In this document: piece by piece, positions 1-64,000 of the stretch
Numbering within the stretch: position 1 is the stretch's first letter
Layout of the letters: each line of letters opens with the position of its first letter
Assembly: GCF_014654725.1 (NCBI RefSeq)
Contig: NZ_JACVZV010000015.1
Coordinates: 186,001-250,000 of the forward strand
Length of the DNA: 64,000 nt
Direction of reading: 5' to 3'
Source: Vulcanococcus sp. Clear-D1
Lineage (GTDB): Bacteria > Cyanobacteriota > Cyanobacteriia > PCC-6307 > Cyanobiaceae
The notes under the pieces: generated by a model
What the model was told of the DNA's origin: nothing
The model's database searches: none
Seen by the model: only the letters and a program-made list of their open reading frames with translations
Translations under genes and position numbers: made by a program

Positions 1-201
1 TTCAGTGAGTTGAACGAAGAAGCCCATCCGCCGGACTGCGGCAAGGTTGTTGATAAGAGATCACCGGCCCATCACGGTGGAAGTGGACACAGCTCGTAGC
101 AAAAGGCGCCGGCAAGCCAATGCAGGCAGCCTGCTGATCTGGCCCTGGCCCCTGGCCGCTGCCCCCGCCGGCTGATGTGATCCGGTCGCTGAGCCCATCC
201 T
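1..201. other. Window edge, no gene assigned
   Basis: No convincing complete gene is visible in the first 200 bases. Frame 1 is open from base 1 to a TAG at 97-99 and could be the 3' end of a gene starting outside the window, but 32 codons are too few to identify it. A second short frame (GTG at 77 to TGA at 173) gives a basic 32-residue peptide that resembles nothing I know. Either could be chance. Confidence 0.3.
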
Positions 202-360
202 GTGAACCGAGAGCTCGATCAACACTGTCTGGAGTTGGCCCTGGCCGATCTGCTGATGCTGCATCCCCAGCAACGCCGCCGCGCCCTTGCCCAGTTCCGC
301 GCCATCGATGCAGGTCTTGCCGACAAGCTGCAGCTGGAGTTGCTGCTGCATCTCTCTTGA
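202..360 (+). CDS. 52-aa hypothetical protein upstream of GST
   Basis: A GTG-initiated ORF of 52 residues, closed upstream by an in-frame TGA at 190-192, so GTG 202 is the only reasonable start. The product is Leu-, Ala- and Gln-rich and looks like one or two amphipathic helices with no Cys and no membrane segment. It ends five bases before the ATG of the glutathione S-transferase gene, which suggests translational coupling. The function is unknown. Helical content and tight spacing argue for a real small gene, but length alone cannot exclude chance. Confidence 0.5.
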   Translation: MNRELDQHCLELALADLLMLHPQQRRRALAQFRAIDAGLADKLQLELLLHLS

Positions 361-365
361 GCCCG

Positions 366-1184
366 ATGTTGGAACTCTTTCACGCAGCACCGTCGTACTA
401 CTCGATGGTGGCGCGCCTGGCCCTGGCGGAAGCGGGCGTGGCTTACGTCAGTCGGCTGATGGACATCCATCTGGCCAAGCAGCAGCTGAGCCCGGCTTAC
501 CGGAAGCTCAACCCCCACATGACCGTGCCGACCCTGCGGGGCCCCGGGTTGCTGCTCACCGACAGCGCGCAGATCCTGATCTATGCAGCCCAGCAGGCCG
601 CGCAACGGCCGGAGCAGTCCTGGGCTGATGTCGATGCCAGCCGCGCCGAGGCCATTCAGCGTGCCGTGGCGGGGCACTACGCCCTCTCGATCGAAACGCT
701 CACCTTCGGCAAGGTGCTGGCCACTCGCCCCTGGTTCAAGGCGGTGATGGTGCGGATGCTCAGCGGCATCAACGCCAAGCTTGAGCGCGACATCGCTGGC
801 AAGCCCGATCAGGCTGCGCTTCTGGAGGCGAAGGTGCAGCAGAACCGGGCACGGCTGGCTGTGTTCCGCGACCGGCCAGCCCCAGCCGTGTTGGCCGAGC
901 AACAGGATCAGGTGGCGGCTTATCTGGCATCGCTGCCGCCGGTGGTGGCGAGCGGCTGGTTGTTTGGTGCTCGCATCAGCTCAGCTGATGTGGTGCTCGC
1001 CGTGCTCTGCTCGCGCCTGGCCATGGCCGGCGAACTCGCGTTGCTCAGCAGAGCAGATCTCCAGAGCTGGTGGCAGCGGTATCAGCAACGGCCAGCGTTT
1101 GCAGCGGCTGATCTGTGGACCCGTTTTCAACGCCGCCGTTTTGTGCAGTCGCTGCTGGAGGCTCGGCACACCCGCTTCAGTTGA
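366..1184 (+). CDS. Glutathione S-transferase family protein
   Basis: The 272-aa product has an N-terminal thioredoxin-like domain (about residues 1-80) with the cis-proline motif TVPTL (Pro55) and the Asp-Ser pair at 66-67 that in GSTs contacts the gamma-glutamyl part of glutathione. A longer all-helical C-terminal domain follows. Ser10 or Ser13 in the PSYYS segment could be the catalytic residue. The frame is open to 177, but ATG 366 is chosen because the thioredoxin fold begins right there and the preceding 52-aa ORF occupies the upstream DNA. The helical domain is longer than in classical GSTs. The substrate is unknown. The 3' end overlaps the convergent peptidase gene by eight bases. Confidence 0.85.
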   Translation: MLELFHAAPSYYSMVARLALAEAGVAYVSRLMDIHLAKQQLSPAYRKLNPHMTVPTLRGPGLLLTDSAQILIYAAQQAAQRPEQSWADVDASRAEAIQRAVAGHYALSIETLTFGKVLATRPWFKAVMVRMLSGINAKLERDIAGKPDQAALLEAKVQQNRARLAVFRDRPAPAVLAEQQDQVAAYLASLPPVVASGWLFGARISSADVVLAVLCSRLAMAGELALLSRADLQSWWQRYQQRPAFAAADLWTRFQRRRFVQSLLEARHTRFS

Positions 1185-2289
1185 GGCTGCCTGGCTTGGG
1201 GCAATCCCGATCCAGCAGCACCGCCGCTTGGCCTTTGCCATCCCGTTCGGCGGGTTGGGGGTCAAAGGCGTCGTCGCTCACATCAAAGGTGCGTGTGGCG
1301 CAGTGCAGCGTGAGCTGCCGCTGCGTGTAGGTGCCATCAGCTCGGCCCTTGCCCTGTTGGGCGGCCATGCCGATGCACTGCTGCTGGTTCCCCCAGACGC
1401 AGCTGGCAGCACCGAGCAAGCCACCGATCAGGTTGGTGGCAATCTGCTGACCTCGATCAATTTCGAAGCGGCGCACTTCATACCGGCGCCGGTTCAATTG
1501 AAGATCGTCGGCGCTGAGTTGGAGCGGCCGGCTGAAGGTTTCGGCGGTGTCGATCCGCCAACCGCCCAGTTGCTGGCCAACCTTGAGCTGGCTGGTCAGT
1601 CCGCGGGTGAGGGCTTCAAAGCGGTCCTTGGGGTAACCGTGATGCTGCGCCGCAAGTCGTTCGTAATCCCCCATTTCGAACATCAGGTTTGCCGTCTGGG
1701 TGAAGTCGTCCACACCGAGGGCGCCAGTGTTGAGCATCCAGCCGAGAAACACCCCTGTTCTCCAGTCGGCTGCCAGTTCCTCCTGTTTCACGGTGAGGCC
1801 CATGCCCCCTTGGAAGGGCCCGCGGCCCTTCTCCCGGTTCACGTGGTGGCCCCACTCGTGGGCCAGCACAGCCAGATCCAGCAGCAGGAGCTCCCGATCG
1901 GTTTTGCCCCGAGCACTGCGCACGCTTTTGCGCAGGTTGAGCCCCATGGCGAGTTCCTGGCTGGGCGGGCAGTAGTAGGCCATTGGGTGCGCCACGCGTT
2001 GCACGCCGCAGCCCTCGGCGCGATCCCCCGGCAGCAGCAATTTGGGCTGCTCATGGCTGCTCCAGAAGCGGTGTAAGAGCGCATGGGCCTCGCGCAGGTA
2101 GCGCTCCCGCAGCCCCTGCGGCTCAGCGCTGAGGCGCAACTGCTCCAGTTGCCGGGCTTCTGCGGCGGTTGGCAGGTTCAATCCCGGCGGCGGGCCCTGG
2201 CCTGGAGCCCAGGGCTGCGCCAGCAGATTCGATGGAGCGCTGATGGCTGCTAGCAGCAGCGTGCCCAGAACACGGCTGAATCGGGGCAT
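1177..2289 (-). CDS. Secreted neutral zinc metallopeptidase (YpfJ-like)
   Basis: A 370-aa protein starting with a basic, hydrophobic stretch that looks like a signal peptide, followed by a zinc-peptidase domain. The zinc motif is HEWGHH (His144, Glu145, His148), with the Glu pair at 170-171 in QEELAAD as likely third ligand. This pattern fits the neutral zinc metallopeptidase family that includes E. coli YpfJ. The C-terminal half carries several Cys and is less conserved. An upstream ATG at 2313 would add eight residues, but ATG 2289 gives a cleaner signal peptide. It is the last gene of a packed minus-strand set, only three bases after the rhomboid gene if the longer start is used. Confidence 0.85.
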   Translation of the reverse strand: MPRFSRVLGTLLLAAISAPSNLLAQPWAPGQGPPPGLNLPTAAEARQLEQLRLSAEPQGLRERYLREAHALLHRFWSSHEQPKLLLPGDRAEGCGVQRVAHPMAYYCPPSQELAMGLNLRKSVRSARGKTDRELLLLDLAVLAHEWGHHVNREKGRGPFQGGMGLTVKQEELAADWRTGVFLGWMLNTGALGVDDFTQTANLMFEMGDYERLAAQHHGYPKDRFEALTRGLTSQLKVGQQLGGWRIDTAETFSRPLQLSADDLQLNRRRYEVRRFEIDRGQQIATNLIGGLLGAASCVWGNQQQCIGMAAQQGKGRADGTYTQRQLTLHCATRTFDVSDDAFDPQPAERDGKGQAAVLLDRDCPKPGSLN

Positions 2290-2316
2290 GCCTGAGGTGG
2301 GTGCCTGCAGCACGTT

Positions 2317-2919
2317 TTACCGTCCGCTGCCGCCCGCGGGCTCAGCTCCCCGTTGCACAGCCCAGGCCGCCAGCAAACCCCCTGCGAAGCCACTGGTATG
2401 GCCGATCCAGCTCACCCCTGCCGGTGAGAACAGCGGAATCAGGCTCGGCAGCACACCGCCGTAACTCACCAGGCACAGCACTGAAAGCAGCAGCGATAGA
2501 GGCCGCTTCTCTAGCCATCCGATTAACAGCAAATAGCCCAGCAAGCCATACACAACGCCCGAGAGGCCATGGCTTGCCGTGGGCCAGAACAGCCAAATCG
2601 GAATCGCGGTGACGTACACCCCGAGCCACACTGCGATGTAATCGCGACGGCTTTTGGCGAGCACCAACCACGAGAGGGGCAGGAACATCAGGCTGTTGGC
2701 CAGCAGATGGCCAAACCCGCTGTGGCTGAAGGGCGCTGTGAGCACCCCCCAGATGGGCCCCCGCGGTGTCATCGGCAGATTCCAGTGGCCACCGAACAGC
2801 AGCTGATCGATCAACTCCTGCGCCCAGGGGATCACCAGCAGCAATGGCGGGATGAGCAGGTTGGTGCCAAGCCGGGCCAGGTTCCGGTCCAGCCGTTGTC
2901 CGAGGCTCTCAGGCATCAA
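2317..2919 (-). CDS. Rhomboid family intramembrane serine protease
   Basis: A 200-aa polytopic membrane protein with the rhomboid signature residues: His71/Asn75 in HLLANS, the catalytic serine in GLSG (Ser120), and the catalytic histidine in GHTSGFAGG (His174). Length and motif spacing match the compact six-helix bacterial rhomboids, so the enzyme is probably active. Rhomboids cut membrane-anchored proteins inside or next to the bilayer; the substrate here is unknown. Two ATGs in tandem are possible starts (2919 and 2916), and both overlap the end of the upstream gene, so the two are likely translated as a unit. Confidence 0.9.
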   Translation of the reverse strand: MMPESLGQRLDRNLARLGTNLLIPPLLLVIPWAQELIDQLLFGGHWNLPMTPRGPIWGVLTAPFSHSGFGHLLANSLMFLPLSWLVLAKSRRDYIAVWLGVYVTAIPIWLFWPTASHGLSGVVYGLLGYLLLIGWLEKRPLSLLLSVLCLVSYGGVLPSLIPLFSPAGVSWIGHTSGFAGGLLAAWAVQRGAEPAGGSGR

Positions 2920-3478
2920 GGCCTCCAGCCAGGCTCAGCTGGCATTCCAGAACGGCAAGTGCTTCATCCGGCAAGCCCAGGAAACGATCGAGCCATGCCT
3001 CGCCCGTGGGTTCGATCACGGCGGCTCCCACCAACACGCCGGTGTTGGTGCCCTCGAGGCGGACGCCTTGGCGGTCGTGGCGCTGGCTGCAGATCGTTTC
3101 GGTGGTGAGCAGCGCGTTCACCAACAGATCAGGTGCGCAGTAACGGAGGCCCGGGCCGAAGCCAACCTGAAAGCGGAACTGTGCGCAGAACTGCAGCTCG
3201 AGTTGGCCTGTGGCTGGTTGCAGGGTTCCGTTCAAGCGGATCGGGTGAATCTCCACGGAGAGGCCGGGCGGAAGCGGCAGGCCCAGAAAGCGGGCGGTGC
3301 GCCCGCTTAAGGCCGGAATGGCCGTGGTTTCTGACGCAAAGCTCAGGCTGATATCCCCTCGATCAGCGCGCTGGGCTTCACCCGCCGCGCTGCCTCCCCG
3401 GGCGTTGTAGAGAAATCGGGGGTAGCGGCCGATCACCAGCTCACAGCCCTCCAGGGTTGTGAGCTGACACTCAGCCAT
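2909..3478 (-). CDS. Conserved hypothetical protein, soluble
   Basis: A 189-aa protein that I do not recognise. ATG 3478 is chosen because upstream codons of the open frame overlap the neighbouring PPC-glutaredoxin gene out of frame; the resulting overlap is eight bases. The sequence has no signal peptide or membrane segment. It has an N-terminal segment with two Cys, a short Gly-rich turn, and a C-terminal part rich in beta-strand-like alternating hydrophobic residues, ending in an Asp/Glu-Leu-rich helix. It sits between the redox fusion protein and the rhomboid protease, with overlaps on both sides. Confidence 0.7.
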   Translation of the reverse strand: MAECQLTTLEGCELVIGRYPRFLYNARGGSAAGEAQRADRGDISLSFASETTAIPALSGRTARFLGLPLPPGLSVEIHPIRLNGTLQPATGQLELQFCAQFRFQVGFGPGLRYCAPDLLVNALLTTETICSQRHDRQGVRLEGTNTGVLVGAAVIEPTGEAWLDRFLGLPDEALAVLECQLSLAGGLDA

Positions 3479-4046
3479 GGCGCAAAGCCTGCAGGGATCC
3501 TCGGGCGTGCAGGGCGGCAAGCTCGTTGTAACCACCGATCCATTGGCCATCGATCCGAATCTGCGGCAGGGGGCCAGGGCCTGCAGCCACCACGTCGTAG
3601 GGAAGGCCAAGTCCCTGGAGCAACCGTTCCGTACGGCGCGACCAGGCACATCCCTCGGCGAGGGACACCTGAACTCGGGCCTGGCTGACCGGTGCAGCGG
3701 CTTCGGTCTGGGCTCCGCCTGCTTCCAGGAAACCCACCAACAGATCAGCGCCCTTGAGCACCAGGCTGCCGTGCTCGAGATGGCCGCCCCACACCTGACA
3801 GCCGGGGTCAGAAAAACTCAGATGAAGGTGCACACCCTGGGGAGACAGTGTTCCCTGCAGGGTGATGATCTCCAACTCACCGCGCAACACGGTGGGCTCA
3901 TCCAGCCCAGGGCAGGCAAAGGAGGCCTGGCTGAGATTGCCGACCACGCTGAGCACAAAACCCGAAGAGCTCTCGCGTGCCGCCAGTTGCTCGAGGCTGG
4001 CCCGCAGATCTGAGCCCGCTTCGAGATGGATGGGCAGAGCCCGCAT
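3471..4046 (-). CDS. PPC (DUF296) domain fused to glutaredoxin-like domain
   Basis: The 191-aa product joins two recognisable modules. Residues about 1-110 look like a PPC/DUF296 domain: a His-rich strand around 72-79 followed by the typical GGHLEHGSLV segment at 87-96. Residues about 123-186 look like a glutaredoxin: CAWS at 133-136 in the active-site position, LPQIRIDG as the cis-Pro strand, and IGGYNEL as the glutathione-binding turn. The second Cys of the redox pair is Ser136, so a monothiol mechanism is expected. PPC domains often form trimers, and bacterial roles are poorly known. The gene overlaps its downstream neighbour by eight bases. Confidence 0.8.
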   Translation of the reverse strand: MRALPIHLEAGSDLRASLEQLAARESSSGFVLSVVGNLSQASFACPGLDEPTVLRGELEIITLQGTLSPQGVHLHLSFSDPGCQVWGGHLEHGSLVLKGADLLVGFLEAGGAQTEAAAPVSQARVQVSLAEGCAWSRRTERLLQGLGLPYDVVAAGPGPLPQIRIDGQWIGGYNELAALHARGSLQALRHG

Positions 4047-4052
4047 GACTGA

Positions 4053-4211
4053 TCAGGCGCTGATGAGCTCCGAGGGTACCCACTGAGCCAGGCGCTGCTC
4101 ATGGCGGACCAGCTGGTAACGGTTGAAGTCACTGGGCTGGCGGTGATAGCGACCCCTCAGCTCGTGCAGCTCCTGGCGCATGGCGTGGAGCACGGGGTTG
4201 TTTTCGTTCAA
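4053..4211 (-). CDS. Small basic protein, 52 aa
   Basis: An ORF of 52 codons from TTG 4211 (an in-frame TGA lies four codons upstream). Shorter versions could start at GTG 4193 or ATG 4181. The peptide is His-, Arg- and Gln-rich and probably helical, with a conserved-looking Arg-Tyr-His core. It ends six bases before the PPC-glutaredoxin start, so it looks like the first gene of that set. No family is recognised. It could be a chance ORF, but composition and spacing fit a real gene. Confidence 0.45.
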   Translation of the reverse strand: MNENNPVLHAMRQELHELRGRYHRQPSDFNRYQLVRHEQRLAQWVPSELISA

Positions 4212-4270
4212 CGGAACCTGTCAGGTCTTGAGAAAACCTTAAGACGGGTGGTGGGCGTTTGTCGCCTCTT

Positions 4271-4313
4271 GCCCCCGCCATGGGGGCGGGCTTCCGATCT
4301 CTTTACAGAGATC
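4271..4313. terminator. Two consecutive hairpins in the 4212-4564 gap
   Basis: Two perfect inverted repeats stand close together. The first has a 6-bp GC stem (4271-4276 with 4282-4287) and a 5-base loop. The second has a 7-bp stem, gatctct with agagatc (4296-4302 and 4307-4313), and a 4-base loop. Neither is followed by a long T-run, so a classic intrinsic terminator is not certain. They lie between the 39-aa peptide gene and the 52-aa gene, where minus-strand transcription from the MscS gene could end. Apart from the 39-aa ORF, I see nothing else in 4212-4564. Confidence 0.45.
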
Positions 4314-4340
4314 TGGGCGGCAGCCCCTGCGCTGGGTGGT

Positions 4341-4460
4341 TCAGGCACTCCAGGCGGACCAAGCCAGTTCGAGGCTCAGGGCTGCCGCTGCAGCCACGAC
4401 ACTGCACAGCACGATCCAGGGCAGTGCTCTGACCAGGATCAGAAATCCGGCTGGAATCAC
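4341..4460 (-). CDS. Putative 39-aa single-span membrane peptide
   Basis: A GTG-started ORF of 39 codons, closed upstream by an in-frame TGA. A good Shine-Dalgarno sequence (AGGGAG) lies about eight bases before the GTG. The product is almost entirely hydrophobic, with one long membrane helix holding an Ala-rich stretch and ending in Trp residues. It lies about 100 bases downstream of the MscS gene on the same strand and is followed by two hairpins. Function unknown; it could be a channel-associated miniprotein or a chance hydrophobic ORF. Confidence 0.4.
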   Translation of the reverse strand: MIPAGFLILVRALPWIVLCSVVAAAAALSLELAWSAWSA

Positions 4461-4564
4461 CGCTGCGGCTCCCTGCGGGCAATGGACTCACTCCAACATC
4501 CATCGTTGAAGGAGTGCCGTGTTGTCGAACACAGCTCGCCGTGGGATGGACCTGTTTGGGGTGT

Positions 4565-6715
4565 TCAGTCCTTCTGGATCTCCATCTGGGTTGGGAACGG
4601 AATCTCCACCTGATGGAGGGCAAAGCTGGCCAGTAGGTCTTGGTTCATCCGGTTGATCCCATCTTTGAAGGCGGCATAGCTGCTGTGGCTGCTGCGGAAA
4701 TCAAACTCGTAGTCGTAACTGAAGTCCGAGATCGCCATTAGCCGGCAGGAGCGCAGCGTGAAGGCGGGGTCTGATTCCACAACCTCCTTGATCCAGATCG
4801 GAATCTGGCGGAGCTGTTCGGCGGTTGTGTCGTACGACACGCCGATCACCACCCTTGATTTCGCCACCTGATCCTCGATCTGCTGCATGCGCAACAGCAC
4901 CGATTCCCGCAGCTCCAGGTAGGCCTGCCAGCCGTGCAGCTCAACGGTGGCGAAGCACACCAGCTCAAGGCCATCCTCCTGATTGCGTTCCACGCTCATC
5001 AGGCTGTGCAGGAGCTCGGGCCGTTGCTTCACCTCGGCACGGGTGTAGTGCAGCAGGTCTTCCACCTGTTCCGGGGTGAGCGGTTGGTTGAGGGCGTAGC
5101 GCATCTCGATGCCCTGCCTGGGCGCCAGGTCTGATCGCTGCGATCGCTGTGAGAAATTCACGATCGTGGCGTCATCGGCGATGGCGTTGGGAATCGTGAT
5201 CCGGCTATCGAGGGTCTGCAGCTCCAGGGATCGCAGGCCGATCTTGGTCACAAAGCCAAGGTTGTCTCCCACACGGCAAAACTCGCCGACCCGCAGCGGC
5301 CGATCGGTTTGGATCGAGAGGCCTGCAAAGAGATTGCCCAGGAGCTTGGAGGCGCCTAGGCCGATCGCCAGACCGGGGACGGCCGAAAAGGCCAGAACCG
5401 TTTCCGCGGGTAATCCCAGAAACAACAGTAGTTGGTAGATCAGTCCCACCATCGCGACAGCCCCAAGCGTGCGGCAGATCGGCATGACGAAATTGCTGAT
5501 CCGTTGCAGACGCAGCGTTGAGGTGCCGCCTCTGAGATACATCATCCATTCAGCGCTGGTGCGTCCGAGGGCCTCAAAAAAGAGGTAGGCCAACACGCTC
5601 GCCGACAGAAAGTAGATGATGTAAAAGCCGAAGGTTGCTACGACCAGCGGCGTGCCAGTGATGTTGATGGTGGAGTCAACGGTGATCAAGCTCAATCGGG
5701 TCAAGGGCAGGATCGGAACCATCAGCAACACCCTCCACCAGGCGATGTTGTCGGCCTGGAGCCCGCATGGTTCCCCGCTCTTGCTGCTGGCTGGGTCGCG
5801 GTAGGTCCCGATCAACCGCCGACCGAGCCAGGCGATGATCAATAGAAGTAAAGAGATGGTTAGCAGGGAAAATAGGATCTGGAAAAGTGTTTGTCCCCAG
5901 ATCTGCACTTCAATCAGCTGTCTTAGGTTGCTGGGTAGACGCAGGTACCACTTCGGTGGAACAAGGTAACCCGGCGTGAGTGAATAGAAGTCGTACAGGC
6001 CTGGAGTTGTAAACGGTGTCGATCTGACGGGCAACGTGCTGATCTCCTCGTACATCCGTTCGACCTGTTGAACGGTGCCTGCTGAGAACAGGTAGTTGCC
6101 GCTTTGGGAATCATTGCCGTCGTCCAGTCTTAAGACAATGGCTGTGCCAGGCAGGCGCCATTCGGAGACATCTTTCTCGAGTGATTCATTCAGTCTGAGA
6201 ATGGCATCGTGGTTGGGGATGTTAAATGTCTTTCGACTATTGCCGAAGACATAATCTAGAATCTGTTTGAGCTGGATTGCCGCTTCTTCGGCGCGGTCGG
6301 TTCTGACGCTCTTCGCGAAATCAGAGCTGTTCAGTGCTTCGACAGCCAGATTGAACCGCTTCTGCAGTCTGTTAATGCGTTGCTGGGCTGCCGGGCTCCA
6401 ATTGAACCCTGGATCCTTTTCGGCGCTGGCACTGATGGTGCGCATCTGATGGCCCACTTCGGCCATCACCACATAGAAATTCAGCAGGGTCGAACGGGGG
6501 TTATCGCCGATCACCTCGCCGAGAGGCACTGCTTCCCAGGTTTCCACCGCCTCGAGCAAGGCGGGATAGAAGGGTTGGCTGCTCAGGGGTACACCCTCGG
6601 CCACAGGCGCTCGCGGTGCTTCTCGAACCTGAGTGAGCCCCGGCAGCATCAACACCAGGCTGATCAGCAATCCGGTGAGGGCCGCCAGGGCTCGCCGGAT
6701 CCAGAACCTTGGCAT
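4565..6715 (-). CDS. Large MscS-family mechanosensitive channel
   Basis: A 716-aa protein with an N-terminal signal or membrane segment, a periplasmic region of roughly 240 residues, several membrane helices (about residues 265-450), and a typical MscS pore and beta domain. The pore-lining helix is Gly/Ala-rich (GLAIGLGASK) and is followed by the LRVGEF and SLELQTLDSRITIPN segments of the family. It probably opens under membrane tension to release solutes after osmotic downshock. ATG 6715 is preferred over 6751, which would leave only five bases to the divergent gene. The large periplasmic domain sets it apart from minimal MscS; a second MscS gene lies at 17999. Confidence 0.88.
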   Translation of the reverse strand: MPRFWIRRALAALTGLLISLVLMLPGLTQVREAPRAPVAEGVPLSSQPFYPALLEAVETWEAVPLGEVIGDNPRSTLLNFYVVMAEVGHQMRTISASAEKDPGFNWSPAAQQRINRLQKRFNLAVEALNSSDFAKSVRTDRAEEAAIQLKQILDYVFGNSRKTFNIPNHDAILRLNESLEKDVSEWRLPGTAIVLRLDDGNDSQSGNYLFSAGTVQQVERMYEEISTLPVRSTPFTTPGLYDFYSLTPGYLVPPKWYLRLPSNLRQLIEVQIWGQTLFQILFSLLTISLLLLIIAWLGRRLIGTYRDPASSKSGEPCGLQADNIAWWRVLLMVPILPLTRLSLITVDSTINITGTPLVVATFGFYIIYFLSASVLAYLFFEALGRTSAEWMMYLRGGTSTLRLQRISNFVMPICRTLGAVAMVGLIYQLLLFLGLPAETVLAFSAVPGLAIGLGASKLLGNLFAGLSIQTDRPLRVGEFCRVGDNLGFVTKIGLRSLELQTLDSRITIPNAIADDATIVNFSQRSQRSDLAPRQGIEMRYALNQPLTPEQVEDLLHYTRAEVKQRPELLHSLMSVERNQEDGLELVCFATVELHGWQAYLELRESVLLRMQQIEDQVAKSRVVIGVSYDTTAEQLRQIPIWIKEVVESDPAFTLRSCRLMAISDFSYDYEFDFRSSHSSYAAFKDGINRMNQDLLASFALHQVEIPFPTQMEIQKD

Positions 6716-6756
6716 CAGCATGGTCATTGTTGGTTCAATCATCGCTATCACTGCCG

Positions 6757-7170
6757 ATGAGTCGTCTGCGCCACGGGATGCGCCACACCGTGCTCGTTGG
6801 AGCTTCGCTGTTGCGGGAAGCGAGTGCCGGTGTTCTCGATGCCGTCGCTGAGCTGGCTGCTCCTCAGGGCCGTTCAGGCAACCTTGAACACGAGCTCGAA
6901 CTGGCGCGTCAACAGGGCCGTTGGCTCAGTGATGACGAGCGCGCCGAACTGGCAGTCAGTGAGCAACGTCGTGCCCAGAGGCGGCGCACGTTGCTGCTGC
7001 TGGCGGCACTGTCGCTGTTGATCCCGCTGTTCTGGCCATTGGTGCCGCTCTGGCTTGGGTTTCTCTGGTGGCCGGTTACCACCCGTCGCCTGCTGATGGG
7101 TGTTGTGGCTGCCGTTGCGGCGCTGATGGCTCTGCTGGTGGTGCTTGTTCTCTGGCTGTTGCTGCGATGA
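6757..7170 (+). CDS. Hypothetical membrane protein, 137 aa
   Basis: Unrecognised. ATG 6757 gives 137 residues (an internal ATG at 6778 is an alternative). The first half is soluble, acidic and probably helical; a short Arg-rich patch then leads into two hydrophobic segments at the C terminus, the second almost pure Leu, Val and Ala. The layout suggests a cytoplasmic helical domain anchored by a C-terminal hairpin of two membrane helices. The stop codon overlaps the ATG of the next gene (ATGA), so the three following genes are probably co-translated. Confidence 0.7.
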   Translation: MSRLRHGMRHTVLVGASLLREASAGVLDAVAELAAPQGRSGNLEHELELARQQGRWLSDDERAELAVSEQRRAQRRRTLLLLAALSLLIPLFWPLVPLWLGFLWWPVTTRRLLMGVVAAVAALMALLVVLVLWLLLR

Positions 7171-7622
7171 CGCGAGCTGCCTTCCTGGCTTGGTGCCATC
7201 CCGATCTGCTCGAGGAGCGCCTGCTGCATGCTTCTGCCCTCTGGCAGGTGAAGGCAGCATTGGCGGCACCTGCCGCTGATCTCCCGCCTCCGGCCCGTTG
7301 GCCTCTGAGCCACTTGGAGTGGGGCGGCTGCCTGCTGGCTGTTGCCTCCGCCAGAGCGTCTGAACAGCGGCCCGCATCGTTTCGATTGGGAGATCGTTCC
7401 CTGCGGGCTCAGTTGTTTTGTCTGCTCGATCCAGGGGAGAGAGCTGCGCGCTCTCTTGGCATCGATCCGCTCGATCCAGAGCAGTGGCGTTTCTGGCTGG
7501 TGCCCTTTCATCAGCTGCACCCTGATCGCCAGAGCATCGGAGTGTCTGCCTTGATGCGCGCCCATGGCGAGGGGTTGAGCCACGAGGATCTGGGCGCTGC
7601 CCTTGACGCCATGGTGTGTTGA
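7167..7622 (+). CDS. Hypothetical protein, 151 aa
   Basis: Unrecognised soluble protein of 151 residues. ATG 7167 overlaps the previous stop codon, which fixes the start. It is Leu-, Ala- and Trp-rich, with a central segment containing two Cys and a C-terminal stretch with several His residues (HQLHPD). No signal peptide or membrane helix is visible. It lies in a three-gene run with overlapping ends, between a membrane protein and a 61-aa protein. Confidence 0.68.
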   Translation: MTRAAFLAWCHPDLLEERLLHASALWQVKAALAAPAADLPPPARWPLSHLEWGGCLLAVASARASEQRPASFRLGDRSLRAQLFCLLDPGERAARSLGIDPLDPEQWRFWLVPFHQLHPDRQSIGVSALMRAHGEGLSHEDLGAALDAMVC

Positions 7623-7807
7623 TGACGCGTTCTGGAGCTTCCTCGCGCTATCGCATCTGCCGCGATGACGGCGCCACCGACGCGATCGCCGGCCGCTGCT
7701 TTGCCACCTATGAAGAGGCCTATGCCGTGCTCGAGCGCTACTACGCCGACCTGTGCTGCTCGGATGATCGGGAGTACTACCGGATCGAGCCCGTCGACCC
7801 CGCCTAA
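7622..7807 (+). CDS. Small conserved protein, 61 aa
   Basis: ATG 7622 overlaps the preceding stop in a TGATG arrangement; in-frame GTG 7616 and TTG 7619 are less likely starts. The product is Tyr- and Asp-rich, with a YxxAYAVLERYYADLCCSDD type core that recalls small cyanobacterial proteins predicted to fold into a beta-alpha unit. A Cys pair and many acidic residues could allow metal binding, but nothing proves it. Function unknown. Confidence 0.65.
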   Translation: MTRSGASSRYRICRDDGATDAIAGRCFATYEEAYAVLERYYADLCCSDDREYYRIEPVDPA

Positions 7808-7831
7808 CCTGCCTCCTCCTTGGGCCTGGTG

Positions 7832-9346
7832 ATGCGCAACCTGTTCCGTTCAGCCTTGGCCCTGGCGGCTCTGGTGATCTCCACGGCGCCGGTGCGGGCG
7901 CTGGAAGAGGTGGTGGTGGAGCTGCCGCTGGTGGAGAACACGCTCACGGTGAAGCTGAGCGAGTTGAAGGATCCCGCAGCTCTGATGCAGGGCAGCAGCG
8001 ATTTGGCGGAACTGGATCGTGCCAGTGATGGCGAGCTGGGCCGCAAATTGCTCAAGTTGCTCAACCACCCAGTTCCGGTGAGTTTTCGCCAGTTGGCGGA
8101 GAGTTCCGTTGGCTCACCGCTGCTGGAGCAAACCCTGTTGCTGGTGTCGTCCTTCGGCACGGTGGAAGGCCGCAGCCCCGACCTCACTGGCGAGACGCTC
8201 AAGCAAGCCCTGGAGAAGGCCACGGCGGCATCAGCGGATGGTCAGCCCACGCTTCTTCAATTGATGGAAGCGATTCCCGGTGAACGGGTGCGGCTCAACA
8301 TGTCGCAAGCGCAGGTCGTTCTGGCGCGGATGCTGCGCCATCGCCGCCGTGCGGATCAGTTGATGGCTGCGGCGGTTCCCGCACCGGTGGCTACGCCCGC
8401 TGCACCCCGCTCCGCCGTTGCCGTGAGCCGCACAACCCTGGCGGTGTCGCATCGACCTGATCCGCTGGACTTGGTGGTGATGCAACCCAGCAGCGGCTCC
8501 CCGCGCGGCCTGGTTGTGATTTCCCATGGCCTCTGGGATAGCCCCACCAACTTCGAGGGCTGGGGGCAACGCTTGGCCGAGCAGGGCTATGCGGTGGTGC
8601 TGCCCCGCCATCCAGGCAGCGACAAGCATCAACAGCACGAGGTGCTCTCCGGCCAGGCACCACCGCCTTCACCGGCAGAGCTCGCGCTGCGGGCCAAGGA
8701 TGTGACTGCGATCAACGATGGGGTGGCTCAGGGCCGCCTGCCGGCGTTGGCTGGGGTGAACGCCGATCGGGTGGTGGTGATCGGCCATTCCTGGGGTGCC
8801 ACCACGGCGCTTCAACTGGCGGGTGTGAAACCGGAGGATCGCGCCCTGAAGGCACGCTGCGACAACCTTTCCGATCCCGATCGCAATCTCAGCTGGACGC
8901 TGCAATGCAGTTGGATCTCCGCGGTGGATCAAGCCGCAGTGGATGATCCGCGTGTGATCGCCGTTGCGGCGGTGAGCCCTCCGGTGTCGTTGCTGTTTCC
9001 CAAGGGATCTGCCAAGCAAATCACCGCTCGCGTGCTGCTGGTGAGCGGCACCCACGATTGGGTGGTTCCCCCGGATCCGGAAGCGGTGGAGCCCTTCACA
9101 ACCTCCAACCCCCAGGGCAACCAGCTGGTGCTTGTGCAAGGGGGAGATCACTTCAACTTGCGGCCTGGTCAATCCAGCGGCGGTGGGCCCGTGGCACCGC
9201 TGCTGCTGGAGTGGACCAATCGCGCCTTTGCAGCCGGCACTGCGGTGAAGCCCAGTCCCGGCGCCGCACCGTTGTTGCCGCAGGGCTCCTGGGGGAGCGA
9301 CGGCAAGGCGATGGCGGATGTCACCAACCGCTTGGAAGTTCAATAA
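7832..9346 (+). CDS. Secreted alpha/beta hydrolase with N-terminal DUF1400-like domain
   Basis: A 504-aa protein with a signal peptide ending near an Ala-rich VRALEE site, an N-terminal region of about 180 residues resembling the DUF1400 module of cyanobacterial exported hydrolases, and a C-terminal alpha/beta hydrolase. The nucleophile elbow is GHSWG (Ser320); the acid is probably the Asp in SGTHDW and the base the His in GGDHFN. It likely acts in the periplasm on esters or lipids, substrate unknown. ATG 7832 is chosen over an upstream TTG because it places the signal peptide at the N terminus. Confidence 0.85.
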   Translation: MRNLFRSALALAALVISTAPVRALEEVVVELPLVENTLTVKLSELKDPAALMQGSSDLAELDRASDGELGRKLLKLLNHPVPVSFRQLAESSVGSPLLEQTLLLVSSFGTVEGRSPDLTGETLKQALEKATAASADGQPTLLQLMEAIPGERVRLNMSQAQVVLARMLRHRRRADQLMAAAVPAPVATPAAPRSAVAVSRTTLAVSHRPDPLDLVVMQPSSGSPRGLVVISHGLWDSPTNFEGWGQRLAEQGYAVVLPRHPGSDKHQQHEVLSGQAPPPSPAELALRAKDVTAINDGVAQGRLPALAGVNADRVVVIGHSWGATTALQLAGVKPEDRALKARCDNLSDPDRNLSWTLQCSWISAVDQAAVDDPRVIAVAAVSPPVSLLFPKGSAKQITARVLLVSGTHDWVVPPDPEAVEPFTTSNPQGNQLVLVQGGDHFNLRPGQSSGGGPVAPLLLEWTNRAFAAGTAVKPSPGAAPLLPQGSWGSDGKAMADVTNRLEVQ

Positions 9347-9390
9347 GCTCACGCGCGCTGAATCTTTAGGTAGTGGTGCTCATGGCTGCT

Positions 9391-9453
9391 CTTCGCTTGG
9401 CCCGCTTTGCTGGCGCCGAAGCCTCCTCACACAGCCCGCATGGGCTGTTTTTT
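9391..9453 (+). ncRNA. yfr1: Yfr1-like small RNA
   Basis: Three parts stand in the order known for cyanobacterial Yfr1: a 5' hairpin (CTTCG at 9391-9395 pairing with CGAAG at 9417-9421, with an inner GCC/GGC stem), a single-stranded CTCCTCACAC at 9423-9432, and a 3' intrinsic terminator. The published Yfr1 core is ACUCCUCACAC; here the first base is C and the next ten match exactly. Yfr1 is a trans-acting RNA that binds target mRNAs, including porin mRNAs in Prochlorococcus. No clear promoter is visible, and the exact 5' end is a guess. Confidence 0.5.
9432..9453 (+). terminator. Intrinsic terminator
   Basis: A 6-bp GC-rich stem (cagccc 9432-9437 with gggctg 9442-9447), extended by an A-T pair, has a 4-base loop and is followed by six T residues (9448-9453). 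It would end transcripts coming from the hydrolase gene or the Yfr1-like RNA. Confidence 0.85.
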
Positions 9454-9514
9454 ATGGCAGCTGGAGCCGCAGCAGTGGCGTTCTGATTAGCGTCTGACCT
9501 GCTCCTTCGGCTGC

Positions 9515-10315
9515 GTGCGTCCTTACTTCCTGCTCGAACCTGGAGATGGGCTGCTGCTCTGCGGTCCCGATGGCTCGATCAGTCATCTGGACCGCACCGC
9601 CGCGATTCGGCTCGGCATCAAGGCGGAGAGTTGGTGCGGCCAGAGCCTGAAGCAGGTCTGGCCTGCGTTGGCCGACCTGATCATTCAGGAACGGGACCGG
9701 CTGCGGGCGGGCCCCCGCGACCACGTGGTGGCGCTGGCCCAACCCACCCAGATTGAGTTGGCCACACGCATTCGCCTCTTCCGCACGGATTGCGGCTTCG
9801 GTGCCGGCATCCTGCGGCGCCGCACCCAGCGTTTGCATGACGTCGAACCCGATGCGCCGGAAGACACCTATCGCCTCTTGCTGGAGGCGGTTCTCGATAC
9901 GGCCCAGGACGCGGTGTTGGTGACCCTGGCCGAACCGTTGGATTCTCCCGGGCCGCTGATTGTGTTTGCCAATCAATCGCTCCTCGATCAAACCGGCTAT
10001 GGCCTGCATGAAGTGCTGGGGCGTAGTCCAAGGCTGTTTCAAGGGCCAGACACCTGCCGCGACAGCACAGCCCGGTTACGGCGCGCCATGGATCAGTGGC
10101 AGCCATCCCGGATGCAGGTGCTCAACTACCGGCGCGACGGTTCCACCTGCTGGATCGACCTGAAGGTGGCTCCCCTGGCCGACCCCACGGGTTGGCACAC
10201 CCATTGGGTGTCCGTGCAGCGCGACGTGACCGATCGCGTTGCCCATGAACAGCGTCTGGCTCAGGAGGCTCTCGCCTTGGCTGAACGGCTGCATGCCGGC
10301 GTTCCGATCGCCTGA
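9515..10315 (+). CDS. LOV-like PAS domain protein lacking the photoactive Cys
   Basis: A 266-aa protein from GTG 9515. Residues 1-110 may be a degenerate PAS-like module. Residues about 125-240 form a PAS domain with strong LOV character: an NQSLLDQTGY helix, GRSPRLFQG at 169-177, LNYRRDGS and a closing QRDVTDR. In flavin-binding LOV domains the motif is GRNCRFLQ; here the cysteine position is Pro172, so the usual photocycle adduct cannot form. No kinase, GGDEF or helix-turn-helix output domain follows, only a short helix. It may sense redox state or act as a partner protein. It lies 60 bases downstream of the terminator. Confidence 0.75.
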   Translation: MRPYFLLEPGDGLLLCGPDGSISHLDRTAAIRLGIKAESWCGQSLKQVWPALADLIIQERDRLRAGPRDHVVALAQPTQIELATRIRLFRTDCGFGAGILRRRTQRLHDVEPDAPEDTYRLLLEAVLDTAQDAVLVTLAEPLDSPGPLIVFANQSLLDQTGYGLHEVLGRSPRLFQGPDTCRDSTARLRRAMDQWQPSRMQVLNYRRDGSTCWIDLKVAPLADPTGWHTHWVSVQRDVTDRVAHEQRLAQEALALAERLHAGVPIA

Positions 10316-10419
10316 TCCCCTAGCGCATTTCGACTGTGTGCCTGAGCACCCCGTGCAGCAATCCAGGCAGCGTGGACCGCTGCTGTTTCGTTTGAGCATG
10401 GGCCTATGACAGCACCCCC

Positions 10420-10593
10420 ATGACTCCTGCACCCGCTGCCCCTTGGCCTGTGGTTGTGACCCTCGAGCCCTGCCACAGCCAAGACGTGTTTCAGCACCCT
10501 GAGCCGGTGATCACCATCCCCTGCCCCAGCCATCCCGCCATGGCCACCCAGTCCGATCGCCTGACCTGGCTGGAGCTCTTGGGCCAACGCTGA
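10420..10593 (+). CDS. Small hypothetical protein, 57 aa
   Basis: ATG 10420 to TGA 10591. The peptide is Pro- and Thr-rich, with two Cys-containing segments (PCHSQD and PCPSHP) and a Trp-Leu helix at the end. Codon use resembles the neighbours. It resembles nothing I can name. Located between the PAS protein and another small gene on the same strand. Confidence 0.45.
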   Translation: MTPAPAAPWPVVVTLEPCHSQDVFQHPEPVITIPCPSHPAMATQSDRLTWLELLGQR

Positions 10594-10672
10594 AGCCAGC
10601 TGCCCAACGGGCACAGGGGTGATTGTGTTCTGACTGGGCTGCGTTGCAGTGCGGGTGCAGCTGCATCCGACC

Positions 10673-10876
10673 ATGCCTGCTCCAACGCCCACGCCCTGCT
10701 GGCTCCACCGCGGTTGCCGCATCCAGCTGATCGGCTATCCGCGCTGCGAGGGCGCTTACCTCATTCAGCACTGCAGCGGCGCCGTGCTTGGTCGTACGGC
10801 CAGCCTGACGGCTGCCCGCCTGCTGATCGATGAACAGATCCCCCTGTTGCGGCAACGGCTGGCGGCCGCAGCCTGA
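10673..10876 (+). CDS. Small hypothetical protein, 67 aa
   Basis: ATG 10673 gives 67 residues; an in-frame GTG at 10649 would add eight. The product has three Cys in the first half (CWLHRGC and YPRC), a possible beta-hairpin, and a C-terminal amphipathic helix rich in Leu and Arg. It ends 12 bases before the CsaB-like gene and may be its operon partner. Function unknown. Confidence 0.55.
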   Translation: MPAPTPTPCWLHRGCRIQLIGYPRCEGAYLIQHCSGAVLGRTASLTAARLLIDEQIPLLRQRLAAAA

Positions 10877-10888
10877 GCCTGAAGGCTG

Positions 10889-11965
10889 GTGTCAAGCTGG
10901 TCCGGTTCCGCGCCGACCCGTGTGACGACATCCGTGCTGCTGTGCGGTTACTACGGCGAGCACAACCTCGGAGACGATGCGCTGCTGAACGCTTTGCTGG
11001 CGCAGCTCCCGCCGTCCGTCACACCGCTGGTGACCGCGTTTGATCAAGAGCAGATCACGCTGCAGCACGGCGTCGCCAGCGTGAATCGCCGCAGCCTTCG
11101 GGCGGTGGTCGATGCCTTGAGCCGTTGCCGTGCCCTGGTGCTGGGCGGCGGCAGCCTGCTCCAAGACTCCACCAGCTTCCGCAGCCTTCTCTATTACGCC
11201 GCCTTGATCACGGCCGCTCGCTTGCAAGGCAAGCCGGTGTTGCTCTGGGCCCAGGGGCTTGGCCCCTTGCGGCGCCGGCGTAGCCGTGCCCTGGTGCGTT
11301 TGTTGTTGCCGCTGGCCACGGCCATCACCTGGCGGGATTCAGCCTCCGCGCACTTGGCGCGGCAGCTGGGTGTGTCGGCACCCCATGGCACTGATGCGGT
11401 CTGGAGCCTGCCGCGGCAGCACTGGTTGGGGCTGGGAGGGCCCATCGTGGTGTGCTGGCGCCCCACCCCGCATCTGCAGGGCCAGGCCTGGAAGCCCTAT
11501 CTCCAAGCCCTGGAGGATCTGGCGGAGCAGACCCAGCGTGATGTGATCTGGCTTCCCTTCCACCGCGATCAGGATCAGTCGCTGCTGGATCAATTGCAGC
11601 AGCAGGGGGTGGTGGGTGCCGCTTTAGCGCGGCGCAGCCGAGTGGTGGAGGCCACCACCCCCAGCGAAGCGATGGCCCTGTTCCGTGGTGCATCGCTGGT
11701 GCTGGCGATGCGGCTGCATGCCCTGATCCTGGCCGCCCTGGCCGGCAGCCCGGTGAGTGCACTGAGCTATGACCCGAAGGTGCAGGCCTGTGCCACCGAG
11801 CTCGGCTGCAGCTGCATCGATCTGGCGGATTCAGCCCCCGCAGCGGCTGCTTTGCTCAGCAGCTGGCTTGAGGCCTTTGAGCACCCACCTGCACTGGCCT
11901 CCCTGCAGGCCATGGCTCAGGCCACAACCGTGCATCGCGATCTGCTCACCACCCTCGAGGCCTGA
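10889..11965 (+). CDS. csaB: Polysaccharide pyruvyl transferase family protein (CsaB-like)
   Basis: The 358-aa protein has the hallmarks of the CsaB/WcaK pyruvyl transferase family: N-terminal GYYGEHNLGDDALL, the VLGGGSLLQD loop, and a C-terminal AMRLHALILA segment followed by a Tyr-Asp-Pro-Lys turn. Family members move pyruvate from phosphoenolpyruvate onto a sugar of a surface polymer as a ketal; in Bacillus this helps anchor S-layer proteins. GTG 10889 is the assumed start; GTG 10919 is possible. Three bases separate its stop from the next ATG, so the oxidoreductase gene is probably in the same transcript. Confidence 0.85.
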   Translation: MSSWSGSAPTRVTTSVLLCGYYGEHNLGDDALLNALLAQLPPSVTPLVTAFDQEQITLQHGVASVNRRSLRAVVDALSRCRALVLGGGSLLQDSTSFRSLLYYAALITAARLQGKPVLLWAQGLGPLRRRRSRALVRLLLPLATAITWRDSASAHLARQLGVSAPHGTDAVWSLPRQHWLGLGGPIVVCWRPTPHLQGQAWKPYLQALEDLAEQTQRDVIWLPFHRDQDQSLLDQLQQQGVVGAALARRSRVVEATTPSEAMALFRGASLVLAMRLHALILAALAGSPVSALSYDPKVQACATELGCSCIDLADSAPAAAALLSSWLEAFEHPPALASLQAMAQATTVHRDLLTTLEA

Positions 11966-11968
11966 AGG

Positions 11969-12994
11969 ATGAAGGCGATTGGCTACAGCAGTGAGCGGAT
12001 CAGCACTGATGTCGACTGTTTGCTCGACATCACCCTGCCAGATCCCTCCCCGCTGGAGCACGACCTGCTGGTGGCCGTGGAGGCTGTGAGCGTGAATCCA
12101 GTGGATACCAAGGTGCGTCGCCGCGAGCAGCCCGCTGCCGGTGCCTGGCGGGTGCTGGGCTGGGATGCCGTTGGCACGGTGGTGTCTTGCGGCTCGGCGG
12201 TTCAGGGCTTTTCGCCTGGAGATCGGGTTTGGTACGCCGGGGCGCTGCAGCGTCCTGGCTGCAACAGCAGCCTGCACTGCGTCGATCACCGATTGGCCGC
12301 GCGTGCTCCTCAGAGCCTCGGCGCAGCGGATGCCGCTGCCCTGCCGCTCACGGCGATTACCGCCTGGGAGCTTGTGTTCGATCGCCTGAAGTTGCCCCGC
12401 CAGGGGCAGAGCGGTGAGCACCAAAGCCTGCTGGTGGTTGGGGCTGCAGGCGGTGTTGGCTCGATCCTGGTGCAGTTGGTGCGTCAACTGACAGACCTTG
12501 TGCTGGTGGCCACCGCCTCCAGGCCCGAGAGCCAGGCCTGGCTGCAACAGCTGGGTGTGGACTATGTGGTGGATCACCACGCTCCGCTGGCGGATCAACT
12601 GGCGAGGCTTGCTTTGCCGCCGCTGCGCTCGGTGATCAGCCTCACCCACACCGGCGATCACTTCCACCAGCTGGTGGATCTGCTCGAGCCCCAGGGAGCA
12701 TTGGCCTTGATCGATGATCCGCCGCCTCAGGCGATTGATGTGCTGGCCATGAAGCGCAAAAGTTTGTCGCTCCATTGGGAGTTGATGTTCACCCGCTCGC
12801 TGTTCCACACGCCGGACATGGCACGCCAGGGCGAGCTGTTGGCGGAGCTGGCAGCTCTGGTGGATCGCGGCTTGATTCGCAGTACCGCGACTCAATCGCT
12901 GGGTCCGATCGATGCTGCTCATCTCCGCTCTGCCCATCGCCAGCTGGAGGGTGGCCGCACAGTCGGCAAGTTGGTGTTGAGCGGCTGGGGTTGA
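11969..12994 (+). CDS. Zinc-type alcohol dehydrogenase-like MDR protein
   Basis: A 341-aa medium-chain dehydrogenase/reductase. The N-terminal GroES-like part has the SVNPVDTKVR segment; the Rossmann part carries AAGGVGS (about 155-161). It resembles the zinc-binding alcohol dehydrogenase-like subfamily that starts MKAIGY and ends with a GKLVL-type motif. The Cys and His ligands of classical zinc ADHs are not obvious, so a quinone-oxidoreductase-like or enoyl-reductase-like reaction using NADPH is more likely than alcohol oxidation. It lies between csaB and a desaturase gene. A 16-bp tandem duplication spans its stop codon. Confidence 0.85.
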   Translation: MKAIGYSSERISTDVDCLLDITLPDPSPLEHDLLVAVEAVSVNPVDTKVRRREQPAAGAWRVLGWDAVGTVVSCGSAVQGFSPGDRVWYAGALQRPGCNSSLHCVDHRLAARAPQSLGAADAAALPLTAITAWELVFDRLKLPRQGQSGEHQSLLVVGAAGGVGSILVQLVRQLTDLVLVATASRPESQAWLQQLGVDYVVDHHAPLADQLARLALPPLRSVISLTHTGDHFHQLVDLLEPQGALALIDDPPPQAIDVLAMKRKSLSLHWELMFTRSLFHTPDMARQGELLAELAALVDRGLIRSTATQSLGPIDAAHLRSAHRQLEGGRTVGKLVLSGWG

Positions 12995-13020
12995 GGGTCG
13001 CACCGGTTGAGGGCCGCACC
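12989..13020. repeat. 16-bp tandem duplication over a stop codon
   Basis: Two adjacent copies of ggttgaggGTCGCACC, at 12989-13004 and 13005-13020, differ by one base (T versus C at the ninth position). The first copy holds the TGA stop of the MDR gene (12992-12994). It looks like a recent slippage event in the gap before the desaturase gene. Confidence 0.85.
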
Positions 13021-13085
13021 ACGCAGCGCCTAAACCGTTGCATTCCCTACCGAAGCCTGGCTGCTCCCGCTGATGAACTGGCGGG

Positions 13086-13997
13086 ATGAGCAGTTCCCAC
13101 CTGATTTCCCGCGAACGCCTGGCGCAGCTGAATCAACTGCAGGACCGGCCCGCCTGGCTCCAGCTCAGCGGCCATTTGATGGTGATTGGCGTTGCTGGGG
13201 TGCTCTGGCGTCAGCCGGAGTTGCCCTGGCTGCTGCGGCTGGTCTGCCTGGTGCTCAGTGGGGTCGCCCTGGCCACCTGCTTCTCCGGCTTGCACGAGTG
13301 CTGCCACCGCACGGCCTTCCGCTCCAAGGCCACCAACGACCGTGTGGCTTGGTTGATGGGGCTGCTGAGTTTCTACAACGCCACGTTTTATCGCCGCTAT
13401 CACCAATGGCATCACCGCTTTACGCACCAGCCCGGCCTGGATCCGGAGCTTGACGATCCCGTTCCCACCACGCTGATGAGCTATGCCCTCGAAATCAGCG
13501 GCATCAACTGGTGGATCGGCAAGGTTCGCGGCTATCAGCGGCTGCTGTTCGGTGATCTCTCCCAACTTCCCTATCTCAGCCCTGAGCTGATTCCTCAGGT
13601 GCGCCGCTCAGTGCGGCTGCAGTTTGCGGTGTATGCGATCGCGTTGGCTGCATCGCTCTGGCAGGCCAATGGTTTTTTGTTCTGGTCGTGGCTACTGCCA
13701 CTGGCCTTGGGCCAGCCCTTTCTGCGGGTGTTTCTGCTGGCGGAGCACAGCGGCTGCAGTTTCAGCGCTGATGGCCTCGCCAACACCCGCACCACCCTCA
13801 CCGTGGCTCCTGTGCGTTGGCTGATGTGGAACATGCCGTTCCACGCGGAGCATCACCTCTACCCCTCGTTGCCGTTCCATGCCCTGGCGCTGGCGCATCT
13901 AGAGCTCGCGCCTCAGCTTCGGCACCTCGACCGCGGCTACCTCGCGGTGCATCGCCAACTGCTCCAGCGGTTGCCCAGCCTCGCCCCGACGGCATGA
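13086..13997 (+). CDS. Fatty acid desaturase superfamily protein
   Basis: The 303-aa membrane protein has all three His boxes of membrane di-iron desaturases and hydroxylases: HECCH (70-74), HQWHH (106-110) and HAEHH (253-257), with four hydrophobic segments placed as expected. The enzyme would use O2 and reduced ferredoxin to introduce a double bond or a hydroxyl group. Whether the substrate is an acyl lipid, a carotenoid or a small molecule cannot be read from the sequence. It is shorter than typical acyl-lipid desaturases. Its stop overlaps the start of the MetX-like gene (ATGA), which argues for a shared pathway. Confidence 0.85.
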   Translation: MSSSHLISRERLAQLNQLQDRPAWLQLSGHLMVIGVAGVLWRQPELPWLLRLVCLVLSGVALATCFSGLHECCHRTAFRSKATNDRVAWLMGLLSFYNATFYRRYHQWHHRFTHQPGLDPELDDPVPTTLMSYALEISGINWWIGKVRGYQRLLFGDLSQLPYLSPELIPQVRRSVRLQFAVYAIALAASLWQANGFLFWSWLLPLALGQPFLRVFLLAEHSGCSFSADGLANTRTTLTVAPVRWLMWNMPFHAEHHLYPSLPFHALALAHLELAPQLRHLDRGYLAVHRQLLQRLPSLAPTA

Positions 13998-14974
13998 GCC
14001 GGCATCGACCTCGGCACTTTGCCCTCGGTTCTGCGCCCCTGCACTGCGGCCACCGCATTGAGGACGCCCGCATTGGCTACGTGCAGATCGGCGAGCTCAA
14101 CCGGGATCGCTCCAATCTGGTGCTCATCCCCACCTCCTACGGCGCCAGGCCTGTGGATCTGTCCTGGCTGGCGGGGCCGGTGCTCGATCCATCGCGATGG
14201 TGCATCGTGATCGCCGGCATGTTCGGCAATGGTGATTCCACCAGCCCCAGCCATGGCGGCATGGGTCTGGCGGAGCAGGGTTGGCTCGTGCACCACCGCG
14301 ACAACGTCGCAGCCCAGCGGCGATTTCTGGCCGAGTGTTTCGGCGTGGAGACCCTGCCACTGATCTTTGGCTGGTCGATGGGCGCGCAGCAGGCCTATCA
14401 ATGGGCTGTCGATTATCCCGATCAGGTCCAACGGCTGTGTTGCGTGTGCGGCACCAGCCGCACCTCACCGCATAACCGTCTGTTCTGCCTGAGCCTGCGT
14501 CAGGCCCTCACGGCCGATGCCAGCTGGACAGGATCTGGATTCGATGGGGTCCCGGATCAGGGGCTGCGCACCTATGCGCTGATCTATGCAAGCTGGGCTG
14601 CCTCACAGCCGTTTTTCCAAACCCTCGATCAGCCGGTGGAGGAGCACGTGGAGCAACACTGGCTGCCCAACTACCGCCGCCATGACCCACGCGATCTGAT
14701 CGCCATGCTCGATACGTGGCTGGCTCACGATGTGGCGCCCGGTGGGGATCTCGCTGCGGCACTGGCTGAGATTCAGGCGCGCACCGCCGTGGTGGCTTGC
14801 AACCGTGACCTCTACTTCACGGTTGACGACATGGCCGCCGACGCCGCTGCGATTCCTGGTGCGCACTTCCATGTGATCGATTCAGTGCTCGGCCATCGCG
14901 CTGGTAATCCCCACAGCAGCCCTGCCGAGCAGCAGCACCTGCGCCGAATCGTGGATCAGCTGCTCGACAGCTGA
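13994..14974 (+). CDS. MetX-like alpha/beta hydrolase / acyltransferase
   Basis: A 326-aa protein of the homoserine O-acetyltransferase (MetX) fold. The nucleophile elbow is GWSMG (Ser128); the acid is probably the Asp in CNRDLYF, and the base the His in VLGHRAG. The SHGGMG loop also fits the family. True MetX enzymes are usually longer and carry homoserine-binding residues that I cannot confirm here, so it may transfer another acyl group or hydrolyse an ester. The start ATG 13994 overlaps the desaturase stop; the frame extends far upstream, but that region is the desaturase. The ligase gene follows after 13 bases. Confidence 0.8.
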   Translation: MSRHRPRHFALGSAPLHCGHRIEDARIGYVQIGELNRDRSNLVLIPTSYGARPVDLSWLAGPVLDPSRWCIVIAGMFGNGDSTSPSHGGMGLAEQGWLVHHRDNVAAQRRFLAECFGVETLPLIFGWSMGAQQAYQWAVDYPDQVQRLCCVCGTSRTSPHNRLFCLSLRQALTADASWTGSGFDGVPDQGLRTYALIYASWAASQPFFQTLDQPVEEHVEQHWLPNYRRHDPRDLIAMLDTWLAHDVAPGGDLAAALAEIQARTAVVACNRDLYFTVDDMAADAAAIPGAHFHVIDSVLGHRAGNPHSSPAEQQHLRRIVDQLLDS

Positions 14975-14987
14975 CCGCCAGACCTCC

Positions 14988-16289
14988 ATGACCGATCTGA
15001 TCAGCCTTGCCCTCGAGAGTGGCGTTCGCTTTCTGCTGTTCTCCTTCACCGATCTGTTCGGGATTCAGCGGGCCAAGTTGGTTCCGTGTTCCGCTGTTGC
15101 CGGGATGAGCCGCGACGGGGCTGGTTTTGCCGGCTTTGCCGCCTGGTTGGATCTCAGCTCGGCCGATGGCGATGTGATGGCGATCCCGGATCCGCGCAGC
15201 TTCACACCCCTGCCCTGGCAAAGCGATGTGGCCTGGGTGGCCACCGAGCTGACGCTCAACAGTGAGCCAATGGATCAGTGTCCGCGGCGGGTGTTGCAGC
15301 GCCAGATCCAACGGGCCGCAGCGCTCGGCTACGAACTGCGCAGTGGCGTGGAGGCTGAATTTTTCCTGTTGGATCCCAGCGGCGATGCGCTGGCTGATGG
15401 GGCTGATTCCCAGGAGAAACCCTGCTACGACCAGCTGGCGTTGATGCGCCGCTATCCGCTGGTGTCAGCTCTGCTGGATGGCATGGAGCAGTTGGGGTGG
15501 GGGCCTTATCAGGCCGACCACGAAGATGCCAACGGCCAGTTCGAACTCAACTGGACCTATGCCGATGCGCTCACCACCGCTGATCGCCATGCCTTTTTCA
15601 AGGTGATGGTGAAGTCGCTGGCGGAGCGGGAGGGGCTGCGGGCTTCCTTCATGCCCAAGCCGTTCCAGCAGCTCACCGGCAATGGCTGTCACACGCACAT
15701 CTCGCTCTGGGACCAGGCTGGCCGCAACGCTTTTCACGATCCAGCCGGGGAGCTGGGGCTCTCCGATCTCGCCTATCAGTTCCTCGCTGGTCTGCTGCAC
15801 CATGCACCGGCGCTGGCCTGTCTCACCAACCCAACGGTGAACAGCTACCGGCGGCTTGCGGCGCCTCCCACCGCCTCCGGTTCCACTTGGAGCCCCGGCG
15901 GCATCAGCTACTGCGGCAACAACCGCACCCATATGGTGCGCATTCCCGATGATCAGCGGCTGGAATTGCGGTTGCCGGATGGCGCTGCCCACCCCTACCT
16001 GTTGCAGGCCGCCGTTCTGGCGGCGGGGCTCGATGGGATTGAGCACCAGCTGGATCCTGGCCCCCGCCATGACAACGACAATTACGCCGATCCCCTGCCG
16101 GACGGCACCTTTGGACGATTGCCGCGTGATCTTGGGGAAGCGCTCGATGCCTTCGCAGCCGATCAAAGGTTGCGGAGCGGCCTCGGGGAGGGGTTCTGCG
16201 GGGCTTATGAACAACTGCGCCGGCGCCAGTGGAGCCGGTTCCGCTCACAGCTCACCGATTGGGAGCGCCAGGTGGGGCTGGATGGCTGA
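14988..16289 (+). CDS. Type III glutamine synthetase-like ligase (GlnT family)
   Basis: A 433-aa protein with the glutamine synthetase fold. Metal and substrate motifs are present: EAEFFLL, DHEDANGQFELNW, GNGCHTHISL, NSYRRLAAP and the NRTHMVRIP loop, with LRLPDGAAHPY near the end. It matches the GlnT/type III group, where members make glutamine, gamma-glutamylmethylamide or other gamma-glutamyl amides using ATP. The usual NP in the last motif is HP, and the sequence is shorter than assimilatory GlnA. Placed after a desaturase and a MetX-like enzyme, it could join glutamate to an amine in a small-molecule pathway rather than assimilate ammonium. Confidence 0.85.
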   Translation: MTDLISLALESGVRFLLFSFTDLFGIQRAKLVPCSAVAGMSRDGAGFAGFAAWLDLSSADGDVMAIPDPRSFTPLPWQSDVAWVATELTLNSEPMDQCPRRVLQRQIQRAAALGYELRSGVEAEFFLLDPSGDALADGADSQEKPCYDQLALMRRYPLVSALLDGMEQLGWGPYQADHEDANGQFELNWTYADALTTADRHAFFKVMVKSLAEREGLRASFMPKPFQQLTGNGCHTHISLWDQAGRNAFHDPAGELGLSDLAYQFLAGLLHHAPALACLTNPTVNSYRRLAAPPTASGSTWSPGGISYCGNNRTHMVRIPDDQRLELRLPDGAAHPYLLQAAVLAAGLDGIEHQLDPGPRHDNDNYADPLPDGTFGRLPRDLGEALDAFAADQRLRSGLGEGFCGAYEQLRRRQWSRFRSQLTDWERQVGLDG

Positions 16290-16371
16290 ACGGTCAGCGC
16301 CGGTATTTCTACCGATGGTGCACGCCTGATCGCCACGCGACGCTCTGGCCGTTGGTTGCTCGGCGTGCAGC

Positions 16372-16551
16372 ATGGCCTCTCAACCGGTGCTGATTGGTGC
16401 CCTCGGAGGCACGATCCATCAACTCAAAGCCAGTGGCGGTGAGTTATTTCAGGTGTGCTTTCAGGGCACCTGCCTCTACTGCGACAGCCTGCATGTGGGT
16501 CTGGCGCACCTGAATCGGATGGAGCGTGCTACCAGGAAAGAAGCGGCCTGA
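16372..16551 (+). CDS. Small Cys-containing protein, 59 aa
   Basis: ATG 16372 to TGA 16549. The product has a Gly-rich start (LIGALGGTIH), a central FQGTCLYCDSLH segment with a CxxC pair, and a basic C terminus. The CxxC could bind a metal or form a disulfide. It ends six bases before the C39-like peptidase ATG, so the two are likely co-translated, and a role as inhibitor, substrate or partner of the peptidase is conceivable but unproven. Confidence 0.55.
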   Translation: MASQPVLIGALGGTIHQLKASGGELFQVCFQGTCLYCDSLHVGLAHLNRMERATRKEAA

Positions 16552-16557
16552 AGGCCA

Positions 16558-17148
16558 ATGACTCTCTCCACCGGCCAGCGCTTGCTGCTGCCCGTGCGCC
16601 AGTACTACGTGCAGACCGATAGCCGGATCCCCGGCCAGGCCTACCGCATGTGTTTTTCCAGCACCTGCGCCATGGCGGTCAAGTATCTGCGGCCTGATGC
16701 CCTCAAGGGCTCCAATGCCGACGACACCTACTTGCACACCCTGCGCCGCTATGGCGACACCACCTCAGCCCAGGCACAGATTCAGGCCTGCGCCGATTAC
16801 GGGGTGATCGCTCGCTACAGCACCACCGGCGATCGCGCCCTGCTGGAGGCTGAGCTGAAGGCGGGCTATCCCGTTGGCACAGGATTTCTGCACCATGGCC
16901 CCTCCTCGGCCCCGCACGGCGGGGGCCATTGGATCCTGGCGGTGGGGTTTGAGCCTGGCGCCGGGATCTTCAACGACCCCTACGGCGAGCTCGACACCAT
17001 CAACGGCGGCTACGTGCGGGTGGGATCAGGCGGCCACAACGTGGTCTACAGCTGGCGCCACTGGCTGCCCCGTTGGGAGGTGGAAGGCCCTGGCAGTGGC
17101 TGGCTGATGACCTTCAGGCGCTCGGATGGTCTGCCGCCAGTTGCTTGA
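16558..17148 (+). CDS. C39-like papain-fold cysteine peptidase
   Basis: The 196-aa protein resembles the peptidase C39-like (C39_2) family. The Cys is probably Cys32 in MCFSSTCAM (Cys37 is an alternative), the His lies in GGGHWILAVGF, and the Asp in NDPYGE. No ABC-transporter module, leader or signal peptide is attached, unlike bacteriocin-processing C39 proteins; similar solitary domains occur in phage tail and cell-wall proteins. The last 35 bases overlap the convergent peroxiredoxin gene. Substrate and location are unknown. Confidence 0.75.
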   Translation: MTLSTGQRLLLPVRQYYVQTDSRIPGQAYRMCFSSTCAMAVKYLRPDALKGSNADDTYLHTLRRYGDTTSAQAQIQACADYGVIARYSTTGDRALLEAELKAGYPVGTGFLHHGPSSAPHGGGHWILAVGFEPGAGIFNDPYGELDTINGGYVRVGSGGHNVVYSWRHWLPRWEVEGPGSGWLMTFRRSDGLPPVA

Positions 17149-17686
17149 GGCTGGCGAGAACCTCCTGGCTGTGGCCGCTGGGGCGCACCGCCACCCATGT
17201 CTGCCGCAGCACCCCCTGGGGGTCGATCAGAAAGGTGTGGCGCTGCGAAAAGGGCGAAATCCAGCTTCCATAGGCCTTGCTCACGCGTCCGCCTGGATCG
17301 GAAAGCAGTGGGTAGGCCAGCGCTTCGCTGCCGCAGAACTCGGCGTGGGATTCAGCGGTATCGGCACTGATGCCCACCACGTCGGCGCCTGCTTGGTGGA
17401 ACGCCTTGAGATCGCGCTGGAAGCCGCGGGCTTCGATCGTGCAGCCTTCCGTGAAATCGCGCGGATAGAAGTACAGCACCAGCCAGCGGCCGGCGAAGTC
17501 GCTGAGGCTGCGCTGTGCGGCTTCAGCTTCGCCACTGCTGCTGGGCACCACGCCTTGAAGGGTGAAACCGGGAGCTGCTTGGTCAATAGCGGGCAGAACC
17601 CCTCCAAGGCAAAAGGCCTGCCGGGGTAATCCGAGCAGGCCCAGTGCGGTGATGGAGAGTCCGCTCAGAATCTGGCGGCGCTGCAT
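17114..17686 (-). CDS. Exported peroxiredoxin, PrxQ/BCP type, no usual resolving Cys
   Basis: A 190-aa protein starting with MQRRQILSG and a hydrophobic stretch, which could be a twin-arginine signal, so the mature enzyme may work in the periplasm or thylakoid lumen. The peroxiredoxin domain has the peroxidatic Cys82 in FTEGCT, where Glu replaces the usual Pro of TPGCT. In PrxQ the resolving Cys lies five residues later; here it is Arg87. Cys118 might take over, or the enzyme may be 1-Cys. Its 3' end overlaps the C39-like gene. Confidence 0.85.
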   Translation of the reverse strand: MQRRQILSGLSITALGLLGLPRQAFCLGGVLPAIDQAAPGFTLQGVVPSSSGEAEAAQRSLSDFAGRWLVLYFYPRDFTEGCTIEARGFQRDLKAFHQAGADVVGISADTAESHAEFCGSEALAYPLLSDPGGRVSKAYGSWISPFSQRHTFLIDPQGVLRQTWVAVRPSGHSQEVLASLKQLAADHPSA

Positions 17687-17701
17687 CGAAGGATCCGTGA
17701 T

Positions 17702-17938
17702 TCAGATCTTGGCCAGGTTGATGCCCAGCTCCTTCGCATAGGCACCCAGACCTTTCTTCTGGATGGTCTTGAGGGCGCGAGTGGACACGCGCAGCTTCAC
17801 GAAGCGATTGCCCTCAGCCCACCACAGGCGTCGCTCCTGGAGGTTCACCTGCTGGAGCTTTTTGGTCCGCACGTGGGAGTGGGACACGGCCATGCCGTTG
17901 TTGGCGCGCTTGCCGGTGAGTTGGCAGACCCGGGACAT
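17702..17938 (-). CDS. rpmB: 50S ribosomal protein L28
   Basis: The 78-aa product begins [11 protein letters not shown] and carries the [16 protein letters not shown] core of bacterial L28, ending in a short basic helix. It is part of the large ribosomal subunit near the E site. The frame extends upstream to 17986, but the 16 extra residues do not belong to the family, so ATG 17938 is used. It lies between the peroxiredoxin and MscS genes on the same strand. Confidence 0.95.
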
Positions 17939-17998
17939 GACCGACCGTTCAAAGGATGTTGACGACTCGACTCCGCTTGGAGCCAAGGCAAAAGCTTA

Positions 17999-19027
17999 TC
18001 AGCCGGGCTTCTGCCCCACCATCTGAAGGGTTCGTGTGGGAAAGGCGAAGGCAATCCCTGCATGAGCGAAGCAGCGCATGATCTCCAGGTTGATGCGCTG
18101 CTGCACATCCATCGCTCGGTTGAAATCGTTGGTTGGCACGTAATACACCAGCTCGAAATCAAGGCTGCTGTCGTTGAAGCTGACGAAATGGCAGCGGTCA
18201 AAGCTGGCATCAGCACCGGCGTTCACGATGGTTTCGAGCATGGGTGGGATGCGCTGCAGCTGCTCCAGAGGGGTGTCGTAGCAGACCCCCAGGCGCACGA
18301 TCAGACGCCGGCGTTGCATCTCGCCAAAATTCGCCACCACAGCTCCAGTGAGAGCACTGTTGCTCATCACGATCGCTTCACCGTTGATGCTGCGCAGGCG
18401 GGTGCTCCTCACACCCACTTTCTCCACCGTGCCCCACACCTGGCCCACCTGGATCAATTGGCCCGGTTGAAAGGGTTTATCCAGCAGGATCGTGATGTAT
18501 TCAAAAAACTGGGAGACCGGCTCCTTCAAGGCCAGGCCGGCTCCGATGCCGCCAGCGCTGAGCAGTGCCCAGATCGCGGCCATCTGCACACCGATGTTCT
18601 GCAGGTAGACCACCGCCCCAAGGCACCACACCAGGGCTTTGAGCATCGGTGCCAGGGAGCGGATCAGGTTCGCCACCTCCGTGTCACCGGCGCGGTTGGC
18701 CCAGCGCTGCAACAGGCGCAGACCGATGCGGTTCACCACCCGCACGATCAGCACCACCAGGATCAGTTTGGCCAACCCGTACACAACCCGGTCGCTGGCG
18801 GCATCCGTGGGCAGGATTTGCCAGGCCAGGCTGGCGCTGAGCACCCAGGCCACCGGTGGGATCGTGTCCACCAGAATCGCTGCCACGAGATCCTCGCCAG
18901 CCTCGGTGCTGCGCCGGCTGAGCCTGCTGGTGGCGCGCTGCACCAGCTTGGCCAGCAGCATCCCAAGCAGGCCTCCACCCACCAGCGTCAGCAGGGCTGG
19001 AAGAACGATGGTGATGGGCATGGCCAT
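17999..19027 (-). CDS. MscS-family mechanosensitive channel
   Basis: A 342-aa protein with three to four membrane helices in the first 165 residues, an MscS pore and a cytosolic beta domain. The segments SAGGIGAGLALKEPV (pore helix), FQPGQLIQVGQVWGTVEKVG and INGEAIVMSNSALTGA are typical. It should gate on membrane tension and release solutes. Only 11 bases separate it from the stop of the upstream ABC ATPase gene, on the same strand, so uptake and release of an osmolyte may be transcribed together. This is the compact MscS type, unlike the larger paralogue at 4565. Confidence 0.88.
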   Translation of the reverse strand: MAMPITIVLPALLTLVGGGLLGMLLAKLVQRATSRLSRRSTEAGEDLVAAILVDTIPPVAWVLSASLAWQILPTDAASDRVVYGLAKLILVVLIVRVVNRIGLRLLQRWANRAGDTEVANLIRSLAPMLKALVWCLGAVVYLQNIGVQMAAIWALLSAGGIGAGLALKEPVSQFFEYITILLDKPFQPGQLIQVGQVWGTVEKVGVRSTRLRSINGEAIVMSNSALTGAVVANFGEMQRRRLIVRLGVCYDTPLEQLQRIPPMLETIVNAGADASFDRCHFVSFNDSSLDFELVYYVPTNDFNRAMDVQQRINLEIMRCFAHAGIAFAFPTRTLQMVGQKPG

Positions 19028-19038
19028 GGTGGGCTTGG

Positions 19039-20091
19039 TCAGACGGTGTGCGGGTCGCTCGAGCCTGGCAGCCGCTCGCCGCTGCGGGCGTCAAAGTGCA
19101 ACGCCTGAGACTTTCGCCAGCGCACTTGCAGGGTTTCGCTGGCCGGCGCCTCGCGGCTCAGCACCTTGAGGGTTGCCTGGCCGGGGCACTGCACGTGAGT
19201 GATCACGCGATCGCCCAACCATTCGCTGTGGCTGAGCTGCCCCTCCAGGGCTTCCCACCCTGCAGGCACCGCACTGCCCGCATCCGCCAGTTCCAGCAGC
19301 TCCGGCCTTAAGCCCAGCTGCGTGGCGCCCCGCTCGATCAGATTGATGGAGGGGCTGCCCAGGAAGCGGGCCACAAAGCGATTGGCCGGATCTCGATAGA
19401 GCGTTTCAGCGCTGCCCAGCTGCTGCAGCCGGCCTTCACGCAATACAGCGATCCGATCCGCTAAGCCCATGGCCTCGTGTTGGTCGTGGGTGACGTACAC
19501 CACTGGAACGCCCGTGCTGCGCAGCAGGGTGCGCAACTCGGCGCGCAGATTGTCGCGCAACTGGGCATCAAGATTGCTCATCGGCTCATCCAGCAGGAAC
19601 AGCGCTGGCCGCCGGATCAGGGCCCGTGCCAGGGCTACCCGTTGCCGTTGCCCGCCCGAAAGCTCGGCGGGTTTGCGCTGGCGTAGCCCTTCCAGCTGCA
19701 TCAGGGTCAGCACCTGATCCAGCTCACGTTTGATCTCGGCCTTGTCCACCCCCCGCAGCTCCAAGCCGAGGCTCAGGTTGCGCTCCACGCTGAGGTGGGG
19801 AAACAGGGCATAGCTCTGAAACACCATCGCCACCTGCCGCTCAGCCGGCGGCAGAGCCGTGATGGAGCGCCCGCCCAGCCGGATGTCGCCGGAGCTGACG
19901 GGATCCAGGCCGGCGATGAGCCGCAGCGTGCTGCTTTTGCCGCAGCCGCTGGGGCCAAGCACCGCCAGGATTTCGCCGGCAGCCACCGTCAGGCTGAGCT
20001 GATCCACCAGTGTGTGGTTGTCCACCCGGCGGCTGAGCTGACGCAGCTCCAGGCCCTTGAAGCCGTCGTCATCGGAGATGGAGCCGCTCAT
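19039..20091 (-). CDS. ggtA: ABC transporter ATPase, MalK/GgtA type
   Basis: The 350-aa protein has Walker A GPSGCGKS (46-53), signature LSGGQRQRVALARAL, Walker B FLLDEPMSNLDA, and a C-terminal TOBE-like regulatory part of about 110 residues. This is the CUT1 sugar-transport ATPase type. In cyanobacteria this gene order matches the glucosylglycerol/sucrose/trehalose uptake system GgtABCD, so I use that name, but the substrate is inferred. It overlaps the end of the upstream permease by four bases (ATGA). Confidence 0.85.
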   Translation of the reverse strand: MSGSISDDDGFKGLELRQLSRRVDNHTLVDQLSLTVAAGEILAVLGPSGCGKSSTLRLIAGLDPVSSGDIRLGGRSITALPPAERQVAMVFQSYALFPHLSVERNLSLGLELRGVDKAEIKRELDQVLTLMQLEGLRQRKPAELSGGQRQRVALARALIRRPALFLLDEPMSNLDAQLRDNLRAELRTLLRSTGVPVVYVTHDQHEAMGLADRIAVLREGRLQQLGSAETLYRDPANRFVARFLGSPSINLIERGATQLGLRPELLELADAGSAVPAGWEALEGQLSHSEWLGDRVITHVQCPGQATLKVLSREAPASETLQVRWRKSQALHFDARSGERLPGSSDPHTV

Positions 20092-20879
20092 CCCTTGATG
20101 GCTCCTTGAGTGAGTCCACTGATGATCTGCCGCTGAAACAGGAGCATCAGCAGGATCAAGGGCGCACTGCCAAGCACCGTGGCGGCGGCGAAGGCGCCAT
20201 AGGGAATCGTGTACACGGAGGATCCTGCGATGCGGGCCATGGCCGGCGCCAGGGTGAGCAGCTCAGTTCGGCTCAACCAGGTGAGGGCAATCGGGTATTC
20301 GTTCCAACTGAACAGGAACACCAGCAGAGCACTGCTCGCGATGGCCGGTGCCATCAGCGGCAGCAGGATCCAGCGCAGCCGTTGCCAAAGCCCCATCCCC
20401 TCGATCAAGGCGGCTTCTTCCAGCTCCATTGGGATGTCGGCAAAGGCCGCCTGCAGTAACAGGATCGCGAGGGGAAGGCATAAGCCTGCATAGGGAAGGC
20501 TGAGGGCCATGAGCTGGTTAGCCAGATGCCAGTCGCGGGCGAGCTCCAGCAGCGCCAGAAACAGCAGGACCGCCGGAAAGGCGGCGGCCGCCGCCACCAG
20601 CGCGGTGAGAGAACGGGCCTGACGGCGGCCAAGACGGCTGAGGGCATAGGCGCAGGGCACCGCCAGCGCCAGGGTGAGGGCCGTGCTGCTCCCGCCCACC
20701 ACCACGCTGTTGATCAGATAGGTGAGAAAGGGTGGATCGCCTTGGAGCAGTTGCCGGTAGTGCTCAAGGGTCCAGCCACCGGCATCCACGCCGCTCAGGG
20801 CTTCGCTGGGCCGCAACGAGGAATAGAGCTGCCAGAGCATTGGTCCCAGGCTCCACAGGAGCAACAGCAGCCTGGCCAT
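20088..20879 (-). CDS. ggtD: ABC transporter permease, MalG type
   Basis: A 263-aa integral membrane protein with six hydrophobic segments and the EAA loop (EEAALIEGMGLWQRLRWILL) that docks on the ATPase. It is the MalG/UgpE-type partner of a binding-protein-dependent sugar transporter. The start ATG at 20879 shares one base with the stop of the MalF-type gene, a sign of tight coupling. Whether it corresponds to GgtC or GgtD is a guess. Confidence 0.85.
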   Translation of the reverse strand: MARLLLLLWSLGPMLWQLYSSLRPSEALSGVDAGGWTLEHYRQLLQGDPPFLTYLINSVVVGGSSTALTLALAVPCAYALSRLGRRQARSLTALVAAAAAFPAVLLFLALLELARDWHLANQLMALSLPYAGLCLPLAILLLQAAFADIPMELEEAALIEGMGLWQRLRWILLPLMAPAIASSALLVFLFSWNEYPIALTWLSRTELLTLAPAMARIAGSSVYTIPYGAFAAATVLGSAPLILLMLLFQRQIISGLTQGAIKG

Positions 20880-21754
20880 CAGCGCAGTTCCCCTTGCAGG
20901 CGGCTACTCCACCGCCAAGCCAGCGCCGCCGTGCTGCAGAGCAACAGCAGGATCGCGAACGACCCCAGCAGCAGCGTGGCGCTGTAGCCGAAGTCGAGAA
21001 AACGCATGGCGTTGAGGTAGGCGTACAGCGCCAGGCTTTCGGTGCTGCCGGCGGGGCCGCCACCGGTGAGCACCTGAATCAGATCAAACACCCCCAATGC
21101 CTGGGCCAGGCGGAACAGCAGGGCAATCAGCACATACGGGGTCAGCAGTGGCAGGGTGATGCGCTGCAAGGCTTGCCAGGGGGTGGCACCCTCCAGCGCA
21201 GCTGCTTCGTAGAGATCGGCCGGGATGGTTTGCAGACCCGCCAACAGCAGCAACGCCACAAACGGCGTGGTTTTCCAGGTGTCGGCTCCCACCGCCGCCA
21301 TCCAGGTGATGGCTGGATTGGAGAGAAACGGGATCGCACCGAGCCCCAACCAGGCCAAGAGGCGGTTGATCGGGCCATAGGGATCGTTGAAGATCCAGCG
21401 CCAGCCCAGAGCCATCACCGTGGTGGGCAGTGCCCAGGGCAACAGGCTGATGGTGCGTAACAGGGCTCGCCCTCGCAGCGGTTGATTCAGCAGAAGTGCC
21501 ACCACCAGGCCCAACAGCATCTCCAAGCTCACTGAGGCAGCGCTGAAGCGCAGCGTCTGCCAGGTGTCCTGCCAGAAGCGGCCATCGTTCCAGAGCCGCA
21601 GCCATTGCTGGGCGCCAATCGGTTGGGGCCTCAGGCCGGTGAGCACGGTCTGGGCCTGGGTACTCAGCCACAAGTAGTGCAGCAATGGGGCCGCGAACAC
21701 CGCCAGCAACAGCGCGAGAGCCGGTGCCATCAGCAGCCATAGGCGCCAGCGCAT
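20879..21754 (-). CDS. ggtC: ABC transporter permease, MalF type
   Basis: A 291-aa integral membrane protein with six hydrophobic segments and an EAA loop (YEAAALEGATPWQALQRITL). It is the MalF/UgpA-type half of the channel. Start and stop each share one base with neighbouring genes, so binding protein, both permeases and ATPase are translated in sequence. Assignment to GgtC rather than GgtD is tentative. Confidence 0.85.
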   Translation of the reverse strand: MRWRLWLLMAPALALLLAVFAAPLLHYLWLSTQAQTVLTGLRPQPIGAQQWLRLWNDGRFWQDTWQTLRFSAASVSLEMLLGLVVALLLNQPLRGRALLRTISLLPWALPTTVMALGWRWIFNDPYGPINRLLAWLGLGAIPFLSNPAITWMAAVGADTWKTTPFVALLLLAGLQTIPADLYEAAALEGATPWQALQRITLPLLTPYVLIALLFRLAQALGVFDLIQVLTGGGPAGSTESLALYAYLNAMRFLDFGYSATLLLGSFAILLLLCSTAALAWRWSSRLQGELR

Positions 21755-23007
21755 CAGCCTTGGCCTCCGCTAGTGCGCAGGAGCCGTTCACTGTTGCTCT
21801 GCACCTGTTGCATGGCCGTTTGATCGGCGCGATCGCCTGTGATCACCGTGTTGAGCTCGCGGTAAAGCAGATCGCTGAGCTGGGCATACACGGGGCTCAA
21901 GGGGCGGAGCACCGATGCCGCTAGGGCCTGCTGTAGATCCCCCAAGGCAGGGTTGGCGGCCAAGAGCTCTGGATCCTCAAACACACTCAGCCGCGTAGGG
22001 GTATAGCCCCAGCGCAGGTTGAGTTGTTTCTGGGCCTCCGCGCTGGTGAGGTAGCGCAGCACTTCCACGGCGGCCGCCTTGTGTTTCGAACCCGCCAGCA
22101 GCGAGAACCCCCAGCTGCCCTGGGTGGCGGCATGGGGGTTGCCAACGTCGCTCACCATCGTGGTGAAGGCCACCTTGCCCCGCAACGGCGACTCCGGCTT
22201 GTTGAGTTCGGCCCAGGCGTAGGGCCAGTTGCGCATGAAGGCGGCATCACCGGCCTGGAAGAGCTGCAGCGCTTCCGGTTCGCCCATGTTGGCGACTGCG
22301 GCTGGTGTCACGCCCTGGCGCACGAGATCCTGCAGCCAGCCGGTGGCGGCCAGGGCAGCAGGGGAATCGAGCTGCGGTTGGTCGTCCATCAGCCAACTGC
22401 CGCCAAAGCCGCGCAGCACTTCGAGGTACACGCAACTCAGCCCCTCGTATTGCTTGCCCTGCCACACGTAGCCCCAGGTCACACGGCTCTCGCGTTGCAA
22501 TCGGCGGCTGATCGCCACAAGCTCCGCCGGCGTCCGCGGTGGAGCCTCCATCAGATCGGTTCGCCAATAGAGCAGACCCATATCGGCCACCAGCGGAAAC
22601 CGCCAGAGGTGACCGCTGAAGGCATTGCCGAGTTCAGCACCTGCGGCGAGATCCTCCATGGCATCGGTGCCCAGCCAGCTCTCTAAGGGCTCGAGCCATC
22701 CAGCTGCTGCATATTTCGGGGTCCAGGTGACATCCATCAGCAGGAGGTCGTAGGGGCTGTTCTCCAGCAGGAGGCTGCTGATGGCTAGGTCTGAAACGGC
22801 TTCCGTTTCCAGCGGCCCCCGCGTAACTGTCAGCTGAATGCCTTGATGGCTGCTGTTGAACTCCTGCACCAGGTCAGCGCTGGCATCGGCAAAGGGCGCT
22901 GGCATCAACACAGACACAGGCTCAACCCTCGCTCGAGCCAGCGCTCCGAAGCCGATCAGCAGTGCCGCCGTGAGGGTGACCAGCAGCAGGCGCCAGCGCA
23001 ACGCCAT
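21754..23007 (-). CDS. ggtB: ABC transporter substrate-binding protein, sugar/osmolyte type
   Basis: A 417-aa family 1 extracellular binding protein. An N-terminal hydrophobic stretch after two Arg is the signal peptide; no lipobox Cys is seen, so the protein is probably soluble in the periplasm or held by an uncleaved signal. The LMDVTWTPKYAAAGWLEPL segment and the long helix-rich C lobe are typical of the CUT1 group. In a picocyanobacterium the likeliest ligand is glucosylglycerol, sucrose or trehalose. The start overlaps the stop of a 46-aa ORF by one base. Confidence 0.85.
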   Translation of the reverse strand: MALRWRLLLVTLTAALLIGFGALARARVEPVSVLMPAPFADASADLVQEFNSSHQGIQLTVTRGPLETEAVSDLAISSLLLENSPYDLLLMDVTWTPKYAAAGWLEPLESWLGTDAMEDLAAGAELGNAFSGHLWRFPLVADMGLLYWRTDLMEAPPRTPAELVAISRRLQRESRVTWGYVWQGKQYEGLSCVYLEVLRGFGGSWLMDDQPQLDSPAALAATGWLQDLVRQGVTPAAVANMGEPEALQLFQAGDAAFMRNWPYAWAELNKPESPLRGKVAFTTMVSDVGNPHAATQGSWGFSLLAGSKHKAAAVEVLRYLTSAEAQKQLNLRWGYTPTRLSVFEDPELLAANPALGDLQQALAASVLRPLSPVYAQLSDLLYRELNTVITGDRADQTAMQQVQSNSERLLRTSGGQG

Positions 23008-23147
23008 CAGCGAGCCAGTGCCTGGTTTTCCGGCTGGGTCGCCCGTAACGGTTTGATCTGCAGAGCCATTGGCATCGCCAGCGCCGCTTCGATTGCCTCA
23101 TCCATGCGGCGATGCGAACCAGGGGTGGTGAGCACAGCGCCTTTCAT
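23007..23147 (-). CDS. 46-aa ORF coupled to the solute transporter
   Basis: ATG 23147 to a TGA that shares one base with the binding-protein ATG (TGATG). The peptide is Ala-, Met- and Arg-containing, probably one helix, with no membrane segment. This overlap usually means translational coupling, so the ORF could be the first gene of the operon or a leader that tunes translation. It has only a weak Shine-Dalgarno sequence. No family recognised. Confidence 0.45.
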   Translation of the reverse strand: MKGAVLTTPGSHRRMDEAIEAALAMPMALQIKPLRATQPENQALAR

Positions 23148-23225
23148 CGCACCGGATCCTGCTGCTATGTCCTACGACGCCAGTCTGCTGTCCATTCCCT
23201 TCCTGCATGCAGCCAAATTGGGTGC

Positions 23226-23266
23226 AAAAAAAGAAGGTGGATCGGAGTGGCTCCTTCCACCTTCTT
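23226..23266 (-). terminator. Strong intrinsic terminator of htpG
   Basis: Read on the minus strand, an 11-bp perfect stem (arms 23256-23266 and 23231-23241) with a second inner GGAG/CTCC stem is followed by a run of T (the plus strand has seven A at 23226-23232). It lies 34 bases after the htpG stop and separates htpG from the transporter operon. Confidence 0.9.
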
Positions 23267-23299
23267 TGAACTGTTGAGCCTGTCCAACCACCAGTTGGT

Positions 23300-25207
23300 T
23301 TACAAACCGCGCTCCATCAGCTGGCCCATCAGATCGCAGCTGCGTTGCTGGAAGCCGGCGAGTTGGTTGGGCTCCAGGCCGCCCACGGCCAGCCGTGCCA
23401 TTTCGTACACATGGCGGCTGAGATCGTCGGCCAACTGCTGGCTGGGAGAGCTGCCGCTGGCGCCGGTGATCACCGAGCCAGCCGAGAGCTTGAGCAGGCC
23501 CTCCACCAGCCGGTGCTTGCGATTCACGAGCAGCACGTGGTGATCGGGTAGGCCGGGCAGGCGTTGCTCCATCAGGGCGCCCATGTCATTGATGCGGCGC
23601 ATTTGCTCCGGCAGCAGGATCAGAGCGGCGGGAGCGTTGTCGCCCTTGAGGGCCTGCACCTGGATGGTCACCTTGTCGTTGTTCAAGGCGTTCTTGAACA
23701 GGTCTCGCACCTTTTCGGAGCTGTCTTTGCCATCGGCATCGGCCAGTTCGCTCTCCTTCTCTTGCAAGGAGTCGTCGAGTTCGCTGTCGACGCGCTGGAA
23801 TTTCAGCTCCTCGTGGCGGTATTCCAGCCAGGGAATGAACTGGGTATCGATGAAGGTGTCGGCCAGGAGCACCTCAGCGCCCTGGCCCTTCCAGAGGGCG
23901 AGAGCACCGGCCTGACCGGCCTCATCGGTGCAGTACAGGATGCGCTTGTCGTTGTCGGCGCTCAGGCGTGAGCGGTAGCCCGCCAGGGTGGTGAAGGTTT
24001 TGTTGTTGTCGCCCGGGATCGGATCAGGGCTGTCGCCCTCACCGGCAGCGGCGGTGGTGCCGAACAGCACGAGGTCGGCCACCTGCTCGGCGAACTTGTC
24101 GTCCTCCATGGCGCCGATCTTGATGAAGGGGGCCAGGGATTCCCAGATCTCGGCGTAGCGCTTGGGCTCATCGCGGTGCAGCTGCTTGAGCCGATCTGCC
24201 ACCTTCTTGGCTACGAAGCCGCCGATGGAGCGCACGCGGCGGTCGGTTTGCAGGGCTGAACGGCTCACATTCAGCGGGATGTCGGGAGAATCGATCACGC
24301 CGCGCAGGGGCAGTAGGTAGCGGGGCACCACCTCCTTGATCGAGTCGCTCACGAACACGTTGTTGCAGTAGAGCTTGATCTCGCCCTTCTCCCAGTCGGC
24401 GCGGCCGCTGAATTTGGGGAAGTAGAGGATGCCCTGCAGGTTGTAGGGGTAGTCGGTGTTGAGGTGCACCCACAGCAGTGGGTCGCCCTGGAAGGGGTAG
24501 AGGTAGCGGTAGAGCTCGATGTAGTCGTCGTCGCTCAGGTCGCGGGGGCTCTTGCGCCAGGGGGCTTCCCGCTTGTTCACGGTTTCACCCTCAAGCTGCA
24601 CCTCCACTGGCATGAAGTCGCAGTAGGTGGTGATCAGGGTGCGGATGCGGGCCGGCTCGATGTATTCGAGCTCCTCCTCCATCAGATGCAGGATCACGTC
24701 GGTGCCGGGCTCACTGCGCTCAGCGGCTTCCAGGATGAAGTTGGGGGAACCATCACAGCTCCAGCGCACGGCTTCACTGCCATCGCGGGCCGACAGCGTG
24801 ACCAGCTCCACCTGCTTGGCCACCATGAAGCTGGAGTAGAAGCCCAGGCCGAAGTGGCCAATGATGGCGTCGTCTTCCTGTTTGTATTTCTCGAGGAAGT
24901 CTTCGGCGCTGGAGAAGGCCACCTGGTTGATGTAGCGCTTCACCTCGTCGGCGCTCATGCCGATGCCGTTGTCGGAAATGGTGAGGGTCTTGGCGTCGCG
25001 ATCGATGCGGATCGAGATCTTGCCTTCAGTTCCTTCGCTGCAGTCGCCGGCCATGGCCGCCATGCGGCGCTTGCTGATGGCATCCACGCCGTTGCTCACC
25101 AACTCCCGCAGGAACACCTCATGGCCGCTGTAGACGGCCTTTTTGATGATCGGGAAGATGTTCTCGGTGTGGATCTGGATCTGGCCCTGTTCCGCCTGCA
25201 GCACCAC
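23300..25207 (-). CDS. htpG: Chaperone protein HtpG (Hsp90)
   Basis: About 635 aa with the three Hsp90 parts: an N-terminal GHKL ATPase domain (FLRELVSNGVDAI, ISDNGIGMSADE, GHFGLGFYS), a middle domain with the catalytic-loop Arg segment (LNVSRSALQTDRRV), and a C-terminal dimerisation domain. It is an ATP-driven chaperone; cyanobacterial HtpG helps heat and oxidative-stress survival and phycobilisome linker stability. The start is a GTG at 25207 or 25204, just before the conserved EQGQIQIHTENIFP; the longer frame to 25261 adds non-family residues. No CIRCE element is visible upstream. Confidence 0.95.
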   Translation of the reverse strand: MVLQAEQGQIQIHTENIFPIIKKAVYSGHEVFLRELVSNGVDAISKRRMAAMAGDCSEGTEGKISIRIDRDAKTLTISDNGIGMSADEVKRYINQVAFSSAEDFLEKYKQEDDAIIGHFGLGFYSSFMVAKQVELVTLSARDGSEAVRWSCDGSPNFILEAAERSEPGTDVILHLMEEELEYIEPARIRTLITTYCDFMPVEVQLEGETVNKREAPWRKSPRDLSDDDYIELYRYLYPFQGDPLLWVHLNTDYPYNLQGILYFPKFSGRADWEKGEIKLYCNNVFVSDSIKEVVPRYLLPLRGVIDSPDIPLNVSRSALQTDRRVRSIGGFVAKKVADRLKQLHRDEPKRYAEIWESLAPFIKIGAMEDDKFAEQVADLVLFGTTAAAGEGDSPDPIPGDNNKTFTTLAGYRSRLSADNDKRILYCTDEAGQAGALALWKGQGAEVLLADTFIDTQFIPWLEYRHEELKFQRVDSELDDSLQEKESELADADGKDSSEKVRDLFKNALNNDKVTIQVQALKGDNAPAALILLPEQMRRINDMGALMEQRLPGLPDHHVLLVNRKHRLVEGLLKLSAGSVITGASGSSPSQQLADDLSRHVYEMARLAVGGLEPNQLAGFQQRSCDLMGQLMERGL

Positions 25208-25318
25208 AGCGTGAAAAAGCAACGTGGATCCAGACTCACCCGGGGCAGGCCAGCCCGCCAAGGGGCTGCCATGGGCAGGAAACCGACCACTCAGCGGGCG
25301 TTGTTCGGTTGGTGTAGC

Positions 25319-25552
25319 TCAGCTGGCTGTTTTGACCTCGCGGCTCAACAGAAAGAACAGCTGCTCAGGGTGGCGATATTGGCGAGGCAGCGAATGGTGC
25401 AGCGTTTCAAGGCGGCTCCAGCACACCGTGCGGCTTGCTTTGCTGCGCGTGACGCCATCACGGATGAGGATGCGCAACGCCTTGCAGTAGAGGGGATAGC
25501 TCGCCTCCAGTTCGCCAACGGTGAGCGCGGCTGTGAAGGTGGGTGCGGACAT
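25319..25552 (-). CDS. DUF3136 family protein
   Basis: ATG 25552 gives 77 aa; 20 upstream codons of the open frame are left out because the family begins with the FTVGELEASYPLYCKALR-like segment. That motif, followed by a TVCWSRLETLH helix and a short C-terminal stretch (PEQLFFLL), is what I recall for DUF3136, a small family restricted to picocyanobacteria. No role is known. It lies alone between htpG and a 65-aa membrane protein. Confidence 0.8.
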   Translation of the reverse strand: MSAPTFTAALTVGELEASYPLYCKALRILIRDGVTRSKASRTVCWSRLETLHHSLPRQYRHPEQLFFLLSREVKTAS

Positions 25553-25622
25553 GGAACCTCGCTCCAGACGCAGCAACCCTCTTCCGGCCGCGGATGGAGC
25601 ACAAGCTCCCATTTGGGATCAA

Positions 25623-25820
25623 TTACGCACCTGGTGTCTGGGGTGGCAAGCGGCGTTCCACCTGAACGAACACCAGCCAGGCCACGCCGGCGGCGATGCC
25701 ACCGGTCCACTCAGAGCGGAGCAGCTCAATCAGCGACACAGTGCTGGCGGCGATGCGCAGGGCTCGCAGTCCGAAGCGTCCCAGCTGCTGCAGCCGGTCT
25801 TGGCCGGTGGCTTCAGTCAC
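25623..25820 (-). CDS. Small membrane protein, 65 aa
   Basis: The 65-aa product has a soluble helical first half and a hydrophobic segment of about 18 residues (GGIAAGVAWLVFVQVE), probably one membrane span, before a Pro-rich tail. Its start overlaps the end of the DUF3598 gene by eight bases, so it is likely translated with it. Function unknown. Confidence 0.6.
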   Translation of the reverse strand: MTEATGQDRLQQLGRFGLRALRIAASTVSLIELLRSEWTGGIAAGVAWLVFVQVERRLPPQTPGA

Positions 25821-26616
25821 GCGTGGCGATGATCTGGGTGGCTGATGTCCAGGCGCCGCTGGCGTCGTAGCGGCGGATCAGCCGTTCCAGCCGATTCGGA
25901 GCGGTGAGCCATCCGGCCTCGACCGCAAAGGCAGTGCGGTGATCCACGCGGCGCGGTGTGAGGTGATAGCCGCCATCCGCCATCCAGGTGAGTTGGAGCA
26001 GCGGGTCTGTATTCCCCGCCTCCACGCTCTCGCTGCTGGCACCGGTGCTGGTTTGGATGCGTAGGCCGCCCTGACCGCTGCCACTCACCTCAAAGCGGCA
26101 GCTGGCCTGGTCGGGTTCGGGCCAATCGGCTGTGATCGTGGAGGCGTTGCCGCTCCAGCTTCCTTGCAGCTGATCGAGCGTGAGTGAAGGCCGTTCTTGG
26201 GCGTTGCTGCCCGCCCGAAATTCGCGGATCAGCACCAGGTTGGCGAAGGCGCCGTCGTCGTTGTGCAGCTGCACCAGGCGGTGGCGGCGGTCGCCATTGA
26301 TGAATCCGAATTCGCCGCCGAAGGGTGTACCCGGTGCCACCTGCAGGCGCCCTTTGCAGAAGGTGCCGCTCTCGAAGAACACCACCTGCCGCCCGAGGTT
26401 GCGGTAGTCCTCGCTCATGTCGCGGCTGGGTTCGCCGTTCAGATCACCATCGGCGAAGCGGCGTAGGCGAAAGTGCACCAGCCGCTCTTCCTCCCCCTGC
26501 TCCAACGTGAGGATGGAGGGCGTTGAGTCGACCACGGCGCCGCTGGCATCAAGGCTGGCAAAGCTGCCGCGCCACTCTCCCAGGTTGCGGAGAAAGTTGT
26601 CCCACTGACTCGACAT
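25813..26616 (-). CDS. DUF3598 family protein
   Basis: A 267-aa protein whose N terminus (SQWDNFLRNLGEWRGSF) and RRHRLVQLHNDDGAFANLVLIREF segment fit DUF3598, a family of cyanobacteria and plastid-bearing organisms predicted to adopt a beta-barrel related to lipocalin-like chromophore or lipid binders. No signal peptide or membrane span. It is the middle gene of a minus-strand run with the ferredoxin upstream. Ligand and role unknown. Confidence 0.8.
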   Translation of the reverse strand: MSSQWDNFLRNLGEWRGSFASLDASGAVVDSTPSILTLEQGEEERLVHFRLRRFADGDLNGEPSRDMSEDYRNLGRQVVFFESGTFCKGRLQVAPGTPFGGEFGFINGDRRHRLVQLHNDDGAFANLVLIREFRAGSNAQERPSLTLDQLQGSWSGNASTITADWPEPDQASCRFEVSGSGQGGLRIQTSTGASSESVEAGNTDPLLQLTWMADGGYHLTPRRVDHRTAFAVEAGWLTAPNRLERLIRRYDASGAWTSATQIIATRD

Positions 26617-26630
26617 GAGCTGACTCGATC

Positions 26631-26855
26631 TCAGCCGGCGCGCTGCAGATCCGGTTTCTCTTCAGGCACGATCGCGCCTGCCACAGGACAGACCTGCAGG
26701 CAGATGCCGCAATCGATGCAGGTGTCGAAATCGATCCAATAGAAGGCTGTGCCCTTGGCGTTGGCGCCGCTGCCGGGGTTGATGCAGGCCACGGGGCAGG
26801 CATCCACGCAATCGGCCACCCCTTCGCAGATGTCGGTGACGATCGTGTGGGCCAT
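26631..26855 (-). CDS. Bacterial-type ferredoxin with two Fe-S clusters
   Basis: A 74-aa ferredoxin with eight Cys in two sets: Cys10, 16, 20 and 24, then Cys46, 49, 52 and 56. The second set is a classical CxxCxxCxxxCP 4Fe-4S motif; the first is spaced CxxxxxCxxxCxxxC and may hold a 3Fe-4S or an unusual 4Fe-4S cluster. It is a small soluble electron carrier of low potential. Similar ferredoxins occur in all picocyanobacteria. The partner enzyme is not evident from the neighbours (DUF3598 and hisZ). Confidence 0.88.
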   Translation of the reverse strand: MAHTIVTDICEGVADCVDACPVACINPGSGANAKGTAFYWIDFDTCIDCGICLQVCPVAGAIVPEEKPDLQRAG

Positions 26856-26882
26856 CGGTACTGCCGTTCAGGTGGGCGGATC

Positions 26883-28061
26883 CTAGGAAGCGACCCAGAG
26901 GCAGGCGGCGCAACCGCGTTCGGCCGCGATCGCTTCAGCGTCTTCACGGGTGGCGATGGGGTTTTGCAGCAGCTCCGCAGGCTCGCCCTGGCGATGCAGG
27001 CCTTCGAGTTGATCCAGAGCCGCGCTGAGTTGGCCGGCCTCGGCGTAAGCCACCAAGGTGGTGCCGGGGCGCTGCGGCGCCGTGGCCTCAGTGCCCAACA
27101 GGTCGCGGATGGCTTCCACGTCGAAACCGAAGCCCATCCCTCCGGCTACGCCGCCGAAGCGGGCCACCAGGGCGTCGTAGCGCCCACCGCTCGCAAGAGC
27201 CAGGGGCGCGACCGGGCCCTGGCAGACCAGCTTCAGCACCAGGCCGTCGTACAGGTCGAAATGGGGTTGGAAGCTTGGATCCAATTGCACTCGCACCCCC
27301 TGGGCAGCGGCCGTGGCAGCCACGCTGTTCAGGGTGCCCGCCAGCTGCTCCAGCAATTCCGAGGGGCCGAGCAGCTGCTCGAGCTGATACAGCACAGCCT
27401 TGGTGTCGCCCCGAAGCCGCAGCAACTGCTGCAAGCCCTGGCGCTGGTGGGCCGGCAGCTGCAGCTCGGCCAGGGCGAGCGGATCAAAGCTCACCAGGGC
27501 CTGGCGGGTGGCCAGCCTCTGCTCCGCCGGCACCTGATCGAGCAGGGCGCTGAGTACAGCGTGGTGGCCGATCAGCAGCGTGGGCTTGTGCTCCGCCGTG
27601 ATCCGAAGTTGGCGCAGGCAGGCCAGCAGCAGCCGCAACAGCTCGGCATCCGCCACCAACGCCTGGCTGGCATCGGCACCCAGCAGCTCCACGCCACTTT
27701 GAAGCCGCTCCTCCAAGCGAGGTTGCCCCACATCGCTGATCGCGCTGCGCAAGACAGGCCCACTGCTCCACAACCTCAGGGGCCGCGGGCGGCTGGCCAG
27801 GCGCGTGCAAGCGGCTCTGGCGATGGACGCGGTCATCTCCGGCCGCAGGCCCAGCGGCTCATCGGAGGCCAGCCGCACCAGCTCGCGATCGCGGATGCCC
27901 CCGCCGGCTTCCAGCGTTTCCAAGCGCTCCACCAGGGGTGGAGCCACCTCGGCATAGCCCCATCGCCGGTACACCTCCGCCAACTGTTCACACAGCCAGC
28001 GGTTGCTGTCCACTTCCCGCGGGTTGAGATCCCTGGCGCCGGCAGCGGGTTTCAGGGCCAT
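26883..28061 (-). CDS. hisZ: ATP phosphoribosyltransferase regulatory subunit HisZ
   Basis: A 392-aa protein of the histidyl-tRNA synthetase-like fold without a tRNA-binding domain. The motif 2-like segment LRPEMTASIARAACTRL and the GGRYDALVARFG motif are clear. HisZ binds a short-form HisG and makes it active and sensitive to histidine in the first step of histidine synthesis; HisG should be elsewhere in this genome. Sequence right upstream contains a 16-bp element also found before coaD. Confidence 0.93.
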   Translation of the reverse strand: MALKPAAGARDLNPREVDSNRWLCEQLAEVYRRWGYAEVAPPLVERLETLEAGGGIRDRELVRLASDEPLGLRPEMTASIARAACTRLASRPRPLRLWSSGPVLRSAISDVGQPRLEERLQSGVELLGADASQALVADAELLRLLLACLRQLRITAEHKPTLLIGHHAVLSALLDQVPAEQRLATRQALVSFDPLALAELQLPAHQRQGLQQLLRLRGDTKAVLYQLEQLLGPSELLEQLAGTLNSVAATAAAQGVRVQLDPSFQPHFDLYDGLVLKLVCQGPVAPLALASGGRYDALVARFGGVAGGMGFGFDVEAIRDLLGTEATAPQRPGTTLVAYAEAGQLSAALDQLEGLHRQGEPAELLQNPIATREDAEAIAAERGCAACLWVAS

Positions 28062-28085
28062 CGGATCACAGCGCTCGTATTGGCG

Positions 28086-28101
28086 CTGATCCTATGGAGC
28101 G
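28086..28101. repeat. 16-bp element shared with the coaD upstream region
   Basis: The sequence ctgatcctatggagcg occurs here and again at 56835-56850. On the minus strand it contains CATAGGAT, a plausible extended -10 box (TAGGAT), placed before hisZ here and before coaD there. It also holds the TAG stop of the inositol monophosphatase gene. Confidence 0.6.
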
Positions 28102-28994
28102 GCCCGATCGAGCTCCGGTGCACCGAAACTGGCACCACTCAGCGGGCGGCAGGCCCCCAATCCATCCAGTAAGGCCTGACGCAGGCCGGGTGTGCAGGCG
28201 ATCAGCCGACCTTCCGCCAGCCTGGCCGGCCCACCGTCGTAGGCACACACCACTCCCCCCGCCTGCTCCACGAGGGCGACACCGGCCGCCAGATCCCAGG
28301 GGGAGAGGCCGCGCTCCCAGTAGCCATCCAGTCGCCCGTCGGCCACAAAGGCCAGGTCCACCGCTGCGGCTCCGCCACGCCTCACGCCCCGGGTGCGATG
28401 GGTGAACCAGGCGAATTCGGCGTAGTTGTTGTCGAGCCGGTCATGCCGGTCATAGGCAAAGCCGGTCACCAGCAACGAGCTGGCCAGGTTGGAACAGTCG
28501 CTCACCGCAATCCGACTGCTGTTGCACCAGGCACCGAGCCCTGGTGCCGCCCAGTAGAGCTGTTGCAGTGCAGGCACAGCCAGTGCTCCGAGCAGGGGTT
28601 GGCCCCTCCAGGTGAGCCCGATCGAGGTGCCGAAGAAGGGATAACGATGGGCGTAGTTGGTGGTGCCATCGAGGGGATCCACGCACCATTCGAGCTCAGA
28701 GCCACGGCCCGGACGGCGGCCGCTCTCTTCCGCCAACACTCCTAATTCCGGGGTCTCGCGCTCGAGCACCGAGAGCACTGCCTGTTCGGCGGCCACATCG
28801 GCCTCGGTCACCAGATCGCCGGCGCGGCCCTTCTCCCGGATCGATTCCAATCGGCCGAAATGGGTGAGCAGCTGGGAGGCACCCGCTTCGGCGGCACGGC
28901 GAGCCACCCCAGCCAGGCGTTCGATCTCCCCAGCCGTAAGGCCGCACTGCTGGGCGCTCTGATCTGTGAGTCGCTGAAGATCCGGTGCGCTCAT
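28092..28994 (-). CDS. Inositol monophosphatase family protein
   Basis: The 300-aa product has the metal-binding motifs of the Mg2+-dependent phosphatase family: VDPLDGTTN and SPWDLAAG, plus a conserved Glu in EESGRR. Family members remove phosphate from inositol phosphates, fructose-1,6-bisphosphate or similar small substrates. ATG 28994 is chosen because it overlaps the ferredoxin stop in an ATGA and matches the family start; a longer frame runs upstream through that gene. Substrate not determinable. Confidence 0.88.
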   Translation of the reverse strand: MSAPDLQRLTDQSAQQCGLTAGEIERLAGVARRAAEAGASQLLTHFGRLESIREKGRAGDLVTEADVAAEQAVLSVLERETPELGVLAEESGRRPGRGSELEWCVDPLDGTTNYAHRYPFFGTSIGLTWRGQPLLGALAVPALQQLYWAAPGLGAWCNSSRIAVSDCSNLASSLLVTGFAYDRHDRLDNNYAEFAWFTHRTRGVRRGGAAAVDLAFVADGRLDGYWERGLSPWDLAAGVALVEQAGGVVCAYDGGPARLAEGRLIACTPGLRQALLDGLGACRPLSGASFGAPELDRAAP

Positions 28995-29356
28995 TCCTCG
29001 TCGAGGGGCAGGCCGGCACGCACCTTGCCACGTCCGAAGTGGCGCCCGAACTGCAGGTCGTAGACCTCGTCCTCGTCCTGGGTTTCCACCTCGAGGGCGC
29101 CCGTGGCCCGAGCGACGCACAGCAGGCCGTAGCCCTGGCTGCGCAGCTCCCGCGAAAGACCCAGGGCTTCGCGCTGATCGATGGAGCCCTCCAGCACCCG
29201 CACCGCACAGGCTGTGCAACAACCATTGCGGCAGCTGAAGGGCAGCGGCTCGCCCTGCTGCTCAAAACTGCGCAGGATGTACTCCCCTTCCGGCACGTCC
29301 AGCGCAATGGTGCGGTTTTCCTGCCGCCAATGGACCGTGATCGGATAGGTGCGCAT
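28991..29356 (-). CDS. 2Fe-2S plant-type ferredoxin
   Basis: A 121-aa protein with the plant-type 2Fe-2S ligands Cys42, Cys47, Cys50 and Cys80 (CxxxxCxxC, then 29 residues to the last Cys). The N-terminal beta-grasp domain resembles photosynthetic ferredoxins, but a 40-residue acidic tail after the cluster domain is longer than in PetF. It is more likely a specialised or thermotolerant-type electron carrier than the main photosystem I acceptor. Its stop overlaps the phosphatase start. Confidence 0.88.
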   Translation of the reverse strand: MRTYPITVHWRQENRTIALDVPEGEYILRSFEQQGEPLPFSCRNGCCTACAVRVLEGSIDQREALGLSRELRSQGYGLLCVARATGALEVETQDEDEVYDLQFGRHFGRGKVRAGLPLDEE

Positions 29357-29476
29357 AGCCGCAACCAGCGAAGGACGTGGTGACTGCTACATTCTCATTG
29401 TTGCCCCGCGCAGCCGCGTTTCAAAACCAGCTCTTCGTGGGTTGGCGTTGCAACGCAGCAAAAGCCCCCCTCCCGC

Positions 29477-29563
29477 GGAGAGGTGGCCGAGTGGTCGAAG
29501 GCGCAGCACTGGAAATGCTGTATAGGGGCAACTCTATCGAGGGTTCGAATCCCTCCCTCTCCG
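29477..29563 (+). tRNA. trnS-GGA: tRNA-Ser(GGA)
   Basis: An 87-nt tRNA. The acceptor stem pairs GGAGAGG (29477-29483) with CCTCTCC (29556-29562), discriminator G29563, no encoded CCA. The D arm has GCCGAG...GGC; the anticodon loop is CTGGAAA with anticodon GGA; a long variable arm (TATAGGGG...CTCTATC) marks a class II serine tRNA; the T arm has GGTTCGAATCC. It decodes UCC and UCU. An intrinsic terminator follows about 40 bases later. Confidence 0.96.
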
Positions 29564-29606
29564 TTCACAAGGTCAACGAACCTGATTTTCAGATTCAACA
29601 GACCAG

Positions 29607-29629
29607 CCGCCCAATGGGCGGTTTTTTTT
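29607..29629 (+). terminator. Intrinsic terminator after tRNA-Ser
   Basis: A 6-bp stem (ccgccc 29607-29612 with gggcgg 29616-29621) with a 3-base loop is followed by eight T residues. It ends the tRNA transcript before the convergent pstB gene. Confidence 0.88.
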
Positions 29630-29663
29630 GTGCCTTGAAATCGCCCGCCCTCAGCTACTGCTG

Positions 29664-30458
29664 TTAGCCGAATCGTCCGGTGACGTAATCCTGCGTGGCT
29701 TTCTGTTTGGGTGAGTTGAAAATCATCTCGGTGTCCGCGAACTCCTCGAGGCAGCCCACCTTGCCGTCGCTGTCGGGGTTGGCGGTGACATTGAAGAAGC
29801 CCGTCATGTCGCTCACCCGGACCGCCTGCTGCATGTTGTGGGTCACGATCACGATCGTGTAGCTCTTCTTGAGCTCATGCATCATCTCTTCGATCTTCAG
29901 CGTGGAGATCGGATCGAGGGCTGAACAGGGTTCATCCATCAGGATCACCTCAGGCTCGATGGCAATCGCTCTGGCGATGCAGAGCCGTTGCTGCTGGCCG
30001 CCGGAGAGGGAGTAACCACTCACCTTGAGTTTGTCCTTGGTTTCATCCCAGATCGCGGCCTTGCGCAGGGAACGCTCCACCAGCTCATCCATATCGCCGC
30101 GGAATCCATTGATCCGAGCACCGAAGGCGATGTTTTCGTAGATGCTCTTCGGAAAGGGGTTGGGCTTCTGAAACACCATGCCGATGCGCCGCCTCACCTC
30201 CACTGGGTCAACGTCGCGGGTGTAGAGGTCCTGGTTTTCAAACAGCACGCGACCCTTGAGCGAGCAGCCCTCGATCAGATCGTTCATGCGATTGAGCGAG
30301 CGCAGCACCGTGCTTTTGCCGCAGCCCGATGGCCCGATGAAGGCCGTCACCTTGCCGCGGGGAATCTCCATGTAGACACCCCGCACGGCCACATTGGTGC
30401 CGTAGCTGATGCTCACGTTCTCGAGGGTGAAGCAAGGGCTGGAGGAGCTGGGCGACAT
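29664..30458 (-). CDS. pstB: Phosphate ABC transporter ATPase PstB
   Basis: The 264-aa protein has Walker [10 protein letters not shown], signature [15 protein letters not shown], and Walker [14 protein letters not shown], with the PstB-type insertion [18 protein letters not shown]. It powers high-affinity phosphate uptake through PstA/PstC. It is the last gene of a pstC-pstA-pstB run; no phoU follows. Confidence 0.95.
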
Positions 30459-30496
30459 AGTGTTTGGGGCTGGGGGGAGGAGGCGAACCGGTGCGT

Positions 30497-31378
30497 TCAG
30501 GTGCTGCTGAAGCGGCCCAGCCAGCGGGCCAGCAGATTGGCCAACAGAATCATCACCACCAACACAAACGAAGAGGCCCAGGCCAAAGCGATCTGAGCTT
30601 CGTAGGGCATGATCGCGAAGTTGTAGATCAACACCGACATCGAAGCGATCGGGTTGAACAACCCTTCTGGCCAGAAGGGTGAGAACAGGGCTGTGAAGAT
30701 CAAGGGAGCCGTTTCACCGGCAGCTCTCGCTACCGCGAGCACCACACCCGTGGCAATCGAGGAGAAGGCGGCTGGCAGGGTGACACGGGTGATCGTGATG
30801 AACCGGGATGCGCCCACACCCATGGCGCCCCAGCGCAGTTCTTGTGGCACCAGCTTGAGCGCTTCATCGGTGGTTTTGATCACCGTGGGCAGCATCAGCA
30901 CGGCCAAGGCGATCCCCCCGGCCAGGGCGCTGTAGCTCTGGTTGAAGAACAGCCTGGTGCTCACGATCAGGCCGTAAACAAACACCCCGCAGATGATCGA
31001 AGGCACCCCGGCCAGCACGTTGGTGCCAAAACGAACGAAGCGGGCGAACCAGCCGGCTGAGGCGAATTCGGCCAGGTAGACCCCTGCTCCCACACCAACG
31101 GGTACGGCGATCAGTGCTGCCACCAAGGTGACGATCAAGGTGCCGAGGATGGCATTGCCAATGCCACCGCCATCGAGTCCGGGAGGGGGTGGCAGTGCGG
31201 TGAGCAGTTGCAGGGTGATCAGCGAACCGCCCTTTAACAGCACATAGGCGATCACCACGATCAGTGGCAGCACCGCCAGGGCCGTGAACAGGCCAGCTGT
31301 GAGCGTAAGCAGCAGATTCCAGCGGTTGCGCGCCAGCGAGGGTTGGAGCGTGAGGGAGCCGCGGCTGAAGGAGGTCAT
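30497..31378 (-). CDS. pstA: Phosphate ABC transporter permease PstA
   Basis: A 293-aa membrane protein with six hydrophobic segments. Segments typical of PstA include [34 protein letters not shown] and the ATPase-contact loop [20 protein letters not shown]. It pairs with PstC to form the phosphate channel. It begins six bases after pstC ends. Confidence 0.94.
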
Positions 31379-31384
31379 CAGGGC

Positions 31385-32338
31385 TCAGTACTTGAGGCTC
31401 AGGCGCCGCACGATCACCTGGGCGAGGAGGTTCACCACCAAGGTGAGCAGCATCAGCACGAGGGCGGCGTACATCAACGCCGACACCTGCAGGCCATCGG
31501 CTTCACCGAACTGGTTGGCCAGCATCGACGAAATCGTGTTGGCCGGAGCCAGCAGGCTGAGGCTGAAGTTATTGGAATTGCCGATCAGCATGGTCACGGC
31601 CATGGTTTCGCCCATGGCCCTGCCCAAAGCGAGCATCACGCCACCCGTGATGCCTGAGATGGCTGCCGGCAGAATCACGTGCACGATCGCGCCCCAGCGG
31701 GTGGTGCCCACGCCGTAGGCAGCCTGACGCAGGGCCAGCGGCACTTGCTGCAGCGAGTCGCGGGAGATGGCCGTGATGATCGGCAGGATCATCACCACAA
31801 GGATCAACACCGCTGGGGCCATGCCAGGGCCCAGTGGCGTGGTGGAGAAGAAGGGGAGCCAGCCGAGCAGCTGATGCAGGCCCATGAGCCCCGGCCTCAG
31901 GAAGGGCTCCATCACAAAGATGCCCCAGAGCCCGAGCACCACCGAGGGAATCGCGGCCAGGAGTTCCACCATCAGACCCAAAACCTGACGGACCGGCAGA
32001 GGGATGAAGTTCTCGGTGAGAAAGATCGCGGTGCCGACGCCCAGCGGTACTGCGATGGCCAGGGCCAGCAGCGAGCTCACCACCGTTCCGTAGATGGCGG
32101 TGAAGGCTCCGTAGTGCTCGCCGATCGGGTCCCAGTTCGAGGTGGTGAGGAAGCCCAGCCCAAAGCGTGTGATCGCCTCTCTGGCTCCTCCCAGAACCGT
32201 GAACAGGATGCCGATGAGCACGAGCCCCACCACGGAGGCCAGCACCACCGCCAGCTTCTGGAATCCCCGATCAATCAGCAGTTCCCAGGGGGGACGCCGC
32301 CGCTGCGAGAAGAGTTCGGGGCGCGCACCCGCTGCCAT
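31385..32338 (-). CDS. pstC: Phosphate ABC transporter permease PstC
   Basis: ATG 32338 gives 317 aa; a TTG at 32359 would add seven. Six hydrophobic segments plus the family motifs LGVGTAIFLTE, LLAAIPSVVLGLWG and the EAA-like LRQAAYGVGTTRWGAIVHVI loop identify PstC. It is the first gene of the pst run; the binding protein PstS is not encoded in the window, so pstS must be elsewhere. The gap to the divergent dnaK gene (32339-32429) should hold both promoters; I see no clear Pho box. Confidence 0.93.
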   Translation of the reverse strand: MAAGARPELFSQRRRPPWELLIDRGFQKLAVVLASVVGLVLIGILFTVLGGAREAITRFGLGFLTTSNWDPIGEHYGAFTAIYGTVVSSLLALAIAVPLGVGTAIFLTENFIPLPVRQVLGLMVELLAAIPSVVLGLWGIFVMEPFLRPGLMGLHQLLGWLPFFSTTPLGPGMAPAVLILVVMILPIITAISRDSLQQVPLALRQAAYGVGTTRWGAIVHVILPAAISGITGGVMLALGRAMGETMAVTMLIGNSNNFSLSLLAPANTISSMLANQFGEADGLQVSALMYAALVLMLLTLVVNLLAQVIVRRLSLKY

Positions 32339-32429
32339 GGGGATCTTTACCTGGCCCAAATCTAAAGCTCTGGCGCAGGGCCGTTAGCGTTAGGGCTTAG
32401 GCAACAATCCCTGGGGCGCAGTCAGTCAG

Positions 32430-34775
32430 TTGGCACGGATCGTTGGCATCGACCTGGGCACCACCAACTCGGTGGTGGCGGTGCTCGAGGGTGGGCGCCC
32501 TCAGGTGATCGCCAGTGCCGAGGGCGGCCGCACCACCCCATCCGTGGTGGGTTTCAGCAAGGACGCTGAACTGTTGGTGGGGCAACTGGCCCGCCGCCAG
32601 CTGGTGTTGAACCCCCGCAACACCTTCGCCAATCTGAAGCGCTTTGTGGGGCGCCAGTGGGACGAGCTGGAGGACAGCAGCCTCTCTGTTCCATACACCG
32701 TGCGGGCCAACGACCAGGGCAACGTGCGGGTGGTGTGTCCGGCCACGGAGCGGGAGTACGCGCCGGAAGAGCTGGTGGCCAGCATCCTGCGCAAGCTCGT
32801 AGACGACGCCAGCACCTATCTAGGGGAGCCGGTGGAGGCAGCGGTGATCACTGTGCCCGCCTACTTCAACGACGCCCAGCGCCAGGCCACCCGTGATGCC
32901 GGCCGCTTGGCGGGCATCAGCGTGGAGCGGATCCTGAATGAACCCACGGCCGCTGCGCTGGCCTACGGCTTCGATCGCAGCACCGTGAAGCGTGTGCTCG
33001 TGTTCGACTTGGGTGGCGGCACCTTCGACGTGTCGGTGCTACGCATCGCCCAAGGGGTGTTCGATGTGAAGGCCACCAGTGGTGATACCCAGCTGGGGGG
33101 CAACGACTGGGATCGGCGCATCGTGGATTGGCTGGCTGATCAATTCCAGAGCGAGCACGGCATCGATCTGCGTCGCGATCGCCAGGCTCTGCAACGGCTC
33201 ACCGAAGCAGCGGAGAAGGCCAAGATCGAGCTGAGTGGTGTGCAAAGCACACCTATGTCCCTGCCGTTCATTGCCACCGGCGAGGCAGGTCCGCTGCACA
33301 TCGAAACCACACTCGAGCGGCGCACCTTTGAGGGTCTTTGCCCCGATCTGCTCGATCGTTTGCTGCGGCCCGTGCAGCGCGCCCTGCGGGATTCGGGCCT
33401 GGCCGCTGAGGACATCGACGACGTGGTGCTGGTGGGCGGCTCCACGCGCATGCCAATGGTGCAGGAGATGGTGCGCACCCTGATCCCGCTGGAGCCCTGC
33501 CAATCGGTGAATCCCGATGAGGTGGTGGCGATCGGTGCGGCCGTACAGGCCGGGATCCTCACCGGTGAGCTGCGCGATCTGATGCTCAACGACGTCACAC
33601 CGCTCTCCCTCGGTCTGGAAACGATCGGTGGGGTGATGAAGGTTCTGATCCCGCGCAACACCTCGATTCCGGTGCGCAAGAGCGATGTGTTCAGTACGTC
33701 GGAGCCCAACCAGAGCTCCGTGGAGATCCACGTGCTGCAGGGCGAGCGCCAGATGGCGGAAGGCAATAAGAGTCTGGGCCGCTTCCGCCTCTCAGGCATT
33801 CCGCCAGCCCCGCGCGGTGTGCCTCAGGTGCAGGTGTCGTTCGATATCGATGCCAACGGATTGCTGCAGGTTGCGGCCACCGATCGCACTACAGGTCGCC
33901 AGCAAAGCGTGAGCATTCAGGGCGGCTCGAACCTCAGTGAGGACGAGATCAAGACCCTGATCGAAGAGGCCGAGCAGAAGGCCAGCGAGGATCGGCGGCG
34001 CAAGGCCGAAATCGACCGGCACAACCGGGCCCAGACCCTTGTGGCCCAGGCCGAACGCCGCTTGCGCGATGCCGCTCTGGAATTAGGCCCATACGGAGCC
34101 GAGCGTCAGCAACGCGCTGTGGAGATTGCGGTGCGTGACGTCCAAGATCAGTTGGCGACGGGAGATCTGGGCGATCTGGATCTGGCGGTGAGCCAGTTGC
34201 AAGAGGCCCTCTATGGGCTCAACCGTCGTCTGGCGAGTGAACGCAAACAGGACAGCAGCCCGCTGCAGGGCCTGAAGAACACCCTGGGTTCGCTCAAGGA
34301 TGAGCTCTTTGCCGATGACGATTGGGATGACTGGGATTCCCGCGGCCGAGGCCGTGATCCCTGGGCCGAGCCCTCCTGGAGTGCTGCACGGAGCGGCTGG
34401 GGTGCCGATGACTGGAGTCGGCCTGCACCGGCACCACGCATCGATGTTCCGCCCGTTCGTTATTCGGATCAGGATCGGTTCGCAGATCCAGGGCGGTATG
34501 ACGATGATGATCGCTACAGCTCTCAGCGCTTCAGGCCCGAGCGCGATCCCCAGGAGCGTGATGAGTCGTTCCCTGAAGAGCGCGACCGTGACCGGCGTCC
34601 GCGCTCTGCACCCAATGATCAGTACGCCGACGATCGTTTCGCCGATGACGGCTACCGCGAGGACCGCTACCGCGATGAGCGCGATTGGGACTCCGACCGG
34701 TTGAGTGCTCAGGCGGCGCCTCGCCGCAGCGCACGGCCGGCCCCGTTTGAGGGTGATCCCTGGGCTGAGGAGTGA
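32430..34775 (+). CDS. dnaK: DnaK (Hsp70) paralogue with a long charged tail, DnaK3-like
   Basis: A 781-aa Hsp70 beginning with TTG; no ATG or GTG is nearby and the family start ARIVGIDLGTTNS follows at once. The ATPase domain has FDLGGGTFDVS and VVLVGGSTRMP; the substrate-binding domain follows. From about residue 630 a hydrophilic tail of 150 residues is rich in Asp, Arg, Tyr and Trp and holds DPWAE twice, once near 643 and once at the very end. Cyanobacterial DnaK3 has such an extension and associates with thylakoids; equating this gene with dnaK3 is inference from tail and linkage to dnaJ. Confidence 0.9.
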   Translation: MARIVGIDLGTTNSVVAVLEGGRPQVIASAEGGRTTPSVVGFSKDAELLVGQLARRQLVLNPRNTFANLKRFVGRQWDELEDSSLSVPYTVRANDQGNVRVVCPATEREYAPEELVASILRKLVDDASTYLGEPVEAAVITVPAYFNDAQRQATRDAGRLAGISVERILNEPTAAALAYGFDRSTVKRVLVFDLGGGTFDVSVLRIAQGVFDVKATSGDTQLGGNDWDRRIVDWLADQFQSEHGIDLRRDRQALQRLTEAAEKAKIELSGVQSTPMSLPFIATGEAGPLHIETTLERRTFEGLCPDLLDRLLRPVQRALRDSGLAAEDIDDVVLVGGSTRMPMVQEMVRTLIPLEPCQSVNPDEVVAIGAAVQAGILTGELRDLMLNDVTPLSLGLETIGGVMKVLIPRNTSIPVRKSDVFSTSEPNQSSVEIHVLQGERQMAEGNKSLGRFRLSGIPPAPRGVPQVQVSFDIDANGLLQVAATDRTTGRQQSVSIQGGSNLSEDEIKTLIEEAEQKASEDRRRKAEIDRHNRAQTLVAQAERRLRDAALELGPYGAERQQRAVEIAVRDVQDQLATGDLGDLDLAVSQLQEALYGLNRRLASERKQDSSPLQGLKNTLGSLKDELFADDDWDDWDSRGRGRDPWAEPSWSAARSGWGADDWSRPAPAPRIDVPPVRYSDQDRFADPGRYDDDDRYSSQRFRPERDPQERDESFPEERDRDRRPRSAPNDQYADDRFADDGYREDRYRDERDWDSDRLSAQAAPRRSARPAPFEGDPWAEE

Positions 34776-35719
34776 GCCCGGTGAGCAGTGCTCCCTATCG
34801 CTCGGCTGTGAATCACTGGGCTGTGCTGGGGCTCGACCCCGGCGCCGATTCGCAGGCGCTCAAGCGTGCCTTTCGCCAACAGGCCCGGCGTTGGCATCCG
34901 GATCTCAACGGCAATGATCCCCACGCTGAGGAACAGTTCAAGGCCGTTAACGAGGCCTATGCCGTTCTCAGTGATCCCCAGCGCCGCCAGCAGTGGGAGC
35001 AGGGGCTCGATACCGCGGAGGCGGCGGCAGCCGGGCTGGATCCCTTCGCCCAGGGCTTCCCTGATTTTGACGACTACATCGAGGAGTTGTTCGGCGTTCC
35101 GCAGCGCCGATCGCCGGCCAGTCGCGCTGGTGACTCCGAAAGGCCCCCGGCATCCGAGGCCCGCGAGCGCAGCGAGGTCACTGCGGCACCACCGCCACCG
35201 CCACCGGTGGTGGCGAGCAGCGATTGTGAGTCGCTGGTGGAGCTCACGCCAGAGCAGGCGCTGCAGGGTGAGCGGGTGGAGATCGATCTCCCCGATGGCA
35301 CCTGTGTGGAGGTATGGACCCCGGCGATGGCGGGGGATGGTTGGCGTTTGCGCCTGGCTGGCGTGGCTCCCGGTGGGGGGGATCACTTTCTGCAGCTGCG
35401 GGTGCGCACGCCCGAGGGGCTGCGGATCGACGGCCTTCGGGTGCTCTACCAGTTGGATCTCTCTCCGGCAGAAGGGGCGCTGGGCTGCTCCGTGGTCGTG
35501 CCGACCCTGGATGGTCCGGTGCAGCTGCGCGTTCCTGCCGGCTCCTCCAGCGGCCGATTGCTGCGCCTGCGCGGACGAGGCTTGCAACAAGGCGAGCAGC
35601 GTGGCGATCAGTTGGTGGAATTGCGCCTGGTGGTGCCCAGCGTCCTCACCGAGGCAGAGGAGGCGCTGTATGCCCGCCTGCAACAGTTGGCAGCTGAGCT
35701 CGATGGTGAACGGAGCTGA
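34772..35719 (+). CDS. dnaJ: DnaJ-family co-chaperone
   Basis: A 315-aa J-protein with the J domain at about residues 15-75, including the HPD triad (42-44). A linker rich in Ala, Pro and Glu leads to a C-terminal beta-rich substrate-binding domain (DnaJ_C type) without the Cys-rich zinc region of class I DnaJ. It starts with GTG overlapping the dnaK stop (GTGA), so it is almost surely the co-chaperone of the adjacent DnaK. Confidence 0.9.
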   Translation: MSPVSSAPYRSAVNHWAVLGLDPGADSQALKRAFRQQARRWHPDLNGNDPHAEEQFKAVNEAYAVLSDPQRRQQWEQGLDTAEAAAAGLDPFAQGFPDFDDYIEELFGVPQRRSPASRAGDSERPPASEARERSEVTAAPPPPPPVVASSDCESLVELTPEQALQGERVEIDLPDGTCVEVWTPAMAGDGWRLRLAGVAPGGGDHFLQLRVRTPEGLRIDGLRVLYQLDLSPAEGALGCSVVVPTLDGPVQLRVPAGSSSGRLLRLRGRGLQQGEQRGDQLVELRLVVPSVLTEAEEALYARLQQLAAELDGERS

Positions 35720-35767
35720 GCCGACACCGCCCATCAGTGAGACACTGAAGCCAGCGTTTGCTCCACG

Positions 35768-36190
35768 ATGTCGGTTCACGTCCTGCTGTTCGATGCCGGC
35801 AGCGACAACGAGGGCATCCACTCCCTCGAACTGAATGGCACCACCGTGGTGCTGTTGTTTGAGGACCGCGATGATGCCGAGCGCTACGCCGGTCTGCTGG
35901 AGGCCCAGGATTTCCCGGCTCCCACGGTCGAGGCGATCGAACGCCGCGAGATGGAGGAGTTCTGCAGCAGCGCCGGCTACGAGGCCCGTTTCGTTCCGGC
36001 GGGCTTCCTCCCCCAGAGCGCCGAAGATCGCCTGCTGATTGCTCCGCCTGAGAAGAACATGGATGTGACCTCCTGGCGTGAGCAGGAGGATCCAGCTAGT
36101 GAGCCCGTGGTGGCAGCTGCTGATGATCCGATCAGTACCGGTAACGCGGAACTCGAGGACTTTCGTCGCCGGCTTGAGGGCCTGCTGTGA
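35768..36190 (+). CDS. DUF3110 family protein
   Basis: The 140-aa protein matches what I recall of DUF3110: HVLLFDAGSDNEGIHSLEL, a VVLLFEDRDDAERYAGLL helix and FCSSAGYEARFV, followed by a Pro/Asp-rich low-complexity tail. This family is confined to cyanobacteria and plastids and has no known function. The gene stands between dnaJ and murQ, with its stop overlapping the murQ GTG start (GTGA), so it may belong to the same operon. Confidence 0.85.
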   Translation: MSVHVLLFDAGSDNEGIHSLELNGTTVVLLFEDRDDAERYAGLLEAQDFPAPTVEAIERREMEEFCSSAGYEARFVPAGFLPQSAEDRLLIAPPEKNMDVTSWREQEDPASEPVVAAADDPISTGNAELEDFRRRLEGLL

Positions 36191-37098
36191 GCAGCTCCTT
36201 TGCCGAGGTGCAACGGGGCCATCTGCTCACCGAGCAGGCCAACCCCTCCAGTGCTGATCTCGATGCCCTGAGCACTGCTGACCTAGTGGCCGTCTTCGTT
36301 GAAGAAGACCGGCGCCCCCAAGAGGCCGTGGCCGCCGCGGCACCGGCCCTGGCCGCAGCGATCGACGCCATTGCTGAGCGTTTACGTTCCGGCGGCCGCC
36401 TGTTTTATCTGGGGGCCGGGACGTCCGGCCGACTGGGTGTTTTGGATGCGGCGGAGTGTCCGCCCACCTTCTGCAGTGCGCCGGAGCTGGTGCAGGGGGT
36501 CTTGGCGGGCGGCGCACCGGCGCTGTTGCGCAGCTCAGAGGGCCTGGAAGATCTGTTCGAAGCGGGCCGTGATGATCTCGTTGCCCGCGGCTTCAACGCT
36601 GCGGACGCCTTGGTGGGCATTGCTGCGGGCGGCACCACGCCCTATGTGCAGGGCGGCTTGAGCCATGCCCGCAGCCTTGGTGCCCTGAGCATCGCCATGG
36701 CCTGCGTGCCGGCCGAGCAGGTTTCGATGCCCTGCGATCTCGACATTCGCTTGATCACCGGCCCTGAGGTGCTCACCGGTTCCACGCGCTTGAAGGCTGG
36801 AACCGCCACCAAGATGGCTCTCAACATCCTCAGCACCGGCGTGATGGTGCGCCTGGGCAAGGTGTATGGCAACCGCATGGTGGATGTGGCGGTCACCAAC
36901 AGCAAGCTCGAGGACAGAGCCCTGCGCATCCTGGCGGATCTGGCCGGTGTCGACCGTGACGCCGGCCGTGCCTTGCTGCAGGAGAGCGAAGGCTCGGTGA
37001 AGCTGGCGCTGTTGATGGCTCGCTGCAACATCACGGCGGCCCGCGCCCGGGAACGGCTCGCCAGCCATGGCGGCCAGCTGCGCTCAGCCCTCGAATGA
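36187..37098 (+). CDS. murQ: N-acetylmuramic acid 6-phosphate etherase MurQ
   Basis: A 303-aa SIS-domain protein with the MurQ signatures: [39 protein letters not shown], and [19 protein letters not shown]. It cleaves the lactyl ether of MurNAc-6-phosphate during peptidoglycan recycling, giving GlcNAc-6-phosphate and lactate. Start GTG overlaps the DUF3110 stop. The 3' end overlaps the convergent mtnP gene by 15 bases. Confidence 0.95.
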
Positions 37099-37995
37099 GC
37101 CCCAGTAGGGCTCAGTGAACAGATCCAACTTGCGCCGTGTGGCGGCTGGCACCTGATCAGCAGGCGTCATCAGGGCATCGCGCAGGGCGGCGTGGGCCTG
37201 GCTGGCGGGGCGTTGCACACCGATGCGCTCAGCCGTGGTACGCACGATCTGGGTGGCCAGTTCGGCGTTGGCGCGCAGGTTGCCGATCACCATCTCCACG
37301 GTGACGCTGTCGTGGTCGGCGTACCAGCAGTCGTAGTCGGTCGCCATGGCGAGAGTGGCGTAGGCGATCTCCGCTTCACGCGCCAGGCGGGCTTCGGTGT
37401 GGTTGGTCATCCCGATCACCGTGCAGCCCCAGCTGCGGTAGAGGTTGGATTCAGCGCGAGTGGAGAAGGCCGGGCCTTCCATGCACAGATAGGTGCCGCC
37501 GCGGTGCAGGCTGCGGCCTTCCGGCATCAGGCTGTCCGCTACATCACCGAGGAGGCGGCTGAGGCTCGGGCAGAAGGGATCGGCCAGAGCCACGTGGGCC
37601 ACGGCCCCCTCACCGAAGAAGCTGATCGGCCGCTGCATGGTGCGGTCGATGAATTGATCGGGCACCACCATGTCGAGGGGTTTGACCTGCTCCTGCAGAG
37701 AACCCACCGCCGAGGGGGAGAGGATCCAGCGCACGCCCAAGGAGCGCATCGCCCAGATGTTGGCCCGGTAGGGCACCTCCGTGGGCAGAAACGTGTGATG
37801 GCGTCCATGGCGCGCCAGAAACACCACCTCCATGCCGCCGAGTGTTCCCAGCCGCAGGCTGTCGGAGGGAGGCCCAAAGGGCGTGTCGATCGTGAGCTCC
37901 TGCACGTTCTCCAGTCCCTCCATGGCATAGAGCCCGCTGCCGCCGAGCACGCCGAGGCGAGCCTGGGCGAGGTTCAGACCGGTGGGAGAAGCCAT
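37084..37995 (-). CDS. mtnP: S-methyl-5'-thioadenosine phosphorylase
   Basis: A 303-aa protein of the MTAP family. [11 protein letters not shown] (N-terminal nucleoside-phosphorylase phosphate loop), [22 protein letters not shown], and [12 protein letters not shown] with [17 protein letters not shown] are typical. It splits 5'-methylthioadenosine with phosphate into adenine and methylthioribose-1-phosphate, recycling the by-product of polyamine and SAM metabolism. It runs toward murQ and is divergent from the cyclophilin gene. Confidence 0.94.
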
Positions 37996-38063
37996 GGTTC
38001 GGTAGCGCCTGCAACCCTTCTACCGGAGCGCCCATACTGACTTCTGTTTGCTCTTTCTCTGCC

Positions 38064-38504
38064 GTGACCAAAGCCGTGATGGTGACCGACGCCGGCACGA
38101 TCGAACTGGAGCTGTTCGAAGCCGATGCGCCCAACACCGTGGCCAACTTCGTGAAGCTGGCCAAGGACGGCTTCTATGACGGCCTGGCCTTCCACCGCGT
38201 GATCCCGGGCTTCATGGCCCAGGGCGGCTGCCCCAACAGCCGTGAAGGTGCCCGCGGCATGGCCGGCACCGGTGGCCCTGGCTACCAGATCGACTGCGAG
38301 ATCAACAGCCAGAAGCATCAGGCCGGCACCCTGGCCATGGCCCACGCTGGCCGCAACACCGGTGGCTCGCAGTTCTACATCTGCCATGAGGCCCAGCCCC
38401 ACCTTGATGGTGTGCATACCGTCTTCGGCCACACCGGCAACATGGATGTGGTGATGGCGCTGAAGAACGGCAGCCGCATCACCTCGGTGACCATTCAGGA
38501 CTGA
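38064..38504 (+). CDS. Peptidyl-prolyl cis-trans isomerase, cyclophilin type
   Basis: A 146-aa single-domain cyclophilin starting with [48 protein letters not shown] and LDGVHTVFG are the family motifs, with the catalytic Arg in FHRV. It speeds proline isomerisation in the cytoplasm; no signal peptide is present. The stop codon sits inside a perfect 14-bp palindrome (38498-38511). Confidence 0.93.
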
Positions 38505-38523
38505 TCAGTCCCGGCTGATCCCC

Positions 38524-40221
38524 TCAGCTCCAGCGCATCAGCGTGCCTGCATCCACCCGGAGCTGGGGGCGATTCGCCTGCAGCTCCACCAGCGGGCGTC
38601 GCTCCGCTTCCAGGGTGTTGCTGGGGTGCGTTGTGCGTTGGCTGTCAGGCGCGAGCAACAGGCTGACGCTGCCGGTTTGCGGCCAGCCAGCCATGGTGTG
38701 CAGCACCTGAGCGAGTTGTGCCGCATCACCACTGGCCACCAACACAGCCAGGTCGGGCTGATTGAGCAGGGCCAGCACCCTGGAGTGCTCTTCGAGTTCC
38801 AGCTCCAGATCGTGGGCCGTGCACCAGTCGCGGAGTTGCTGGTACTGGGCGGCCTTGGTTTCGCTGCTCAGTTCCACGTCCGCTGTCGTCGTCCAGGCCA
38901 GCACCGCTGCCGGTCCGCGGCCGGCCGGCGTGTCCATCAGGTGTCCGAGCTTGGCTTGCTTGGTCTGGAGGTAGGCCGCGTTGTGCTGGCTTGGGTCCAT
39001 CACCAGCGGCACCCGGTCCTCCACCTGCAGGCCGTAGCCGCCCAGGCCGGCAATTTTGCGCGGGTTGTTGGTGATCAGGCGCAGGCGATGCACCCCCAGG
39101 TCGCTGAGGATCTGGGCCCCCACGCCATAGTTGCGTAGATCGGCAGGGAAGCCCAGGCGCTCATTGGCTTCCACCGTGTCGAGGCCGCCATCCTGCAGGG
39201 AGTAAGCCCGCAACTTGTTGATCAGGCCGATCCCACGGCCCTCCTGACGCAGGTACACCACCACCCCCTCGCCTGCGGCCTCGATCATGCGCAGGGCAGC
39301 CTCCAGCTGCGGCCGGCAGTCGCAGCGCAGGGAGCCGAAGGCGTCACCGGTGAGACATTCGCTGTGAACCCGCACCAGCACGGGGCCTTCTGCCTGGTCT
39401 GGTTGGCCTTTCACGATCGCCACATGCTCGCTGCCATCGAGCTCGTTCCGGAATCCAATGGCGCGGAAACTGCCGAAGGCGCTGGGGAGCGTGGCCTCGG
39501 CCTGGCGGCGCACAAAGCGCTCGGTATCCAGCCGGTAGCGGATGAGATCGGCGATGTTGATCAGCCGCAGGCCATGGCGCTGGGCGTAGTCGACCAGCTG
39601 CGGCAGCCGCGCCATGGAGCCATCCACGTTCTGGATCTCGCAGATCACACCGGCGGGATAGAGGCCTGAGAGGCGCGCCAGATCCACCGCAGCCTCGGTG
39701 TGGCCAGCGCGCTTGAGCACGCCGCCCTGCTTGGCGCGCAGCGGAAAGATGTGGCCGGGCCGACGCAGATCGGCGGGACGGGTGCCGGGATGGATCGCCA
39801 CCTGAATGGTGCGGGCCCGGTCCTCGGCGGAGATCCCGGTGCTGACACCGTTTTCTGGGCCCGCGTCCACGCTCACGGTGAAGGCGGTCTGGTTGCTGTC
39901 GGTGTTGCGATCCACCATCAGCGGCAGGTCGAGGGCATCGAGCCGCTCGCCTTCCATCGCCAGGCAGATCAAGCCACGCGCCTCAGTGGCCATGAAGTTG
40001 ATCTGTTCCGGGGTGGCGAACTGAGCGGCGCAGATCAGGTCGCCCTCGTTCTCTCGGTTCTCGTCGTCCACCACCACCACCATTTCGCCATTGCGGATCG
40101 CCGCCAGGCCATCGGCGATGGTGTCGAACTGGAAAGCGCTTGGGTTCAGGGGTGGAGGGCCCGCCGGGCCCGGGTTGCAGACACTTTTATAGAGCCCGGT
40201 ACGATCTGGCGTTCCTGACAT
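38524..40221 (-). CDS. ribBA: Bifunctional riboflavin enzyme RibBA
   Basis: A 565-aa fusion. The N-terminal domain is 3,4-dihydroxy-2-butanone-4-phosphate synthase (RibB): [18 protein letters not shown] and the [17 protein letters not shown] loop. The second is GTP cyclohydrolase II (RibA) with zinc Cys in [16 protein letters not shown] and the [13 protein letters not shown] motif. Beyond RibA a tail of about 160 residues, beyond usual RibBA length, resembles no known domain. ATG 40221 lies six bases from the divergent argC start; the first 34 residues are not family-like, so a later non-ATG start is possible. No FMN riboswitch seen. Confidence 0.9.
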
Positions 40222-40227
40222 CCCGGC

Positions 40228-41292
40228 ATGGCCAGCAAGCGCGTTGCGGTGATCGGCGCCTCCGGTTATGGCGGGCTGCAGACCCTGCGCCTGCTCCAAG
40301 GCCATCCCTCACTGGAGGTGAGCTTCCTCGGCGGCGAGCGCAGCAGTGGCAAACGCTGGAGCGAGCTCACACCCTTTCTGCCCCTGCCGGGTGATCCCGT
40401 GGTGCAGTCGCCCGATCCCGACGCGATCGCCGCTGCGGCTGATCTGGCGGTGTTGAGCCTGCCCAATGGCCTGGCTTCCACCCTGGTTCCTCCTCTCCTG
40501 GAGCGGGGCGTGAAGGTGGTCGACCTCTCGGCCGACTACCGCTACAGCTCCCTGGAGAAATGGAAGGAGGTGTATGCCTCGGAGGCCCGCGCCTTCCCCC
40601 GCACCGACGCGGAGCTCTGCTCCGAAGCCGTGTATGGCCTTGTGGAGTGGGAGGCGGAGCGGATCGCGGCGGCACGGCTGGTGGCGGCACCCGGTTGTTT
40701 TCCCACCGCCAGCCTGCTGGCGCTCACACCGCTGCTGAAGCAGGGCTTGATTGAAACCAGCGGCATCGTGATCGATGCGAAGACCGGGACAAGCGGTGGT
40801 GGACGTGCCGCCAAGGAGCATCTGTTGCTGGCTGAAGCCTCCGAAGGTGTGGCCCCTTATGGCGTGGTGGGCCATCGCCACACCAGCGAGATCGAGCAGC
40901 TGTGCAGCCGCGCTTCAGGTCATGCGATCGCCCTGCAGTTCACGCCGCACCTGATTCCGATGGTGCGGGGCCTGTTGGCCACGGTGTATGGCCGGCTTCG
41001 GGATCCAGGCCTCACCGCCGAAGACCTCACCACGCTGCTGGAGGCCGCCTATCGCAACGCCCCCTGCGTGCAGGTGCTGCCCGTGGGCACGTATCCCTCC
41101 ACCAAGTGGGTGCGGCAGACGAATCGCGCGTTGCTGTCGGTGCAGGTGGATGGCCGCACCGGCCAGCTGATCGTGATGAGCGCCATCGACAACATGGTGA
41201 AGGGCCAGGCCGGCCAGGGCGTGCAGTGCCTCAACCTGATGGCGGGTCTGCCGGCTGAAACGGGTCTGCCCCTGCTGCCTTTTTATCCCTAG
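40228..41292 (+). CDS. argC: N-acetyl-gamma-glutamyl-phosphate reductase
   Basis: A 354-aa NADPH-dependent reductase of arginine synthesis. Rossmann motif [14 protein letters not shown] (10-23), catalytic Cys157 in AAPGCFPTA, and [13 protein letters not shown], with HRHTSEIEQ near 215. It converts N-acetylglutamyl phosphate to the semialdehyde. ATG 40228 has only six bases between it and the divergent ribBA ATG. A weak promoter (TTGCAG at 40175, TACGAT at 40200) would lie inside ribBA, with a long 19-bp spacer. Confidence 0.95.
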
Positions 41293-41966
41293 ACCAAATC
41301 GAGCCGTTCGGCTGCGAGCTGAACCGCCAGCGGCAGGATCCGGTGCTCCTGGGCATGGATCCGTGCCGCCAGGCTGGCCACCGAATCAGCCTCGAGCACG
41401 GGCACAGCCGCCTGCACCAGAATTGTCCCCGTGTCGACCTCCAGGCTCACCAGGTGGGCCGTGCAGCCGCTCAGCTTCACGCCGGCTGCCAAGGCCTGTT
41501 CGATGGCTTTTGCACCGCGGAAGCTCGGTAGCAGGGAGGGGTGGATGTTGATCAGGCGCTCGGGGTAGGCATCGATCAGGGCCTGGGTCACGATGCGCAT
41601 CCAGCCGGCCATCACCACCAGCTCCACACCGGCGGCCTGGAAACTGGCAATCAGCGCCTGATCCAGCGCTTCCCGACTGGCGTAGCAGCGGTGATCGTGG
41701 AGCATGCAGGGCACACCGAGGCGTGCGGCGCGCTGTTCAGCGCCGCAGCCGGGGTTGTTGACCACCAGCTGGCACACCGTTGCTGCGAGCTGCCCCCCCC
41801 GGCAGGCAGCCACCAACGCTTCAAAGTTGCTGCCTGAGCCTGAGGCCATCACCCCCAGGCGCAGCGGGCGGGCTCCGGCGGGCGAGCGATCTGGTGGCAA
41901 CGGCCACTGGATGGACCGGTTGGCCTCGCTAGGGTTTGAAAGATCGGGTGTCGGGCCATGTCCCAT
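41289..41966 (-). CDS. purN: Phosphoribosylglycinamide formyltransferase PurN
   Basis: A 225-aa protein with the PurN core: LGVMASGSGSNFEAL, the catalytic INIHPSLLPSFRG segment (Asn-His-Ser), and HLVSLEVDTGTILVQAAVPV. It transfers a formyl group from 10-formyl-THF to GAR in purine synthesis. ATG 41966 is the most likely start; it overlaps the divergent DUF1257 start by nine bases. About 38 residues before the core are Pro-rich and not conserved-looking, so initiation further in is possible. Confidence 0.92.
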   Translation of the reverse strand: MGHGPTPDLSNPSEANRSIQWPLPPDRSPAGARPLRLGVMASGSGSNFEALVAACRGGQLAATVCQLVVNNPGCGAEQRAARLGVPCMLHDHRCYASREALDQALIASFQAAGVELVVMAGWMRIVTQALIDAYPERLINIHPSLLPSFRGAKAIEQALAAGVKLSGCTAHLVSLEVDTGTILVQAAVPVLEADSVASLAARIHAQEHRILPLAVQLAAERLDLV

Positions 41967-42314
41967 CTCTCCATCCTGCCAACCGTCCTTCGCGATGAGG
42001 ATGTGTTGGTTCAGGCGCTTGAGGATCTGGAGCTCACGGTGGTGCGCGGTGGCGACCTGCGTGGTTTTGCCGATCAGAGCGAGTCCGTGAGTGTGCGCGT
42101 TCAGCTCCCCGAGGGCACCTGGCTGGGCTGGCGCCATGACGCCAGCGGTCAGCTGGCTCTGGTGGGTGATCTTCAGCAGCTCGGTCGCTCCCGCTCGCTG
42201 CAACAGCTGATCGGTGCCATCACACGTCGCTATGCCGCCCGGCAAGCCCTGCGGACCCTGGCCCAGGATCTGCCCGGCGCCACTCTGGAACTGGCCCACA
42301 GCCTGAATCCCTGA
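41958..42314 (+). CDS. DUF1257 (Ycf35-like) protein
   Basis: A 118-aa protein matching the plastid Ycf35/DUF1257 family: SHLSILPTVLRDEDVL at the N terminus and an ITRRYAARQALRTL helix near the end. Found in cyanobacteria and red-lineage plastids, function unknown. ATG 41958 overlaps the purN start on the other strand. An M61 peptidase gene follows eight bases later. Confidence 0.85.
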   Translation: MSHLSILPTVLRDEDVLVQALEDLELTVVRGGDLRGFADQSESVSVRVQLPEGTWLGWRHDASGQLALVGDLQQLGRSRSLQQLIGAITRRYAARQALRTLAQDLPGATLELAHSLNP

Positions 42315-42322
42315 GGCAAATC

Positions 42323-44050
42323 GTGGTTCAGGTCCATCTCGATCTGAGCGAGCCCCAACAACACCTGGTGGCCGTTCAGATCCAGGTTGCGCCGCGGCTG
42401 GCGCGATTGCGGCTCGCTTTGCCTGGCTGGACGCCGGGGTCGTATCTGATTCGCGATTACGTGCGCCTGCTCGAGGGCTTGGTGGTGGAGCAGGACGGCC
42501 GCGTTCTTGAGCTCCAGCGCCTAGAGCCCTCCGCCTGGGTTGTGGCCTGCGATCCCAGTGGTGGTCTGCTCACGATTCGCTACCGGGTGTTGGCGACGGA
42601 GCTCACCGTGCGCACCTGCCATCTCGATCACGAGCATGGGTTCCTGGCCTTGGCGGCCGTGGTGCTCGAACTGGAGGGTGAGCGCTGGAGTCCCTATCAG
42701 CTCAGCTGCACGCTCCCGAAGGGATGGCAGGCCTTCCTGCCACTCCCCGTCTCCAATGGGGTGTGGGAGGCCCGCAACCTCGATCACCTGCTCGACAGCC
42801 CAGTGGAGGCAGGTCCGCACCAACCCCTCCACTTTGCGGTGCATGGTGTTCCCCATCAGCTGGTCTGCTGGGCAGGAGGCCCCGGCGATGAGCGTTGGCT
42901 GCTCGAGCGCCAGCCGCAACTGCTCGATGATCTGCGCCGCGTCTGTGAGGCCTGTTGCCGGCTGATGGGTGTGGAACGCCCGGCTGCCGACAACTATCTG
43001 GTGATCCTGCATCTGGTGGATGAGGGCTACGGCGGCCTCGAGCACGACGACAGCACTGTTCTCGTCTACGGACGCCGCAACCTCGAGAAGCCGAACGGCT
43101 ACCGCCGCTTCCTCCAGTTGGTGGCCCATGAATACCTGCACCAATGGAACGTGCGCCGCCTGCGTCCCGCGGAGCTGACGCCGATCGACTATCACCGCCC
43201 GCCCGTGGTGCCGAGCCTTTGGTTTGCAGAGGGGGTTACGAGCTACCTCGATCAGTTCCTGCCGCTCACCGCTGGCTTGAGTGAGCCTGAGGATCTGTTC
43301 CTCGACCTGGCCGAAGACCTCAGCCGCTACCGGCTCACCCCCGGGCGCGCTGTGCAGAGTCTGCGGGAGAGCAGCCAGGAGGCCTGGGTGAAGCTCTACA
43401 AGGCGGATGCCTATTCGGCCGATGCCCAGGTGAGCTACTACCTGAAAGGCGCGGTTGTGGCCTTGTGCCTGGATTTGCATCTGCGCCGCAGCGGCGGTTC
43501 TCTGATGCAGGTGTTGCGCCAGCTCTGGCTGAGCCACGGCCGCTGGGGGCGTGGCTACAGCGAGGCTGATCTGGTGGAGTCGTTTGCGACACAAGCCCCG
43601 GATCTCGCAACCCAACTGCCGCGTTGGCTGAACGAACTCGACGATCCCGATCTCGATGGCTACTTATCGAGTGTGGGCTTATTCCTGGATGCGGAGATGG
43701 CGAGCACGCCATGGGCAGGACTCACGCCGCGCCTGGAGGCCGGCGGTCTGACCGCAGCGCGGGTGGTGCGCGGCGGTCCGGCCGAACAGGCCGGTGTGAT
43801 GGTGGGCGATGAGCTCGTGGCCCTGGATCAGCAGCGCCTCAAAACACAGGACGACCTGCAACGCGCGCTGCGAGCCAACCAGCCCCAAACCCTGTTGATT
43901 GCCCGGCGCTCTCAGTTGCGCCGCCTTGAGCTCCGCCCCCAATCGCCCCAGGTGGAGCGCTACAGCCTTAAGTGTGTCGTCGAGGCCACCGACGAGCAAC
44001 TCGATGCCCAGCAACGCTGGTTGCTGCAACAACCAGCGCGGTTGGGTTGA
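42323..44050 (+). CDS. M61 family metallopeptidase with PDZ domain
   Basis: A 575-aa protein starting with GTG. The N-terminal part is the M61 beta-sandwich; the catalytic domain has HEYLHQWN (His269, Glu270, His273) and the third zinc ligand Glu303 in WFAEGVTSYLD. A PDZ domain lies at about 460-550 (RVVRGGPAEQAGVMVGDEL). This is the glycyl-aminopeptidase-like M61 layout. No signal peptide is visible, so the enzyme may be cytoplasmic. Its stop shares bases with the amidase ATG (TGATG). Confidence 0.9.
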   Translation: MVQVHLDLSEPQQHLVAVQIQVAPRLARLRLALPGWTPGSYLIRDYVRLLEGLVVEQDGRVLELQRLEPSAWVVACDPSGGLLTIRYRVLATELTVRTCHLDHEHGFLALAAVVLELEGERWSPYQLSCTLPKGWQAFLPLPVSNGVWEARNLDHLLDSPVEAGPHQPLHFAVHGVPHQLVCWAGGPGDERWLLERQPQLLDDLRRVCEACCRLMGVERPAADNYLVILHLVDEGYGGLEHDDSTVLVYGRRNLEKPNGYRRFLQLVAHEYLHQWNVRRLRPAELTPIDYHRPPVVPSLWFAEGVTSYLDQFLPLTAGLSEPEDLFLDLAEDLSRYRLTPGRAVQSLRESSQEAWVKLYKADAYSADAQVSYYLKGAVVALCLDLHLRRSGGSLMQVLRQLWLSHGRWGRGYSEADLVESFATQAPDLATQLPRWLNELDDPDLDGYLSSVGLFLDAEMASTPWAGLTPRLEAGGLTAARVVRGGPAEQAGVMVGDELVALDQQRLKTQDDLQRALRANQPQTLLIARRSQLRRLELRPQSPQVERYSLKCVVEATDEQLDAQQRWLLQQPARLG

Positions 44051-44892
44051 TGGTGCGGCCCTTCAGCGACGCCAAACCGATCAGGCCGCCGGCTTGGTCA
44101 GCAGCTGCGGCCAGCGGCGTTGCTTTGCTGGCTTTGGTGGCCGTGGCCGTGCACCAGGGCCGAGATCCTCTCCCGGTGTCGATTCCTGGTGTGGTTCAGC
44201 GGCCCAAGGCACCGGCGCCACCGCAACAGAAGGCTTGGATCAGCCCGCTCGTGCGCCAGTGCGGCGTGCAGGATCTAGCTTTGCGCATGCGGCTTCAGGC
44301 GTTGCAACGGGATCTGCCCAGCCGCACCCGCCGCGTCAGCATCGATCCCAGCAACTACGGCGAGCGCACCTCGCGTGATGCCTACGGCAACTCGGTTGAC
44401 ACCACACCATCGCTCGTGGTGCTGCATGAAACCGTCTACGGCATCGGCTCCGCGATCAACACCTTCATCACCCACCACCCTCACGATCAAGACCAGGTGA
44501 GCTACCACCTGTTGATCGGTGAGGACGGCCAGGTGGTGGAGACCCTGGATCCTGCCAAACGCGCCTTTGGCGCTGGCTACTCCGCCTTTAAGGGGCGCTG
44601 GGACGTAACCAACCCCAACATGGATGGATCCGTGAACAACTTCGCGTTGCACCTGAGCCTGGAAACTCCGCTCGATGGTGAGGACGCCGATTCAGCCCAC
44701 AGCGGTTACTCCAGCCGCCAGTACGACGCTCTGGCTGTGGTTTTGGCGACGTGGATGCGTCGCTACCGCATTCCGTTTGAGCACATCACCACCCACCGTT
44801 ACGTGGATCTTGGCGGCGAACGGGCCGACCCCCGCAGTTTCGATTGGAGTGAGCTTCAGGTGCGCCTGGCTGCCCTGGGCGTTCTTTGCTGA
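44050..44892 (+). CDS. N-acetylmuramoyl-L-alanine amidase (Amidase_2)
   Basis: A 280-aa exported protein: an N-terminal basic segment and one hydrophobic stretch (about 18-36) act as signal or anchor, then a Pro/Gln linker, then an Amidase_2 domain. Zinc ligands fit His126 in VVLHETV, a second His in ITTHRYVDLGG, and the Asp in ADPRSFDW. It should cut the bond between MurNAc and L-Ala in peptidoglycan. ATG 44050 overlaps the M61 stop. It abuts the convergent lysozyme-like gene. Confidence 0.88.
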   Translation: MVRPFSDAKPIRPPAWSAAAASGVALLALVAVAVHQGRDPLPVSIPGVVQRPKAPAPPQQKAWISPLVRQCGVQDLALRMRLQALQRDLPSRTRRVSIDPSNYGERTSRDAYGNSVDTTPSLVVLHETVYGIGSAINTFITHHPHDQDQVSYHLLIGEDGQVVETLDPAKRAFGAGYSAFKGRWDVTNPNMDGSVNNFALHLSLETPLDGEDADSAHSGYSSRQYDALAVVLATWMRRYRIPFEHITTHRYVDLGGERADPRSFDWSELQVRLAALGVLC

Positions 44893-45717
44893 TCAGATCA
44901 GCTCAGGCGTTGGTTTGCGCTGCACGCTGAAGATCAGGCCATGCAGCTCAGGATCCTGCATGTAGCGGAGGATCCGGGCGGGATAGTCGAGCTTCCCGTT
45001 GTGGAGGTATGCCAGCGTCGCGACTGTTTTGGCGCGACCGCGGTTCTGGCTGACGTTGAAGGTGGCCGAGGCCGGTTGCTTGAGCAGCGCCAGCAGCCGC
45101 GCCATCTTGCCGGCGAGGAGCTCCACGTTCCGCTCGGGATCCAGCAGCTGATCGCGGGCGGCTGCCACCTCCTCTGGGTTGGCGTCTTCCCGCAGCAGGC
45201 CCTGCTTCACCATCTCGCTCAGCCCCAGCTGAGCTGGGCCATGGGTGCTGAACAAACCTGAATGGGCCGCCAACGGCAGGTCTTCTCCTGGTTTGGCGTG
45301 CTGCATCTCATCGAAGAGGATCGCCGCGAGCAGCATCGGGTTGATGCCGGTGCGATGGCTTTCCCGCCAAACCACCGGGCGCAGGGCATCGAGTCGCGTC
45401 ACGGTGTGACTGCGCAGGGGGGTGAGCTGATCGACACCGCGGGTGAACAGCTGTGCCAATTTGGGTTGCGGCCCATGCACGCCGAAGCGGCGCTGCAGCT
45501 CTTGCAGTTCCTCGGCTGTAAAGGTGGTGGGGTCAGCTTCCGGATTTTCAGCCATGCTGGAGCGCTCAGCCGTGGGGGCTGTTGAGCCGTGCCCACGCGC
45601 GCTCCAGTCCACGCTGCCCAGGCTGAGCATGGCGAGTCCCAGAGCGCCTGCGCAGAGCGCGCTGCGGGTGCTGCGGTGGCGGAACGTCTGGCCCAGGGCT
45701 GAGGTGGGATTAATCAA
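44893..45717 (-). CDS. Secreted lysozyme-like protein
   Basis: A 274-aa protein with an N-terminal signal peptide. Residues about 115-215 resemble a lysozyme/lytic transglycosylase fold: ESHRTGINPMLLAAILFDEMQH gives a helix with a potential catalytic Glu, and THGPAQLGLSEM recalls the second motif of such enzymes. I cannot assign a named family with confidence, and activity is unproven. Placed tail to tail with a peptidoglycan amidase, a role in wall turnover is reasonable. Confidence 0.65.
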   Translation of the reverse strand: MINPTSALGQTFRHRSTRSALCAGALGLAMLSLGSVDWSARGHGSTAPTAERSSMAENPEADPTTFTAEELQELQRRFGVHGPQPKLAQLFTRGVDQLTPLRSHTVTRLDALRPVVWRESHRTGINPMLLAAILFDEMQHAKPGEDLPLAAHSGLFSTHGPAQLGLSEMVKQGLLREDANPEEVAAARDQLLDPERNVELLAGKMARLLALLKQPASATFNVSQNRGRAKTVATLAYLHNGKLDYPARILRYMQDPELHGLIFSVQRKPTPELI

Positions 45718-45762
45718 ATCTTACGAAGCTCTTCCCGATTCGCTCGTTCGGTGGCCGGCCGG

Positions 45763-45851
45763 CTGTGTGCTTGTCCACACAGTCTCGGTTCAGTCTCGGC
45801 TTTTTGCAGTGTTTCTGATCCCAAAAGGGTTTGCCCACGGTGATTTCACCG
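45763..45851. promoter_or_regulatory. Structured divergent region upstream of pgi
   Basis: The 168-bp gap between the lysozyme-like gene and pgi holds three ordered elements: a perfect 7-bp inverted repeat ctgtgtg/cacacag (45763-45769, 45776-45782), a tandem cagtctcgg repeat 11 bases apart (45780 and 45791) followed by TTTTT, and a CGGTGA-TT-TCACCG inverted repeat (45838-45851) 35 bases before the pgi ATG. These could be operators or an RNA structure; no named regulator site matches. Confidence 0.4.
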
Positions 45852-45885
45852 ATAGGTTCGATTTGCGCCTGCCTGAACTGGCTTC

Positions 45886-47490
45886 ATGACATCCACCGCT
45901 TCCGCTCCCGGCGTTGACGCCAATAGCCAGTGGCAGCGGTTCTGCAGCCAGCTCTGGCATAACCCGAGCCTGGGTTTCTGGCTCGATGTGAGCCGTATGG
46001 GCCTCGATGAGGCCGTGCTCAGCAGCCTCCGGCCGCGCTTCAAAGAGGCCTTCCAGGCCATGGCAGCCCTAGAGGGTGGAGCGATCGCCAATGCCGACGA
46101 GCAGCGCCAGGTGGGGCATTACTGGCTGCGCAACCCATCCCTGGCACCGGATGCGGCCAGCGGCCAACACATCCAGGCGGAGATTGATCGGATCGAGGCG
46201 TTCGGCCGTGATGTTCTCAGTGGCGCCATCGGGCCTGACGGCGGAACCCGTTTCACTGATGTGCTGTGGATCGGCATCGGCGGCTCTGGCCTTGGCCCTT
46301 TGCTCATGATTCGGGCCCTGCAGGATCCCGGCGCTGGCCTGCCCTTTCACTTCTTCGACAACGTCGATCCCGATGGGATGCGCCGCACCCTGGCTTCCCT
46401 GGGTGATCGGCTCAAGACCACGTTGGTGATCGTGGTGAGCAAATCCGGCGGCACACCGGAGCCCCATATCGGCATGCTCCAGGCCCGCCGTGCCGTCGAG
46501 GCCGCCGGTGGCAATTGGATCAAGCAGGCCGCAGCGGTGACCATGCTCGGCAGCCGCCTCGATCAGGAAGCGGAGCAGGGCGATTGGCTGGCTCGCTTCG
46601 ACATGTTCGATTGGGTGGGTGGCCGCACCAGCATCACCAGCGCTGTTGGTCTGCTGCCGGGAGTGCTAATCGGCTCCGACATTCGCGCCTTCCTGGCCGG
46701 CGCTGCCGAGATGGATGAGGTGACCCGCTCCGCCAACACCCTGGACACCAACCCGGCCGCCCTCTTGGCGGCCGCCTGGTTCCAGGCCGGCGGTGGCCGA
46801 GGCCAGCGGGACATGGTGGTGCTGCCCTACCGCGACCGGCTGGAGGTGTTCAGCCGTTACCTGCAGCAGCTGGTGATGGAGAGCCTGGGCAAGAAGCTCG
46901 ATCGTCAGGGCAACGTGGTGCACCAGGGCATCGCCGTCTACGGCAACAAGGGCTCCACTGACCAGCACGCCTACGTGCAGCAGCTGCGCGATGGGGTGGA
47001 CAACTACTTCGTGACCTTCATTGAAGTGCTCGAAGATCCGGGCGACATCCCACCTCTCGAGGGCGAGAACCCCGGTGATTTTCTCGATGGCTTCCTGCAG
47101 GGCACCCGCTCAGCGCTCACCGATGAGGGGCGCTACAACCTGAGCATCACGATGCAGAAGCTCGACGCCCGCAGCCTCGGCGCCTTGATCGCCCTGTTTG
47201 AGCGCGCTGTGGGGTATTACGGCGAGCTGGTGAACATCAACGCCTACCACCAGCCCGGCGTTGAAGCCGGCAAGAAAGCCGCCGCCGCGTTGCTCGATCT
47301 GCAGGCACGGCTGGAGCAGGCGATGGCTGACAAGCGCGAACACACGCTTGCGGAGCTTCAGCAGCTGATGGGGCTGCCCTCACCTGAGCCGCTCTATTGG
47401 ATCCTGCGCCACCTCTGCGCCAACCGCCGCCACATTGATGCGCGCGGCGATTGGGGCCAGCCGGAATCCCTTGTGTTCATCCACGACTGA
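45886..47490 (+). CDS. pgi: Glucose-6-phosphate isomerase
   Basis: A 534-aa two-SIS-domain protein. WIGIGGSGLGPLLM, VVVSKSGGTPEP and VYGNKGSTDQHAYVQQLRDG are PGI motifs. It interconverts glucose-6-phosphate and fructose-6-phosphate in glycogen, sucrose and glucosylglycerol metabolism and the oxidative pentose phosphate cycle. ATG 45886 fits the family; it runs toward leuS, with the stops 10 bases apart. Confidence 0.96.
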   Translation: MTSTASAPGVDANSQWQRFCSQLWHNPSLGFWLDVSRMGLDEAVLSSLRPRFKEAFQAMAALEGGAIANADEQRQVGHYWLRNPSLAPDAASGQHIQAEIDRIEAFGRDVLSGAIGPDGGTRFTDVLWIGIGGSGLGPLLMIRALQDPGAGLPFHFFDNVDPDGMRRTLASLGDRLKTTLVIVVSKSGGTPEPHIGMLQARRAVEAAGGNWIKQAAAVTMLGSRLDQEAEQGDWLARFDMFDWVGGRTSITSAVGLLPGVLIGSDIRAFLAGAAEMDEVTRSANTLDTNPAALLAAAWFQAGGGRGQRDMVVLPYRDRLEVFSRYLQQLVMESLGKKLDRQGNVVHQGIAVYGNKGSTDQHAYVQQLRDGVDNYFVTFIEVLEDPGDIPPLEGENPGDFLDGFLQGTRSALTDEGRYNLSITMQKLDARSLGALIALFERAVGYYGELVNINAYHQPGVEAGKKAAAALLDLQARLEQAMADKREHTLAELQQLMGLPSPEPLYWILRHLCANRRHIDARGDWGQPESLVFIHD

Positions 47491-47499
47491 GGCGCTGCC

Positions 47500-50145
47500 T
47501 CAGGGCACCAGGTTCACGAGCTTGCCCGGCACCACGATCACGCGGCTGGGGGTTTTGCCCTCCAGCCACTTGGCCGCGATGTCGCTCTCGAGGGCTAGCT
47601 TCTCCAGCGTGGCCTTGTCGGCATCGGCGGGCACCTCCAGGTTGCCGCGCACTTTGCCCTTGATCTGAATCACCAGGGTCACGGTGTCGCGCACCAGGGC
47701 GCTGGCATCGGCTGCGGGCCAGCGCTGGGCGTGGATGCTGCTGCTGGCCAGGGCATCGCCGGCATTGCGGCCGCTGAGCTTCAGCCAGAGCTCTTCGGCC
47801 AGGTGGGGCGCAAAGGGTGCCAGCAGGATCAGCAGCGTGCGCAGCGCCTCGCAGGCGAACACCTCTCCGCAATTTTCCAGGTGGGTGCCCATGGCGTTGC
47901 TGAGCTTCATCAGCTCCGACACGGCGGTGTTGAACTGATAGTCGCCATCGAGGTCGTCGCTGATCTCGGTGATGGCGGTGTGCACCGCTCGCCGCAGCTC
48001 TTGCTCGGCGGGGTTCAGTGATCCGGCGGCCAGGGCCTGGACCACGGCCTCGGGGCCACCGGCACCCGCCGCCAGGCTCAGGCCGCGCTCGCAGGCACCA
48101 TCCACCAGGCGCCAGATCCGCTGCAGGAAACGGAACTGCCCCTCCACATCGGCGTCGTCCCACTCGAGATCCTTCTCCGGCGGCGCCTTGAACAGGATGA
48201 ACATCCGGGCGGTATCTGCGCCGTACTTGTCGATGACAACAGCCGGATCCACGCCGTTGTACTTCGACTTCGACATCTTTTCGTAGAACGTCTCCAGCAC
48301 TTCGCCACTGGCCGGATCGCGTGGATCGGTGGGATCGGCCACATCCGCCGGAGCGATGTATTTGCCGGTGTGGGGGTTCTTGTAGGTGATGCCCTGCACC
48401 ATGCCCTGGGTGAGCAGGCGCTGGAAGGGTTCATCGAAGCCGAGCAGGCCCCGGTCGCGCAGCACCTTGGTGAAGAAGCGCGAGTAGAGCAGGTGCAGGA
48501 TCGCGTGTTCGATGCCGCCCACGTATTGATCCACGGGCAGCCAGCTGTTCACGGCGTCCTCGCTGAAGGGACGCGTGGTGTTCGTTGCGTCGCTGTAGCG
48601 CAGGTAATACCAGCTGGAACACATAAAGGTGTCCATGGTGTCGGTCTCGCGCTTGGCGGGCTGACCGCAGCAGGGGCAGCTCACGTTCACCCAGTTCTCC
48701 AGCTGCGCCAGGGGGGAGCCGCCCTTGCCGGCGAGGTTGGCGCCCTGCGGCAGTTCCACCGGCAGCTGATCGGCGGGCACGGGCACGACGCCGCAGCTGT
48801 CGCAGTGGATCACCGGGATCGGGCATCCCCAGTAGCGCTGGCGCGAGATCAGCCAGTCGCGCAGACGGAACTGCACCTTCTCCTGACCCCAGCCCTCCGC
48901 CGCAGCGGCCGAGGTGATCGCCTGTTTGGCGTCGCCATTCGGCAGGCCATCAAAGCGGCCGGAGTGGATCAGTACACCCCCCTCTGTCCAGGCGCCGCCT
49001 TCGAAGGCGTGTTCATCACTCCCTTCGGGAATGATCACTTGCTGCACCGGCAGTTCGTACTGGCGGGCAAACAGAAAATCGCGCTGGTCGTGGGCTGGCA
49101 CACCCATCACTGCGCCGGTGCCGTATTCGGCCAGCACATAGTCGGCGATCCAGATCGGGATCAGTTCATCGTTGGCGGGATTGCGCACCTGGGCGCCAAT
49201 CGGCACGCCGCGCTTCGGTTTGTCTTCGGCGGTGCGCTCCTGTTCGCTCTGGCGCGACACCAGATCGCAAAAGGCTTCCACGGCGATCTCCTGCTCGGCC
49301 GTGGTGAGTTCCGCCACCAGCGGATGCTCCGGTGCCAACACCACATAGGAGGCGCCGAAGATTGTGTCGGGCCGGGTGGTGAATACGGTGATTCGCTCAG
49401 CCGTGTCGTGACCGGCGGCATCCACCACCGTGAACTGCAGTTCGGCGCCGGTGCTGCGGCCGATCCAGTTGGCCTGCATGGTGCGCACGCGCTCCGGCCA
49501 ACCGTCGAGCTGGCTCAGGTCGTCGAGCAGTTGCTGGGCGTAATCGGTGATTTTCAGGAACCACTGGCGCAGCTTGCGCTTCTCCACCAAGGCGCCGGAA
49601 CGCCAGGAGCGGCCTTCGCTGTCCACCTGCTCATTGGCGAGCACGGTCTGATCGATCGGATCCCAGTTGACCGTGGCGTCCTTCTGATAGGCCAGCCCGG
49701 AATCAAGGAAGTGCAGGAACAGCCACTGGGTCCAGCGGTAGTAATCGGCGTGGCAGGTGGCCACCTCGCGTTCCCAATCGATCGAGAGACCCAGCTGGTT
49801 GAGCTGCTCCCGCATCGAGGCGATGTTTTGATCGGTCCAGGCGCCGGGATCCACGCCCCGCTCAATCGCCGCGTTCTCTGCTGGCAGGCCGAAGGCATCC
49901 CAGCCCATCGGATGCAGGACCTTTTTGCCCCGCAGCCGCTGCACCCGCGCCACCACATCGGTGATCACGTAGTTGCGCACATGGCCCATGTGCAGATTCC
50001 CCGAGGGATAGGGGAACATCGATAGGGCGTAGAAGGCGTCGTCGCCGGGTTTCAGCTCTGGCGTGTCGTGCAGGCCGTTCTCCTGCCAGGCCCGTTGCCA
50101 GCCGGTCTCGATCGCCTGGGGTTGGTAGCGGCTGCTCTCGCTCAC
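47500..50145 (-). CDS. leuS: Leucyl-tRNA synthetase
   Basis: An 881-aa class Ia synthetase: HMGH-type motif in [19 protein letters not shown] loop in [10 protein letters not shown], a large editing domain with the [12 protein letters not shown] segment, and an anticodon-binding C-terminal region. It charges tRNA-Leu and clears misacylated products. GTG 50145 precedes the conserved [14 protein letters not shown]; the frame runs 25 codons upstream but without family similarity. It lies 49 bases downstream of hfq on the same strand. Confidence 0.97.
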
Positions 50146-50194
50146 GGACGGGCTGGGGTCAAGTAGGGGCGTGTGGGCGATGCTCCCACAGCCC

Positions 50195-50434
50195 TCAGAC
50201 CAGGGCTCTGAGCAAAGCAATCGCCTGGCGGTTCACCAACACCAGCTCACCGCCATGGGCGGGCTCCAGCGCGACGAAATCGGCATCCACCCAGCGGGGG
50301 ATTCCCGTGAGACTTGTGCCATCCATGAGCTGCACGGCCAAGTTGGAGCGGCTGCGAATCCAGCTTTGAAGTTGCCGAATTCCGGGCTGGGAGGTGTCGA
50401 ACGGCGCAGCCCGGTTGTCCATGCTGCTCCCCAT
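50195..50434 (-). CDS. hfq: Hfq-like RNA-binding protein (cyanobacterial type)
   Basis: A 79-aa Sm-like protein. The Sm1 part contains [19 protein letters not shown] and the Sm2 part [15 protein letters not shown], with the divergent residues of cyanobacterial Hfq. Cyanobacterial Hfq lacks much of the RNA-binding rim of E. coli Hfq and in Synechocystis binds the pilus ATPase PilB1 and controls motility and transformation. The gene is divergent from dapF, as in marine picocyanobacteria. The start is ATG 50434 (ATG 50422 is possible). Confidence 0.82.
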
Positions 50435-50478
50435 AGGATTTGCCTCAACCTCATGCCTGCCCAGGCAGGCTGCCGCGC

Positions 50479-51666
50479 GTGTCGTCCCCCAGCAAGACCC
50501 CGTTCAGCTCGCTGCAGGCTGAACTGAGCTTCAGCAAGTACCAGGGGCTTGGTAACGACTTCCTGATGCTCGATGGCCGCGCCGCCAGCGATCCCGACTT
50601 TGTGTTTGGCCTGACACCGGCCCTGGTGGTGGAGCTGTGCGATCGCCGCTTCGGCGTCGGCGGTGATGGCGTGATCCTGGCGTTGCCCCCGAACAACGGT
50701 GGCGAGCTGCGCATGCGCATTTTCAATGCCGATGGCACGGAGCCGGAGATGTGCGGCAACGGCATCCGTTGTTTGGCCCGCTTCCTCGCCGACCGCGACG
50801 GCGATGGCCCCGGTCGTACCTGGCAGATCGACACCCTGGCCGGTCGGATCGTGCCCGAGCTCCTGCCGGACGGCACCATTCGTGTGGATATGGGTGCTCC
50901 ATTCCTCGAGCCGGCCCAGGTGCCGACAACGTTGGAGAGCGGCCCTGCTGGCCTACCCCAGGGTGAGCTGGAGGTGGATGGTGAATGCTTTGCGGTGGCG
51001 GCCGCGGGCATGGGAAATCCCCATGCGGTGATTCCCGTGCCACTGGTGGAGGAGATCGATCTGGAGCGCTTTGGCGCCCTGCTCGAAGTGCATCCCGCCT
51101 TCCCCGCCAAAACCAACGTGCACTTTGTGCAGGTGCTCGCCCCTGATCACCTGGTGATGCGGGTGTGGGAGCGAGGGGCTGGCCCCACCCTGGCTTGCGG
51201 CACTGGAGCCTGCGCCACTCTCGTGGCATGCCACAGCCTTGGGCTGTGTGAGCGGCGGGCCCGCCTCGATCTGCCCGGCGGCCCCCTGCAGATTCACTGG
51301 GATGCCGCCAGCGGCAAGGTGTTCATGGATGGTCCGGCAGAGCACGTGTTCGATGCCGTGATCCCTGATCCCCGCGCTGTTGCCGACGCTCGCAGCCAAG
51401 CCGCAGGCCAGGCCTCGGCCGAGGCCACAGCGACTGCACCAGACCCCAAGCCGACACCCGTTGCCGCTGCCCCTGAGATCGATTGCGCCACGGTGTGTAC
51501 CAACGGCTGCATCCGACCTGACAACTGCCCCAGTGCTGAAGCGAGGGCCCGGGTGGCGGCGCTGCTGAGCGGCAGCTCCCTTGATGACCTGGTGACCCTG
51601 GCCACCAATACACTCGAATCCCGCACCCGTGCTCGCTTCGAGCGCGATACCGGCCTGGGCAGCTGA
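50479..51666 (+). CDS. dapF: Diaminopimelate epimerase with a C-terminal Cys-rich extension
   Basis: A 395-aa protein from GTG 50479. Residues about 1-297 are DapF: catalytic Cys92 in MCGNGIR and Cys240 in LACGTGACAT. It turns LL- into meso-diaminopimelate for lysine and peptidoglycan. Residues 298-333 are an Ala/Pro/Glu linker, and residues 334-395 form an extra module with Cys336, 340, 344 and 350 followed by a helix. That module resembles a small stand-alone cyanobacterial protein I recall, though I cannot name it. Usual DapF is about 280 aa, so this is a fusion. The stop is five bases before the next ATG. Confidence 0.9.
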   Translation: MSSPSKTPFSSLQAELSFSKYQGLGNDFLMLDGRAASDPDFVFGLTPALVVELCDRRFGVGGDGVILALPPNNGGELRMRIFNADGTEPEMCGNGIRCLARFLADRDGDGPGRTWQIDTLAGRIVPELLPDGTIRVDMGAPFLEPAQVPTTLESGPAGLPQGELEVDGECFAVAAAGMGNPHAVIPVPLVEEIDLERFGALLEVHPAFPAKTNVHFVQVLAPDHLVMRVWERGAGPTLACGTGACATLVACHSLGLCERRARLDLPGGPLQIHWDAASGKVFMDGPAEHVFDAVIPDPRAVADARSQAAGQASAEATATAPDPKPTPVAAAPEIDCATVCTNGCIRPDNCPSAEARARVAALLSGSSLDDLVTLATNTLESRTRARFERDTGLGS

Positions 51667-51670
51667 GGCG

Positions 51671-52867
51671 ATGGCGCCGCAGCCCCTCAACCAGTACCTC
51701 GATTGCTGCGCCACCACACCGCTGGCGCCTGAGGTGGCTGAGCGGATGGCGGCGGTTCAGTCACAAGCCTGGGGCAATCCCTCCAGCCTGCACGGGTTCG
51801 GCTTGGCGGCGGCGGAGCAGCTGGAGCGTTCGCGCCAGGGCATCGCCGCGCTGCTGGGCTGTGATCGGGAGCGGTTGGTGTTCACCTCCGGCGGCAGTGA
51901 ATCGATCCATCTGGCCCTGCTGGGCAGCGCCCCGGCGCTCGAGCTGAGCACCACCAGTGGCGGGGCCCCAAGGCTGTTGCTCTCGGCGGTGGAGCATCCC
52001 GCCAGCCGAGCGGCGGCGGCAGCTCTGGAGCAGCGGGGCTGGCTGGTGCAGGACGTACCGGTCGATCACCTGGGGGCCATCGACCTTGAGGCGTTCGAGC
52101 GTTTGCTGGCGCCGCCCACGCGCTTGGTGTCGTTGATCTGGGGGCAGAGCGAAGTCGGCACCATCCAACCCGTGGAGCGGATCGCAGCGCTGTGCCGCAG
52201 CGCTGGTGTGATGCTGCACCTCGACGCCGTGCAGGTGCTCGGCCATCAGCCTCTGCGGCTCGCTGAGCTGCCGGTGGATCTGCTCAGCTTCGCGGCGCAC
52301 AAAATCCAGGGCCCGCGCGGTGTTGGCGCCCTCGTGCTGAAGCCTGGCGTGGAGTTGCAGCCCTGCATCGGCGGCGGCGGCCAGGAGGGAGGGTTGCGCT
52401 CTGGCACAGAAGCGGTGGCCCTTGTGGCTGGTTTTGAAGCGGCGTTGCATCTGGCCAACGATCGGTTGGTGGCGCATGGCGGCCGTGATCCCGTGGCGCC
52501 ACTCCGGGATGCGTTGGTCTCGGCGCTGCTGGTGATGCAGGGGGTCGAGCTCAGCGGTCCAGATCCACGGGAGGCCAGCCACCCCGCGCGTCTCTCCCAC
52601 CACCTCAGCCTGTTGGTGCGAGGTCGCGATGGTGATTGGTTGAACGGTCGCCAGCTGGTGCAGGCCCTTTGGCGGGAAGGCTTTGCCTGCAGCAGCGGCT
52701 CGGCCTGCAGCAGCAGCGGCTCAGCGGCGAGTGCTGTGTTGCTGGCGATGGGCTATGAGCCCGCCGCCGCCGCTGCAGGTCTGCGGCTCAGCCTGGGCCC
52801 CTGGCATGGCTCGGAGCTGCTCCAGCAGGTGCCGCAAGCGCTCGAGCGGGCCCGAGCAGCGCTTTAG
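51671..52867 (+). CDS. Cysteine desulfurase (NifS/IscS-like)
   Basis: A 398-aa fold-type I PLP enzyme. His109 in VEHPA, Asp185/Gln188 in HLDAVQ, the PLP lysine Lys211 in AAHKIQGPRG, and the reactive Cys346 in SSGSACSSSG are all present. It removes sulfur from cysteine and passes it on as persulfide for Fe-S clusters or other thio-cofactors. The NifS/IscS-type catalytic loop is intact. ATG 51671 is chosen, five bases after the dapF stop; the open frame reaching 51629 overlaps dapF. Confidence 0.93.
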   Translation: MAPQPLNQYLDCCATTPLAPEVAERMAAVQSQAWGNPSSLHGFGLAAAEQLERSRQGIAALLGCDRERLVFTSGGSESIHLALLGSAPALELSTTSGGAPRLLLSAVEHPASRAAAAALEQRGWLVQDVPVDHLGAIDLEAFERLLAPPTRLVSLIWGQSEVGTIQPVERIAALCRSAGVMLHLDAVQVLGHQPLRLAELPVDLLSFAAHKIQGPRGVGALVLKPGVELQPCIGGGGQEGGLRSGTEAVALVAGFEAALHLANDRLVAHGGRDPVAPLRDALVSALLVMQGVELSGPDPREASHPARLSHHLSLLVRGRDGDWLNGRQLVQALWREGFACSSGSACSSSGSAASAVLLAMGYEPAAAAAGLRLSLGPWHGSELLQQVPQALERARAAL

Positions 52868-52891
52868 GGTCGGCCGATCCGACCGACAGCC

Positions 52892-53527
52892 ATGCTCCCC
52901 GCCGACCTGCGCCAAGCCGAAGTGGAGGCCCTGGCGGCTGTTCAGGCGGCCCTGGCCAGCCAGAGCCGGGGCCTGTGGACCGTGGAATTCCGCTTCGAGG
53001 GGTTACGAATCCTGCCGGTGGCGCTGCGGTTGTTGGCCGCCCTCACCCCCCAACACCCCGAGGCGCGGCTGCTGTTTCCCGATGCAGGGGCCACGGCCCT
53101 GGCCAAACGCGATGCGCCCGATCAGGCGGCGCAGTTGTTGGGGTTGGGAGATCTGTTGCGGCTCCAACAGGCCGATGGCGGCAGTGAGGGCTTGGTGTTG
53201 CTGGCGGCGCCAACCCCCGCCGACTATGAGGAGGTGGAATCACTCTGCGCGCAGCATCGCGGCTCCCTGGTGATGATCAATGGTCGCCTTGAAGATGCCG
53301 CCATCGGCATTGGCACGGTGGCCCGGGAGCGACGCAAGGGATTCCTGGCGGACTGGCAGAGCGCCTATGGCTTAATCCCCACCGCCGAGGGTGCGCTGCG
53401 CCGCACCTATCCCGACGATTGGCAGCTCTATCGCCGCGATCCCGATGGCTATCGCAGTGTCTGCAGCTTCGAGCAGCGCCCGGACCGAGAGAAGCAGCTG
53501 GAAGCCCTGGAAGAGGCCGCCCGTTGA
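52892..53527 (+). CDS. DUF1995 family protein
   Basis: A 211-aa protein. EFRFEGLRILPVALRLLAAL, VLLAAPTPADYEEVESL and the C-terminal TYPDDWQLYRRDPDGYRSV are the segments I recall for DUF1995, found in cyanobacteria and chloroplasts with no known activity; the VMINGRLED region is often near a nucleotide-like pocket in predictions, but this is not established. A small hairpin (52868-52884) sits in the gap just before the start. Confidence 0.88.
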   Translation: MLPADLRQAEVEALAAVQAALASQSRGLWTVEFRFEGLRILPVALRLLAALTPQHPEARLLFPDAGATALAKRDAPDQAAQLLGLGDLLRLQQADGGSEGLVLLAAPTPADYEEVESLCAQHRGSLVMINGRLEDAAIGIGTVARERRKGFLADWQSAYGLIPTAEGALRRTYPDDWQLYRRDPDGYRSVCSFEQRPDREKQLEALEEAAR

Positions 53528-53578
53528 CCTTGTGCAGCCCGAACACGCTCCTTACAGTTCGGTGTCTGCTGTTGCGCC

Positions 53579-54091
53579 ATGGCTGAAAACTCCCGTCGTT
53601 TCTCCCTGGTGGATGCGGGCGCAGCTGCGGCTGTTCTGTTGGCTGCGGCGGGGGTGATCTGGAGCCCCAAGCTCAGTGGCGCCGTCGCACGGGCCACCGG
53701 TGGCCTGGTGCCAGTGACCGTGATGGTCGATGTGCGGGGTGTGCCTGTGGCAGACCCCGCCAGCGTGATCAGCGCGGCGCGCGAGGCCGGCAAGGTGGCG
53801 ATCGTGATCCGCAACCAGCCCCACGGCAGTGTGCCCGTGGAGCAGGTGATTCCCCTGCAACGGCGCCTGGCCGCTGTGCTGCCGGATGGAAAGGTGGTAA
53901 GTGCGCCGGATCCCAACCAGGCTCAGTTCCCCAGCCTTGATGCCCGCTTCGTGCTGCGCGGTGAAGGTCGCAAAGGGGCCGATGGGGTGGTTTTCGGGAA
54001 TCAGAACCTCAAAATCGGCGCGCCGATTGAGCTGGAAGGGACCGAGTTCCGCGTCAGCGGTTCGGTGACCGGCCTCAAGGTGGGCTCCTGA
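53579..54091 (+). CDS. DUF4330 membrane-anchored protein
   Basis: A 170-aa protein with an N-terminal membrane anchor (about residues 12-30) and a soluble beta-rich part. FSLVDAGAAAAVLLAAAGVIWSP and the repeated Val/Gly strands fit DUF4330, a cyanobacterial family. Function unknown. The stop is one base before the dacB ATG, so they are co-transcribed; a cell-envelope role next to dacB is plausible. Confidence 0.82.
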   Translation: MAENSRRFSLVDAGAAAAVLLAAAGVIWSPKLSGAVARATGGLVPVTVMVDVRGVPVADPASVISAAREAGKVAIVIRNQPHGSVPVEQVIPLQRRLAAVLPDGKVVSAPDPNQAQFPSLDARFVLRGEGRKGADGVVFGNQNLKIGAPIELEGTEFRVSGSVTGLKVGS

Positions 54092-54092
54092 G

Positions 54093-55400
54093 ATGGCGTC
54101 ACGCCTGCTGTTGGCAGCGCTGCTGCCGCTGAGCATCAGCCTCCCCCTCCAAGCGCTGGAGGTCTCAAGCGATGTGCCCACGGTGGCTGCAAGCAGCTTC
54201 CCCGCCGCCCCACCGCCGGTGGGCCTACCGCAGCTGCAGCAGCAGGTGAGTTGCCCGGCTCTGCAACAGCGCATCCGCTCTGCGCTGGGCGGTGAAGCAG
54301 CGGTGTGGAGCGTGAGCGTGGCCGATGCCAATGGCCGGCTGCTGGCCGATGTGAACGGCACCAAGGCCCGCATCCCCGCCTCCAACCAGAAGCTGATCAG
54401 CACGGCCATCGCCCTTGATCGCCTCGGGCCCGACTACCGCCTCACCACCCGGCTGTGGCGTCAGCCTGATGGCACCCTGCAGATCACCGGTGAGGGCGAT
54501 CCCGATCTCGATTTGGCTCAACTGCAGCGCTTTGCCAAGCTTGCCTTGGGCTCTGGTGGCAGCAGCGGCCAGCCGGCGACGGCTGGGAGCACGCCGTTAA
54601 CCATTCAGCTGGTCGAGGAACACCAGCAGCGCTGGTGGCCTCAGGGGTGGCACTGGGCCGATCGTGCCGAAGCCTATGGCGCGCCGATCACCCGCTTGGC
54701 GCTCACCAGCAACGCACTCGATATGGCGGTGAGCAATCCCCCCAGCCGCATGCAGAAGCTGTTGGGGCAGGAGATCAAACGCCAAGGAGGTAGTGCCGCG
54801 ATTCGGCTGGTGCCCGTCGCAACCGCCAACACCGACACGGCCACCCTGCTGCATGAGGAGCGTTCGGTGAGCATGCATGGCCTGCTCAGCCTCGCCAACA
54901 CCGACAGCCACAATTTCACCTCCGAGGTGTTGCTACGCCAGGGCACGGGGAGCTGGGATCTCAACCAGGCGCGCCAACGCGCCATGCAGTGGCTCTCGGC
55001 TCAGGGACTGCCGATGGCGGGGGTGACGGTGGTGGACGGCAGCGGTCTTGACCGCGGCAACAAGCTCACCAGTCGTCTGCTAGCGGCACTGATGTTGCGC
55101 ATGGCCCAACACCCCTATGCCAACCACTACTGGGCCTCGATGGCGATCGCCGGTCAGCGCGGCACCCTGCGCAACCTCTGGCGTGGAACCGAACTCGATG
55201 GTCGCTTCCGCGGGAAGACCGGGACGATCAGCGGTGTGCGCTCCATCAGTGGTGTGCTCGAGACACCGGATGGGGTGCGCTACGTGAGCATGGTGTCCAA
55301 CGGTGCCGGTTCCCCCAACAGCACCATCGGCGAAATCCTGCGACAGAGCCGTGTGGCAGGCCTGTGTCCCGCACAGGCCCCAGCGGCCCAGGCGCTCTAG
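54093..55400 (+). CDS. dacB: D-alanyl-D-alanine carboxypeptidase/endopeptidase DacB (PBP4 type)
   Basis: A 435-aa exported S13 peptidase. The signal peptide is followed by the catalytic triad motifs: SNQK with Ser97/Lys100, SHN with Ser272 to Asn274, and KTG with Lys375. It trims or opens peptidoglycan peptides in the periplasm. Four C-terminal bases overlap the convergent coiled-coil gene. Confidence 0.93.
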   Translation: MASRLLLAALLPLSISLPLQALEVSSDVPTVAASSFPAAPPPVGLPQLQQQVSCPALQQRIRSALGGEAAVWSVSVADANGRLLADVNGTKARIPASNQKLISTAIALDRLGPDYRLTTRLWRQPDGTLQITGEGDPDLDLAQLQRFAKLALGSGGSSGQPATAGSTPLTIQLVEEHQQRWWPQGWHWADRAEAYGAPITRLALTSNALDMAVSNPPSRMQKLLGQEIKRQGGSAAIRLVPVATANTDTATLLHEERSVSMHGLLSLANTDSHNFTSEVLLRQGTGSWDLNQARQRAMQWLSAQGLPMAGVTVVDGSGLDRGNKLTSRLLAALMLRMAQHPYANHYWASMAIAGQRGTLRNLWRGTELDGRFRGKTGTISGVRSISGVLETPDGVRYVSMVSNGAGSPNSTIGEILRQSRVAGLCPAQAPAAQAL

Positions 55401-56335
55401 CGCTGGCCGGCTGCACGCTTGAGGCGATCGGCTGCGCGGCGGGCGCGGCTGATCGGTACGGCTTGCTCTTCACTTGAGCGGGCCTGTTGGACCAGGGTGG
55501 TGGGGTCGACGGCCTGCAGGCGTACCAGTTCACGCCGGCCAGCGACCACCACCTGCCCCATCTCCTTGAGCCGGCCCTCCAGCTCGGTGAGGACCTGTTC
55601 CGCGTAGCGGTTGGCGCCCTCCTGGATCGTGGCGGCCTCCTGACGGCTGCGGCTGATCAGGGCTTCGCACTGTTGCTGCGTCTGTTGGCGGAACTGCAGG
55701 GCATCGCTCTGCACCCGTTCCGCTTCGGCTTGGCTGCTCTGCTGCACTCGCGCCGCTTCCTGGCGAATCTTCTCCAGCTCCACCAGGCTTTGCTGCCGCG
55801 CTTGCTCGTGCTGTTCGGCCAGCTGGCGCTTCAATTCCAGCGCCTCTTGATCCAGCTGCTGGCGGCGCTGCAGCGCTTCCTGCTCCAGTTGCTGACGCCG
55901 CTGGCTGAACTGCTGCTCCATCTGGGCCATCCGGGCCTGATGGTCGTGTTCAGCTTTGGCCAATTGCTGGCGGGCCTGGGTGAGCAGTTGTTCCCCCTGT
56001 TGGCGGCCTTGCTCGCGCAGCTCGGCACCCTGACGTTCCGCTTCCTGGCGGATGGCCTGGCTATTGATGAGCTGTTCGCGCTGCTGGCGGGCCTGGTTGA
56101 GGATTTCGTCCGCTTGTTGTCGGGCCTGATTGATGAAGTCGTCTTTTTTGGCCACCAGTTCCTCGGCCTGGGCCAATTGAGGCGGCAGGGCTTCGCGCAC
56201 CGCATCCATCAGTTCGATGGCGTCCTGCTCGTTCACCAGGCGGCCGCCGCTGAATGGCACCCGAGTGCCATCAAGAACGATTTCCTCCAGTTGATCGAGC
56301 TGGTCGAGCACGGACGTGAGCTGCGCCTCAGCCAT
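55397..56335 (-). CDS. Gln-rich coiled-coil protein (DivIVA/ATP-synthase-b-like)
   Basis: A 312-aa protein. Residues 1-60 are a short folded head (VLDQLDQLEEIVLDGTRVPFSGGR). Residues about 65-270 are one long coiled coil, with heptads filled by Gln, Glu, Arg and Ala (QARQQ, LEQEALQRRQQLDQEAL). A basic tail ends the protein. The overall shape recalls DivIVA and F0 subunit b, as often annotated in cyanobacteria, and suggests a polar or membrane-associated scaffold. No membrane segment is seen. It ends 10 bases from coaD, and both read on the minus strand. Confidence 0.8.
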   Translation of the reverse strand: MAEAQLTSVLDQLDQLEEIVLDGTRVPFSGGRLVNEQDAIELMDAVREALPPQLAQAEELVAKKDDFINQARQQADEILNQARQQREQLINSQAIRQEAERQGAELREQGRQQGEQLLTQARQQLAKAEHDHQARMAQMEQQFSQRRQQLEQEALQRRQQLDQEALELKRQLAEQHEQARQQSLVELEKIRQEAARVQQSSQAEAERVQSDALQFRQQTQQQCEALISRSRQEAATIQEGANRYAEQVLTELEGRLKEMGQVVVAGRRELVRLQAVDPTTLVQQARSSEEQAVPISRARRAADRLKRAAGQR

Positions 56336-56344
56336 GGGAAACGA

Positions 56345-56830
56345 TCAAGGGAATGACTGATTAAAAAGCCTGGCCAGGTCTTCTGCCACTCCTGTGGGCA
56401 CCATGTGACCCACGCTGCCCCCGAAGCGAGCCACCTCCTTCACCACCGAACTGCTGAGAAAGCTGTGGGTGGTGGCGGTGGCGAGAAACAGTGTTTCTAG
56501 TTGTGGCGCCAGGCTCTTGTTCGTGTGGGCGATCTGCAGCTCGTATTCAAAGTCGCTGAGCGCCCTCAGGCCCCGCAGGATCACACCGGCGCCGCAGCGC
56601 TGGGCGAAGTCCACCGTGAGGCCATCGAAGGCGGCCACCTGCACTTTGGCGAGGTGGCGGGTGGCCTGGCGAATCTGCTCCAGTCGTTGCTCCACGCTGA
56701 AGCAGGGGTTTTTGCTCGGGTTGCGCAGTACCGCCACCGTGAGCCCCTGAAACAGGTTCGAACCCCGCTCAATCACATCCAGGTGACCGAGGGTGAGCGG
56801 ATCAAAACTGCCGGGATAGAGAGCCTGCAT
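56345..56830 (-). CDS. coaD: Phosphopantetheine adenylyltransferase
   Basis: A 161-aa protein of the nucleotidyltransferase fold: [19 protein letters not shown] holds the HxGH-type motif, and [15 protein letters not shown] is the second ATP-binding segment. It makes dephospho-CoA from 4'-phosphopantetheine and ATP. A TAGGAT -10-like box lies only seven bases before the ATG, so the mRNA might be leaderless. Confidence 0.95.
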
Positions 56831-56834
56831 GAAG

Positions 56835-56850
56835 CTGATCCTATGGAGCG
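56835..56850. repeat. 16-bp element shared with the hisZ upstream region
   Basis: The same ctgatcctatggagcg occurs at 28086-28101. Here the minus strand gives TAGGAT at 56843-56838, seven bases from the coaD start. No good -35 is visible. Confidence 0.6.
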
Positions 56851-56939
56851 AGCCTTGCGGGGGCGGGCAACCGGCCAGCTCGCGGCCCAGGGGCGTTTCT
56901 AGAGTTCAATCAGGTTCCTGCTCCCCTGCTCCTTCGCCC

Positions 56940-57422
56940 ATGGCCCTCAACGCTGAAGCCAAGAAGACACTGCTGCGCAAGATCCCCCACGGGGTCTTCA
57001 TCTGTGGCGTGGCCGAGGGCGAGGAGGTGAACGGCTTTACCGCCAGCTGGGTGACCCAGGGCTCCTTCGAGCCGCCGTTGGTGGTGATGGCCGTGCGCTC
57101 CGACAGCACCAGCAACGGCATGATCCAGCGCACCGGCCGTTTCTCCTTGAATGTGCTGGCCGCGGACCAGAAGGATCTGGCCGCCGTGTTCTTCAAGCCC
57201 CAGAAGGGTGTGGGGGGCCGCTTTGATGCCGCGCCGTATCAGCTGGGCGAGCTGGGCCTGCCGGTGCTGAACGATGCCCTGGGTGCCGTGGAATGCGAGC
57301 TGGTGGGTCAGGTGGCCCATGGTGACCACACCGTGTTTGTGGGTGAGGTGAAGAGTGCTGTGCTGCATCGCGATGGCGCAGCCCTGGAGCTGAGCAGCAC
57401 CGGCTGGCAGTACGGCGGCTGA
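56940..57422 (+). CDS. Flavin reductase-like domain protein
   Basis: A 160-aa protein of the flavin reductase/FMN-binding split barrel family (HpaC-like). [31 protein letters not shown] is the FMN-binding segment, and [15 protein letters not shown] the following strand-helix unit. Similar cyanobacterial domains are also found at the C terminus of flavodiiron proteins. ATG 56940 is chosen; the frame reaching upstream to 56829 is not family-like. It may supply reduced flavin or reduce other acceptors. It lies ten bases before uvrC. Confidence 0.87.
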
Positions 57423-57432
57423 GCATCGGCTG

Positions 57433-59466
57433 TTGAGCACCATCCAGCCCCTCCTTCAGGACCGGGACCGGCTGCGGGCACGCCTGAAGGAGGTGCCCGC
57501 TGAGCCTGGTTGTTATCTGATGCGCGATGGCGAGGACCGCATCCTCTACATCGGTAAGTCCAAGGTGCTGCGCAATCGCGTGCGCAGCTACTTCCAGAGC
57601 GGCAGCGGCCACGGCCATTCGCCCCGCATCGCCCTGATGGTGCGGCAGGTGTGCGAGATCGAATTCATCGTCACCGACAGTGAAGCCGAAGCGCTGGCTC
57701 TGGAATCCAACCTGATCAAGAACCATCAGCCGCACTTCAATGTGCTGCTGAAGGACGACAAGAAATATCCCTACCTCTGCATCACCTGGAGTGAGGCCTA
57801 CCCGCGCATCTTCATTACGCGCAAGCGCCGCTTTCGCTCACCCCTCGATCGCTTCTACGGGCCCTACGTGGATGTGGGCTTACTGCGCCGCACCCTCGGT
57901 CTGGTGAAACGGGTGTTTCCGCTGCGTCAGCGACCGCTACCCCTGCATAAAGACCGCACCTGCCTGAACTTCGACATCGGCCGCTGCCCCGGCGTGTGCC
58001 AGGAAAAGATCAGCTCTGACGACTACCACCGCACCCTGCGTCAGGTGGCGATGGTGTTCCAGGGGCGGAATGAGGAGTTGCTGCAGCTGCTGCAGGATCA
58101 GATGGAGCGCTACGCCGAGCGCTTGGATTTCGAAAGCGCCGCGAAGGTGCGCGATCAGCTGCAGGGCATCGACACGCTCACAGCCGATCAAAAGATGAGC
58201 ATCGGCGATAGCTCCGTGAGCCGCGACGTGTTGGCCCTCGCGGCGGATGAACGGGTGGCAGCGGTTCAGTTGTTCCAGATGCGTGCCGGCAAGCTTGTGG
58301 GGCGGCTCGGCTTTACCGCCGATGCGATCGGCATGCCCGCTGCGGAGGAGGGTGCCGGCGGTGAGCTGCCGCCGTCGCCGGAGCGTGCAGCGGTCCTTGG
58401 CCGCGTTCTGCAAACCGTGGTTGAGGAGCACTACAGCCAGGTGGAGCCGGTGGAGATTCCGCCGGAGCTGCTGCTGCAGGTGCCGCTGCCCCAACAGGCT
58501 CTGATCGAGGAGTGGCTCTCGGAGCTGCGAGGCCGCAAGGTGAAGCTGGCGGTGCCGCAGCGCTCCCAAAAGGCCGATCTGATCGAGCTGGTGCAGCGCA
58601 ATGCCACTTACGAGCTGGAGCGAGCCCGCCGCGCCAGTGAGCAGAACCTCTTGGCGACGGAAGACCTGGCCCAGCTGCTCGAGCTTCCCACTCCACCGCG
58701 GCGGATCGAGGGATACGACATCAGCCACATCCAGGGCAGCGATGCCGTGGCCTCGCAGGTCGTGTTCATCGATGGCCTGCCGGCGAAGCAGCACTACCGC
58801 AAATACAAGATTCAGAGCAGCTCCATCCGCGCCGGTCACTCCGACGACTTCATGGCCATGGCGGAGATCATGCGGCGCCGCTTCCGCCGCTGGGCCCAGG
58901 CCAAGGCGGAGGGCGCTGACCTGCGCGAGCTGCGGCGATCCGCCGGCAGCGCCCTGCACACCGGCGGCCTGAACGACTGGCCCGATGTGGTGATGATCGA
59001 TGGCGGTAAGGGCCAGCTCTCCGCCGTGATGGAGGCCCTGCGTGAGCTCAACCTCGATGAAGACCTCGTCGTCTGCTCGCTCGCCAAGCAACGCGAAGAG
59101 GTGTTCATCCCTGGGGCGAAAGAACCACTGGAGAGCGAACCGGAGCAGCTGGGGGTGCAACTGCTGCGGCGCTTGCGCGATGAGGCGCATCGCTTTGCGG
59201 TGAGTTTCCACCGCCAGCAGCGGGGTGAACGGATGAAGCGCTCGCGCCTCTCCGATATTCCAGGCCTGGGCCCGAAACGGATCAAGGAGCTCCTTGCCCA
59301 CTTCCGCTCGATCGATGCGATCCAGCTCGCCAGCGTGGAAACGTTGGCGGCGGCACCGGGCATGGGGCCGGGCCTGGCGCGGGTGGTGTGGGAGTACTTC
59401 CATCCCCAGGAGCTGGAAGCGCACGCGGAACTGGAGAATGAACCATCGCTGGAGCTGGCCGGTTGA
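57433..59466 (+). CDS. uvrC: Excinuclease ABC subunit C
   Basis: A 677-aa protein beginning at TTG. The N-terminal GIY-YIG domain has [18 protein letters not shown]; then a UvrB-interacting helix pair (about 200-240), the RNase H-like C-terminal endonuclease ([13 protein letters not shown]), and two HhH motifs. UvrC makes both incisions in nucleotide-excision repair. It overlaps the following small secreted protein gene by four bases and stands just ahead of a photolyase, so this is a DNA-repair neighbourhood. Confidence 0.95.
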
Positions 59467-59768
59467 ACAAAGTGCCTGCTCTGGCCTGTGTCGTGGCCCT
59501 GCTGATCAGCTTCTGGGTTGGGGTGCTTCCGGTGGCTGCAGCGCCCGGCCTATGCGTGGGGCCGATCTGTGGTGATGAAATCACCCGCAGCGCCAAGCAT
59601 CACTTTCAGCTGCGCATGCGGCTGAGCGATCAGCTCGGACATCGGGAACGCATCACTGTGGATTGCCGCAACGGCTCCCTCAGCCCCGCTGCGGGCCTGG
59701 TGGAGCGGGGTTATGCCGCAGCAGTGGCCCGTAAGGCCTGCCGTCTCGCTTGTGAGGCACCGGCATGA
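59463..59768 (+). CDS. Small secreted protein, 101 aa
   Basis: The 101-aa product has an N-terminal signal peptide ending near VAAAPG, then five Cys in about 75 residues, likely forming disulfides. Starts with TTG overlapping the uvrC stop; its own stop overlaps the photolyase ATG. I recognise no domain. Position between two repair genes looks like operon structure rather than shared function. Confidence 0.65.
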
Positions 59769-61315
59769 CCGTTGGCATCTGGGTGCTCGGGGATCAGTTG
59801 AACGCGGCTCAGAGCGCTCTGGCTGGTGTGGATCCCTCGGCTGCTCGGGTGCTCCTGGTTGAAAGCACCTCGGTGTTGCAGCGCCGCGCTTATCACCGCC
59901 AGAAGCTGGTGCTGGTTTGGAGCGCCATGCGCCATTTCGCCGAGGAGCTGCGCGCCGCCGGCTGGACGGTGGACTACGTGGAGAGCGACAGCTTTGGTGT
60001 GGCGGTGCGCGACTGGATTCAGAGCGCTGGGATCAGCGCGTTGCGCTTGATGGAGCCAGCGGATCGTGGCTTTCGTCAATCGATTGAGGCAGTGCAGCTG
60101 CCGGTGCCGCTGCACTGGCTCCCCAGCAACGCCTTCCTCTGGAGCCGTGAGGCGTTCGCCGCTTGGGCTCAGGGCTACAAGCAGTTGCGCCTGGAGCTGT
60201 TCTACCGGGAGGGTCGCCGCCGCTTCGGCGTGTTGATGGACGGCGAGGACAAGGGCACTCAACCCTTGGGCGGGCAATGGAATTTCGATGCGGAGAACCG
60301 CAAGCAACCGCCGAAAGGGCTGCAGGGTCCGAAGCCTCTCTGGTTCGAACCGGATGCGATGACGCAGGCGGTGATCGCCAAGGTGGCGCGAATCGATCGG
60401 CAGCGGGCTGAAGCAGGTTTGGCGCCGTTGCCGGGTGATCTCAAACCTTTCGGCTGGGCTGTGAACCGCGAACAGGCCCTCGCCGTGCTTGAGCACTTCA
60501 TCGCTACACGCCTGGATGGCTTTGGCCCCTATCAGGACGCGATGGTGAGCGGGGAACCAACCCTCTGGCATGCCCTGCTCTCGCCCTATCTGAACTTGGG
60601 CCTGCTCCACCCGTTGGAGGTGATCCGGAGGCTGGAGCAGGCGGGGCTGGAGCAGCAGGTCCCCCTTGCTGGTCTTGAAGGAGTGATCCGCCAGATCCTC
60701 GGCTGGAGGGAATACACCCATGGTCTGTACCACTGGTTCGGCGTTGACTACCCGGCCCTGAATCACTTCGGCGCCACTCAGCCGCTACCGGTGTGGCTGG
60801 ACCAGCTGGGAGGCAGCGGCATGTCCTGTGTGGACACAGTGCTCTCGGAGCTGAAGCTCAGGGGCTACGCCCACCACATCCAGCGCCTGATGGTGCTCGC
60901 CAATTACGGCCTGATCGCCGGTCTCGATCCCCAGGCCCTCACCGCCTGGTTCCATCGAATGTTCATCGATGGGCACGACTGGGTGATGCAGACCAACGTG
61001 CTCGGCATGGGCTTGTTTGCTGACGGCGGCCGACTGGCCAGCAAGCCTTACGCCGCCAGCGGCAACTACATCAAGCGGATGAGCACCTACTGCAAGGGGT
61101 GCCGCTACGACGTGAAGCAGCGCACCGGCCCCAAGGCCTGCCCGTTCAACAGCCTCTACTGGGACTTCCTCGATCGCCACGCCGCAGCCCTGCGCCGCAA
61201 CCCACGCATGGGCCTGGTGATGAAGCAGCTCGACAAGCTGCCCGAGGCGGAACTGGAGCAGATCCGTGCGGCGGCTCAGCAGCATCGCCGCCAAATGGTT
61301 GCAACGGTTGCTTGA
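59765..61315 (+). CDS. phrB: Iron-sulfur photolyase (PhrB-like, (6-4)/FeS-BCP)
   Basis: A 516-aa cryptochrome/photolyase-family protein of the FeS-BCP class. Cys355, Cys443, Cys446 and Cys459 have the same spacing as the [4Fe-4S] ligands I recall for Agrobacterium PhrB (88, 3 and 13 residues). FAD-binding helices occupy the C-terminal half (HIQRLMVLANYGLIAGLDPQ); the N-terminal part is a Rossmann-like antenna domain. Relatives repair (6-4) photoproducts with light. Neighbouring uvrC supports a DNA-repair role. Confidence 0.9.
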   Translation: MTVGIWVLGDQLNAAQSALAGVDPSAARVLLVESTSVLQRRAYHRQKLVLVWSAMRHFAEELRAAGWTVDYVESDSFGVAVRDWIQSAGISALRLMEPADRGFRQSIEAVQLPVPLHWLPSNAFLWSREAFAAWAQGYKQLRLELFYREGRRRFGVLMDGEDKGTQPLGGQWNFDAENRKQPPKGLQGPKPLWFEPDAMTQAVIAKVARIDRQRAEAGLAPLPGDLKPFGWAVNREQALAVLEHFIATRLDGFGPYQDAMVSGEPTLWHALLSPYLNLGLLHPLEVIRRLEQAGLEQQVPLAGLEGVIRQILGWREYTHGLYHWFGVDYPALNHFGATQPLPVWLDQLGGSGMSCVDTVLSELKLRGYAHHIQRLMVLANYGLIAGLDPQALTAWFHRMFIDGHDWVMQTNVLGMGLFADGGRLASKPYAASGNYIKRMSTYCKGCRYDVKQRTGPKACPFNSLYWDFLDRHAAALRRNPRMGLVMKQLDKLPEAELEQIRAAAQQHRRQMVATVA

Positions 61316-61363
61316 CAGGCGCAGCCGCGCAGCGGATCCTTGGCATCCACCAGATCTGGGTTC

Positions 61364-61597
61364 ATGAGCCAAGGCGCCACCACCACTAGTGCTCAAGCGG
61401 TTGAGGTGCATGCACTGGACGTGGAGCTGCCGGTGGATCTGGCCCGGGCTGTGGAGGGCTATGTGGCGCAGCGACCTGGGCTCGACCCCGCCCGTTTGTT
61501 GCAGACCGCTCTGGCCCAGTTCCTGGTGCAACAGGGTGGTGCCCGGCCCGAGGTGCGCGAGCTTTACCTTGATGGCCTGTTCGGCACCGGTCTGTGA
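61364..61597 (+). CDS. DUF2811 family protein
   Basis: ATG 61364 gives 77 aa. VELPVDLARAVEGYVAQRPGLDPARLLQTALAQFLVQQ fits DUF2811, a small cyanobacterial family that resembles ribbon-helix-helix or antitoxin-like helices. No DNA-binding signature is obvious. The stop overlaps the hemJ GTG (GTGA), so it is in the hemJ transcript. Confidence 0.78.
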   Translation: MSQGATTTSAQAVEVHALDVELPVDLARAVEGYVAQRPGLDPARLLQTALAQFLVQQGGARPEVRELYLDGLFGTGL

Positions 61598-62190
61598 TCG
61601 CCCCCCTGGCAGCCCTTCCGCCTGAGGCTTACCTCTGGTTCAAAACCCTCCACATCGTGGGCGTGGTGGTGTGGTTTGCCGGGCTGTTCTATTTGGTGCG
61701 GCTGTTCATCTATCACCGCGAAGCTGAGGAACTAGAGCCGGCTCTGCGGGCCCCCTTCCAGGCCCAGTACGCACTGATGGAAAAGCGGCTGGCCAACATC
61801 ATCACCACCCCCGGGATGGTGGTAGCGGTGAGCATGGCCATTGGCCTGTTGGTGAGCAATCCGGCCTGGCTCCATCAGGGTTGGATGCACGCCAAGCTGG
61901 CCTTCGTGGCGGCCTTGCTGGCGTATCACGTTTTCTGTTACCGCCTGATGGGCCAGTTGCAGGATGGCCGCTGTGGCTGGAGCCCGAAGCAGCTTCGGGC
62001 GCTTAACGAGTTGCCCACCTTGCTGCTCGTGATCGTGGTGATGCTGGTGGTGTTCAAGAACCAGTTCCCCACCGGTGCAGCCACCTGGTTCATCGTGGCG
62101 CTGGTGGTGTTCATGGCTGCTTCGATTCAGTTCTATGCGCGTTGGCGGCGCCTTCGGGCTGAACGCGAAGCGGCTGCCGGCGCCGCCTGA
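61594..62190 (+). CDS. hemJ: Protoporphyrinogen IX oxidase HemJ
   Basis: A 198-aa integral membrane protein with four hydrophobic helices. FKTLHIVGVVVWFAGLFYLVRLFIYH with His20, and MHAKLAFVAALLAYH with its His residues, match HemJ (UPF0093). It oxidises protoporphyrinogen IX to protoporphyrin IX, the last common step toward heme and chlorophyll, and replaces HemY/HemG in most cyanobacteria. GTG 61594 starts within the DUF2811 stop. Confidence 0.92.
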   Translation: MIAPLAALPPEAYLWFKTLHIVGVVVWFAGLFYLVRLFIYHREAEELEPALRAPFQAQYALMEKRLANIITTPGMVVAVSMAIGLLVSNPAWLHQGWMHAKLAFVAALLAYHVFCYRLMGQLQDGRCGWSPKQLRALNELPTLLLVIVVMLVVFKNQFPTGAATWFIVALVVFMAASIQFYARWRRLRAEREAAAGAA

Positions 62191-62194
62191 TCCC

Positions 62195-62845
62195 ATGGCC
62201 AGCCATCCACTGCGTGCCGTTCTGGAGCAGGTGGAGGCCAGCAGCTGCCCGGGCCGGCTCAATTTCCACTGCCACACCATTCACAGCGATGGCAGCCTGC
62301 GACCGGAGCAGTTGGGGCAGCAGGCTCTGGCCTTGGGGCTTGAACACCTGGCGGTGACTGATCACCACAGCGCCGTGGCCTTCGCTCCCCTTCAGCACTG
62401 GTTTGAGCGTCAGGCCGAGCAGGGATCTGTTGTGCCTACCCTCTGGAGCGGCGTGGAGATCAGTTGTCTGCTGGAGAGCTGCCTGGTGCATGTGCTGGCC
62501 CTGGGCTTTGAACCCGGCCATGAAGCTCTCGAGCCCTACCGGCAGGGACAGGCCCCGATTGGCGAAGCGCTGCAGGCCGCCGCGGTAGTGAACCGCATTC
62601 ACGCTGCCGGCGGCCTCGCGCTGCTGGCCCACCCCGGTCGCTACCGCCTGAGCTTTCAGCGCCTGATCCCTGCGGCCGCCGCGCTCGGCTTCGATGGCGG
62701 TGAGGCCTATTACGACTACGCCATGCAGCCTCGCTGGCAACCCACGCCGGTGGTGTGCGAGGCAATTGCCCGCCTGCTGGAGGATCACGCACTTCTGCGA
62801 AGTTGCGGTACCGATACCCATGGCCTCGAGCTCTATGGCCGCTAG
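62195..62845 (+). CDS. PHP domain metal-dependent phosphoesterase
   Basis: A 216-aa stand-alone PHP protein. FHCHTIHSDGS (His25, His27), AVTDHHSA, GVEISC, LAHPGRYR and CGTDTHG supply the metal ligands. Similar proteins hydrolyse phosphoesters such as the RNase AM/YciV type, but substrate is unknown. ATG 62195 is four bases after the hemJ stop. Confidence 0.88.
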   Translation: MASHPLRAVLEQVEASSCPGRLNFHCHTIHSDGSLRPEQLGQQALALGLEHLAVTDHHSAVAFAPLQHWFERQAEQGSVVPTLWSGVEISCLLESCLVHVLALGFEPGHEALEPYRQGQAPIGEALQAAAVVNRIHAAGGLALLAHPGRYRLSFQRLIPAAAALGFDGGEAYYDYAMQPRWQPTPVVCEAIARLLEDHALLRSCGTDTHGLELYGR

Positions 62846-62872
62846 GGTTCCCGGAGCATTCATCCCCTGCCG

Positions 62873-63388
62873 ATGGGCCTGTTTGATCGTCTGCTCGGTG
62901 GCAACAAGCCGGTGAGCGTTACCGGCGCAGCGAAGCCCGCCAAGAAGCAAGAGGAAGCCTTCTTCCTGGATGCCGATGCCTCCAGCAGCATGGGCAATGT
63001 CGACTTCATGCGTCGCTCGAACACCATCCGTCACACCTTCCCCGGCACCGCCAGCAGCCCCGGCGATAAAGAGCTGGTGGAGGAAGTGGCCTCGATGGAG
63101 ATGCGCCGTGAGAAGGCCACCCCCGGCCTCGGTGGTGTGGAAGAGAAGCAGGAGGAGATCAACCTCACCGGTGGGATTCCCAAGCCGGTGAAGAAAACCT
63201 TCGCCGAGCAAATGAGCAAGGCCGAGCTCGATCAGCGCATGAAGGGTTCTGCCGTGGGCGTGAACACCCCTGGCCAGGCCAACGCCAAGCTGCAGGCCCC
63301 CACTGAAGCGCAGCCCCAGATCACCACACAGCAGCCCAGCAAGCCAGGCGACATCGGCGCCTTCAAGGGCTGGGTGAAAGACCTCTGA
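62873..63388 (+). CDS. Conserved picocyanobacterial protein, 171 aa
   Basis: A soluble 171-aa protein with no recognised domain. It begins MGLFDRLLGG, a short amphipathic helix, followed by low-complexity Lys/Pro/Thr-rich and Gln-rich stretches and a short C-terminal helix. The layout suggests a mostly disordered protein, perhaps an adaptor. It lies between the PHP gene and the convergent cobN end. Confidence 0.65.
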   Translation: MGLFDRLLGGNKPVSVTGAAKPAKKQEEAFFLDADASSSMGNVDFMRRSNTIRHTFPGTASSPGDKELVEEVASMEMRREKATPGLGGVEEKQEEINLTGGIPKPVKKTFAEQMSKAELDQRMKGSAVGVNTPGQANAKLQAPTEAQPQITTQQPSKPGDIGAFKGWVKDL

Positions 63389-63401
63389 TGGATGAGGGGG
63401 A

Positions 63402-64000
63402 TCACCCCTCCACAAGCTGTTCGGCTTCAAGCACCAGCTGGCGCAAGCGCTCCAGCTGGTTGTTTTGTGCTCGGCTCCAGAGGCCGCGATTGTGGGCTTC
63501 CAACAATCGCTCCGCCATGTCGCGCAGGGCCCAGGGATTTGCCGTTTTGAGGAAGGCGAGCACCTGCTCATCACCCAGCCATTGTTCTGTGATGGCGCCA
63601 TAGCTCCAGTCGGGCACGCGGCCGGTGCTGGCGTCGTAGGCGAACAGATAGTCGAGGCTGGCGGCCATCTCAAAGCCACCCTTGTAGCCGTGTTGCTGCA
63701 TCCCCTGGATCCAGCGGGGATTGAGGACGCGTGAGCGCAACACCTTGTCGAACTCGCGCTCCAGCCGATGCACACGGGGGCGTTGCTGGCGCGAGTGATC
63801 GCCGAACCAGAGCTGCGGTGCCCGGCCCGACACAGCCTCCACGGCAGCAGCCAGTCCGCCCTGGAACTGGTAGTAGTCGTCGGAATCAAACAGGTCGTGC
63901 TCGCGGTTGTCCTGGTTGTGCAACACCACCTGCACCCCGCGGAGTCGTTCTTCCAACCCCTCTCGATCGGCCTGCACGTCCAGCCGGCCGCCCGAGCCAT
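63402..64000 (-). CDS. cobN: Cobaltochelatase subunit CobN, C-terminal part
   Basis: The last about 199 residues of a large protein; the frame is open to the window edge. GSGGRLDVQADREGLEERL, VVLHNQDNREHDLFDSDDYYQFQGG and PRWIQGMQQHGYKGGFEMAASLDYLF are CobN/CobN-Mg-chelatase H segments. It should insert cobalt into the corrin ring in cobalamin (here probably pseudocobalamin) synthesis. It cannot be told from the tail alone whether this is CobN or a related ChlH paralogue, although CobN is more likely. Confidence 0.88.
   Translation of the reverse strand, partial: GSGGRLDVQADREGLEERLRGVQVVLHNQDNREHDLFDSDDYYQFQGGLAAAVEAVSGRAPQLWFGDHSRQQRPRVHRLEREFDKVLRSRVLNPRWIQGMQQHGYKGGFEMAASLDYLFAYDASTGRVPDWSYGAITEQWLGDEQVLAFLKTANPWALRDMAERLLEAHNRGLWSRAQNNQLERLRQLVLEAEQLVEG

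Follow-up and report, generated by a model that had tools for sequence, protein, structure and literature searches.

What is the short segment at 9391–9453 of the window (the whole 64,000-nucleotide stretch of DNA that was analysed): a displaced copy of the cyanobacterial small RNA Yfr1, a small RNA of its own, or the end of the gene before it? A sequence-only reading had placed it between a hydrolase gene and a PAS gene, and this location holds, with an alpha/beta hydrolase with DUF1400 (7820–9346, + strand) upstream and a PAS-domain protein (9515–10315, + strand) downstream, both outside the proposed RNA. At 9423–9432 (+), the proposed seed CTCCTCACAC reproduces the 11-base Yfr1 motif in 10 positions and leads directly into an intrinsic terminator (9431–9453, +), ACAGCCC-GCAT-GGGCTGT, whose 7-bp stem and GCAT loop span 9431–9448 and whose run of six T occupies 9448–9453. 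The 11-mer of the element is CCTCCTCACAC, in which C replaces A at motif base 1, and ACTCCTCACAC has no match within the window. The folding energy of 9391–9453 is −24.3 kcal/mol (z −2.54), a value equalled or bettered by 3 of 200 shuffles. The same reading had held that this would be the sole regulatory RNA in the window, and Rfam at gathering scores agrees, matching just a tRNA there and revealing no Yfr2 neighbour within the window.

The 10-mer CTCCTCACAC occurs twice in the window against a shuffle mean of 0.28, a count reached by 4 of 100 shuffles, and the second copy (18405) has no T run behind it; taken alone, the 10-mer proves little. These counts would allow that a chance match merely stands next to the terminator of an ordinary gene. 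However, a search of 149 genomes with the DNA query 9347–9514 recovered the element in its own genome and in eleven others of the same genus, and the block GAAGCCTCCTCACACAGC (9418–9435, +; alignment A2 columns 42–59) is identical over 18 consecutive columns in 12 of 12 genomes, with the caveat that the twelve sequences were recovered by similarity to the element region, which favours invariance there. Meanwhile the hydrolase diverges down to 55% protein identity, and its four-fold sites match those of the window at 34–69% in nine other comparable genomes. Because these 18 consecutive columns are invariant in all twelve genomes, the element stands above chance. A chance origin, rejected on this conservation against the diverged four-fold sites of the hydrolase, is vanishingly improbable.

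The sequence-only reading had interpreted the element as Yfr1 in an unusual position, and had proposed both a search of its surroundings with the Yfr1 covariance model and a search for another copy in the genome. According to the available part of PMC2190773, Yfr1 carries a perfectly conserved ACUCCUCACAC, and its gene lies mostly between guaB and trxA. The covariance model (Rfam RF01116) gave no match at E≤10 in the 401 bases around the element, nor did it at E≤1 across the surrounding 3 kb (L022); a relaxed-threshold Rfam search around the element returned four matches, all far under their gathering scores. The search for another copy found a far better one on contig C30, the first of the two observations that the sequence-only reading had named as counting against it. 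This copy reaches 65.6 bits, where the cut-off is 38, and occupies the standard guaB-yfr1-trxA place, flanked by an IMP-dehydrogenase-like ORF upstream and a thioredoxin-like ORF downstream (both names being readings of translations made without a family search). A whole-genome RF01116 search, in which 150 of 687 candidates were scored, likewise listed the C30 copy and not the window element. The common 10-mer, the terminator and a size within the right range would suit the genome's true Yfr1 relocated from guaB-trxA, but the canonical gene in its usual place, the failure of RF01116 to match, and a C at motif base 1 in 12 of 12 sequences make this extremely unlikely, and we rejected relocation on finding the second, canonical copy. 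The element does resemble Yfr1 in being short and in holding 10 of 11 motif bases, mostly unpaired by prediction, ahead of a GC-rich terminator; it differs in its first motif base, in its location away from guaB and trxA, and in a two-base overlap of the motif with the terminator stem. Because a canonical copy exists on C30, RF01116 does not match the element, the perfect ACUCCUCACAC is replaced by CCTCCTCACAC in all twelve sequences, and motif and terminator overlap by two bases, we conclude that the element is not Yfr1 but is distinct from it.

The overlap also bears on the further suggestion that the element has exactly the Yfr1 layout, in which, as the accessible text of PMC2190773 describes it, the motif sits in an unpaired stretch of 16–20 nt between two helices. 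In Yfr1 the 5' helix has 6–10 bp, and the GC-rich 3' helix, with its U tail, has 6–9 bp. The placement of the core before a terminator stood; its wholly single-stranded character did not, as the last two bases of CTCCTCACAC are predicted to be paired inside the terminator stem. For motif positions 2–8, the predicted unpaired share is 75% or more in 8 of the 12 sequences; in the other 4, these positions are predicted to be partly paired. The GC-rich 3' terminator helix retains all 7 base pairs in 12 of 12 sequences and is the sole conserved helix reported by RNAalifold for this set, which yielded no 5' helix. When the 5' hairpin predicted for the window sequence was tested as named pairs, 67.4% of cells were paired and 4 pairs showed two-sided changes. 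Taken jointly, the two helices have 80.1% of cells paired, a share that 3 of 500 shuffles attain and that compares with 30.6–49.1% in slid controls; 4 of 500 shuffles attain their covariation score. Among the twelve sequences no stem enclosing the motif is conserved, and the motif precedes the terminator in every one.

An open frame of 34 codons from the ATG at 9382, read by hand in the window sequence, raises the alternative that the locus encodes a small protein. This ATG is present in just 7 of the 12 sequences, however, and the varying length of the terminator loop shifts the frame. As neither start codon nor frame is maintained, the element is non-coding; a conserved small protein was thus rejected and is, in our estimate, highly unlikely.

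A more serious alternative is that the motif and terminator are simply the 3' end of the hydrolase mRNA, acting in cis or released from it by processing. The element lies about 36 bases behind the hydrolase stop, 10 of 12 genomes have that gene immediately before it, and a sigma-70 consensus scan of 9250–9550 found no promoter. Yet two carriers, G004 and G014, keep the element without the hydrolase in front, their hydrolase being located elsewhere; upstream of the element both have a homologue of window ORF 6709–7167, and G014 has a pyruvyl transferase homologue downstream. Furthermore, the TCCTCACA core is absent behind 60 of 60 other hydrolase copies (59 from other genera and one from G016; within about 440–590 bases downstream), and among 15 hydrolase loci examined within the genus, which include three fragments as well as G004 and G014, it appears only at the known carrier G010. 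Finally, an upstream box, TAGGT or TGAGT, is maintained in 12 of 12 sequences at a fixed distance (GT-N10-AT) from a conserved AT. By its position in the aligned upstream sequences, this box (TAGGTA, 9367–9372, +) may constitute the −10 region of a promoter and the AT its start site. We therefore consider a mere mRNA 3' end unlikely and favour an RNA that would start from its own weak promoter.

In the window the element is followed by the PAS protein and then by a polysaccharide pyruvyl transferase. Of the 12 genomes, 6 have the PAS gene as the immediate downstream neighbour and 3 have it 0.83–0.86 kb away; in the remaining 3 it was not seen within the stretch examined.

To define the distribution of the element, we built a covariance model (R1) from the 12 element sequences, which recovers all 12 and adds none. 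The proposed RNA of about 70 nt, 9382–9453 (+), with a putative 5' end, scores 89.4 bits with this model, a value that reflects a model built from the window sequence itself and 11 others. Among 25 genomes of the genus, the 12 match at 79.9–92.2 bits and the next best reaches 23.9; among 400 genomes of the family, the strong matches are the same 12. At E≤0.1, 71 of the 400 family genomes are matched, the best outside the 12 scoring 30.3 bits, and inspection of 35 weaker loci showed many to be terminators and several to lie next to a tRNA. One of the 35, L095 (G412:C76:13072–13105, − strand; R1 23 bits), from another genus of the family, has CCTCCTCACAC directly ahead of a GC-rich terminator, and is the sole one with CCTCCTCACAC at the matched place. 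Of the 14 genus genomes with a completeness of 90% or more and a contamination of 5% or less, 10 carry the element by hand tally; G006, G007, G011 and G016 lack it. A pattern scan of named genomes returned five loci, in a Vulcanococcus sp., a Cyanobium sp. (pond) and three cyanobacterial MAGs, which suggests that the carrier genus is close to Vulcanococcus. No link to phages emerged: the motif-terminator pattern had 0 matches in viral contigs, and blastn gave no match in phage records.

In a tree built from the hydrolases of 21 members of the genus, the 12 carriers fall within 16 rows and five non-carriers lie separately. The carrier label requires 4 changes on this tree, which is midpoint-rooted and carries a long-branch warning; at least 3 of these are forced by well-supported branches, the shuffled mean is 7.0, 9 of 500 shuffles are as low, and a single change occurs in no bootstrap tree. 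This pattern would fit one gain with losses, or several gains may have occurred instead.

A small regulatory RNA with a Yfr1 core ahead of a terminator, as the sequence-only reading had envisaged, is thus probable from the conservation and the terminator. We consider it likely, largely by analogy, that the element is a lineage-restricted trans-acting sRNA of about 70 nt, belonging to the Yfr1-motif class, with its own weak promoter and separate from Yfr1. Given the different first motif base and a transcription that is still putative, membership in that class is probable, not proved. In the proposed mechanism, the RNA would start downstream of the hydrolase gene, at the weak promoter, and end at the terminator 9431–9453, and its mostly single-stranded CCUCCUCAC would serve as an anti-Shine-Dalgarno-like seed for sites of the GUGAGGAGG type in ribosome-binding regions, hindering translation by analogy with Yfr1. 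In Nostoc, Yfr1 represses mraY and murC by base-pairing at the ribosome-binding region through its conserved motif, as set out in the consulted portion of PMC6974561, and in Prochlorococcus, the interaction with ppa depends on UCCU, with Yfr2 as a competitor for the motif (PMC6778093, in part). The additional conserved GAAGC might give the element a wider or shifted target set, and Yfr2-type RNAs could titrate it.

We also screened the genome for potential targets. The pattern GTGAGGAGN1-24ATG occurs at 26 sites and its reversed form at 10, a comparison confounded by Shine-Dalgarno sequences and including the yfr1 reverse strand. Half of the 26 sites (13) fall within long open frames on the same strand; of the remaining 13, 3 stand ahead of an ORF of 100 aa or more, and the screen is weak. 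The top duplex predicted for this RNA (−28.8 kcal/mol; −21.4 for Yfr1) involves an ORF of 251 aa on contig C24 (L260), at its ribosome-binding region; we regard this ORF as a predicted target of value as a lead only.

Comparison with known RNAs places the element alongside several others that share the motif. In the Prochlorococcus literature available in part (PMC6778093, PMC2518516), Yfr10, with Yfr18 and the variant Yfr12, is likewise an extra motif RNA that exists beside Yfr1 and has little else in common with Yfr1 in sequence or place. The Yfr10 motif is described as lying in a loop atop a stem (the relevant passages of PMC6778093), whereas that of the element precedes the terminator; as modelled, then, the element is not of the Yfr10 build. 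Yfr12, with two motif changes, is still counted in the Yfr1-motif class (PMC2518516, as excerpted). Syr5, Nostoc TSS 2515196r and 3750139f, and Yfr104 are further Yfr1-motif sRNAs (PMC6778093, available sections), which we liken to the element by description alone. The Yfr2 family is a partner, not a relative, its motif being nearly complementary to that of Yfr1 (PMC6778093), and by analogy Yfr2 could pair with the element.

In the literature examined, available in part, extra Yfr1-motif sRNAs are known from Prochlorococcus, one marine Synechococcus, Synechocystis and Nostoc. In the main texts available, the passages on Yfr10, CUCCUCACAC and Yfr104 contain no description of the window element, and a literature search for Vulcanococcus and RNA produced nothing to the point. 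In the genomes sampled, the element is confined to part of one genus, where it coexists with canonical Yfr1, and its seed is kept to the letter despite altered surroundings. If expressed, it would present a good case for the copying of a core sRNA motif into new RNAs, and for how such RNAs split targets and share the Yfr2 antagonist. One tentative scenario, possible but on the doubtful side, is that the element is a new sRNA with a single origin, downstream of the hydrolase gene, in the common ancestor of a sub-clade within one picocyanobacterial genus, with the Yfr1 seed set directly on the terminator; a fixed A-to-C change and the added GAAGC would have given it its own target set, within a network of several Yfr1-motif RNAs in one genome (Yfr1, the motif-on-stem copies and the ATTCCTCACAC copy described below) that would compete for mRNAs and Yfr2.

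The genome contains other copies of the motif, with five matches to ACTCCTCACAC against 2 for a reversed control pattern and fifteen to CTCCTCACAC against 3 for its control pattern. At G000:C2:19578–19638 (+; L053, L220), a Yfr1-like ATTCCTCACAC stands ahead of a terminator and scores 22.7 bits with RF01116, under the cut-off; its upstream stretch is conserved, and an ATTCCTCACAC or ACTCCTCACAC version is found in the 12 genus genomes whose loci were examined. On the − strand of G000:C24, at 126083, 225423 and 232211 (L013, L015, L016), ACTCCTCACAC forms part of the loop that caps a GC-rich stem, as has been described for Yfr10, with RF01116 scores of 13–16.6 bits; two of these three have, on the opposite strand 0.5–1.4 kb away, a small ORF with CTCCTCACAC in its leader. 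Shortly upstream of start codons, CTCCTCACAC or CTCCTCAC occurs at L017, L012, L014, L008, L009 and at C10:49085–49138 and 50066–50121 (L250, L054). One of these, CTCCTCACAC/CTCCTCAC, is located 30 bases before a transketolase-like ORF, so named from its translation, and on C10 two ORFs that resemble each other have the motif in their leaders, each time behind a hairpin. Such start-codon-proximal copies could be pyrimidine-rich leaders or Yfr2 targets. Lastly, contig C18 carries two pairs of identical places, 86306 with 142399 and 94643 with 150736, both separated by exactly 56,093 bases; either a large segment is duplicated in direct orientation or the assembly has produced the repeat.
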